From positions 1 through 33,343 of the forward strand of contig QMIW01000043.1 of assembly GCA_024434165.1 (NCBI GenBank): DNA of 33,343 nucleotides, written 5' to 3'. The position numbers and the translations under genes were made by a program. A model generated the notes under the pieces. It did not search any database. It was not told the origin of the DNA and saw nothing but the letters and a program-made list of their open reading frames with translations. Below, piece by piece: positions 1-33,343 of this stretch (positions are counted from its first letter, which is position 1; every line of letters starts with the position of its first letter). Source of the DNA: Chloroflexota bacterium. GTDB lineage: Bacteria > Chloroflexota > Anaerolineae > Anaerolineales > Villigracilaceae.

Positions 1-1760
<1,760 letters not shown>

Positions 1761-1766
1761 GCGTCC

Positions 1767-2075
1767 CTACCACTTCAACATATCGAGTTCGTCTGCGACC
1801 ACCGTATTGCGGCGGCGATACACAGAGATCACCAAAGCCAGACCCACAGACACTTCCGCCGCGGCGACGGCAAACACGATGACGGCGAAGACCTGCCCCG
1901 CCATCGCAAACACGTCGCTGTAACGCCAGAATGCCACGAGGTTGATGTTCACGGCATTGAGCATCAGTTCCACGCCGAGCAAAATCGCAACGGCGTTGCG
2001 GCGCACCAGCACGCCGAACAAGCCGATGCTGAACAACGCCGCCGCGAACATGAGATACCAGGAAAGAGGAACCAT
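1767..2075 (-). CDS. nuoK: NADH-quinone oxidoreductase subunit K
   Basis: Small membrane subunit of complex I, 102 residues, the usual length. Three transmembrane helices are visible. The two membrane glutamates typical of NuoK are present in GVELMLNAVNIN and AAAEVSVGLAL. The start is ATG at 2073-2075, chosen because AGGAGG lies 8 bp upstream and the protein then begins MVPLSWYLMF, as family members do. The frame stays open further upstream, but that extension is Arg/Trp-rich shadow sequence of nuoJ. It sits 13 bp after nuoJ and 6 bp before nuoL in one operon. Confidence 0.95.
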   Translation of the reverse strand: MVPLSWYLMFAAALFSIGLFGVLVRRNAVAILLGVELMLNAVNINLVAFWRYSDVFAMAGQVFAVIVFAVAAAEVSVGLALVISVYRRRNTVVADELDMLKW

Positions 2076-2088
2076 TTCTGTTGACCTC

Positions 2089-2598
2089 CTATTTCTTGTT
2101 GAACGCGACGTACACCGCGCCCACCAGCGCCGCCAAAAGCAGGACGGACGCCACCTCAAACGGCAGGACGAACGCCTCCGGCGAGACCAGCGCCTCGCCC
2201 AGCAAACCCACCGCATCGAACCCGGACGGGAGGTCTGCTGCGGTTTTCTGGAAGCCGCTCCAACCCGAAAGCAGGAACGCCAGCCCCGCAAAGACCAGCG
2301 CCGCCACGAGCGCGCCCGCCCACCAATTCCTGTTCACCTGCGGACCGGTATCGCGCATATCCTTGCGTGTGAGCATGACCGCGAAAATAAAGAGGATGGC
2401 AATCGCGCCGATGTACACCACCACCTGCACCACCGCGATGAAATTCGCATTCAACAACGCATACGCCACCGCCACACCGAACAGCGTGGCAACCAGCCAC
2501 AGCGCCGCATGGACAAGGTTGCGCGTCGTCACCACCATCAGCCCGGAGCCGAGAGTGAAAGCGGCAACAATCATGAAAATAATTTGTTGTGCTGTCAT
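2089..2598 (-). CDS. nuoJ: NADH-quinone oxidoreductase subunit J
   Basis: Membrane subunit of complex I, 169 residues from the chosen start, with five predicted helices. The conserved segment LVHAALWLVATLFGVAVAYALL followed by VVQVVVYIGAIAILFIFAVML is diagnostic. I chose ATG at 2596-2598 because GGAGAA lies 6-7 bp upstream; a TTG two codons earlier is possible but poorly placed. The gene directly follows nuoH, where many genomes have nuoI. The upstream spacer contains a perfect 16-bp hairpin next to this ribosome-binding site. Confidence 0.95.
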   Translation of the reverse strand: MTAQQIIFMIVAAFTLGSGLMVVTTRNLVHAALWLVATLFGVAVAYALLNANFIAVVQVVVYIGAIAILFIFAVMLTRKDMRDTGPQVNRNWWAGALVAALVFAGLAFLLSGWSGFQKTAADLPSGFDAVGLLGEALVSPEAFVLPFEVASVLLLAALVGAVYVAFNKK

Positions 2599-2602
2599 AA
2601 AC

Positions 2603-2660
2603 AATTCTCCAATTCTCTAATTCTCCATTTCCCAAGAGAGGGTTGGAGAATTAGAGAATT
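2603..2660 (-). promoter_or_regulatory. Perfect 16-bp hairpin beside the nuoJ ribosome-binding site
   Basis: Positions 2611-2626 and 2645-2660 are exact inverted repeats (16 bp, 18-nt loop) in the nuoH-nuoJ spacer. The word GGAGAATT occurs twice on the coding strand, once in the 3' arm (2619-2626) and once as the nuoJ Shine-Dalgarno region (2603-2610). The 5' arm can therefore pair with either copy. This could tune nuoJ translation or simply protect the mRNA 3' of nuoH. The sequence shows the repeat; its role is inferred. Confidence 0.6.
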
Positions 2661-2662
2661 TT

Positions 2663-3856
2663 TTATTGATGCGCCTCCACCGGCTTTTTCACGCCCTCCA
2701 CCTGCTCGCGTTCCTTGCGGGTCGCGGAGCGGGCGATCTCCAGCGCGATCCAACCGGTAACTACATTGGCGAGGAACATGCCGAGGAGGTAGAGCCAGGT
2801 CGGGGCGCCGGCAAGCAGCGCATTCACCAGAGCCGTCACCAGCAGGAGCGCAAACGCCAGCGGCGTCAGGAATTTCCAGTTGAAGCCGAGCATCTGGTCA
2901 ATGCGGATGCGCATCATCGTGTACTTGACCCACATGATGACCCAGTATCCGATCATCGCCTTGAAGACAAGGATCAAAATTGCCAGGAAGGGGCTGACTT
3001 GTTCCAAACCAAAGAACCGATACCCGCCGAAGAACAGGATCGCCCAGAAACCACCGAAGGTGAAGGCGTGCAGCAATTCGCCTGCATAGAACATGCCAAA
3101 CTTCATGCCGGAGTATTCGATGTTGAACCCGGACACGAGTTCGGACTCGCCTTCCGCGAGGTCGAAGGGGGCGCGTCCCAGTTCGGCAATGGCGGCGATG
3201 AGGAAGATCAGCGCGCCCAGCGGCGAAAGGACGACGTACCAGATATCCTGCCCCTGGATGATTTCGTTCATCTTCATCGAACCCGCAAAAATGACGGGGA
3301 TCATCAGCGTGGTCAGCATCGGAATTTCGAACGCGACCATCACCGCCACCTGGCGGAAACCGCCGATCAGGGCAAACTTGTTGTTCGACGACCAGCCCGC
3401 CATGATGATGGAAAGCGTCCCGATGGCGCCGGCAGCCACGAGGAACAGCACGCCCACGTTCAGATCCACATTGAGGATGACGGGCGCAAGCGGCACGATC
3501 GCCCACAACATCAAGACCGAAGCCATCGAGAGGATGGGCGCGAGGTTGTAGACAACCTTGTCCGCGCCGCCGGGGGTCGTATCCTCCTTGATGATGAGCT
3601 TGATGATATCGGCGAACGGCTGGATCAACCCGAAGGGACCCAAACGGTTCGGACCGAGGCGGTCCTGGAAGCGAGCCACCACTTTGCGCTCGATCCAGAC
3701 GAGGAAAATATCCAGCACCATCAGCAGCGCGATGAGCAGGAACACGCCGAGGAAGGCAACCAGCACGTGGGCAGAGACGGCATCCATACCCCAGCCGGTG
3801 AAGACGCCCTCGAGCCAGTCCGCGGCGACTTTTAAGGGGTCATTCAAAAAACTCAT
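2663..3856 (-). CDS. nuoH: NADH-quinone oxidoreductase subunit H
   Basis: Membrane subunit of complex I at the quinone-site interface with the peripheral arm. The family signature RFQDRLGPNRLGPFGLIQPFADIIKL is seen near residues 60-90, as is EGESELVSGFNIEYSGMKFGMFYAGEL. About eight helices are evident. At 397 residues it is longer than the usual ~330-350, because of an N-terminal extension and a charged C-terminal tail. The ATG at 3854-3856 has AGGAG about 8 bp upstream. In this cluster it is preceded by nuoA, from which it is separated by 134 bp holding a repeat and a hairpin. Confidence 0.96.
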   Translation of the reverse strand: MSFLNDPLKVAADWLEGVFTGWGMDAVSAHVLVAFLGVFLLIALLMVLDIFLVWIERKVVARFQDRLGPNRLGPFGLIQPFADIIKLIIKEDTTPGGADKVVYNLAPILSMASVLMLWAIVPLAPVILNVDLNVGVLFLVAAGAIGTLSIIMAGWSSNNKFALIGGFRQVAVMVAFEIPMLTTLMIPVIFAGSMKMNEIIQGQDIWYVVLSPLGALIFLIAAIAELGRAPFDLAEGESELVSGFNIEYSGMKFGMFYAGELLHAFTFGGFWAILFFGGYRFFGLEQVSPFLAILILVFKAMIGYWVIMWVKYTMMRIRIDQMLGFNWKFLTPLAFALLLVTALVNALLAGAPTWLYLLGMFLANVVTGWIALEIARSATRKEREQVEGVKKPVEAHQ

Positions 3857-3870
3857 AAAACACTCCTGTT

Positions 3871-3908
3871 ACCCTTCACCCCTTGTCCTTCTCCTCAAGG
3901 GAGAAGGG
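3871..3908. repeat. Palindromic repeat, family A copy 1 (partial)
   Basis: CCCTTCACCCCTTG-type sequence followed by an 8-bp stem at 3887-3894/3900-3907. It resembles the longer copies at 7901-7947 and 27413-27460 but lacks their closing outer arm, so it is a degenerate or partial copy. It lies between nuoA and nuoH. Confidence 0.6.
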
Positions 3909-3939
3909 TCGAAGCGAAGGTTTCCTATTACACAAAGAA

Positions 3940-3969
3940 AAGGCTGAAAGGAAAATTCCCATCAGCCTT
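3940..3969 (-). terminator. Hairpin downstream of nuoA, possible weak terminator or processing site
   Basis: AAGGCTGA at 3940-3947 pairs with TCAGCCTT at 3962-3969 (8 bp). On the minus strand the stem is followed by TTCTTTG. The T-tract is short, so partial attenuation between nuoA and nuoH is more likely than full termination. Confidence 0.4.
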
Positions 3970-3990
3970 CTCTTCAATGTTATCGGTGAA

Positions 3991-4344
3991 TTACACCCAT
4001 TCCAGCATCCCTTTGCGCCAGGTATACACCAGTCCCGCCACAAGGATGGCGACGAAGATGATGCCTTCGACGACGGCGTACAGACCCAGCTGCCCCAGTT
4101 TCACCGCCCAGGGAAACAGAAAGACCGCTTCCACATCGAACACCAGGAAGACCAGGGCAAAGATGTAATACTGTGCCTTGAACTGTATCCAGGATTCCCC
4201 CACCGTCTCAATACCGCACTCATACGTGGATTCCTTGATGGGATTGGGCTTTTTGGGACCAAAAATGAACCCCGCCGCAATCGCGCCAATGGGAATGATC
4301 AGTCCCACAACGATAAAAAGGGCGATATACAACCATTCATTCAT
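3991..4344 (-). CDS. nuoA: NADH-quinone oxidoreductase subunit A
   Basis: Membrane subunit of complex I, 117 residues, normal length, three helices. Diagnostic motifs are YECGIE near residue 42 and FALVFLVFDVEAVFLFPW near 64-81. It is the first gene of this minus-strand nuo cluster. In the classical operon nuoB, C and D follow nuoA, but here nuoH follows. A GGAG lies 11 bp before the ATG. No convincing -35/-10 pair was found upstream. Confidence 0.95.
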   Translation of the reverse strand: MNEWLYIALFIVVGLIIPIGAIAAGFIFGPKKPNPIKESTYECGIETVGESWIQFKAQYYIFALVFLVFDVEAVFLFPWAVKLGQLGLYAVVEGIIFVAILVAGLVYTWRKGMLEWV

Positions 4345-4372
4345 TTACTTATTCACTCCATTGGGAAATGTA

Positions 4373-4397
4373 GTACAAGTTGTTGGGCAAATTGTAC
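4373..4397. promoter_or_regulatory. Inverted repeat upstream of nuoA
   Basis: GTACAA at 4373-4378 and TTGTAC at 4392-4397 form an inverted repeat 29-53 bp upstream of the nuoA start codon. It could be an operator for the nuo cluster, and on the minus strand TACAAT in its right half could serve as a -10. No matching -35 was recognised, so the assignment is tentative. Confidence 0.3.
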
Positions 4398-4452
4398 CAT
4401 AAAGGACAAACCACCCTTGCGTACTGCGTGTCCATTTTTGGGGTGATTTTTG

Positions 4453-5241
4453 TCATATTTTCCGTGCAGACCGGGACGTCTTCCTCCTCCTCCTCCCAAG
4501 CCGGTTCAGGAAAAACTTCACCACATCGTCAAAGAACGGAAGCCCCACGATGACCCCCAGCACCGACCCAACCACGCCGGATGTTCGCACGAAGTTGGTC
4601 GAAAAGCCGAAGAAATCCACCGCCTCGATCTCGACGGTTTGAGCGGATACCGCCATCCGGCTTTCTTCGCCCGTGGAGCGCTCGGTGAAAACCAAATGCA
4701 GCCAGACCGTCCCGCGATACGTCCCCACCTCCGGCGGGCGGACGCTCCAATAGAACGTGACCGGCTCGCCTTGCTTCAACGGTTGGAAGGTGGCTCCCGG
4801 CGGCTGGACTTCCATCCCGGCGATGTCGAAGCGCGCCTCCGCCATGACGTTGTGCGTTTCATACAGGTTCGGAATTTTGATAACCTCGCCTTCGACGACA
4901 TTGCCCGCGAACTGCGCCGTCGGGGTGACGTTGCCGAGATCGTCCACTTCCAGCGTCAGGCGCACGATGTCGCTTTCGGCGGCGGCTTTCATCCTTGCCG
5001 GGTATTCCAGCGTCAGGCGGCGGGTCTCCAGAATGGCAGGCTGGGCTGGGATCGCCGTCTGTACGGGTATGGCTGTGCCGGGCGGAATCTTCGTCGCTGC
5101 AGCCTCCTCGGTTGCGGCTTCGAAGGTCGGCTCGGTGGCGGCGGGCTGTTCCGCCACACCGCAGGCAAACGTGGAAAGGACCGTCATCCACACGGCGGTC
5201 AGCAGAAAAAACTTACGGGGCAAAAAAGGCTTGCGGGTCAC
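4453..5241 (-). CDS. Secreted, membrane-anchored protein of unknown function
   Basis: 262 residues. The N-terminus has basic residues, a hydrophobic stretch and a cysteine (STFAC, about residue 27), which is a poor but possible lipobox. A Thr/Pro/Ala-rich linker follows, then a beta-rich domain at about 70-200. A C-terminal hydrophobic helix (SGVVGSVLGVIVGLPFF) precedes a very basic tail (RRRRKTSRSARK). That layout suggests an exported domain anchored by the C-terminus. The start is GTG at 5239-5241 and overlaps the TGA of the upstream 58-residue gene (GTGA), indicating translational coupling. No family was recognised. It is the third gene of a compact operon. Confidence 0.75.
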   Translation of the reverse strand: MTRKPFLPRKFFLLTAVWMTVLSTFACGVAEQPAATEPTFEAATEEAAATKIPPGTAIPVQTAIPAQPAILETRRLTLEYPARMKAAAESDIVRLTLEVDDLGNVTPTAQFAGNVVEGEVIKIPNLYETHNVMAEARFDIAGMEVQPPGATFQPLKQGEPVTFYWSVRPPEVGTYRGTVWLHLVFTERSTGEESRMAVSAQTVEIEAVDFFGFSTNFVRTSGVVGSVLGVIVGLPFFDDVVKFFLNRLGRRRRKTSRSARKI

Positions 5242-5414
5242 GCAACAGGCTCGAGGTCAATTTGAAGCGAGGAAGGGGTGGGCAGCTGCATCTCGGTTGG
5301 GTAAATCTCGCGGATGCGCGTCTCGCGCGGGTTGGGCGCAAATCCCCAGATCAGCAAGGAGATGGAAACAGCCAGGATAATAATGGCAAGGGCAGCGCGA
5401 ATCTTTTTGCTCAT
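5238..5414 (-). CDS. Small single-pass membrane protein (58 aa)
   Basis: A 58-residue protein starting MSKKIRAALAIIIL, with one hydrophobic helix (about residues 6-25) and a polar tail of about 30 residues. The ATG at 5412-5414 overlaps the TGA of the upstream nucleotidyltransferase-like gene (ATGA), and its own TGA overlaps the GTG start of the next gene (GTGA). Both couplings strongly argue that this short frame is translated. It belongs to no family I recognise; a membrane anchor or partner for its operon neighbours is a reasonable inference. Confidence 0.75.
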   Translation of the reverse strand: MSKKIRAALAIIILAVSISLLIWGFAPNPRETRIREIYPTEMQLPTPSSLQIDLEPVA

Positions 5415-6166
5415 CGTTCCACTTCTTCCACTTCGATGTACCACTTGACGCGCGTGCCGACGCGGTCGCGCAGCTGCCAGGCAAGCGGTTTGGGCATGGT
5501 CTCGAACGTGTGCGTGATCGCGTGGATGCGGCTGACGATGATCCCGCGCTCCTCTTGTGAGAGCGGCAGATCCGGCGTTTGGACGAATTCCTCCACGCGC
5601 CCCAGGTTGATGGAGGTGGTTTTGTACAAGCCCCAATCCTGGCTGCACAGCCGCGCAAGGATGGAGAGGTTGATCTTTTCGTTGTCGTCTTCGCCGGTTT
5701 CGTTGTTCAATAAAATGGAAGCGATATCGAGCAGGTCTTTGCGGTTGAGTTCCAGGATCTGCGCCTTCGATAACAGCAGTTCCGCCAACGGGATGGTGAG
5801 GGGATCGGCGGTGAGGCGGTCTTCGAGCGGGATTTTGTGGCACATCTCGAAATCGCCGATGAAGATGTCCATCTTTATGCCGGTCTTGTGGTCGAAATAA
5901 ATCTGGCGGTGCGCGCCGTTCAAAATATTGAACTGTTTATCCGGGCTGTAACCGGCTTCGGGCATGAAGGTTTCGAACTCGCGGCGTTGTTTTTTGGCAA
6001 CGACGAAATCGAGGTCGGCGAATTCGCGCACAAACAGGGGATGGTTCCGTTTGTTGTGCGCCTGCACTGCCAGCCCGCCGATGGCGCGGATTTGAAGGTT
6101 CCTTGCGTTCCCCACTTCGATCAATCGGTGCATTTCTGCCAGAATTGCCTGCGAAGTAAGCGCCAT
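5411..6166 (-). CDS. Nucleotidyltransferase-fold protein
   Basis: 251 residues. The N-terminal part shows the polymerase-beta-like nucleotidyltransferase pattern: GG at residues 30-31 in AIGGLAVQAH, then DLD at 51-53 in FADLDFVV, with further acidic residues near KMDIFIGDFE. It resembles the broad group that contains AbiEii-type and similar NTases, but I cannot place it in a named family. A C-terminal helical region follows, with alternating charged residues. The ATG at 6164-6166 has AGGTGA 5 bp upstream. It heads a three-gene operon with 4-bp overlaps to a 58-residue membrane peptide and a secreted protein. The substrate is unknown. Confidence 0.7.
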   Translation of the reverse strand: MALTSQAILAEMHRLIEVGNARNLQIRAIGGLAVQAHNKRNHPLFVREFADLDFVVAKKQRREFETFMPEAGYSPDKQFNILNGAHRQIYFDHKTGIKMDIFIGDFEMCHKIPLEDRLTADPLTIPLAELLLSKAQILELNRKDLLDIASILLNNETGEDDNEKINLSILARLCSQDWGLYKTTSINLGRVEEFVQTPDLPLSQEERGIIVSRIHAITHTFETMPKPLAWQLRDRVGTRVKWYIEVEEVER

Positions 6167-6182
6167 TCGGTCACCTGGAAAC

Positions 6183-6221
6183 AGACCTGACAGTCAGGCT
6201 GAAGGCGTGACTGTCAGGTCT
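6183..6221. terminator. 14-bp perfect stem-loop between permease and NTase operon
   Basis: Positions 6183-6196 and 6208-6221 are perfect inverted repeats with an 11-nt loop. On the plus strand the stem is followed by a T-rich run (TTCTTCTTTCTT). On the minus strand, which carries the genes, only a short T-rich run follows. It probably ends transcription of the permease gene, and it may also be a repeated intergenic palindrome. Confidence 0.6.
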
Positions 6222-6231
6222 TTCTTCTTTC

Positions 6232-7875
6232 TTATTCCACCGGAATTTCGGACTGCACCTTGCTCAGGTCAATGCCCTTGCTCTTGCGGTAGGACTTGAA
6301 CCCGAAGTAGATGAGCGCGGCAAGCAGGTAGTTGACGCCCATGAAGATCAGCGATGTGCCGTTCTTGTAGCCGTTTTCGTTGATGCTATAGCCGATGCCG
6401 TACAGGGCGTTCGGGTCGAGAATCCACTGGTACAGCAGGAAGACCAGGAACCCGCCGAAGATGACGCCCGCCACTGTGATCAACGGGATGCCGAGGATGT
6501 TGTACTTGGCAATCGGCGAGGACTTGTACAGATCCGGCTTGGTGTAAGGCAGGATGATCGCGGAAATGGTCGTGCCGAGGAAGGTCACGGCAATGACCAG
6601 CGTGGAGCACAGCGTCAACGAAGCGAAACTGAACAGGTTGTAGTTGAACAGGTACGCCACCACCACCGACGGAACCACCATCAACAACAGCGCGTTGACC
6701 GGCGTGCCGGTGCGCTCGTCCAGTTTTGCGACCGACTCGGGCAGAAGGCGGTCGAACGCGGCGGCGAAGATGACGCGCGTGGACGAGAGGAATACGGTTC
6801 CGCTCCAGCCGAACCACCACAGGCTCATCAGCGCCACGACCACAAACTGGAGGAGTTTGTTGGTGGTCAGGAACGAAGCGAGCAAAGCCGGATAGGGCCA
6901 GACGGGCAGCGCGGGCGCCACATCGGTGAGACCCCAGGCGTAATTCCACCACGCCGCGCCAGCCTGCACGTAGAACTCCCATCCCATCGTTTTGCGAATG
7001 GCAAAGAGCAGGATGATTCCCAGCAGGGTGGTGATGCCGAGCGCCCAGCCCATGCCCGCCATGTTGCGTTTGAAATCGGTCGCGCCGCGCACTTCACCGT
7101 AGAGCGTTGCGCCCCAGTTGGGCCACAAGTTGAAGAAGACCATGTAGGGAATGACAAGGAAGACCGCCGCCAGCGCCCCGCCCGCAAACGGCGTAACCGC
7201 GCCTGCGGCTGCGCCGAGTTCGACAGTCGCATCGTAAACGCCGCTCACCCCAAACATGGCGGCTGCATTCTCTTCCAAGCCCGCCTTGAAGGTTTCGGGC
7301 GTGCCCATCAACAGCATGACCACGACGATGAGCAGTCCCAGCATCCCGCCGTAGAAGGAGACCTTCTGAATGCGCGCATAGGTCTTCATGCCGAGCATGA
7401 TGAAGAGGCTGACGATGGCAAGCGTGAGGATCGAAGCGGTGAACGCGCCGTTCTGTGTCCCCGCGAACCACAGCGCCGCATCCTTCAAGCCCAGCACACC
7501 CAGGATGGGAACCAGCACGATGTGCCGGAACATATCGCCATAGAGCGGCACCCACAACCACAGGATGAACCACCACCCCGTCACCGCCAGGACGAACCCG
7601 ACCCCCCCGCCGAGGATGCGGCTCTGCCAGACGTAATCGCCGCCGGAACGGGGCATCACAGCGATCAACGCGGCATACACCACCACCTCAAAGAAGATGA
7701 AGATCGCGCTGACGATCAACGCATTCACCATACCGCCCTCGAAGTAATACATCTGGCTGAAACTGTATAGACCGAGGGTGATCAGGTTGATGGAGAACAA
7801 CGCGTAGATGAACGCGTCGAAGACCGACCAGGAACGCACCAGGCCGGTCGCCTTACGGACAAACAAGTTGCTCAT
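6232..7875 (-). CDS. APC-superfamily amino acid permease
   Basis: 547 residues with about 12-13 hydrophobic segments. The N-terminal region (WSVFDAFIYALFSINL, then YAALIAVMPRSGGDYVWQSRILGG) matches the first helices and the conserved PRSGGDYV loop of APC transporters. LDERTGTPVNALLL after the middle helices is also typical of AA_permease_2 members. The role is uptake of amino acids or related amines across the cytoplasmic membrane; the substrate cannot be read from sequence. The ATG at 7873-7875 has GAGGAGAG about 6 bp upstream. A palindromic repeat separates it from the upstream phosphoesterase gene. A tryptophanase gene lies nearby on the other strand, but a functional link is only a guess. 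Confidence 0.88.
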   Translation of the reverse strand: MSNLFVRKATGLVRSWSVFDAFIYALFSINLITLGLYSFSQMYYFEGGMVNALIVSAIFIFFEVVVYAALIAVMPRSGGDYVWQSRILGGGVGFVLAVTGWWFILWLWVPLYGDMFRHIVLVPILGVLGLKDAALWFAGTQNGAFTASILTLAIVSLFIMLGMKTYARIQKVSFYGGMLGLLIVVVMLLMGTPETFKAGLEENAAAMFGVSGVYDATVELGAAAGAVTPFAGGALAAVFLVIPYMVFFNLWPNWGATLYGEVRGATDFKRNMAGMGWALGITTLLGIILLFAIRKTMGWEFYVQAGAAWWNYAWGLTDVAPALPVWPYPALLASFLTTNKLLQFVVVALMSLWWFGWSGTVFLSSTRVIFAAAFDRLLPESVAKLDERTGTPVNALLLMVVPSVVVAYLFNYNLFSFASLTLCSTLVIAVTFLGTTISAIILPYTKPDLYKSSPIAKYNILGIPLITVAGVIFGGFLVFLLYQWILDPNALYGIGYSINENGYKNGTSLIFMGVNYLLAALIYFGFKSYRKSKGIDLSKVQSEIPVE

Positions 7876-7900
7876 AACACTCTCCTCTTTTGTGTTTTCG

Positions 7901-7947
7901 CCCTCACCCCTTGCCCCTCTCCCTGAGGGAGAGCGGTTGGGGTGAGG
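7901..7947. repeat. Palindromic repeat, family A copy 2 (complete)
   Basis: Outer arms CCTCACCCC (7902-7910) and GGGGTGAGG (7939-7947) enclose an inner stem CTCTCCC/GGGAGAG (7917-7923/7927-7933) with a 3-nt loop. It lies between the phosphoesterase and permease genes. It shares sequence and folding pattern with 27413-27460 and, in part, 3871-3908. Confidence 0.8.
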
Positions 7948-7951
7948 AAAT

Positions 7952-8893
7952 TTAACCTGTCGTCAAAACGTAATCTTCCACCTTTTTCTTTCCAAGCCGT
8001 ATCAACGCGCCCAGCAAAGTTCCCTGCTCATACATCGAACCGGGGTTGATGCAGAGCGTCTTGCCAATGCGTGAAACGCCGCGCCCCTCATGGATGTGTC
8101 CGTGAAGCCCAAGCAGAGGCTGGCTTGCTTCGATGACTTCGCGCACAGCCGTCGAGCCGACCGCCTTCAACGCCTGCCCCGCCATTTTGGGACGCAGGTT
8201 TTCGTCCAGTTCCGGCGCTTCATCCAGGTTCGATTTATACGGCGGCACATGGATGTTGAAGACGGCATTGTGCGGATCCTTGAGTTGGGAGATCATCGCC
8301 TCATACCGGACTTTGAGCTGGTCCTCGTCCTCTTCACGGTGCGTATCCCAGGGTGTCCGGTTGGACCAGCCCGAAGCGATCATTTCGTGACCGCTGTTCA
8401 GGGTTGTGACCTTCCCCTCCGCCAGCACCACGTTTTTGCTCGCGCGGATGATCTCGTCCACTTCGTCCATGTCGTCGTTGCCCGGACAGCAGTAGACCTT
8501 CATGCCTGTACCGTCCAGTTTTTTATCCGCCAGTTCCATCCACTGCTGAACGACCTTGAGCACTTCCTGCAAAAAGATTTTGCCTACACGCTCCGGGTCT
8601 TTCTCCAACTCGGCGATTTCGTCTGGATTCGTCAAATATGGGTAGTAACCGCGGCTGCGGACGCGCTTTTTCAGGTCTGTCAGTTCGTCTTCGTTCGTAA
8701 TATCAAACACCTGTTCCAGCAAAGTGACGCGGTAATTCGCTCCGCCCTGATGAATGAACGGGACCACCGCCTTGCCCGTCATATCCCCGCCGAGGATCAG
8801 TTGATCCGCGTTGTAGAACTTCCCCGCATTCAAAAACTTGCTCCAGCAAATATCCGACCCGTGAATGTCTGTGGCAAAAAATATCGTGGTCAC
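7952..8893 (-). CDS. Calcineurin-like metallophosphoesterase
   Basis: 313 residues with the full metallophosphoesterase motif set: DIH (D9, H11), GGD (35-37), CPGNDD, NIHVPPY and GHIHEGRG. These residues bind two metals for hydrolysis of phosphoesters. The substrate is unknown and a cytoplasmic location is likely. I chose the GTG at 8891-8893 (MTTIFFATDIHG) because AAGGA lies about 7 bp upstream. A TTG two codons earlier would sit almost on that site. It is followed after 76 bp by the permease gene, separated by a palindromic repeat. Confidence 0.88.
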   Translation of the reverse strand: MTTIFFATDIHGSDICWSKFLNAGKFYNADQLILGGDMTGKAVVPFIHQGGANYRVTLLEQVFDITNEDELTDLKKRVRSRGYYPYLTNPDEIAELEKDPERVGKIFLQEVLKVVQQWMELADKKLDGTGMKVYCCPGNDDMDEVDEIIRASKNVVLAEGKVTTLNSGHEMIASGWSNRTPWDTHREEDEDQLKVRYEAMISQLKDPHNAVFNIHVPPYKSNLDEAPELDENLRPKMAGQALKAVGSTAVREVIEASQPLLGLHGHIHEGRGVSRIGKTLCINPGSMYEQGTLLGALIRLGKKKVEDYVLTTG

Positions 8894-9070
8894 ATGCAAA
8901 TCCTTCTGTGCTGAGGTTTTCCAGCACGGCGCTGGGTGGCTTGCAGAGGAGGTGCGGAATTTGGGTTAATTATACCTCCCGGAAATGGGATTGCAACCGC
9001 CTCCCCATACGAATTTCGAGCATGCCATTTTCCAATCTGCCGCTGCTCATTGCACAATCTATAAAGGATG

Positions 9071-9118
9071 GTAGCGCAAGTCTCCGACTTGCGCGGGCAA
9101 ATCGGAGATTTGCCCTAC
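9071..9118. repeat. Double-hairpin palindromic repeat
   Basis: Two adjacent perfect stems: 9074-9082/9086-9094 (9 bp, 3-nt loop) and 9096-9103/9107-9114 (8 bp, 3-nt loop), flanked by GTAG and CTAC. It is probably a mobile intergenic palindrome. It lies immediately 5' of a short coding-like tail at 9119-9175. Confidence 0.7.
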
Positions 9119-9294
9119 ATGCCGCCCGGAGCGCAGGAAACACTGGCGGAGATCGAGAGAGCCATCCACGAATAAGACCACGAATACTCGAATAGCGAGT
9201 CTTCCATTCGTGAATTCGTGTGATATTCGTGGACGATTTGTATGGAGCACGGGAACTGCCGGCGGAGATTGAAGCAAAAATAAACGAACAATAA
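9119..9294 (+). pseudogene. Two related C-terminal peptide remnants
   Basis: Frame 9119-9175 ends GAQETLAEIERAIHE-stop and frame 9241-9294 ends GARELPAEIEAKINEQ-stop. The two tails align along their length with synonymous third-base changes, as diverged coding copies would. Each is preceded by non-coding repeat-like sequence, so neither is a complete gene. The parent family is not recognised. Between them is AT-richer sequence with ATTCGTG words. Confidence 0.4.
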
Positions 9295-9386
9295 TGTCGT
9301 TGCGAGGAGCCCGTAGGGCGACGAAGCAACCTCCAATTAATGAGGAGATTGCTTCGGGCGAAAGAACATCACCCTCGCAACGACAT
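9294..9386. repeat. 93-bp palindromic repeat, family B
   Basis: The outer arms 9294-9307 and 9373-9386 are a perfect 14-bp inverted repeat containing GTCGTTGCGAGG. Inner arms (CGAAGCAACCTCC near 9322 and GGAGATTGCTTCG near 9344) pair with one mismatch. A shorter relative lies at 24149-24178. It looks like a REP/MITE-type element of the kind containing TTGCGAGGAGC words. Confidence 0.75.
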
Positions 9387-9458
9387 CCAATTTCATGACA
9401 TTTGTTACAGTGCAAAAATGGGGGTTACTTGTAAAATGAAAAGGTCATTGGAGACCGA

Positions 9459-9503
9459 ATGGCGACAAGGGGAACACACGCCAGGCTCGCTACCCAAATT
9501 TGA
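9459..9503 (+). CDS. Candidate 14-residue leader peptide upstream of tnaA
   Basis: ATG at 9459 reads MATRGTHARLATQI then TGA at 9501-9503, ending 24 bp before the tryptophanase start. Its ribosome-binding context (GGAGACCGAATG) is nearly the same as that of tnaA (GGAGACCAAATG), as if the translation-start region had been duplicated. Classical TnaC leaders contain an essential tryptophan and this one has none, so any control mechanism would differ. It may also be chance. Confidence 0.4.
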   Translation: MATRGTHARLATQI

Positions 9504-9527
9504 CGCATACTCAAATTAGGAGACCAA

Positions 9528-10907
9528 ATGACTACTCACTATCCCCCCGAACCGTTTCGCATCAAGGTAACCGAAGCCATCCGTCTGATTCCGCGCGAGG
9601 CGCGGGAGGCTGCCTTAAAAGAAGCGGGCTACAACCTTTTCCTTATGAAAGCCGAGGATATTTTCATTGACCTGCTGACCGACTCCGGCACGGGCGCGAT
9701 GAGCCAGGAGCAATGGGCGGCGCTGATGCGCGGCGATGAGTCTTATGCCGGGGCGCGTTCGTTCCACCGGCTCAAAAGCGCCGTAGATGATATTTTCGGC
9801 TTCAAGTATTTCGTCCCTACCCATCAAGGTCGCGCTGCGGAAAACATCCTGGCGGCGTGCCTGGTGAAACCGGGGCAATACGTCCCCAGCAACATGCACT
9901 TCGACACCACCGACGCCAACATCCGCGCGCGGGGCGGGCGTCCGGTCAATCTCGTGATTGACGAAGCCCATGACCCCGAGAACCGTCATCCATTCAAAGG
10001 CAACATGGATATCGCCAAACTGCGCGCCTTCATCGAAAAGGTCGGGGTGAAGAACATCCCTCTGGGAATGGTAACAGTTACAAACAACGCGGGAGGCGGT
10101 CAGCCCGTTTCGATGGAAAACCTCAAAGCGATTGCCCAGGTCTACCGTGAGTACGACATCCCGTTTTTCATTGACGCCGCGCGCTATGCCGAAAACTGTT
10201 TCTTCATCAAACAGCGGGAACCCGGCTACGAGTCGAAGTGCGTCAAGGAGATTGCGCGCGAGATGTTCGCGCTGGCAGACGGCATGACCATGTCTGCCAA
10301 GAAGGATGCGATTGTCAACATCGGCGGGCTGCTGTGCATGAACGACGAGACCTTGTTCCAAAACGTGAAGAACGAGTTGATTTTGCGCGAGGGCTTCCCC
10401 ACCTACGGCGGGCTTGCAGGGCGCGACCTCGATGCGATGGCGGTCGGATTGTACGAAGGCTTGGATGAGGATTATCTTGCCTATCGTCTTGGGCAAACGG
10501 CGTACCTCACCTCGCGCCTGAACGAGGTAGGGATTCCCACCATCCAGCCGGCCGGCGGGCATGGAGTTTACGTCAACGCGGGCGCGGTCTTTCCGCACAT
10601 CCCAAACTATGAATTCCCCGCGCAGGCGCTGGCGGTGGAACTGTACCGCGAAGGCGGCATCCGCGGCGTGGAGATCGGCTCGGTGATGTTCGCCTGCCTT
10701 AACCCCGAAACCAACGAATGGCATTACCCCAAATTGGAACTGCTGCGCCTCGCCATTCCGCGCCGCACGTACACGCAAAGCCATCTGGATTACGTGGCGG
10801 AGACGCTGGCGAAAATCAAATCCCGCGCGGGATCGGTTCGCGGCTATAAATTCACTTATGCGCCGGAGTTGCTGAGGCACTTCACAGCAAGGTTCGAGCC
10901 GCTATAA
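9528..10907 (+). CDS. tnaA: Tryptophanase (beta-eliminating lyase)
   Basis: 459 residues, collinear with tryptophanase and tyrosine phenol-lyase over the full length. It cleaves L-tryptophan to indole, pyruvate and ammonia using PLP. The PLP lysine is in SAKKD (K259). Three positions that separate the two enzymes favour tryptophanase: D126 in HFDTTD (Thr in tyrosine phenol-lyase), I383 in VEIGS (Arg in tyrosine phenol-lyase), and H451 in RHFTA (Phe in tyrosine phenol-lyase). The ATG at 9528 follows AGGAGACCAA. A candidate leader peptide precedes it, and a repeat-rich spacer follows. Confidence 0.9.
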   Translation: MTTHYPPEPFRIKVTEAIRLIPREAREAALKEAGYNLFLMKAEDIFIDLLTDSGTGAMSQEQWAALMRGDESYAGARSFHRLKSAVDDIFGFKYFVPTHQGRAAENILAACLVKPGQYVPSNMHFDTTDANIRARGGRPVNLVIDEAHDPENRHPFKGNMDIAKLRAFIEKVGVKNIPLGMVTVTNNAGGGQPVSMENLKAIAQVYREYDIPFFIDAARYAENCFFIKQREPGYESKCVKEIAREMFALADGMTMSAKKDAIVNIGGLLCMNDETLFQNVKNELILREGFPTYGGLAGRDLDAMAVGLYEGLDEDYLAYRLGQTAYLTSRLNEVGIPTIQPAGGHGVYVNAGAVFPHIPNYEFPAQALAVELYREGGIRGVEIGSVMFACLNPETNEWHYPKLELLRLAIPRRTYTQSHLDYVAETLAKIKSRAGSVRGYKFTYAPELLRHFTARFEPL

Positions 10908-10908
10908 C

Positions 10909-10969
10909 AGACGATGGACCATAAACGATGGACGACGGATCATGCTCCATGGTCTGTCGTCTATCGTCG
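10909..10969. repeat. Imperfect palindrome of GACGATGGAC-like words
   Basis: Repeated words such as GACGATGGAC on one side face GTCTATCGTC on the other, giving an imperfect inverted repeat just after the tryptophanase stop codon. It may act as a transcript end and is probably a repeated intergenic element. Confidence 0.5.
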
Positions 10970-10984
10970 AAATCAAGGGGACGC

Positions 10985-10990
10985 TATAAT
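10985..10990 (+). promoter_or_regulatory. -10 box TATAAT upstream of the 11006 lipoprotein
   Basis: A perfect TATAAT ends 15 bp before the ATG at 11006. Transcription would start close to the gene and give a leader of only about 8-10 nt with no Shine-Dalgarno site. No good -35 hexamer is visible. Confidence 0.5.
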
Positions 10991-11005
10991 TCGGCGCAAA
11001 TTCCC

Positions 11006-11557
11006 ATGAAACTGCACCCCTTCCTCCTCACATTCATCCTTCTTGCCTCCGCTTGTTCTCTCCTATCAACAGCACAGCCAACGGCAGCCTCAGCAACCCA
11101 GCCCGTAGAACAAGTCAACGCAACCCCAACACAAACCCCAACCTCAATCGCAAAAACGCCGGAGATTCCAGATCGTCCCAGGTACATTCTCGACACCGTT
11201 GTCAACTACGACCTGCACAGCATCAACGTCGTTGAAACCATTCAATACCCAAATCACACCGGGCAGGAACTTGCTTCCCTCACGCTCGCCATCGCCGCCA
11301 ACCTTTGGACGGATTGTTTCCGGCTTTCCGAAGCAGCGGTGGATGGGATCCCTGTGATGGACTACGCACTCCGCCTGCACCGCCTCGACCTCCCGCTTCC
11401 GACTCCGCTCGCGCCTGATTCCGTTTCGACGCTGACTCTTCGCTACAGCCTTTCCCTCCCCTACATGGACCAGGTCAACAGCCAGCGGGCGCGCCAGTTG
11501 GCGTCGCTGTTGGAATGGGAGGGGTTCCTTCCTGCGCAGACACAGATGGCAGGGTGA
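11006..11557 (+). pseudogene. Lipoprotein with an M1-peptidase-like N-terminal domain, apparently truncated
   Basis: 183 residues from ATG at 11006. It has a lipoprotein signal (LLASAC), then a Thr/Pro/Gln-rich linker. A domain follows starting RYILDTVVNYDLHSINVVETIQYPNHTG and reaching LTLRYSLSLPY. That pattern resembles the N-terminal beta domain of M1-type metallopeptidase lipoproteins, which normally continue for several hundred residues with an HExxH domain. Here the frame stops after about 20 unrelated residues, and base composition becomes AT-richer at the same point. I infer loss of the catalytic part at the border of the accessory region. A short stand-alone lipoprotein is the alternative. 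Confidence 0.55.
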
Positions 11558-11687
11558 TGGCAAAGCTAAGGAACATAAATATGGCAGCAAACAAAATCCA
11601 CCAATTGGCAAGATTAATTTTTAGTGTCATGCAATTCCTCCATAGGTATTTTTATGCCTACAAAAGTAAGCATCTGAATCACGTAAT
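11558..11687. other. AT-rich non-coding spacer at the island border
   Basis: Nothing recognisable is seen in this 130-bp stretch. It marks the change from GC-rich chromosomal sequence to AT-richer accessory sequence. Confidence 0.4.
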
Positions 11688-12620
11688 TTATGGGTTGGGT
11701 AAATTCAGCTTCAAAACAGGACTGGGTATGTAATACACAGAACTTACGCCGGGAAAGGTGAATAGGTAATCTCCACCACCTTGTACAATCACCGCGCTTT
11801 CGTCGTAATACCAACTTCTGAAATAGTTATTCATACCTCCAACCCCACGAATTAGTTGGTTTGTTCCTACCAGATAAACGCCATCAGAACGCACGATATA
11901 TTTTTTCGTAGGTGAAGGCACTTCAGCACTGGAAACCGAAAAATCCACCACCTCATAATCCAATCCTAAGTCATTTGTCACTTGTTCAAGTAACATACCA
12001 TTCGGCAGGCTTAAGTCTGGAGAAAAGGGGTACTCGTAAAGGATTACAGCGTTCCCCGGACTCTCTCTGAAATCCGAAGGAAGCGCAATCAATGCGCCGT
12101 AGTAATGATGGATAAATATCATATCTGCAGATTCGATATAGGAAAAGTTTTTGGGGTCAAACTTACGATCTTCCAGGCGAGGCAATAACCCCAAATTAAG
12201 TAGCTCATATCTTTTTCCAGTGGTCAGATCCAAAATATAGTTCGGACGATAACGTGGAGCTCCTGGTCCAGCGGCCGCGCTCCCCTTAAGCCAGACCAGT
12301 TCAGGACTGAGAAAAACTCCCCTCTCCAGCAATTCTGGGTAATTCGGGACTTTTTTTATCGCCCCCGTGCGCAAGTCCAGCAAATACATCTTGCCAGCAC
12401 GCCCTTCGCGGACAAACAGGAATTCTCCACCCGGCACGCCCCAGACACCGGGTTTTTTGCAAGCGGAGATAAGCACCTCAGCATGAGGAGGGATTTCGCG
12501 ATCTTGCTCCAGACATAATTTTAGGAATAACAATTCCTGAGGCAGGTAGCAACAAAGAAATACCAAAAGTAGCGCTGTCAGCGCGAAACGAAGCGGTTTG
12601 TTCTCTTTGAGGTTTTTCAT
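11688..12620 (-). CDS. Membrane-anchored protein of unknown function
   Basis: 310 residues. A basic start (MKNLKENKPLRF) leads into one hydrophobic helix at about 11-28, which could be an uncleaved signal anchor. The rest is extracytoplasmic-looking and rich in aromatic and beta-forming residues. Recurring segments such as GKMYLLDLRTGAIKK, NYILDLTTGKRYEL and GDYLFTFPG resemble propeller-type repeats, but no named family was recognised. The ATG at 12618-12620 has GGGAGG about 8 bp upstream, so translation is likely. Lower GC than the flanking chromosome suggests it came with the accessory region. Confidence 0.7.
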   Translation of the reverse strand: MKNLKENKPLRFALTALLLVFLCCYLPQELLFLKLCLEQDREIPPHAEVLISACKKPGVWGVPGGEFLFVREGRAGKMYLLDLRTGAIKKVPNYPELLERGVFLSPELVWLKGSAAAGPGAPRYRPNYILDLTTGKRYELLNLGLLPRLEDRKFDPKNFSYIESADMIFIHHYYGALIALPSDFRESPGNAVILYEYPFSPDLSLPNGMLLEQVTNDLGLDYEVVDFSVSSAEVPSPTKKYIVRSDGVYLVGTNQLIRGVGGMNNYFRSWYYDESAVIVQGGGDYLFTFPGVSSVYYIPSPVLKLNLPNP

Positions 12621-12916
12621 ATTACGTTACCTCCCTCTCAATTCCGTGCTTCCTTTGGCAGTTTGCGAAACATATTTCCACTCCTTTTGGTTGGGTACAT
12701 GGTAGCAAATTTCAATTTCAAAGTCAACGTCGAATGTCACAAATTTTTTCTTCCATTTACCTCCTCGGGTGAGAAACGAAAGCAAAGTATCTCCACATAA
12801 CAAACTAAACAGGTTCCTGCAAAACGACACAAGCGGACCTCCCCTATCAACATTTCTGTAACATCTCAGCTGGTAGTTCATCTGTCAGCTGATTCTCATT
12901 TCATAAAGGAGATTCC

Positions 12917-13165
12917 ATGTTCACTTTGTTCAAACGTTTCATCCGCGAAGAGGATGGTCAGGACTTCGCCGAATACGCCCTGATCCTGGGCGCCATCGGC
13001 GTGGTCGCGATTGCCGTGATCGCCCGTTATCGCAACGAACTGATCGCCGCCTTCGAAGCAGGCATCGAAGCCCTGCGCATGCCGCTTTCCACCAGCGGTT
13101 TGGTTTTCAAGCTTTCAAAACCATTAATTGCCTACACGCAAACCAAGAACCCTGAGAGTCTTTGA
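12917..13165 (+). CDS. Flp/Fap-type (type IVb) pilin
   Basis: 82 residues. The core EEDGQDFAEYALILGAIGVVAIAVI is the Flp pilin pattern: a Gly-Gln cleavage region, the conserved Glu five residues later, and one hydrophobic helix. Such pilins are processed by a prepilin peptidase and assembled by Tad machinery at the membrane. Typical Flp pilins are about 55-65 residues. This one has a C-terminal addition (from about residue 55), possibly from readthrough into non-native sequence after damage. An excellent AAAGGAG precedes the ATG. No Tad ATPase is in the window; only a truncated prepilin peptidase is found, about 4.3 kb downstream. Confidence 0.8.
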   Translation: MFTLFKRFIREEDGQDFAEYALILGAIGVVAIAVIARYRNELIAAFEAGIEALRMPLSTSGLVFKLSKPLIAYTQTKNPESL

Positions 13166-13211
13166 TAGCCCGTCCAAATAGAATTATCCTTGAAGAAAGG
13201 AAAGATACAAC

Positions 13212-13625
13212 ATGGAAATCCCCCGACACTGGCGTCTCAAAAAACAACGATATGGTCTCGTTGGTGAGGTTTGCCCTCACTGCGATCACAAGATCTTCCC
13301 CCCGCGCGATGTCTGCCCCAATTGTGGCGACGAAGCGAAGGACCTCTTCGCCTTCAGCGGCAAGGGTGAAGTGTATTCCTACACTACCATTTATGAAGCG
13401 CCGGCAGGCTATGAAACCCAGGCTCCCTACACGGTGGCGCTCGTAAAATTGGAAGAAGGTCCCATGGTCACCGCCCAACTCACCGACGTGGACAACTCCG
13501 AGGTTCAGATCGGCATGCCCGTCGAAATGGTCACCCGCAAGATGCGGAATGATGGCGATGAGAGAGGGTTGATCGTATATGGGTATAAGTTTCGCCCTTA
13601 CCGATATATGCCAAATCAAGCATAG
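13212..13625 (+). CDS. Zn-ribbon/OB-fold protein (DUF35-type)
   Basis: 137 residues. Two CxxC pairs in CPHCDHKIFPPRDVCPNC (about residues 21-38) form the rubredoxin-like zinc ribbon. An OB-fold-like region follows (GEVYSYTTIYEAPAGYE, TVALVKLEEGPMVTAQL, VQIGMPVEMV). Members usually sit beside a thiolase-like or acyl-CoA-ligating enzyme and act as its partner. None is seen here, so it looks orphaned. GGAAAG precedes the ATG at a normal distance. Its 3' end overlaps, on the opposite strand, the decayed tail of a recombinase remnant. Confidence 0.85.
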   Translation: MEIPRHWRLKKQRYGLVGEVCPHCDHKIFPPRDVCPNCGDEAKDLFAFSGKGEVYSYTTIYEAPAGYETQAPYTVALVKLEEGPMVTAQLTDVDNSEVQIGMPVEMVTRKMRNDGDERGLIVYGYKFRPYRYMPNQA

Positions 13626-13930
13626 TTGACTTGGCATCCTGATCAAGGATCGCAAGAAGGTTTAGGCGAATATCGACCATAATTTTACGATTTCTGTCGA
13701 TAGTCGCCCTGTGAACCAAAGTATCAACTATCTGCTTCTTAAGCAAAAAGACTTGGTGTCGCTCCTCAGCATTCTGGGGAGCGATATTTTTTAATTCCTC
13801 AACCCCAATTCGTAAGTCCCCCAAATACTCCATAAATTTCTCTTCCCAATCATCGAGTGAATTAAGATTACAGAGTGTCGCATAAATAATTAAACTTTTT
13901 AGATAGGCAAGCCTGCCTGAGCAAAGAAAG
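13531..13930 (-). pseudogene. Serine-recombinase C-terminal remnant
   Basis: The minus frame is open from the IS edge at about 13930 to a stop at 13531. It reads AYLKSLIIYATLCNLNS..., NAEERHQVFLLKKQIVDTL and RNRKIMVDIRLNLLAIL. The last segments resemble the C-terminal end of large serine recombinases. The N-terminal catalytic part is absent, and the IS5-like element abuts the fragment. The final ~30 residues overlap the Zn-ribbon gene and are probably not native. It suggests a past integrated element. Confidence 0.5.
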
Positions 13931-14870
13931 ACTGAGACCCTATCCGTAAATAGGGAGGCCCATTAACAAAAAGACACTCCTGGTGCAGAATTGCAGGTGC
14001 GAGCCAAACAAGCTGCAAGGAGTGTCCAATGAGTTATACCACGTTGTGGGAAGTTCCCGATGGTTTGTGGGAACGGATCGAACGAGTGTTGCCGCGAGAA
14101 AAGCCGAAAGGTAGCGTGGGGCGTCCAGCCTTGCCCAATCGACAAGTCGTGAATGGCATTCGGTTTGTGTTGCGGAGCGGATGCCAATGGAAAGGCCTGA
14201 AAAAGGAATGGTACGGAGCCAGTAGCAGCCTGCATGAGCGCTTTCAAGAGTGGAGCGAGTCTGGTTTGTGGAAGAAGATTTATCGCTTGGTAGTGATGTA
14301 TTACCAGAAGAAGCGGCGGATCCGCTGGAAATGGCAAGCGGTGGATAGCAAAATGGTGCCCGCTCCATTAGGCGGTGACCAGACAGGGCCAAACCCTACG
14401 GATCGAGCGAAATCAGGTTCCAAAAGGCATGTCTGGGTCGATCAGCGTGGCGCACCATGATCCATTCAAGTAACTGCTGCGAATACTCACGATGTAACCG
14501 AGATCATGAACTTGCTCAATTGTCCGATAGTGCGTAGACCCAAGACCACTTACAAAGTTCAGCACTTGTGTGCAGATAAAGCGTACGATTTGGAAGAGGT
14601 GCGAACGAAACTGCGAAAACGAAAGATTACGCCGCATATTCGTAAACGTGAGTATGACTCAAATCCGATGCCACCGCCTTTGGAATCTGAGAAGCATCCT
14701 GCCAGACGTTGGGTGGTGGAACGGACCCTATCCTGGCAAAACGATTTCCGCTCATTGCGCACTCGCTGGGCTAAGAAATCGAGTAACTGGCTGGCTCTTA
14801 TCTTTTTTGCCTGCACCTTGATCCTCTGGAGAATGTGCTCCCATGACTAATTTACGGATAGGCTCTTAGT
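13931..14870 (+). mobile_element. IS5-family-like insertion sequence
   Basis: The ends 13931-13951 and 14850-14870 are inverted repeats matching at 19 of 21 positions and containing CCTATCCGTAAAT. The element is about 940 bp and encloses one transposase reading frame. Target-site duplication is not clear; the outer ACT/AGT trinucleotides could be flanking sequence rather than the element. It truncates the recombinase remnant at its left side. Confidence 0.8.
14029..14850 (+). pseudogene. IS5-family transposase interrupted by an in-frame TGA
   Basis: The frame starting MSYTTLWEVPDGLWERIERVL continues past a TGA at 14458-14460 in the same frame (DQRGAP-stop-SIQVTAANTHDVTEI) to 14850. Together it gives about 273 residues, normal for the family. 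Catalytic residues are visible on both sides: D in AVDSKM, D in CADKAYD, E in RRWVVERTLSW. The stop separates the first D from the other two, so the protein should be inactive unless the stop is read through. No slippery frameshift site is involved. Confidence 0.8.
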
Positions 14871-14890
14871 AAATTCCTACCATAGGCGAT

Positions 14891-15548
14891 TTATGGCGTA
14901 GGTAATACTACAGGTGTCGAAGACTGAACAACCAAAGGCAGCGTCTCTGGATGTTGTTCTCGGTATTTAATGTGGTCAATCATCTCTTTTATTCTTCCAT
15001 CAAAAATAGAGTTTCCAGTGTATGCGTCAAATTTCTCTTGCACTCCATTTGGAAACATCTTGTTAATATCAGATTCCCAAGTCGAGCCGCGGCTGGGAAC
15101 TTCTACATTTTGAACGGACCCATCTGTATTAATATGTATTACCGCAGGAATATCTGCCCTCCCCCCCAGGAATACTACATAGTGCCCAAACATATAGTTT
15201 TTGTTCAAAGCGCCCTAAAATATCCCATTCACATAAAGCCAAATCGTGTAAAGCAGAGGGGACTTGAATAAGGAGAGCTTTTATTAATTCTTTTTGATAT
15301 TCCTGCCATCTCTCTACTTGAACCGCATCTGGTGTAAATATGGGCGGTTGAGGCAACGTAGGTATTAGCGTTGCTTCGGGAGTTGCAGTAGGTATTACAG
15401 TAAGAGTTGGTAAAGCAGTTTTGGTGAGGGCGATATAAGTCTGCACGGCTACCATAGCTGTATTTTGTGCGTCTACAGGAATAGCTTGGGAAGGTGTGCA
15501 AGCTGCCAAAAGGATGACAAGGAAGATGATAGTAATTTGAACTTTCAT
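14891..15548 (-). pseudogene. Lipoprotein frameshifted at a G7 tract
   Basis: The N-terminal part from ATG at 15546-15548 has a clear lipoprotein signal (VILLAACTP), a Thr/Pro/Ala linker, and HDLALCEWDILGRFEQKLYVWALC. It then shifts frame. The natural continuation, GRADIPAVIHINTDGSVQ to GWESD-like and MFPNGVQEKF segments, lies in the next frame down to a stop at 14891. The join falls exactly at seven G residues (plus-strand C at 15161-15167); six would restore one frame of about 218 residues. It is either a sequencing error, a real mutation or a slippage switch. Confidence 0.7.
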
Positions 15549-15655
15549 GCTGTTTATCCCTGGTGCAACATGGTAGATATGGGAAGGTTATCTCAGGGGA
15601 ATTAAGTTATATCCCCCAACTATTTGGAAATTAACAATCTTAAGTTATATAAACT

Positions 15656-15683
15656 ATTATAAGTATCTCATTTCAAGTTTCAA
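15656..15683 (-). promoter_or_regulatory. Sigma-70-type promoter for the 15548 lipoprotein
   Basis: On the minus strand TTGAAA (15678-15683) and a perfect TATAAT (15656-15661) are separated by 16 bp. Transcription would begin near 15649, giving a leader of about 100 nt. Confidence 0.6.
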
Positions 15684-15772
15684 GTGACAAAAGTCAGAGA
15701 CTCTGTAACATAAGCGGTGGGCGAAAAGTGGAATGGGTAAAGAACAAGGGAAAGCGAAGGAAGGCGAACAGA

Positions 15773-16816
15773 TCACAGGAAGGGAGCAGCAGCCAACAAG
15801 AGCCCGGTTTCCATGCCTTGCCAGGACTTGTAGCCTCTGACCGTTCGAGCCCTCATTTTCATTCGTTCGATGGCTCGTTCAGTAGTATTGTTGGTCCAGG
15901 GAACTTGCGGTTCGGATTGGAAAGTGCAATAGCGTTGCCAGGTTTGGGCAAGCCGCAAGAGCAGGTCGCGCAACCTTTCTAGTGGAGAAAGCGTTTTAGA
16001 GTTGGAACGCTGGCGTCCAGGCAATTGTTTCCACAAGGCATACAGGCGTTTTCCACCCTCGGGATGTAAAACCTCCAACAAGGTTCGGGCTTCTTCCAAA
16101 ACCCACAACCATTCTTTTGAAAGATCGGAAGCCAGATCATGCAAGGTTCGTCCCACCCAGCGCCGGACATGAAACTGGCAAACCTGATGTCCCAATTGCA
16201 GTTTATCTGCCACGCCCCGGTCACTACAGAGATCGTCCGTCACAATGACACTGACGCCATGCCGCTGAACCAAGGGCTTCAACCAACGCTGAACAGCCTG
16301 TGGGTCGTATTCGTTGACATAGCCCACCGCCAGCGGGTCACCCGTGCCCAGGTCGACCGCCACCAAGACGGGCTGTTTTTCTCCCCACCCCTGCACATAA
16401 GCACCATCCAAACCCAGCGCGCGCACGGGCTGCCATTGCTTCTGCTTCTTGCGTTTGACATTCTCTTCCTGTGCATTGCGCCAGATGGTCATGAAACTGA
16501 GACTTACCTTCAATCCGCTCAAGATCAGTTCCGCTGCACGATAGCTCAATCCGAGGGTCCACAACAGCACGGAGAATATCTCCAGTCGTTTTGTTTGGTC
16601 GGCTGACGAACTCCCAGCAGGGTAATGTCGAAAGCTGCGCTGACAATGACCACAACGATAGCGATAGACGGTCACACTTCGTACATGGACATCCCGAACT
16701 TTCTTTTTGACCTTCCCCCAGCGTTGAAAGGTCGTGCCCTCGCAATATGGGCACTTCTTGGGACGTTCCTCCGTTTTTTGCTTGACATCCGGCAGTTTCA
16801 GGACAACAATTGTCAT
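15773..16816 (-). CDS. DDE transposase with N-terminal zinc ribbon (ISL3-like or unclassified IS)
   Basis: 347 residues from ATG at 16814-16816. An N-terminal zinc ribbon (CPYC ... CGHC, about residues 22-65) is followed by a helix-turn-helix-like region. The DDE core comes next, with LGLDGAYV, VIVTDDLCSDRG and the C-terminal NNTTERAIERMKMRARTVRGY containing the catalytic Glu. The frame is intact. The element's ends are not certain: GACTCTGTA-like sequence near 15699 and a related inverted word near 16909 are the only candidates. Alternative upstream starts exist, but this one matches the basic, zinc-ribbon-proximal start. Confidence 0.8.
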   Translation of the reverse strand: MTIVVLKLPDVKQKTEERPKKCPYCEGTTFQRWGKVKKKVRDVHVRSVTVYRYRCGHCQRSFRHYPAGSSSADQTKRLEIFSVLLWTLGLSYRAAELILSGLKVSLSFMTIWRNAQEENVKRKKQKQWQPVRALGLDGAYVQGWGEKQPVLVAVDLGTGDPLAVGYVNEYDPQAVQRWLKPLVQRHGVSVIVTDDLCSDRGVADKLQLGHQVCQFHVRRWVGRTLHDLASDLSKEWLWVLEEARTLLEVLHPEGGKRLYALWKQLPGRQRSNSKTLSPLERLRDLLLRLAQTWQRYCTFQSEPQVPWTNNTTERAIERMKMRARTVRGYKSWQGMETGLLLAAAPFL

Positions 16817-16976
16817 GGGTGAGTTCCTTATAAGCTTGGTGCCGATAACCATATCTTACAAGAAACTCATCCTTTTTTCTCCCAAAAACTACCTTCTTTG
16901 TACAGCCTCAAGTCATTTTAATATTTATTCACAATGCAATGAGAGAATTACTATTGAGTTTATTTATGGAGAATAC

Positions 16977-17423
16977 CTAAAAGAGAGGATAAATGAAATC
17001 AACCAGGTGAGAAGAATATTTCGGGAAAGTGCGCTTCGTCAGTTGCCGATGATTGTAGCAATATACAAAGAGTTGAATGTTCTTCGCCAAAGATTGCATT
17101 CTTCTTGAAAAGCACCTTGACTTGCGTGCCAGCCGTCTCAAATAGTTACGTAAATATGCATTGACCGCTTCGACCGAATAGGTTGCCTGTTTGTCAGTTC
17201 ACATTTCATATGTAACACCGTAGTACGAAGAGTCATAGACAGGAAAAGCTTCACTATAGTAGTGTTTGGCTTGTGGAGCATGTTCCAAGCAAGCTTGCAA
17301 AGCTTCTGAGGTTCTTTCCAGCACCACATCCCAATTCAAATCGCAGCGAGTATCGCGACCCACAATTGCCAGAACGCAGATTTCGTTTTTTTTGCCAACA
17401 AAGGTATACAGTTCATCCGCCAA
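16977..17423 (-). pseudogene. IS1-family-like transposase remnant
   Basis: The minus frame begins without a native start at DELYTFVGKKNEICVLAIVGRDTRC. It continues through VVLERTSEALQACLEHAPQAKHYYSEAFPVYD, meets a TGA at 17199-17201, and resumes in the same frame with TDKQATYSVEAVNAYLRNYLRRLARKSRCFSRRMQSL to a stop at 16977. These segments match the C-terminal half of IS1-type (InsB-like) transposases. The N-terminal DNA-binding part is missing and is replaced by the prepilin peptidase fragment on the other strand. Confidence 0.7.
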
Positions 17424-17431
17424 TCCCGATC

Positions 17432-17611
17432 ATGGGCGAAAGCGACACGTTCCCTATACCCACCCATTCATCTATATATTATCAGCAACCAATGACCTGG
17501 CTGCTCTTTTACCTTCTGGCTGTAAGCCTGTACGACTTACGTACCCATCGCATCCCGAACTGGTGTACGTATCCATTAATCGTTGCGGGCATGATCGTGC
17601 ATTTCAGATGA
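17432..17611 (+). pseudogene. Truncated prepilin peptidase (A24-type) fragment
   Basis: From ATG at 17432 (or the internal ATG giving MTWLLFYLL) the frame encodes a hydrophobic helix followed by AVSLYDLRTHRIPNWCTYPLIVAGM. The D-x-R-x-x-x-IPN pattern contains the first catalytic aspartate of aspartic prepilin peptidases. The frame ends after VHFR, so the second catalytic aspartate and the remaining helices are missing. A Flp pilin lies about 4.3 kb upstream on the same strand, consistent with a broken Tad pilus locus. Confidence 0.65.
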
Positions 17612-17632
17612 TAAATCCTCAAGAAATGAGCG

Positions 17633-17660
17633 AACACCCCTATGGATAGGGGTGTTTTCT
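17633..17660 (+). terminator. Intrinsic terminator
   Basis: AACACCCCTA (17633-17642) pairs with TAGGGGTGTT (17647-17656) around a TGGA loop and is followed by TTCTTT. It is a textbook plus-strand terminator just after the prepilin peptidase fragment. Confidence 0.85.
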
Positions 17661-17709
17661 TTGGGGTCCAAGAAACAATCAACCTTCTTGGTTTATACAG
17701 TCAGTTTTT

Positions 17710-18264
17710 TCAACTGAGTAGTGAAATAGTATCCATAACTGTGGCAAACTCGCCGTGCAGGGTTGCCAATGTCACATCATGAATTTCTTGTGCGGAGTAT
17801 TTCCGCCCATCGTGACCTGTGAGTTCGAATGCGGCAGTAGCATCTGAGACGAGGCAGGTGTCAAAGCCAAGGTTGCCTGCCATGCGCGTCGTGGTGGACA
17901 CACAGTGCGGGGTGGTGAGACCGACGATGACCAGTGAATTACATGCGCGTTTGCGGAGTTGCTGTTCCAAATCCGTGCCGATGAAGGCGCTGTTGACGTT
18001 TTTCTGGATCAGCGGTTCACCCGCGCGTGGTTGCAGCGCGTCTTTGATGGCGTTGCCAGGGTGGTTGGGATTCAACGGCGACGTCGGCGAGAGGGACATG
18101 TGTTGAACATGGAAGACGGGGCGTCCGTGCTTGCGCCATGCCTCCAATAACTTGACGATATTGTCCTCGGCTTGCGGATTGTTCCTCTCGCCCCAGACAG
18201 GTTCGTCAAAGCCTTTTTGAACGTCGATAATGATCAGGGCGGTGGTTTGGTTTATTTTTTCCAT
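17710..18264 (-). CDS. Isochorismatase-like cysteine hydrolase
   Basis: 184 residues of the isochorismatase superfamily. The probable triad is D14 (ALIIIDVQKGF), K88 (LIQKNVNSAF) and C121 (GLTTPHCVSTT), with the cis-peptide GLTT segment before the cysteine. Such enzymes hydrolyse amides or vinyl ethers; the substrate here is not known. The start is ATG at 18262-18264, the canonical N-terminus; the longer open frame upstream overlaps the previous gene. It is the last gene of the minus operon running from 19490 and lies 17 bp after the membrane protein gene. Its ribosome-binding site is weak. Confidence 0.88.
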   Translation of the reverse strand: MEKINQTTALIIIDVQKGFDEPVWGERNNPQAEDNIVKLLEAWRKHGRPVFHVQHMSLSPTSPLNPNHPGNAIKDALQPRAGEPLIQKNVNSAFIGTDLEQQLRKRACNSLVIVGLTTPHCVSTTTRMAGNLGFDTCLVSDATAAFELTGHDGRKYSAQEIHDVTLATLHGEFATVMDTISLLS

Positions 18265-18281
18265 AGGGTAATCGTTTCTCT

Positions 18282-18920
18282 TTATTTTACCCGTCTCATT
18301 CCAGTCACGCTGACCGCACCCACCCACACGAGCAACATAGGCAGGGAAGCGAACAAGACAGCGGTGAGCAGGGAGTTTGCGAAGGCGAAACTGAGTCCGC
18401 CGAGGATGAGGGCGATGGCGAGGACAATGCCCAGCCAGTTGACCCAGGCGGGGATGAGGCGGGTGTGCAAGCCCAGGATGGATGTGGAAATGCTGAGCAA
18501 CGCCAATGCCATCAATTTGAAGGTATCTATTTGATTGACCAGCGCCAGCAAGGTGCGGAAGGGAGTCTCGGCGGAGGCAAGTAGATCAGGGTTGACGAGG
18601 GTTTGCTGCACAGCCGCCTGCACGAGTGAAATTGTGCCTGCGACCACGCCTGCGCTCAAGACCACACGGGCAAGGGGCTTTTCATCTGCGGTTTGGAACA
18701 GGCTGGCAGCCGCCACCGCGAAGATCAGGATGGATATGCCTGCCACCCCATCAATGAGATAGACCTGTATCAAACGTGCCAGTTGATTGGCGAGAAGGAC
18801 TTGCTGAAGATCCACATTGGACATGGACGGGGAGAGCGTCCCTGTGGGGATCAACAGTCCGATCACCCAAACTGCGACATAGAGAAAACCGAAAAACGCG
18901 AGCCAATTTCTTTTGTTCAT
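18282..18920 (-). CDS. Multi-pass membrane protein of unknown function
   Basis: 212 residues with about six hydrophobic segments, starting MNKRNWLAFFGFLYVAVWVIG. No catalytic motif is evident. The ATG at 18918-18920 has GGAGG close upstream and overlaps the stop codon of the YrdB-like gene by one base (TAATG), so the two are coupled. Length and topology resemble small uncharacterised membrane families such as DUF4386, but I cannot assign it. Confidence 0.75.
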   Translation of the reverse strand: MNKRNWLAFFGFLYVAVWVIGLLIPTGTLSPSMSNVDLQQVLLANQLARLIQVYLIDGVAGISILIFAVAAASLFQTADEKPLARVVLSAGVVAGTISLVQAAVQQTLVNPDLLASAETPFRTLLALVNQIDTFKLMALALLSISTSILGLHTRLIPAWVNWLGIVLAIALILGGLSFAFANSLLTAVLFASLPMLLVWVGAVSVTGMRRVK

Positions 18921-19252
18921 TACTGCCTCCAGATAAGCATCAAAACTTTGTTGAGAATGTAGATACCGCCGAAAACGACGGTCAGATTGACTTTGCCTGT
19001 GCTGTCTAACGCCCAGCACGTCAGACCAAGCACAACGAATTCGAGCAGGAACAGCCAGGGTTCATGCAAACGCATGGGAGATTTCGGCGCGAGGAAGGTT
19101 CCCCACACCACGGCGAACAGGACGGGAGCGCCCAAGCCCAGCAGGAATTTCATGAAGGTGTTGCTGCCTGTTTGGAAGCCCCAGTATCCGAAGATGGCGA
19201 GGATGCAGAGTTCGAGCAGAAAGCGTACAAGCAGATTAATCGTTTTGAACAT
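18920..19252 (-). CDS. YrdB-like (DUF2568-type) membrane protein
   Basis: 110 residues with four hydrophobic segments. The pattern of helix, GYWGFQTG, GLGAPVLFAVVWGTFLAPKSP and the final FGGIYILN is characteristic of the YrdB/DUF2568 family, whose function is unknown. Its start (ATG at 19250-19252) lies inside the end of the preceding small gene (17-bp overlap), and its stop overlaps the next start. Confidence 0.8.
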   Translation of the reverse strand: MFKTINLLVRFLLELCILAIFGYWGFQTGSNTFMKFLLGLGAPVLFAVVWGTFLAPKSPMRLHEPWLFLLEFVVLGLTCWALDSTGKVNLTVVFGGIYILNKVLMLIWRQ

Positions 19253-19490
19253 TTTTGAGATCTCCTGTTTTGCCAGTTTTGATCTTCACACACAAAATCT
19301 TCAAATTGAGATTGTGGGCGCGGAACAAGATTCCCATCAGCGCGGCTTGATCGGGCAACTCGCCAGCCAGCAGCGTATTGCCGTCGTCGTCTTCGGCGTG
19401 GATCAACTCTGGGAACCAGGCAGCCTGTTCGAGGTCCAGTTTGCCGCGCAGGCGGATTTGATAAAAAATGGGTTGTCGTTCTGTATTCAT
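19236..19490 (-). CDS. Small soluble protein, ~75-residue unnamed module
   Basis: About 84 residues starting MNTERQPIFYQIRLRGKL. The module (YQIRLRGKLDLEQAAWF, then DGNTLLAGELPDQAALMGILFRAHNLNLKIL) is repeated, with clear similarity, in the N-terminal part of the protein at 24191-24850. The start is uncertain: in-frame ATGs lie at 19526, 19499 and 19490, and I prefer the last because it matches the start of the paralogous module. It is the first gene of the operon running to 17710. The function is unknown; its company with membrane proteins and MalT-like regulators is the main clue. Confidence 0.65.
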   Translation of the reverse strand: MNTERQPIFYQIRLRGKLDLEQAAWFPELIHAEDDDGNTLLAGELPDQAALMGILFRAHNLNLKILCVKIKTGKTGDLKNVQND

Positions 19491-19634
19491 GCTCCCCATC
19501 TTATTCACGCGAACCGTTTCCTTCATCTCCCAATGGGGGTATTTGTGGGGGTAGATTCTCCCCCGCCGAAATCCCTCCTTCGGGAGATGGAAAGAGAAAC
19601 CACATCACCTAAACTTGTCGGCAAGGAGAAAAAA

Positions 19635-20378
19635 ATGAAAAACCTGATTACAAAACGACCCATGATCTTTTCCGTGATCGTCATGCTGGTTCTTGAGGCA
19701 TTTGTTCTGGCGGGGCTCTTCTTTAGCAAAGTGTCGGGCGTGCCGCTCGTCTCGCTCGACCTGCCGCTGCTCATGCTCAATGCCGTGCTTGCCATTGTGA
19801 TCCTTTCCGCGTTGCGCGGGTGGCGGGAGGCAGGTTTCAACGCGCCGTCTCAATGGAAGAACATGAGCCTGTTTCTCGTGCCGCTGGCGCTGCTGATCGG
19901 ACCGACCCTCTTTTTCCAGCCGCAACTCCCCGAGCCTGGCAAGATCGTCGTCCTCATCATCGTCACGCTGCTGATCGGTTTTCAGGAAGAAGCCATCTTT
20001 CGCGGAATTCTGCTGGGCGCGTTCAGACCGCAAGGCGTGATGAAGGCTGTCTTGATCTCCGCCGCACTGTTCGGAATCATCCACATCAATTCGCTTTTCG
20101 TTGGGCGCGATCCCATCTTCGTGCTGTCGCAGATCGTCGCGTCATTCTTAGGGGCAATCGGTCTGGGCGCGCTGCGTGTCCGCACGAACAGTGTCGTGCC
20201 GCTGGTTTTGCTGCACGCGTTCAATGACTTCCTGCAATTCAGCGCAACAGGCGGCATGGAAGCGGGAGACGTGGCTCTTTACATCCCCATTTTGAAGGTT
20301 GTCATTTCGGGGCTTATGGCTTTGTACGGTTTCTACTTGCTGCGCGGTTACAAGGAAGAAACTATTTCAGTCGGGTAA
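19635..20378 (+). CDS. CPBP-family intramembrane protease
   Basis: 247 residues, eight or so hydrophobic segments. CPBP (Abi) motifs are present in order: QEEAIFRG (E118, E119, R123), FGIIHIN (H150) and LLHAFND (H194, N197). These form the intramembrane glutamic peptidase site. Substrates are unknown. I chose ATG at 19635 because AAGGAG lies 8 bp upstream and the protein then starts MKNLITKRPMIFS. The longer open frame before it is antisense to other genes. It diverges from the small-protein operon starting at 19490 and converges with the MalT-like gene. Confidence 0.88.
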   Translation: MKNLITKRPMIFSVIVMLVLEAFVLAGLFFSKVSGVPLVSLDLPLLMLNAVLAIVILSALRGWREAGFNAPSQWKNMSLFLVPLALLIGPTLFFQPQLPEPGKIVVLIIVTLLIGFQEEAIFRGILLGAFRPQGVMKAVLISAALFGIIHINSLFVGRDPIFVLSQIVASFLGAIGLGALRVRTNSVVPLVLLHAFNDFLQFSATGGMEAGDVALYIPILKVVISGLMALYGFYLLRGYKEETISVG

Positions 20379-20391
20379 ATCACTTTTGGTA

Positions 20392-20423
20392 CAACGGATG
20401 GTCATGAAAGTGACCATCCGTTG
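20392..20423. terminator. 13-bp hairpin between convergent genes
   Basis: 20392-20404 and 20411-20423 are perfect inverted repeats with a 6-nt loop. The hairpin covers the last codons of the MalT-like gene and lies 14 bp after the CPBP stop codon. It lacks a long T-tract on either strand, but its position suggests a shared transcript end. Confidence 0.55.
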
Positions 20424-23047
20424 AATAGCCCGAATTCGCGCGCTTTGGCTGCCGCTTTGACCCTGTCATCCACGCTCAGCTTGCCATAGATATGTTTGAC
20501 GTGCGTCTTGACCGTCCCCACCGAAAGGACAAGTTTCTCGGCGATCTCAGGGTTCGACAGCCCTTCGGCGATCAACTTCAAGACCTCGATCTCGCGCTCG
20601 GTCAACGGTTCGATCAAACTGGATTGATCTATGTGCGCAGGCATGCCAAATGCCGCCAGCAGGTCAGCCACAAAATCATCCTTGTGTGCTTTCTGAATCT
20701 GGGAGAGAAGATTTTTCATCCCTTCGCCTTCATCGAGAAAGACGCGCACGTAGCCGTTCGCCTTGCCAATCTCCAAGGCGCGTTCAAGCGTTTTGAGGGC
20801 AGCGGATGACTTGCCCGCCTCCTGCTCCATCAGGGCATGGACGATGTGCAGTTCCATCTCGTATTCGACGTACCCCGCTTCCCGCGCCAGCCGAACCTGC
20901 TCCTCCACCAGACGGCGAGCCTCATCCCAAGCCTTTTGCCGCGCCAAATAGCGGACTCGCAGCACCGTCTGCAAACGATAGGGGAAAAACAGTGGCTGCT
21001 GCGGCGGGCGATACGTCCGCGCGTACAAATCGAACGCCGCCCAGTCCTTGAGCCTGAACATCAACTCGGCTTGCAATCCACGGGCGCGGTCAATGGCATT
21101 GACGATTCCGCCGCGGTTGATATTTGCGACCAGGTCATCCGCCATTTTGCGCGCTGAATCAACATTGCCATTCAAATATTCCAATTTGGGAAGGAGGGCA
21201 TATAAACGCAGGCTGACATCGGGCACGCCGCCCGTCTGTCCTTCCAACTCAAGGGTGATGTTTGCTTCGCGCCATGCCGATTTCAGGTCATTGGTCTCGT
21301 ACATCAACTGTGCCTGATTGATATGCGCCCATCCGCGTACCAGCGCGGGTGCGCTCTGACGCTCGAGCGTTGCGAGCAGTTGACGGTTCAGGGAGATGGC
21401 GCGCTGCAAATCGCCGCACTCCCGCACCACTTGCACCCGCGCGCACTCGGCGATCCAGGCTGTGGTCAGGTCGCCTGCCGCGCGGCAAAGTTGAATTGTT
21501 TCGTTGTAAGCCCTCTCGGCTTTTTCGAGACCCAGCCCCATCGAATGTGCCGAAGCGGCAATATTTAATTGGGCAAACCCGCGCCAGAGCAAATCCTGTT
21601 CGGCAAGCTGCTGCAATGCCTGCTCTGCAAGCAATAACGCGCCAGGCGAGTCATTGCTGCCTGCGCGGGCGAAATAACTGCGAATGATCTGAAAACGCCC
21701 GCGGGCATGGCTGGCTTGCGGCTCGTCCTTTAAGTTTCCTTCGGCGCGTTCAAGCAGGGGCAGAATGCGGGCGCTGTCATAGCCAAGCCAGAACCATGTC
21801 CATGCCAGGAAGGCGGTTAAGCTGGGATGTTCCGCAAGGATGGCTTCTGGCAGGGATTCGATCCGTTTGACCAGCCCGCGGATTTCCGCATGTCCCCATG
21901 CCTGTCCAAGCGCATCTTCGATAAGCACGGCGACACGATCTGGATTATTCGCCGCGATCCAATGACGGATGGCGTCAAGCAGGCAATTATTTTTCTCGAA
22001 CCATTCCGCAGCGCGGCGGTGCAGGTCGGCGGTTTGGCTTGAAGCGCGGCGTTTGAGCAGATCGGCAAAAAGATGATGATAGCGATACCAATTCGATTCA
22101 GAGTCGAGCGGGATGATGAACAGGTTGGCGCGTTCCAATTCCGCCAGCATGGATTCGGACTGGTCACTCTGCAGAACATGATCGCACAACGAGGCGTTGA
22201 AGCGCTCCAATATGGAAGTCTTCAGCAGGAATTCGCGCAAAGCCTCAGGCTGGCGCGAGAGCACTTCATCTGTGAGATAGTCTGCCACGTAGCGATGACT
22301 GCCCGCAAACGCGGAAATGACTTCGCTGGGGTTGGATGATTTTTGCAGGGAAAGCGCGGCAAGCTGCAAGCCTGCCACCCATCCTTCAGTGCGCGCTTCC
22401 AACGTGCGAATGTCTTCGGCGCTCAACGAAAGCCCCATCGTTTGGTTGAGGAACTGCGCGGCTTCGTCCTCGGTGAAGCGCAAATCGTCGGCGCGGATCT
22501 CGGTCAATTGTCCGCGCACGCGCCAACGTCCGAGCGGGAGCGGCGGGTCGGCGCGGCTGATGAAGACGAGGTGGATGCTGCTGGGGAGATGGTCTATCAG
22601 ATAGGCAGCCGCATCATGGATGGGCTGCTGGGTGATGTGATGATAATCATCCAATACCAGGACAACGCTTTTGCTGGAAAACTCAGAGAGGTCGTTGAGG
22701 AGGGCAACGGTCAACTCGCGGGGATTGGCGGAACCCGCTTCCAGCGAAGAGTCAAGCGTCGAAACGGAATCAGGCTCAACGGTCCGCAGGGAAGCGGCGA
22801 TATAAGCGAAAAAGCGACTCGGTTCATTGTCGTCTTCATCCAATGAATACCAGGCAACTTTTATGTTTTGTGAAGTTGCAAGCCAGGCAGAGAGCAATGT
22901 CGTCTTACCAAACCCAGGCGGCGCGGAAATGATGATCAGCCTGCCGTTCAAACCAGTTTGTATTCGTGCGGTCAATCTCTGACGGGGAACACATCCTTCT
23001 GTCGGGAGCGGCGGGTACAGTTTCGTCGGCAAAATTGGGAGCAGCAT
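20402..23047 (-). CDS. MalT/LuxR-type ATP-dependent transcriptional regulator 1
   Basis: 881 residues. A STAND-type NTPase domain carries Walker A in APPGFGKTT (about residues 42-50) and VLVLDDYHHI as Walker B. Helical repeats follow, then a C-terminal LuxR helix-turn-helix (PLTEREIEVLKLIAEGLSNPEIAEKLVLSVGTVKTHVKHIYGKL). Such regulators bind an inducer and ATP, then oligomerise on target promoters. I chose ATG at 23045-23047 (MLLPILPTKLYPP) because a TATAAT ends 7 bp upstream, implying a leaderless mRNA. A second ATG eight codons earlier would lie upstream of that -10 box. Confidence 0.9.
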   Translation of the reverse strand: MLLPILPTKLYPPLPTEGCVPRQRLTARIQTGLNGRLIIISAPPGFGKTTLLSAWLATSQNIKVAWYSLDEDDNEPSRFFAYIAASLRTVEPDSVSTLDSSLEAGSANPRELTVALLNDLSEFSSKSVVLVLDDYHHITQQPIHDAAAYLIDHLPSSIHLVFISRADPPLPLGRWRVRGQLTEIRADDLRFTEDEAAQFLNQTMGLSLSAEDIRTLEARTEGWVAGLQLAALSLQKSSNPSEVISAFAGSHRYVADYLTDEVLSRQPEALREFLLKTSILERFNASLCDHVLQSDQSESMLAELERANLFIIPLDSESNWYRYHHLFADLLKRRASSQTADLHRRAAEWFEKNNCLLDAIRHWIAANNPDRVAVLIEDALGQAWGHAEIRGLVKRIESLPEAILAEHPSLTAFLAWTWFWLGYDSARILPLLERAEGNLKDEPQASHARGRFQIIRSYFARAGSNDSPGALLLAEQALQQLAEQDLLWRGFAQLNIAASAHSMGLGLEKAERAYNETIQLCRAAGDLTTAWIAECARVQVVRECGDLQRAISLNRQLLATLERQSAPALVRGWAHINQAQLMYETNDLKSAWREANITLELEGQTGGVPDVSLRLYALLPKLEYLNGNVDSARKMADDLVANINRGGIVNAIDRARGLQAELMFRLKDWAAFDLYARTYRPPQQPLFFPYRLQTVLRVRYLARQKAWDEARRLVEEQVRLAREAGYVEYEMELHIVHALMEQEAGKSSAALKTLERALEIGKANGYVRVFLDEGEGMKNLLSQIQKAHKDDFVADLLAAFGMPAHIDQSSLIEPLTEREIEVLKLIAEGLSNPEIAEKLVLSVGTVKTHVKHIYGKLSVDDRVKAAAKAREFGLFNGWSLS

Positions 23048-23054
23048 GCACGCA

Positions 23055-23060
23055 ATTATA
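23055..23060 (-). promoter_or_regulatory. -10 box for a leaderless MalT-like mRNA (regulator 1)
   Basis: TATAAT, then 7 nt (TGCGTGC), then the start codon. The expected transcription start falls on or beside the ATG. The word TATAATTGCGT is shared with regulator 2 (27645-27650). Confidence 0.55.
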
Positions 23061-23101
23061 AAGGCTAACATTCTCAGTCGTTGGCGCGGTTGCTCGGAAA
23101 T

Positions 23102-23150
23102 AACCGTCCCGAAGGCTTTTTCACGAGAAACGCCAGCCTTCGGGACGGTT
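23102..23150. terminator. 16-bp perfect hairpin, probable bidirectional terminator
   Basis: 23102-23117 and 23135-23150 pair perfectly (core CCGTCCCGAAGG). On the plus strand TTCTTTATTG follows; on the minus strand ATTTCC follows. It lies 24 bp after the broken NAD(P)-binding gene and upstream of regulator 1, so it most likely ends the operon coming from 24850. Confidence 0.75.
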
Positions 23151-23173
23151 TTCTTTATTGCCGATAAAGTTTA

Positions 23174-23412
23174 TTAATGCTGATTGCCTGGGACCAGCGC
23201 GGTCAAAACCCCGTCACACCCTGCAACCGCCTGCTCAATCACGGCGCGGTCATTCGTCGCGCCGGGGATGAGAGTGATGCGCCGTTTGAAGGCGTCGAGT
23301 TTGCTCATGTTGCGCTCCTGACAGACTCCGCTCACCTCATAGCCCCGATCCAGGGCGTGTTCTATCATGCATCTGCCAAGCTTTCCAGATGCGCCGATAA
23401 TGCAGATTTCAT
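23174..23412 (-). pseudogene. NAD(P)-binding (NmrA/epimerase-like) protein, doubly broken
   Basis: The segment ICIIGASGKLGRCMIEHALDRGYEVSGVC is a Rossmann-fold dinucleotide site (GASGKLG). The frame ends after about 80 residues (LVPGNQH), although family members have about 200 or more. In addition AAGGAG and an ATG (23410-23412) sit exactly where the start should be, but the ATG is out of frame. Adding one A to the A-run right after it would give MKICIIGASG. Both a 1-bp deletion at codon 2-3 and loss of the C-terminal part are therefore indicated. Confidence 0.7.
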
Positions 23413-23459
23413 TTGATCTCCTTATTTGATTGATCCAGTTGCGCAAACTCACAATTTTT

Positions 23460-24119
23460 TTACGCTGTTTTGCCATGATCGCTGCGAAGCAATACTATCC
23501 CCAGCCAAACGAACCAGACGATTTGACCCAAGCCAAAGACGCCGGTCAAAGCGTTCAACACTGGGATGATCGTGATGATGCCCACTGCGCCGACCAGCAT
23601 GCCGAGGACATTCAGTCCCTTGGGAAGCCCACCCGTCCGCAGCGCGGCAAGACCGACCAACAGCGTCCAAGGTCCGCCGAGGATTTCGCCATTGGCGTTG
23701 CCCAGCCCGTTGGTGATGGCTTCAATCGCCTGAAAGGTCAACACAGCCTGGCTCGGGTCTTTGGCGTAGAGCGCGACGACAGTGGAGAGTCCCGCGTTTG
23801 CCGCCATGCCGCTGGCAATCAGCGAACCAGCCCAAATGATCCCGATCGCGGCAGCCATCTGCATGAGCGCAGGCGCGCCGGATTTCATGCGGTCGTACAA
23901 CGCCAGCGACAGGACGATCAGCGCAAAGCCAAAGAATACGTACATGAGCAGATTGGTCGAAAAGATGACCGTCTGTTTTTCGACGTTCATGGCGAGCTTT
24001 TGCGCCGGGTCGGTGATGTTGAGATAGTCCAATACGACGATGAAAATGACGATTCCGACCAGGTGGCTGATCGCCATATACAGCGCGGCGATACCGCCAG
24101 ATTTTTGCAGGGTTTTCAT
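23460..24119 (-). CDS. Multi-pass membrane protein of unknown function
   Basis: 219 residues from ATG at 24117-24119 (MKTLQKSGGIAALYMA), about six hydrophobic segments. The start is set by GGAG about 7 bp upstream; the open frame continues 11 codons further but through repeat sequence. It resembles uncharacterised membrane proteins of the DUF4386 kind without a certain match. It is the middle gene of the operon 24850-23174, between the DUF6326-like gene and the broken NAD(P)-binding gene. Confidence 0.75.
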   Translation of the reverse strand: MKTLQKSGGIAALYMAISHLVGIVIFIVVLDYLNITDPAQKLAMNVEKQTVIFSTNLLMYVFFGFALIVLSLALYDRMKSGAPALMQMAAAIGIIWAGSLIASGMAANAGLSTVVALYAKDPSQAVLTFQAIEAITNGLGNANGEILGGPWTLLVGLAALRTGGLPKGLNVLGMLVGAVGIITIIPVLNALTGVFGLGQIVWFVWLGIVLLRSDHGKTA

Positions 24120-24148
24120 TTGTATCTCCTTTTTTTCTTTCGTCTCCA

Positions 24149-24178
24149 TCATTGCGAGCCGCTCGCTCCTCGTAATGA
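24149..24178. repeat. Short palindromic repeat, family B copy 2
   Basis: TCATTGCGAG (24149-24158) and CTCGTAATGA (24169-24178) are inverted with one mismatch. The TTGCGAG core also occurs in the 93-bp palindrome at 9294-9386. It lies in the 71-bp spacer between two operon genes. Confidence 0.6.
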
Positions 24179-24190
24179 CAGCTGGGCAGA

Positions 24191-24850
24191 TTAGGCTTCG
24201 ACGTTACGCCACATCCATGCAAACCAGACGATCAGCAAGAGACAGAGAGTCTCGACCGAGGCAATGAAAATGTAGTGGGGATAGGATGCCATGCCGCCCC
24301 AGATATAGGCTATGATGACGACGCCCACAACGATATTGACCCAACGATTGATTCCGTACTTCAACACGCGGGACAGGATGATCATGGCAATGGCGAGTTG
24401 CCCCATGATCGCGCCGCCCAACATCAATTGGGGGATGGATGCGCCCGTGCTGGCGGAGGTTCTTGCCACTTCTTCCGCCGCGCCGGGGATGAACAGAGAA
24501 AGGATGTCCGCTTTCAGCATGTTGATCATGACTACGATCCACAGGGTGGAAAGCAAGACTTTCGTGTCTATCTTTTTGGCAGGGGTTGCGGTTGTATTCA
24601 TTCTTTTTTCCTTATAGGGTTGATTTGCAGACTCCAATGGAGGAACCCGATTGACTGAAAGCAAGGACAGACCGAGGTCACGCACTTTTTTGAGTAATCC
24701 GTGTAAGGCGGCTTGATCTGCCACAGGTCCAGAAAGAAGCGTGTTGCCGTCCTCGTCGAGCGTGATGGTCAAGCCTTCGAACCAGTCCATCCATTGCGGG
24801 GACAGGTGGCCTGCGATTCGAATTTCGTAGAGAGGAAGAAGCGTGTCCAT
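24191..24850 (-). CDS. Fusion of a ~75-residue module with a DUF6326-like membrane protein
   Basis: 219 residues from ATG at 24848-24850. Residues about 1-70 (YEIRIAGHLSPQWMDWF ... DGNTLLSGPVADQAALHGLL) are the same module as the protein at 19236-19490. After a short polar linker (ANQPYKEKR) comes a membrane part starting MNTTATPAKKIDTKVLLSTLW, with about four helices, resembling DUF6326 proteins. The second part has its own possible start, with AAGGAAAAAAG before its ATG. The sequence can thus make a fused protein, a separate membrane protein, or both. A TATATT 10 bp before the first ATG could be a -10. Confidence 0.7.
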   Translation of the reverse strand: MDTLLPLYEIRIAGHLSPQWMDWFEGLTITLDEDGNTLLSGPVADQAALHGLLKKVRDLGLSLLSVNRVPPLESANQPYKEKRMNTTATPAKKIDTKVLLSTLWIVVMINMLKADILSLFIPGAAEEVARTSASTGASIPQLMLGGAIMGQLAIAMIILSRVLKYGINRWVNIVVGVVIIAYIWGGMASYPHYIFIASVETLCLLLIVWFAWMWRNVEA

Positions 24851-24860
24851 GTTCAACGCC

Positions 24861-24887
24861 AATATACCGACAGGGAGGTACTGTCGG
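24861..24887 (-). promoter_or_regulatory. Promoter/operator region upstream of the 24850 operon
   Basis: An inverted repeat CCGACAG (24867-24873) / CTGTCGG (24881-24887), with a 7-nt spacer, lies directly upstream of TATATT (24861-24866) on the minus strand. The repeat falls between the expected -35 and -10 positions. It is a plausible binding site, possibly for the adjacent MalT-like regulator 2. Confidence 0.45.
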
Positions 24888-24926
24888 GTAGCAACTTAAG
24901 TATTGATTGAAGTATTGTTTTTGGGA

Positions 24927-27638
24927 TTAGAGCAAGCCCAACTCGCGGGCGCGGGCAACCGCCTCGGTGCGGTTCTCGACTTGCAGTTTGTTGAAGATGC
25001 GCAGGTTGTGCCCCTTGACCGTGCTGAGCGCCAGATACAGCCGCTGACCGATCTCTGTGTTGGAATGTCCCGCGGCAATGAGACGCAGGATTTCGATTTC
25101 ACGGTTGGTGAGAGGCTCAACGATTTCAGATTTACGATTTTGGATTTTAGATTGAAAAATGATTTCCGCTGATTGCGGGAAAAAATTCAAAATGCGGTCA
25201 ACATACCGAAGCAAGGGATGAGCGGGGGACTTCGCCCTCAGATCAGAAAGCAGCGAACGCATCGCTTCACCCTCATTCACGAAAATGCGGATGTAGCCCT
25301 CAGGCTCAGCCAGTATCAGTGCGCGTTCCAGTGCGGAAAGGGCTTGGGGATGATTGCCCTGTGCCTGATGAACAAGCGCTTGCGTCAACAGGATTTCGAT
25401 TACGCTCCCCATCCGCTTTTGCGATTCAGCCAAAGCCAGCAGGCGTTCGAGCATTTCATGGACCCCAGCAAAGGAACCTTCGGCTAGACATACCCGCGCC
25501 AACGTGAGATGTTCGTACTCGCCCAGATAACTCGCTTCATCCTTGACCGAGAGGCTGCGTTCCCGCGCCCAAGCCTGAGCCTTGTCCAAGCGGCCTTGTC
25601 TGAGATGGATGCGCGCCTTGTGAGCCGCGATCGGATGAAAGATGGGGATCGGGTTTTTGACGTAGCCTCTCTGGGCGTCGTCCAAAGATTGGAGGGCAGA
25701 ATCAAATTCCCCGTCCGATTCTTTGAGGCGGGCCTGCGCGAGATTCCAACGATGAGTCCAATCCACCAGAGTTGTGCGCTGACCCAAGTCCGCGGCAATT
25801 TCCAGAGACTGGGCGGACGCGGCGTTATCGCCCCGTTCATGCGCAAGCATTGCCAATTCCAAGTGATGATGCGCGGTAATGGTTTCAGACTCCCGTCCAT
25901 GCGCGGCGGCTTGTTGGATGGCGTGCCGGAGGGACTTTTCGGCATCATTCAGGCGACCCAATATCACCTGCATATCCGCCACGGCAAAGGCGCTGGCAAT
26001 TGCAAACTCCTGTTTGCCCAATCTTTGCATGTCTTCGATCCAGGCATGAATGGCGCGGAGGGATGATTCCAGATTGCCGGTTACCCAATGGGTAAACCCC
26101 AGTGTGATGGCGGCTTCGGCGCGATGGAAAACATCGTCCTCGGGCATGAGCGGAATGGACAGTTCGGCGTATTTAATTGTTTCCGCCAGGTTGCCTTGTA
26201 TCTGGGCATTATTGGACCGAATCAGGGCAATGATCGCCAGCAGGGATTTTGACTCATCGCGCTCCAGCGCGTCAGCCAATGCGCGCTCGGCGTTTTGCAG
26301 GTAGGTTTCGCTCGACTCCACTTCTCCAGCATCTGAATAAGCCCGCCCAAGCGAGACACATAATCTGGGACGGGAGCAAACTACCGCATTAGGCAGTTTC
26401 TTCACCCAGCCAATCCAAGCGGCGGTCTGGAAATTGCGTTCCATGCCCTGCCAAGCCGCTTCGGCCAGATTTGCCGACCGCTCAAAATCGCCAGCCGCGA
26501 GGGCATGGTGGAAGGCTTGCGCCAGGTCGGCGTTCGCCTCATACCACACGCTGGCGCGCAGATGATATTCGGGAAGTTCACGCGGTTGGCCGAGTCGCTG
26601 ACGCAGCAAATCGCCGAACAAGTGGTGATAGCGATACCAACGCCGTTCATTATCCAATGGGACAATGAACAGGTTCGCGCGTTCGAGCTGTTCCAGAATC
26701 TCCTGCCCCGATGTGGAAGGGTCGAGCAGGACGGCGTCACATAGCGGACCGCACATACGGTCAAGAATCGAAGTGCGCAACAGGAAGGTTTGAATCTCTT
26801 CTGATTGCTGTCCCAAAACCTCTTCGATCAGATAATCAAGCACAAAACGATGACTGCCCGTAAAGGACTTGACAAAACTGGCGGCGTCTTGATGTCCCTG
26901 CATCGAAAGCGCCGCCAATTGCAGACCGGCGATCCAGCCTTCGGTGCGGGACTCCAGCGCGGCAATATCTCCATTGGATAGATTCAGTCCCATCACGCGG
27001 TTGAGGAACTCGGTCGCTTCGGCGGCGGTGAACTGCAAATCGGCGGCGCGCAGTTCGGTCAGTTGACCGCGAGCGCGCAGGCGAGCCAGTGGCAGGGACG
27101 GGTCTTCGCGCGCGGTGATGACCAGGTGCATCTGCGGCGGCAGGCGCTCGACCAGAAAGGCGAGGGCTTCGTCCACGGATTTGGAATCAACCACGTGGTA
27201 GTCGTCAAGGATGAGGAGAAATGGATCGGGAATGGAAGAAATTTCATTGAGTAGAGCCGTCAAAGCAATTTCGACTTGCGGCTGCTGGCGAGATTGGAGC
27301 GTTTGCAATATCCCCTCGCCAAGTCCCGCCTTGATGGTCTGCAACGCTGCGATCAGGTACGCGATGAAGCGGACTGGGTCTTTGTCCCCTTCGTCCAAGG
27401 ATAGCCACGCAACCCTCACCCCTTCTTCTCTCCCTGCGGGAGAGGGGTTAGAGGTGAGGGCAGCAATCCATTCGCTGATCAATGTAGTTTTGCCAAATCC
27501 AGCCGAAGCGGAGATGAGCGTCAGTCTGCGACCCATCGCCAGCCCCTCGTTCATCCGCTCGATCAGGCGCGGGCGGAGGACGATTTTAGACCGCGGCGCT
27601 GGGATATACAGCTTTGTGGCGAGGATTTGCGCAGGCAC
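24927..27638 (-). CDS. MalT/LuxR-type ATP-dependent transcriptional regulator 2, with in-frame repeat insertions
   Basis: 903 residues, paralogous to the regulator at 20402-23047. Walker A is in SAGFGKTTLI (about residues 45-54), LLILDDYHVV is Walker B, and helical repeats follow. The C-terminal LuxR domain is PLTNREIEILRLIAAGHSNTEIGQRLYLALSTVKGHNLRIFNKL. I chose GTG at 27636-27638 because TATAAT ends 6 bp upstream and the protein then starts with the paralogue's PAQILATKLYIP pattern. Two oddities are seen: a 48-bp palindrome encodes about residues 60-76 (SNPSPAGREEG), and the linker before the LuxR domain (QSKIQNRKSEI) comes from AT-rich repeated DNA. The frame stays open through both. Confidence 0.9.
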   Translation of the reverse strand: MPAQILATKLYIPAPRSKIVLRPRLIERMNEGLAMGRRLTLISASAGFGKTTLISEWIAALTSNPSPAGREEGVRVAWLSLDEGDKDPVRFIAYLIAALQTIKAGLGEGILQTLQSRQQPQVEIALTALLNEISSIPDPFLLILDDYHVVDSKSVDEALAFLVERLPPQMHLVITAREDPSLPLARLRARGQLTELRAADLQFTAAEATEFLNRVMGLNLSNGDIAALESRTEGWIAGLQLAALSMQGHQDAASFVKSFTGSHRFVLDYLIEEVLGQQSEEIQTFLLRTSILDRMCGPLCDAVLLDPSTSGQEILEQLERANLFIVPLDNERRWYRYHHLFGDLLRQRLGQPRELPEYHLRASVWYEANADLAQAFHHALAAGDFERSANLAEAAWQGMERNFQTAAWIGWVKKLPNAVVCSRPRLCVSLGRAYSDAGEVESSETYLQNAERALADALERDESKSLLAIIALIRSNNAQIQGNLAETIKYAELSIPLMPEDDVFHRAEAAITLGFTHWVTGNLESSLRAIHAWIEDMQRLGKQEFAIASAFAVADMQVILGRLNDAEKSLRHAIQQAAAHGRESETITAHHHLELAMLAHERGDNAASAQSLEIAADLGQRTTLVDWTHRWNLAQARLKESDGEFDSALQSLDDAQRGYVKNPIPIFHPIAAHKARIHLRQGRLDKAQAWARERSLSVKDEASYLGEYEHLTLARVCLAEGSFAGVHEMLERLLALAESQKRMGSVIEILLTQALVHQAQGNHPQALSALERALILAEPEGYIRIFVNEGEAMRSLLSDLRAKSPAHPLLRYVDRILNFFPQSAEIIFQSKIQNRKSEIVEPLTNREIEILRLIAAGHSNTEIGQRLYLALSTVKGHNLRIFNKLQVENRTEAVARARELGLL
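25122..25154. repeat. AT-rich repeated word inside MalT-like gene 2
   Basis: Near-tandem GATTT(C/A/T)-type units of about 8-11 bp. In the gene frame they encode QSKIQNRKSEI, in the linker just before the LuxR domain. Regulator 1 has a shorter, different linker there. Confidence 0.55.
27413..27460. repeat. Palindromic repeat, family A copy 3, in frame inside a coding sequence
   Basis: Outer arms CCCTCACC (27413-27420) / GGTGAGGG (27453-27460) and inner stem CTCTCCC (27428-27434) / GGGAGAG (27438-27444) match the intergenic copy at 7901-7947. Its length, 48 bp, is a multiple of three, and it keeps the MalT-like frame open. Confidence 0.85.
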
Positions 27639-27644
27639 AACGCA

Positions 27645-27650
27645 ATTATA
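27645..27650 (-). promoter_or_regulatory. -10 box for a leaderless MalT-like mRNA (regulator 2)
   Basis: TATAAT, then 6 nt (TGCGTT), then GTG. It has the same arrangement as regulator 1. No good -35 hexamer is visible. Confidence 0.5.
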
Positions 27651-28249
27651 AGCATGTCCGCAAAACTTGGTGGACGCAGTTCTTTTGATAATGTGCATGC
27701 AAAGGTTGTCAGCGGCTGCGCTCCAGCCGCCGTTCGCCGGTGGGTGCAGGTGAGACGCAGTACCTATTCTGGGCGTAAATAATCCCCGGCGGCGTTTTGC
27801 GAGGGGATCCTACGCCGGGGAAAGCGCCATTATGCCCAGAATGGGTACGAAGTGGTACGGCGCAGGGAGCAAACTGTCTGACATGTTTTGCGTACAGACC
27901 GACCATTTTGGGAAACATTCAAATTCTGTAGAATCAAGCCGCAAGAATATGCGCGTAAAAAAACCGTTTCTGCATGGCTAAAAACGGGCTGCTGTTGCTG
28001 CATAGTCGTTTCATATAGGACAAAACTCCAAAAACAAGAATAGAGTTCCCTATATTGGAAAATACTCGTTTACGGGTATCCACCGCAGATTTCACAGACG
28101 ATCATGTCCCATTCTCCTGCTACCAAAATTATCCGCGCGATCTGCCTTTCTGTCATCGTCAATCCGACTTAAATGGACATCCAACTTTCGTCGGATGCCA
28201 AATCTGGGAATGGAAAGCGGGAACATGGATTCCTCCCTTCATGGACTTA
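27651..28249. other. 600-bp intergenic stretch with hairpins, no convincing gene
   Basis: The sequence between regulator 2 and the membrane protein gene at 28250 has a small hairpin (27712-27718/27724-27730), the long palindrome at 27761-27847, and AT-richer DNA after 27950. Short open frames are present, but none has a ribosome-binding site or recognisable domain. Confidence 0.5.
27761..27847. repeat. 87-bp imperfect palindrome
   Basis: The arms beginning TACCTATTCTGGGC (27761-27774) and ending GCCCAGAATGGGTA (27834-27847) are inverted with one mismatch. A second inner pair, TCCCCGGCG (27783-27791) and CGCCGGGGA (27813-27821), is perfect. The whole could fold as a long stem or cruciform. 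It is unlike families A and B. Confidence 0.7.
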
Positions 28250-28993
28250 TTATGCCTTCGCCAACTTCATGACCGGGTGTGTCTTTCGCTCCATCCACAA
28301 CTTGCGGAAGGAAACGATGTGCCCGGCAACCGCGAGCTGCACCAAAAAGGTCGGCAGCCAGATGTATGGCGCTTGCGTGACCCAGATATTGCTCTCTGCA
28401 AATACCTGAAAGGGGACGGGCAGGGAAAGGATGCTGACGATGGTGATGTTTAGCACCAAGCCCAAACCAATGAGGTTCAAGACGGTGTAGGCAGGTCTGG
28501 AGAGTGGTTTGTTCCTGAAAAAGACCAGCACACCCAATGCCAGCAAACCCGTGAGCACGTCCCAGTTGCGCCCTTCGAGCGTGACCTGAATGGGAGCCAA
28601 GCCCTGCTTGTGGAAGAGCATCAGCAGAATCTCGATCACCAGACGATAGACCTGAAAGCCGAACAAAGCATACAGGGAAAACCCTTTTGCGATTCGTTTG
28701 CCAACAGGTGAAAACGCGCTGAGGAATATTGTGAGCAGACCCATGACAAGCATGATGATGACCGGTGAGGGCTTGGCGTTGAAGTTGGAGGTAATACCCA
28801 GTTTTGCCAGCATGAACGGGATGCCCAGCCAGAGCATAAGACCGATGCTTGTGTAGGTCGTCCACTGTTTGGAGGTGGATAAAGGCTCATCCTCCACGCG
28901 CCCGGCCTGATGGACGGCAAGAAGCGTAAGTCCCGCCATGGTAAAGACCAGTCCGACGAAGAGAACAAGATTGAAGATGGGTAAGGTTAACAT
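28250..28993 (-). CDS. Multi-pass membrane protein of unknown function
   Basis: 247 residues with about seven hydrophobic segments, starting MLTLPIFNLVLFVGLVFTMAG. No catalytic motif or named family was recognised. The ATG at 28991-28993 has AAGGAG 7 bp upstream, almost the same leader as the two genes before it. It lies 27 bp after the hydrolase gene and is the last gene of the operon starting at 32380. Confidence 0.75.
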   Translation of the reverse strand: MLTLPIFNLVLFVGLVFTMAGLTLLAVHQAGRVEDEPLSTSKQWTTYTSIGLMLWLGIPFMLAKLGITSNFNAKPSPVIIMLVMGLLTIFLSAFSPVGKRIAKGFSLYALFGFQVYRLVIEILLMLFHKQGLAPIQVTLEGRNWDVLTGLLALGVLVFFRNKPLSRPAYTVLNLIGLGLVLNITIVSILSLPVPFQVFAESNIWVTQAPYIWLPTFLVQLAVAGHIVSFRKLWMERKTHPVMKLAKA

Positions 28994-29020
28994 GTCAAAT
29001 CTCCTTGAAATATGTGTTTG

Positions 29021-29986
29021 TTATTGCATTTCCTTTGAGAGGAAGTCCCGAATCACGCGCCCGCATTCCTGCGGTTTATCCAGAAAAGGCAAGTGACCCG
29101 CGCGCATTTCATGCAGGTCTGCATTGGGCATGAGGTGTTTTACGCGCCGCGCCACTTCGAGGCCGCCGAAGGGGTCGTTGTCGCCCCATACGAATTGCAC
29201 GGGTTGTTGAACGCGCTGCAACTCATCTGCCCGCATTTGGTAGTTGGGCTTTGCTCCCGTGACGGTTGCGACGGCTGAGATTAGAGTTGTCCAGGTCTCG
29301 AGGTAGGTCGGCAGGTTGAAGAAGTGATACGCAACATCCGCCGCCGCTTTTGGCATCGCGGCGATATCCTCCGCGCGACTGCCCTGGATGCTGAGACCAT
29401 GCAAAGCGTTCTCGATTTCCCTGGGCTGCATGTTCGGCGCGATCAAACGGTTGACGCCGGGGACGCTCAGCAAACGCATGAAGAACGGCGCGCTGGTATC
29501 CAGAATGAGCGCGGGGCAGCCCATCTGCGCCAAACGAGAGACCCGCTCGGGAACATCGAGCGCCAGCCAGAGACCCCACAAACCGCCCATCGAATTGCAC
29601 ACAACGGGTACGCGCTGCAAGTCGAACGCATCCATCACGGATTGCAGAGTCTTGACCGCGAACTGCCGCACATCCACCTGCCGATGGTCAATGCCGTCGC
29701 TCAACCCGCCGCCGGGACGATTCACGATGACCATGCGCCAGCCCTTGAGTTCTGCCGCCAGCGCGGCGTAGAAGACGGCGTCGCCTGAGCCGCCAGGAAT
29801 CATCAATAACGGACGCCCCTCACCAACTTCCAAAACGCGGACGCGCAGGTTCGGATTTTGCAGTTCTACGAAATGGACTTTGTAATCCAGTCCATAATGT
29901 GCGAAGTAACGTTGCTCGGCATCCAGGGCAGCCTGGCTTCTCGGGTCGTTGTGGTCAATGCGGGTGATGGTTGGAATTTGCTTCAT
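29021..29986 (-). CDS. Alpha/beta hydrolase
   Basis: 321 residues. The fold's strand-turn-helix pattern is visible: PLLMIPGGSGDA with the oxyanion loop, MVIVNRPGGGLSD, then the nucleophile elbow VCNSMGGLWG (S132). VWGDNDPFGG supplies the acid and AGHLPFLDKP the histidine. The elbow reads C-N-S-M-G, so the first glycine of GxSxG is replaced by cysteine. It is likely a cytoplasmic esterase, lactonase or C-C hydrolase; the substrate is unknown. AAGGAG lies 8 bp before the ATG. It sits 14 bp after the HExxH membrane protein gene. Confidence 0.85.
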   Translation of the reverse strand: MKQIPTITRIDHNDPRSQAALDAEQRYFAHYGLDYKVHFVELQNPNLRVRVLEVGEGRPLLMIPGGSGDAVFYAALAAELKGWRMVIVNRPGGGLSDGIDHRQVDVRQFAVKTLQSVMDAFDLQRVPVVCNSMGGLWGLWLALDVPERVSRLAQMGCPALILDTSAPFFMRLLSVPGVNRLIAPNMQPREIENALHGLSIQGSRAEDIAAMPKAAADVAYHFFNLPTYLETWTTLISAVATVTGAKPNYQMRADELQRVQQPVQFVWGDNDPFGGLEVARRVKHLMPNADLHEMRAGHLPFLDKPQECGRVIRDFLSKEMQ

Positions 29987-30000
29987 GGGTAAATCTCCTT

Positions 30001-30699
30001 TTATAAATTCGTTTGCTCATGTCGGCGGAACATCCGATGTCCGCCGAAGAGGAAGAGCGAGGCGACGATCAGGTTGACGATCCAAATGGCGAGCGGAACT
30101 CCAATCAGTGCAGGTTCGTTTGAGCCGGATTCCGTGCCAAGGAGCCACACATCCAGGGCTGTGATTGACCCAAGAATGACGAACGGCAAAATCCACGACA
30201 CGGCAAACACAGGCACGCGCCAGCGATTGGCGATGGAACGATAGGCAACCACGAGCGGCGGCAATGCTAGAAGGAACAGAATCCCTGCAATAACAAATGA
30301 ATTAGGCTGCTGAAGATTCGTACGCGCCACCAGCCATTCGTCTCCGCTGCCCATAAGAGGGAGTGGAAAACGCAGATGGGCGTAGCTCGCAAAGATCAGG
30401 GTGTATGCAAAAAGCATGTGTTTGCGTTTTGTCAGCCAATAGGCTCCCAGCCAGGCGATTGCAAAAGACAGCAATGGACCCGCGAGTGTGACAACCGCAT
30501 CCAGCCGACACTCAGGTTTGGGGATATACGTTGTAAACGTCATCGTCCCCAAACCGCCGCACAACAATCCGCCCACCAGATGGTGAAAGATTTCATGCGC
30601 CTGATAGGAAAGAAATGTCAACAGAAGGAATAGAGTTGCGTATCGCAGGGTAATGGGCACGTTCACTCTGCCTTCCGCTTCCGCCGATTTGAAATTCAT
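30001..30699 (-). CDS. Membrane protein with an HExxH motif (M50-like putative protease)
   Basis: 232 residues, about six hydrophobic segments. HEIFHH at residues 35-40 lies at the end of the first helix, as in site-2-type membrane metalloproteases, followed by a glycine-rich stretch (LVGGLLCGGLG). LAGPLLSFAIAW resembles the conserved AGP...N region of that class, though the usual second-motif aspartate is not obvious. It may be a membrane protease or an inactive relative. The start ATG at 30697-30699 is preceded by AAAGG; the open frame upstream encodes an Arg-rich run and overlaps the gene spacer, so it was rejected. Confidence 0.65.
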   Translation of the reverse strand: MNFKSAEAEGRVNVPITLRYATLFLLLTFLSYQAHEIFHHLVGGLLCGGLGTMTFTTYIPKPECRLDAVVTLAGPLLSFAIAWLGAYWLTKRKHMLFAYTLIFASYAHLRFPLPLMGSGDEWLVARTNLQQPNSFVIAGILFLLALPPLVVAYRSIANRWRVPVFAVSWILPFVILGSITALDVWLLGTESGSNEPALIGVPLAIWIVNLIVASLFLFGGHRMFRRHEQTNL

Positions 30700-30773
30700 T
30701 TTCAGCGCCTTTCTTCTGGCATGAGTCCGCCGTCTATCGGGATACTCGCGCCAGAACTTTGTCAAAGGATGTC

Positions 30774-31889
30774 CTAATGTTTCTCCATCCAGTCCAGGAG
30801 CGTTTGTGACGCCAATCCCAGATTGCCGATCTGACAGTGCTGGTCGGCGTGTTCCGCCTTGGTGAAGATGCGGACCGTCACCGACTTCGCGTTGACCAAT
30901 GCCTGGTGTTGTTTCTTGATCAACATTGGCGGCTGAAAGGCATCATGTTCGCCGCCCGCCAGCAACACATCCTGGTTTACAAGTTCGGAATGAAGGTGTT
31001 CCTTGTTCATGCCCATCATCCACTCTACGGCTTCGATGGGTTCGCTCTTTTTTGCAAGGAACAAAGCCTGTTTGATGGTGTGCCTGAGTTTGCCGTTCGA
31101 CATCTTCATCTTGACCATCCAGTTCATCAGCCCGCGCATCTTCAATAACTGGTTGACCAGTCCGCGATTGAAACCGCCCGCCATCTCCATCCAGTCATAA
31201 ACAGGCGGAAGAGCGATGACGCGGCTGATCCGCTTTTCATAGGCTGCGGCACGGAGGCTCCAATATCCGCCCATCGAAACGCCCAGCAGCGTTACATTGT
31301 CCAGTTTGAAATGATCGAGAATGGTGGCGACTGGTTTTTCCCAGTCATGGTCAAAAGGCAGGTTGTAGGTGCGCAGCGCCCCGCCCTGACCGGGTCCATC
31401 AAACGCAATGACCTCATAACCCGCGTCGGCGAAATACGACCACATGCCGTAAAAATCTTCGATGAACGAGTCGAAACCGCCAAAGGCAACCAGGGTTCCC
31501 TTCGTTGGATTTCCCCTGGGCGCCAGCCTCATTGCGGGCAAAAAACTTCCCGCATAAGGAACTTTATGGCGTTCAATGCCCGCATCTGCGAAACCACGGT
31601 AGAAAAGTTCCTGAAATTTGTCGTACAACGGCATCTTCTGCGCGTCGTCGGGATCCACCAAAAATTCTGCGGCGCGATAATAAAATGCGGCGTTCATGAT
31701 GCGGTTTTCGGCAAGGGCTTCATCGCCCGCCTCCATAAATCCGCGGACATAATCCTCGAAGGTCTTGATCTGCCTGCCGACTTTTTCGATATCTTCCTTG
31801 CGGGTGAATCCGAGCGAGTGCCAGCGGTTCAACTGATAGTTGATGAAAGCGTCCTTGTGAAATTTGAAATATCCAACGGGTAAATTCAT
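30774..31889 (-). CDS. Alpha/beta hydrolase with N-terminal helical cap (FrsA/BAAT-like)
   Basis: 371 residues. About 100 N-terminal residues are helical, followed by a hydrolase core: TLVAFGGFDSF, VIAFDGPGQGG, the nucleophile GVSMGGYW (S205), GGEHDAF with the acid, and AEHADQHCQ with the histidine. This layout is like 2,6-dihydropseudooxynicotine hydrolase and related C-C or ester hydrolases, but the substrate cannot be inferred. Its ATG overlaps the TGA of the upstream cupin gene (ATGA) and has AAGGAG 7 bp before it, so the two are coupled. Confidence 0.88.
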   Translation of the reverse strand: MNLPVGYFKFHKDAFINYQLNRWHSLGFTRKEDIEKVGRQIKTFEDYVRGFMEAGDEALAENRIMNAAFYYRAAEFLVDPDDAQKMPLYDKFQELFYRGFADAGIERHKVPYAGSFLPAMRLAPRGNPTKGTLVAFGGFDSFIEDFYGMWSYFADAGYEVIAFDGPGQGGALRTYNLPFDHDWEKPVATILDHFKLDNVTLLGVSMGGYWSLRAAAYEKRISRVIALPPVYDWMEMAGGFNRGLVNQLLKMRGLMNWMVKMKMSNGKLRHTIKQALFLAKKSEPIEAVEWMMGMNKEHLHSELVNQDVLLAGGEHDAFQPPMLIKKQHQALVNAKSVTVRIFTKAEHADQHCQIGNLGLASQTLLDWMEKH

Positions 31890-32380
31890 TTTGCATCTCC
31901 TTTTTTGATTTCATCTGACATGAATATGTCATAGCGTTTGTATAGATCGAGCAATGTGTGCGGCTTGAGTAATAATGCTGGTTCACGTTGCGACAACGCG
32001 ACCAATTCCTTGAACGCCGACTCCAAACCGCCGGGGATGATGGTCTCCAGCAAACGGGCGGGCTGGTCATGGTCATTGCTGAAGGTGTGCAGTGTATGCG
32101 TCGGCACACAGACGAACGCGCCAGGCTCTGCGGTAAAGAATCGACTGCCAAGCTGAAACGTCACCTTGCCTTCCAGCACATAAAATCCCTGATGCGTGAT
32201 TTTGTGCCAATGGAGCGGCGCGCCTGCGAAGCACGGCGGCAGGGTATGTTCGAGCAGCGCCCACGCGCCATCGGTCTCGTCGCCGCTCACTTTGAAAGCC
32301 AGGGTTGTGCCCATAAAAGTGAGGGTCGGTCCGCCGCCGGGAGCCAGCGTGATGGAAGGTTGTTTGGAAGTCTTGTTCAT
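31886..32380 (-). CDS. Cupin-domain protein
   Basis: 164 residues. Cupin motif 1 appears as PLHWHKITHQGFYVLEGKVTFQLG (H57, H59, H63, E70) and motif 2 as VPTHTLHTFSN (H95, H98), which together form a metal site. Single-domain cupins of this kind are often isomerases, dioxygenases or sensors; the reaction here is unknown. It is the first gene of the operon that continues with two hydrolases and two membrane proteins. Its upstream region faces the XRE/NB-ARC regulator gene across 106 bp, which suggests shared control. Confidence 0.85.
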   Translation of the reverse strand: MNKTSKQPSITLAPGGGPTLTFMGTTLAFKVSGDETDGAWALLEHTLPPCFAGAPLHWHKITHQGFYVLEGKVTFQLGSRFFTAEPGAFVCVPTHTLHTFSNDHDQPARLLETIIPGGLESAFKELVALSQREPALLLKPHTLLDLYKRYDIFMSDEIKKGDAK

Positions 32381-32471
32381 GATGTCCGCATTATGCGATT
32401 TTCAGGATTGAAATGGGTGTCCGAAAGCGCCACAAAAACCGCCACAAGCGATGACAAAGCGCCCGACTGGG

Positions 32472-32489
32472 TATAAAATCCGCCACATG
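32472..32489 (+). promoter_or_regulatory. -10 box for a leaderless XRE/NB-ARC regulator mRNA
   Basis: TATAAAAT (32472-32479) is followed by 7 nt and the ATG at 32487. The spacing equals that of the MalT-like regulator 1 gene. No Shine-Dalgarno is present in the gap. Confidence 0.5.
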
Positions 32490-33257
32490 TTCTCCGAATA
32501 TTCCTTTGGCGAATGGATACGCCGCCGCCGCAAAGCGCTCGATCTGACGCAGGAGCAGCTGGCAAATCTGGTCGGCTGTTCACACTCCGCCGTCCGCAAA
32601 TTCGAGAGCGACGAGCGCCGCCCCTCGATTCAGGTCGCTGAATTGCTCGCCCAGCATTTGAACATTGACGAGTCTCAGCGGACTCGTTTTTTGCAGGTTG
32701 CCCGTGGCGTTATGTCGGTGGATAAAATGCCCGCCTCCTCCTCCGACGTTGAGCCCGCTCCAACACCCCAAACTTTCATCGCCCCGACGAATCTTCCCGC
32801 CGCTGCCACTCCCTTCATCGGTCGTGAACAGGATATTGCGACCCTTGCCAAACTGATTCGAGATCCGCATTGCCGCCTCATCACCCTTTTGGGGCAGGGC
32901 GGCATCGGCAAGACGCGCCTGTCCGTGCATGTGGCAGCCCAATGCCTGGATGAGTTCGAGGGACGGGTGTACTTCTTTCATCTGGCGCCGCTCACCACCC
33001 CCGACGCCATTTTGCCAACCCTTGCCTCCTTCTTTGGTCTGACCGCGCCGAACACGGACTTGAAATCGCGCCTGATTGGGTATTTGCGCGGGAAACATGT
33101 CCTGCTGGCGCTGGATAACTTTGAACATCTTATCCAGGGCGCGGATTTGCTTGGCGAGTTGTTGACTCAAGCGCCGCAGTTGAAGTTGCTCGTCACCTCG
33201 CGTGAACGCCTCAACCTGCAAGGCGAATGGACGCTCGAACTCTCAGAAAGTGTCTGA
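32487..33257 (+). pseudogene. XRE-type HTH/NB-ARC regulator interrupted by an IS
   Basis: Residues about 8-55 are an XRE helix-turn-helix (FGEWIRRRRKALDLTQEQLANLVGCSHSAVRKFE). A linker follows, then a STAND NTPase domain with FIGRE, the P-loop LLGQGGIGKT and the Walker B-like LLALDNFEHL, reaching LLVTSRERLN. Family members continue with several hundred residues of ARC and repeat domains. Here the frame ends after TLELSESV, where the sequence changes to an IS5-like element end. The gene is therefore taken as truncated by insertion. Its start is ATG 32487. It diverges from the cupin operon. Confidence 0.75.
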
Positions 33258-33343
33258 AAACTCATATCTGGGCTAATCTGCGTACCATCAGTCTGATCAT
33301 AGCAGCATAAATGAAAGACTCGCTGGTTTCTGGTAATCGTTCA
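33250..33343 (-). mobile_element. Edge of an IS5-like element (continues beyond window)
   Basis: The sequence from about 33250, containing GTGTCTGAAAACTC, is the presumed terminal repeat of the element. It is followed by a transposase reading frame on the minus strand. The exact boundary and target duplication cannot be set from one end. Confidence 0.6.
33262..33343 (-). CDS. IS5-family transposase C-terminus (partial)
   Basis: Reading minus from the edge, the frame gives ERLPETSESFIYAAMIRLMVRRLAQI then TGA at 33262-33264. The YAAMIRLMVRRL ending is common in IS5-type transposases. Only 26 residues are inside the window, so the family assignment is tentative. Confidence 0.55.
   Translation of the reverse strand, partial: ERLPETSESFIYAAMIRLMVRRLAQI

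Follow-up and report, generated by a model that had tools for sequence, protein, structure and literature searches.

The regulator locus and its palindrome

The window, meaning the whole stretch of 33,343 nucleotides that was analyzed, contains two paralogous genes for MalT-like regulators, one of which bears a nested palindrome within its coding sequence; a second copy of the palindrome lies between genes. The features are as follows.

24927..27698, minus strand: element-bearing MalT-like regulator, 923 amino acids, with STAND NTPase, TPR, and LuxR-type HTH
27413..27460, minus strand: nested palindrome of 48 nucleotides, 16 in-frame codons; the gene is on the minus strand
27413..27422, no strand: left outer arm, pairs with 27451-27460 (sequence and fold)
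27425..27434, no strand: left inner arm, pairs with 27438-27447 around loop 27435-27437 (sequence and fold)
27438..27447, no strand: right inner arm (sequence and fold)
27451..27460, no strand: right outer arm (sequence and fold)
20402..23071, minus strand: paralogous MalT-like regulator, 889 amino acids, whose loop at the place of the element is short and ordinary
7901..7948, minus strand: further copy, located between genes and differing from the element pattern at 2 positions

The 923-residue regulator matches TPR_MalT (3.7e-53) and GerE (7.7e-16) and is similar to E. coli MalT (8bob; 6e-56). The element forms about codons 80 to 95, read A-LTSNPSPAGREEGVR, in the loop joining the Walker A helix to the next strand. 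An AlphaFold model places residues 84-91 in a loop of pLDDT below 50, flanked by helix 70-81 and strand 95-100; this model is modest (mean pLDDT of 67, 5 sequences), and the local loop alone was used. The paralogue reads ATSQNIKVAW at the same place and is 10 residues shorter. The canonical loop, from GKT to WLSLD, has 15 residues, and the regulator with the element gains only 11; the 48-nucleotide element therefore replaces about 5 canonical codons and was not simply added. Comparison with three relatives gives the gene a dN/dS of 0.18 to 0.20, which indicates purifying constraint.

In order, the copy at 27413-27460 consists of an outer arm of 10 nucleotides, a linker, an inner arm, a 3-nucleotide loop, an inner arm, a linker, and an outer arm, and the element pattern is CCCTCACCCC-NN-CCCCTCTCCC-NNN-GGGAGAGGGG-NNN-GGGGTGAGGG. 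The 2- and 3-nucleotide linkers are asymmetric, and the asymmetry of this copy, antisense to the gene, is defined here as orientation A. The DNA fold of 27405-27470 has a z score of -3.85, with none of 200 shuffles equally stable; the 48-mer by itself has a z score of -2.88 (2/200 shuffles). The folding computed represents the duplex hairpin only. The intergenic copy ends 25 nucleotides before the start codon of the open reading frame (ORF) at 6232-7875 and is flanked on its other side by the ORF at 7952-8899, both on the minus strand. Across the 4.4-Mb source genome (G000, placed in Anaerolineales by its neighbors), the inner hairpin CTCTCCCNNNGGGAGAG occurs 176 times with at most 1 mismatch, and the reversed pattern does not occur. 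No part of the window matched Rfam at the gathering score.

An earlier note, made from the sequence alone, had described a 48-bp nested palindrome in frame in this regulator, 16 codons between Walker A and the next strand, a second, intergenic copy, and a paralogue about ten residues shorter. All four claims held, the second with the refinement that canonical codons were replaced. The note's proposal of a tolerated in-frame insertion, comparable in idea to the Rickettsia palindromic elements, is supported by the constraint on the gene, by homologues without the element, and by in-gene copies elsewhere. The segment is absent from the close MalT-like homologues L011, L012, and L015, which have IAECGKPAAWLSLDE or similar, and other in-gene copies number in the dozens in G000 and its relatives. 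A homologue with the same peptide and no palindrome, which would have refuted the proposal, was not found among 109 MalT-like proteins extracted. At MalT-like locus L010, the palindrome has drifted and its peptide along with it, leaving a decayed copy that is still in frame. The proposal must be amended in that the insertion is not private to the regulator gene or to its species.

Copies across genomes and genes

A census of 84,980 species genomes recovered 72 exact copies, 71 of them in records titled as Chloroflexota groups and 1 in Planctomycetota. Forty-five lie in frame within recognized genes, which include ThyX, TrpC, HemD, GlyS, and MetH, and the remainder are intergenic or unresolved. 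Recognition rested on a Pfam match of the ORF, tested under its own or another locus identifier of the same place (32 copies), on MalT-like alignment (3), on blastp to a tested ORF (9), and on inspection (1, L247, judged from the longer fetch L206). Pfam matches at 1e-6 were obtained for 54 of 60 ORFs searched; in some genes (e.g., L039, L050, L051, L054, and L230) the domains lie beside the insert and do not span it. The names MiaB-like, HdrA-like, AroK-AroB, and RAYT-like are our reading of Pfam matches or motifs; one ORF that we label RAYT-like lies downstream of a metH-like ORF at L061. Because many of the 72 copies occupy a common gene site, they do not count as independent.

Among the 27 copies outside recognized genes, two (L270 and L283) are in open ORFs without a Pfam match, and three (L239, L285, and L287) have more than 60 stop-free codons on each side with the element in its stop phase. 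In several others the frame shifts across the element, and whether these mark a broken gene or a gene boundary is undecided. A search of IMG/VR viral contigs for exact copies found none.

Within G000, the surroundings of 18 copies were read, namely BLAST draws with the in-gene copy as the query plus the two copies of the window; 12 of the 18 fall in Pfam-recognized genes. Two of these 12 are in the gene for valyl-tRNA synthetase (ValRS). ValRS was matched in 56 of 57 genus genomes and is single in nearly all of them.

Reuse of the same loops

One codon site bears the element in 16 MalT-like genes from 11 genomes, scattered across the gene tree. With 16 bearers among 64 rows, the tree requires at least 11 changes and rejects a single clade of bearers (p-AU of 1.2e-60), although the count of changes cannot separate gain from loss. 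From 110 MalT-like loci, 109 proteins were extracted, of which the tree kept 64, short proteins and other loop lengths being excluded; four tree rows with other inserts were left out of the tally of changes. The 16 bearers do not represent a rate, because the probe for the 152-genome MalT search contained the insert. In an earlier genus set, 7 of 89 extracted MalT-like proteins bear the element.

Similar reuse was observed in TrpC (14 of 29 loci read) and ThyX (8 of 30). These loci were the best 30 of 84 and the best 30 of 57 listed places, respectively, drawn with queries that carried the element; TrpC locus L383 was excluded since it did not match the script pattern. Unrelated short repeats also occupy the ThyX and ValRS loops. 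The element-derived TrpC, ValRS, and ThyX loops were called by eye, as were the foreign-repeat labels there and in L017 and L018. Pairs of ThyX genes have dN/dS values of 0.07 to 0.08. Between deep MalT-like paralogues, the inserts are more alike than the genes that host them: 96% identical versus 61% gene-wide for L153/L154, and 93% versus 53% for L072/L081.

Orientation and reading phase

The element stands in both orientations at one junction. In ThyX, the form in L236 and L386 (X-), when reverse-complemented, matches that in L291 and L385 (X+) exactly, with identical junctions, and the ThyX genes of the two pairs are 86% identical in DNA. Both orientations at one site were also found in TrpC, ABC, and MalT; two MalT-like paralogues of genome G051 have opposite orientations, and orientation switches at least 5 times among the MalT-like bearers.

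The commonest form of the element has two of three frames without a stop codon in either orientation. Its length of 48 nucleotides and its stop-free frames therefore make survival in genes possible, and inversion in place preserves the frame. Among 44 framed gene copies the stop-bearing phase is absent, partly by construction, because genes were recognized as ORFs open through the element. The two open phases are skewed 37 to 7, and neutrality alone does not explain this skew.

Tests of mobility and selection

Target-site duplications were not in evidence among the 72 copies: length 2 was seen 4 times (5.2 by shuffling), length 3 twice (1.5), and lengths 4 to 8 not at all. A conserved tetranucleotide of the GTAG/CGTC type was absent from the 12 nucleotides on each side of the 72 copies, the only flank biases being weak (few G at -3, purines favored at +2 and +3). 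Y1_Tnp matches are present in 54 of 57 genus genomes, and part of the element was found in 3 of 33 Y1_Tnp neighborhoods (105 kb), with about 4.2 expected. Those neighborhoods were the best of more than 150 listed places, and the expectation came from the G000 hairpin density only. Because Y1 transposases are not enriched beside the element, its mover remains unidentified. The earlier note's description of the palindrome as mobile thus held in part: with no target duplication and no associated Y1 transposase found, mobility is an inference from distribution.

No excess of compensatory change was detected among 143 copies with up to 9 substitutions, a set that may count one place twice with different context. 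Of 322 pairs off consensus, 5 were double changes still complementary, compared with a mean of 3.8 and a maximum of 10 in shuffles.

Interpretation and alternative explanations

The observations establish that the regulator holds a copy in frame, that this copy has many relatives in genes and elsewhere, that some homologues have the element and others lack it, that loops are reused, and that one junction bears both orientations. We consider it likely that a dispersed, selfish element of 48 nucleotides gave rise to the segment, which is tolerated as about 16 flexible residues and has no dedicated function; its translation is inferred from open frames, there being no protein or RNA data. Under this model, insertions would land in genes irrespective of function, those that stopped or broke the protein or hit a rigid part would be purged, and only loops and the linkers between domains would retain their copies. 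The least certain steps are those of movement: spread and flipping may proceed by replication template switching or by recombination at the palindrome, perhaps together with occasional copying from one paralogous gene to another, and no Y1/RAYT transposase would be involved.

The strongest rival holds that a loop allele spread between MalT-like paralogues by gene conversion or lateral transfer, without repeated insertion. In its favor, same-genome paralogues have a common version (L152, L153, and L154 in G115; L072 and L081 in G011), and flank identity of L153/L154 exceeds 96% of control pairs at similar gene divergence. However, the flank excess is weak, since other same-genome pairs in range were reached by 15%, 11%, and 17% of controls, and the between-genome pair L072/L154 has equally high flank identity. 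The opposed orientations in G051 also speak against it, and other gene families are left unexplained. On balance we lean away from this explanation without discarding it.

Less well supported is a single ancient insertion that preceded the divergence of these MalT-like genes and was passed down vertically, with many losses or erosions. Most MalT copies have the linker variant TT with NTA or CCA, which is less common elsewhere (6 of 72 exact copies have TT, 2 of these being MalT), and 14 of 16 MalT-like inserts are equal in length gain. Against this stand the failure of the bearers to form a clade, their repeated changes of orientation, and the near identity of inserts in deep paralogues; since compensatory change does not maintain the pairing, copies of great age would be expected to show decay like that of L010. 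We regard this origin as improbable.

That the element is a REP moved by a RAYT or other Y1 transposase also seems doubtful. It is palindromic and dispersed, and Y1_Tnp is widespread in the genus, but the Y1_Tnp neighborhoods contain it no more often than expected, and its flanks show no tag of the GTAG/CGTC type.

A further rival is that the palindrome is kept for a DNA or RNA function (triplex, pausing, or attenuation) or as an adaptive peptide loop. The same loops recur across genera, and one reading phase is preferred (37/44). Opposed to these are the lack of excess compensatory change, the in-frame persistence of the decayed copy, the unrelated repeats in the same ThyX and ValRS loops, and the absence of the element from most MalT-like homologues, and we judge such a role unlikely. 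Chance G/C-rich coding sequence or an assembly artifact is all but ruled out: the sources are nearly all draft, mostly metagenome, assemblies with hairpins often at contig ends, but the reversed-pattern control gave 0 in each genome listed, identical gene sites bear the element in records from different isolates and projects, and G042, a single-contig genome, has a ThyX copy.

Beyond the preferred reading of a tolerated selfish element, a bolder one is possible but less likely, in which a transposase-free, four-arm palindrome of the triplex type copies itself into genes and inverts within them by replication template switching, and, within this bacterial family, loops such as those of the MalT-like NTPase, ThyX, TrpC, and ValRS serve as exchange ports where unrelated families of short repeats displace one another in the course of evolution. 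If this were true, essential enzymes would steadily receive new in-frame peptide loops.

Comparison with known systems

Most described cases of protein-entering palindromes come from Rickettsia; Wolbachia and a small number of others supply the rest (cited in PMC2229807). The Rickettsia palindromic elements (RPE; Ogata et al. 2000, via PMC2229807) are dispersed, Rickettsia-specific palindromes of 105 to 146 bp that lie between genes and in frame in conserved protein genes, where they were read as tolerated, as in the example of guanylate kinase (PMC2229807). The element described here likewise has in-frame copies in protein genes (45 of 72 exact copies) as well as copies between genes; unlike RPE, it is 48 nucleotides long, G/C-rich, found in Chloroflexota, and present in both orientations at one junction. 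It is probably comparable to RPE in idea yet another sequence family, although no RPE sequence was compared. The ERIC/RU elements of enterobacteria (103 to 168 bp; Delihas 2007, PMC2759123), which are fused in frame, resemble it as small mobile sequences with open frames inside genes; these sequences were not compared.

GTAG/CGTC REPs are mostly intergenic, some being in ORFs that include tRNA synthetase and repair genes; they occur near one common recB site in two Xanthomonas species, and GTAG repeats have been reported from Chloroflexi too (PMC3733652). Our element is likewise a short palindromic repeat inside ORFs, but it is tagless, mostly genic among exact copies, and unlinked to Y1 genes. 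A search of the open-access literature found no report of protein-resident palindromes, REPs, or repeats in Chloroflexota, and earlier reports elsewhere are possible.

The present element, different from the palindromes described mainly from Rickettsia and much shorter, enters housekeeping enzymes at large scale in environmental Chloroflexota, where many species can be compared. It is now testable where proteins tolerate 16 foreign residues, whether such loops gain function, and how a repeat moves and flips without a visible transposase. In practice, such inserts interfere with sequence alignment, gene modeling, and assembly for these genomes.

In sequence the element resembles TMECO, a G/C-rich intrastrand triplex motif, CCCTCNCCC-loop-GGGNGAGGG-loop-GGGNGAGGG, reported from 262 proteobacterial genomes; in E. 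coli MG1655 all of its 23 copies are reported to lie between genes (Holder et al. 2015, PMC4666352). Three of the element's four arms, read CCCCTCTCCC-NNN-GGGAGAGGGG-NNN-GGGGTGAGGG, fit the TMECO order of C-stem, loop of 3 to 6, G-stem, loop of 3, and G-stem when stems of 10 nucleotides are taken, which leaves a second spacer of 3; stems of 9 nucleotides give a spacer of 5, which does not fit the pattern exactly as printed. This is a likeness of sequence, and triplex folding has not been shown. Unlike TMECO, the element has a fourth arm (CCCTCACCCC) that makes the motif readable on both strands, and, in contrast to the intergenic E. coli copies, most of its exact copies are genic, which suggests that genes can harbor a repeat of the triplex type that in E. 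coli has been studied as an intergenic one.

A palindromic repeat in frame within a MalT-like regulator gene

The 4.4-Mb draft genome G000, of which the window is contig C116, was compared with a genus set of 57 genomes that includes it. Three features of the window are listed first.

27413-27460: nested palindrome inside the ORF 24927-27698 (minus strand), which encodes a MalT-like regulator, and in frame with it (from sequence and fold)
7901-7948: second element copy, intergenic
20402-23071: paralogous regulator, without the element and ten residues shorter at the same place

These confirm what the earlier note had claimed, namely, a palindrome in frame within the regulator, a paralogue about ten residues shorter, and a copy between genes, placed at 7901-7947 and here extended to 7948. 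Fold computation predicted two stacked stems for the palindrome at 27413-27460. Its inner hairpin, with at most one mismatch, occurs 176 times in G000, and the reversed pattern, used as a control, does not occur there. The commonest form of the element is CCCTCACCCC AA CCCCTCTCCC NNN GGGAGAGGGG CAA GGGGTGAGGG; most MalT-resident copies have a left linker TT and a right linker (C/T)TA or CCA. Because the linkers differ in length (2 versus 3 nucleotides), the orientation of a copy can be read.

Several other repeat features of this genome were recorded. Several G000 contigs have inner hairpins (loop GAT or ATC) 5 to 80 nt from their start, possibly marking a longer composite repeat whose near-identical copies break the assembly. 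Within the window, a perfect 21-nt inverted repeat pair (11413-11433 and 22755-22775) is separated by 11.3 kb, with one arm inside the paralogous regulator. Near 27.8 kb on contig C101, an ORF for a RAYT-like Y1 transposase (L061:1459-2331, minus strand) sits immediately downstream of an ORF resembling metH, with a cluster of element copies ~2 kb away.

Position and distribution in MalT-like proteins

In an alignment to Escherichia coli MalT (8bob), the extra residues follow the Walker A helix (GKTTLISQW) and precede the strand WYSLDE. An AlphaFold model restricted to residues 1 to 482, and modest in quality (mean pLDDT, 67), placed a helix at 70-81 and a strand at 95-100, with pLDDT below 50 at 84-91. 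The element lies in a loop, leaving all NTPase motifs uninterrupted. Elsewhere in the same regulator, the linker before the LuxR-type HTH (25121-25154, minus strand), FQSKIQNRKSEIV, is encoded by a low-complexity, repeat-like string, CAATCTAAAATCCAAAATCGTAAATCTGAAATCG, possibly a second repeat-derived insert.

The spacing from GKT to WLSLD is 15 residues in canonical MalT-like proteins of the genus and 26 in those with the element; two versions shortened on the left give 22 and 23. Within the genus set the bearers are L009 (the window's own gene), L010, L072, and L081 (all three in G011), L013 and L067 (both in G051), and L014 (G019). A family-wide search added L152 to L154 (G115), L155, L156, L157, L158, L159, and L160, for 16 genes in 11 genomes. 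The palindrome of L010 has decayed yet remains in frame. Other relatives at 71 to 75% identity, such as L011, L012, and L015, lack the element, so that homologues without the segment, of the kind that the earlier note had proposed to look for, do exist. On a MalT tree of 64 rows, built with the loop left out, the 16 bearers are scattered; a single clade was rejected (p-AU, 1.2e-60), and the minimum number of changes is 11 for presence and 13 when orientation is also counted. Orientation A is found in five genes (L009, L014, L067, L156, and L157) and orientation B in 11, at the same codon site.

Two further loci, L017 and L018, hold different inserts at this loop site, palindrome-like as judged by eye. 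The MalT-like genes at G047:C1:3149661-3152462 and G007:C2:2458153-2459951 matched the query as two adjacent pieces and may be split or frame-shifted.

Copies in other genes

Inspection of the surroundings of other copies revealed long ORFs running through them, of which 29 of 30 in a first batch, and 54 of all 60 submitted, matched Pfam. Other in-gene copies, for which the earlier note had proposed a search of the genome, are present in G000 and its relatives, with open frames. In G000 the genes concerned encode ValRS (two copies), TrpC, an ABC transporter, CinA, a lipoate ligase family protein, a GATase_5 protein, CODH/ACS, a radical SAM protein, an FAD/Fe-S oxidoreductase, and a type I restriction specificity subunit; in relatives they include MetH, ThyX, GlyS, SecA, a Mur ligase, AroK-AroB, and an HdrA-like protein, among others. 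In part of the ORFs the insert falls outside the Pfam domains, between or next to them; it is inside a single domain in TrpC (L194), CinA (L044), LplA (L048), GATase_5 (L055), GlyS (L218), and HemD (L237). That these copies are coding is inferred from open frames, without expression data, and nearly all genomes compared are drafts.

The genome's own TrpC (L047:1451-1500, minus strand, contig C121) has an element near its N terminus and ends in an element-like peptide, RVPSPSGRGVG; a second copy (G000:C121:6847-6877) possibly supplies this C terminus and the stop.

A scan of 84,980 species genomes for the exact pattern, a less biased sample that may omit records of the window's own genome, returned 72 stretches, 71 in Chloroflexota-titled records and 1 in Planctomycetota. 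Forty-five are in frame within recognised genes and 27 are intergenic or unresolved; at three of the latter (L239, L285, and L287) the element could have introduced a stop into a gene. Flanking base biases are weak (G at -3 in 2/72; A or G at +2 in 56/72 and at +3 in 53/72) and might reflect a target preference or the edge of a longer element.

Of the gene copies, 44 could be assigned a frame; phase 1 accounts for 37 (26 sense, 11 antisense) and phase 2 for 7 (5 sense, 2 antisense); the absence of copies in the TGA-holding phase is partly by construction. The phase 1 peptide is LTPxPxPxGxGxGVR, versus PHPxPxSxxxRGxGEG. Either peptide selection or a preferred junction could produce the phase 1 excess, which remains unexplained.

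Reused loops and inversion

Element-derived residues occupy 14 of 29 TrpC loci (the remainder mostly reading FLAAIKRRRFG..LIAELKRASP), the ThyX linker in 8 of 30, and two ValRS loops in 7/30 and 5/30, with other repeat-like peptides elsewhere; the MalT, TrpC, and ThyX samples were drawn by element-carrying queries. Other ThyX linkers consist of tandem or palindromic strings, e.g., ACCACAGAG...CTCTGTGGT, or GTCAGTG repeats, and in L391 and L399 a different, ACCACAGAG...CTCTGTGGT-like palindrome is in frame in the loop. By-eye assignments suggest that the ThyX, TrpC, and ValRS loops are general sinks for short repeats. ThyX of the genus has ~480 aa and contains two Thy1 stretches; it is roughly double the length of the solved ThyX chains compared.

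Both orientations can occupy one site, as in MalT. In ThyX, L236 (=L386) and L291 (=L385) carry elements that are exact reverse complements of each other, with identical flanking letters in genes of 86% DNA identity. TrpC L368 and L377 differ likewise at the same junctions, as do the ABC proteins L269 and L286 (90% identical), where the left junction is shared and the right side of L286 has 12 additional nucleotides. Two insertions at one nucleotide remain possible; in-place inversion is simpler. A 48-nt inversion keeps the reading phase and therefore costs the protein little.

Age and mobility

In deep same-genome paralogues, inserts can be much more alike than the genes around them (96% versus 61% and 93% versus 53% identity), and compensatory change in the stems is not in excess; well-formed copies therefore appear to be young rather than maintained. 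Insert identity is only 76 to 81% for two pairs involving the decayed L010 and 55% for L013/L067, which are in opposite orientations. The host genes are under purifying selection: dN/dS is 0.18 to 0.20 for the window's own MalT-like gene against three relatives and 0.07 to 0.08 for ThyX pairs.

A Y1 transposase, matched in 54 of 57 genus genomes, is unsupported as the mover: only 3 of 33 Y1 neighbourhoods held part of an element, not above the prediction from G000 density. No target duplication was found at the 72 exact copies, nor any exact copy in viral contigs (IMG/VR). The best remaining guess, as yet untested, is that copies may move by replication template switching at the palindrome, aided by copying between paralogues.

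Comparison with known repeats

The open-licence literature searched yielded no account of repeat copies residing in Chloroflexota proteins. REPs within ORFs are known from GTAG- and CGTC-tagged families (PMC3733652). By sequence alone, the element is close to the G/C-rich intrastrand triplex motif that Holder et al. described, taken with 10-nt stems, but the present element has an added fourth arm, and the motif is given as always intergenic in E. coli MG1655 (PMC4666352). By length and host the element is not a Rickettsia palindromic element, the parallel drawn by the earlier note, but the two are alike in their way of living (PMC2229807).
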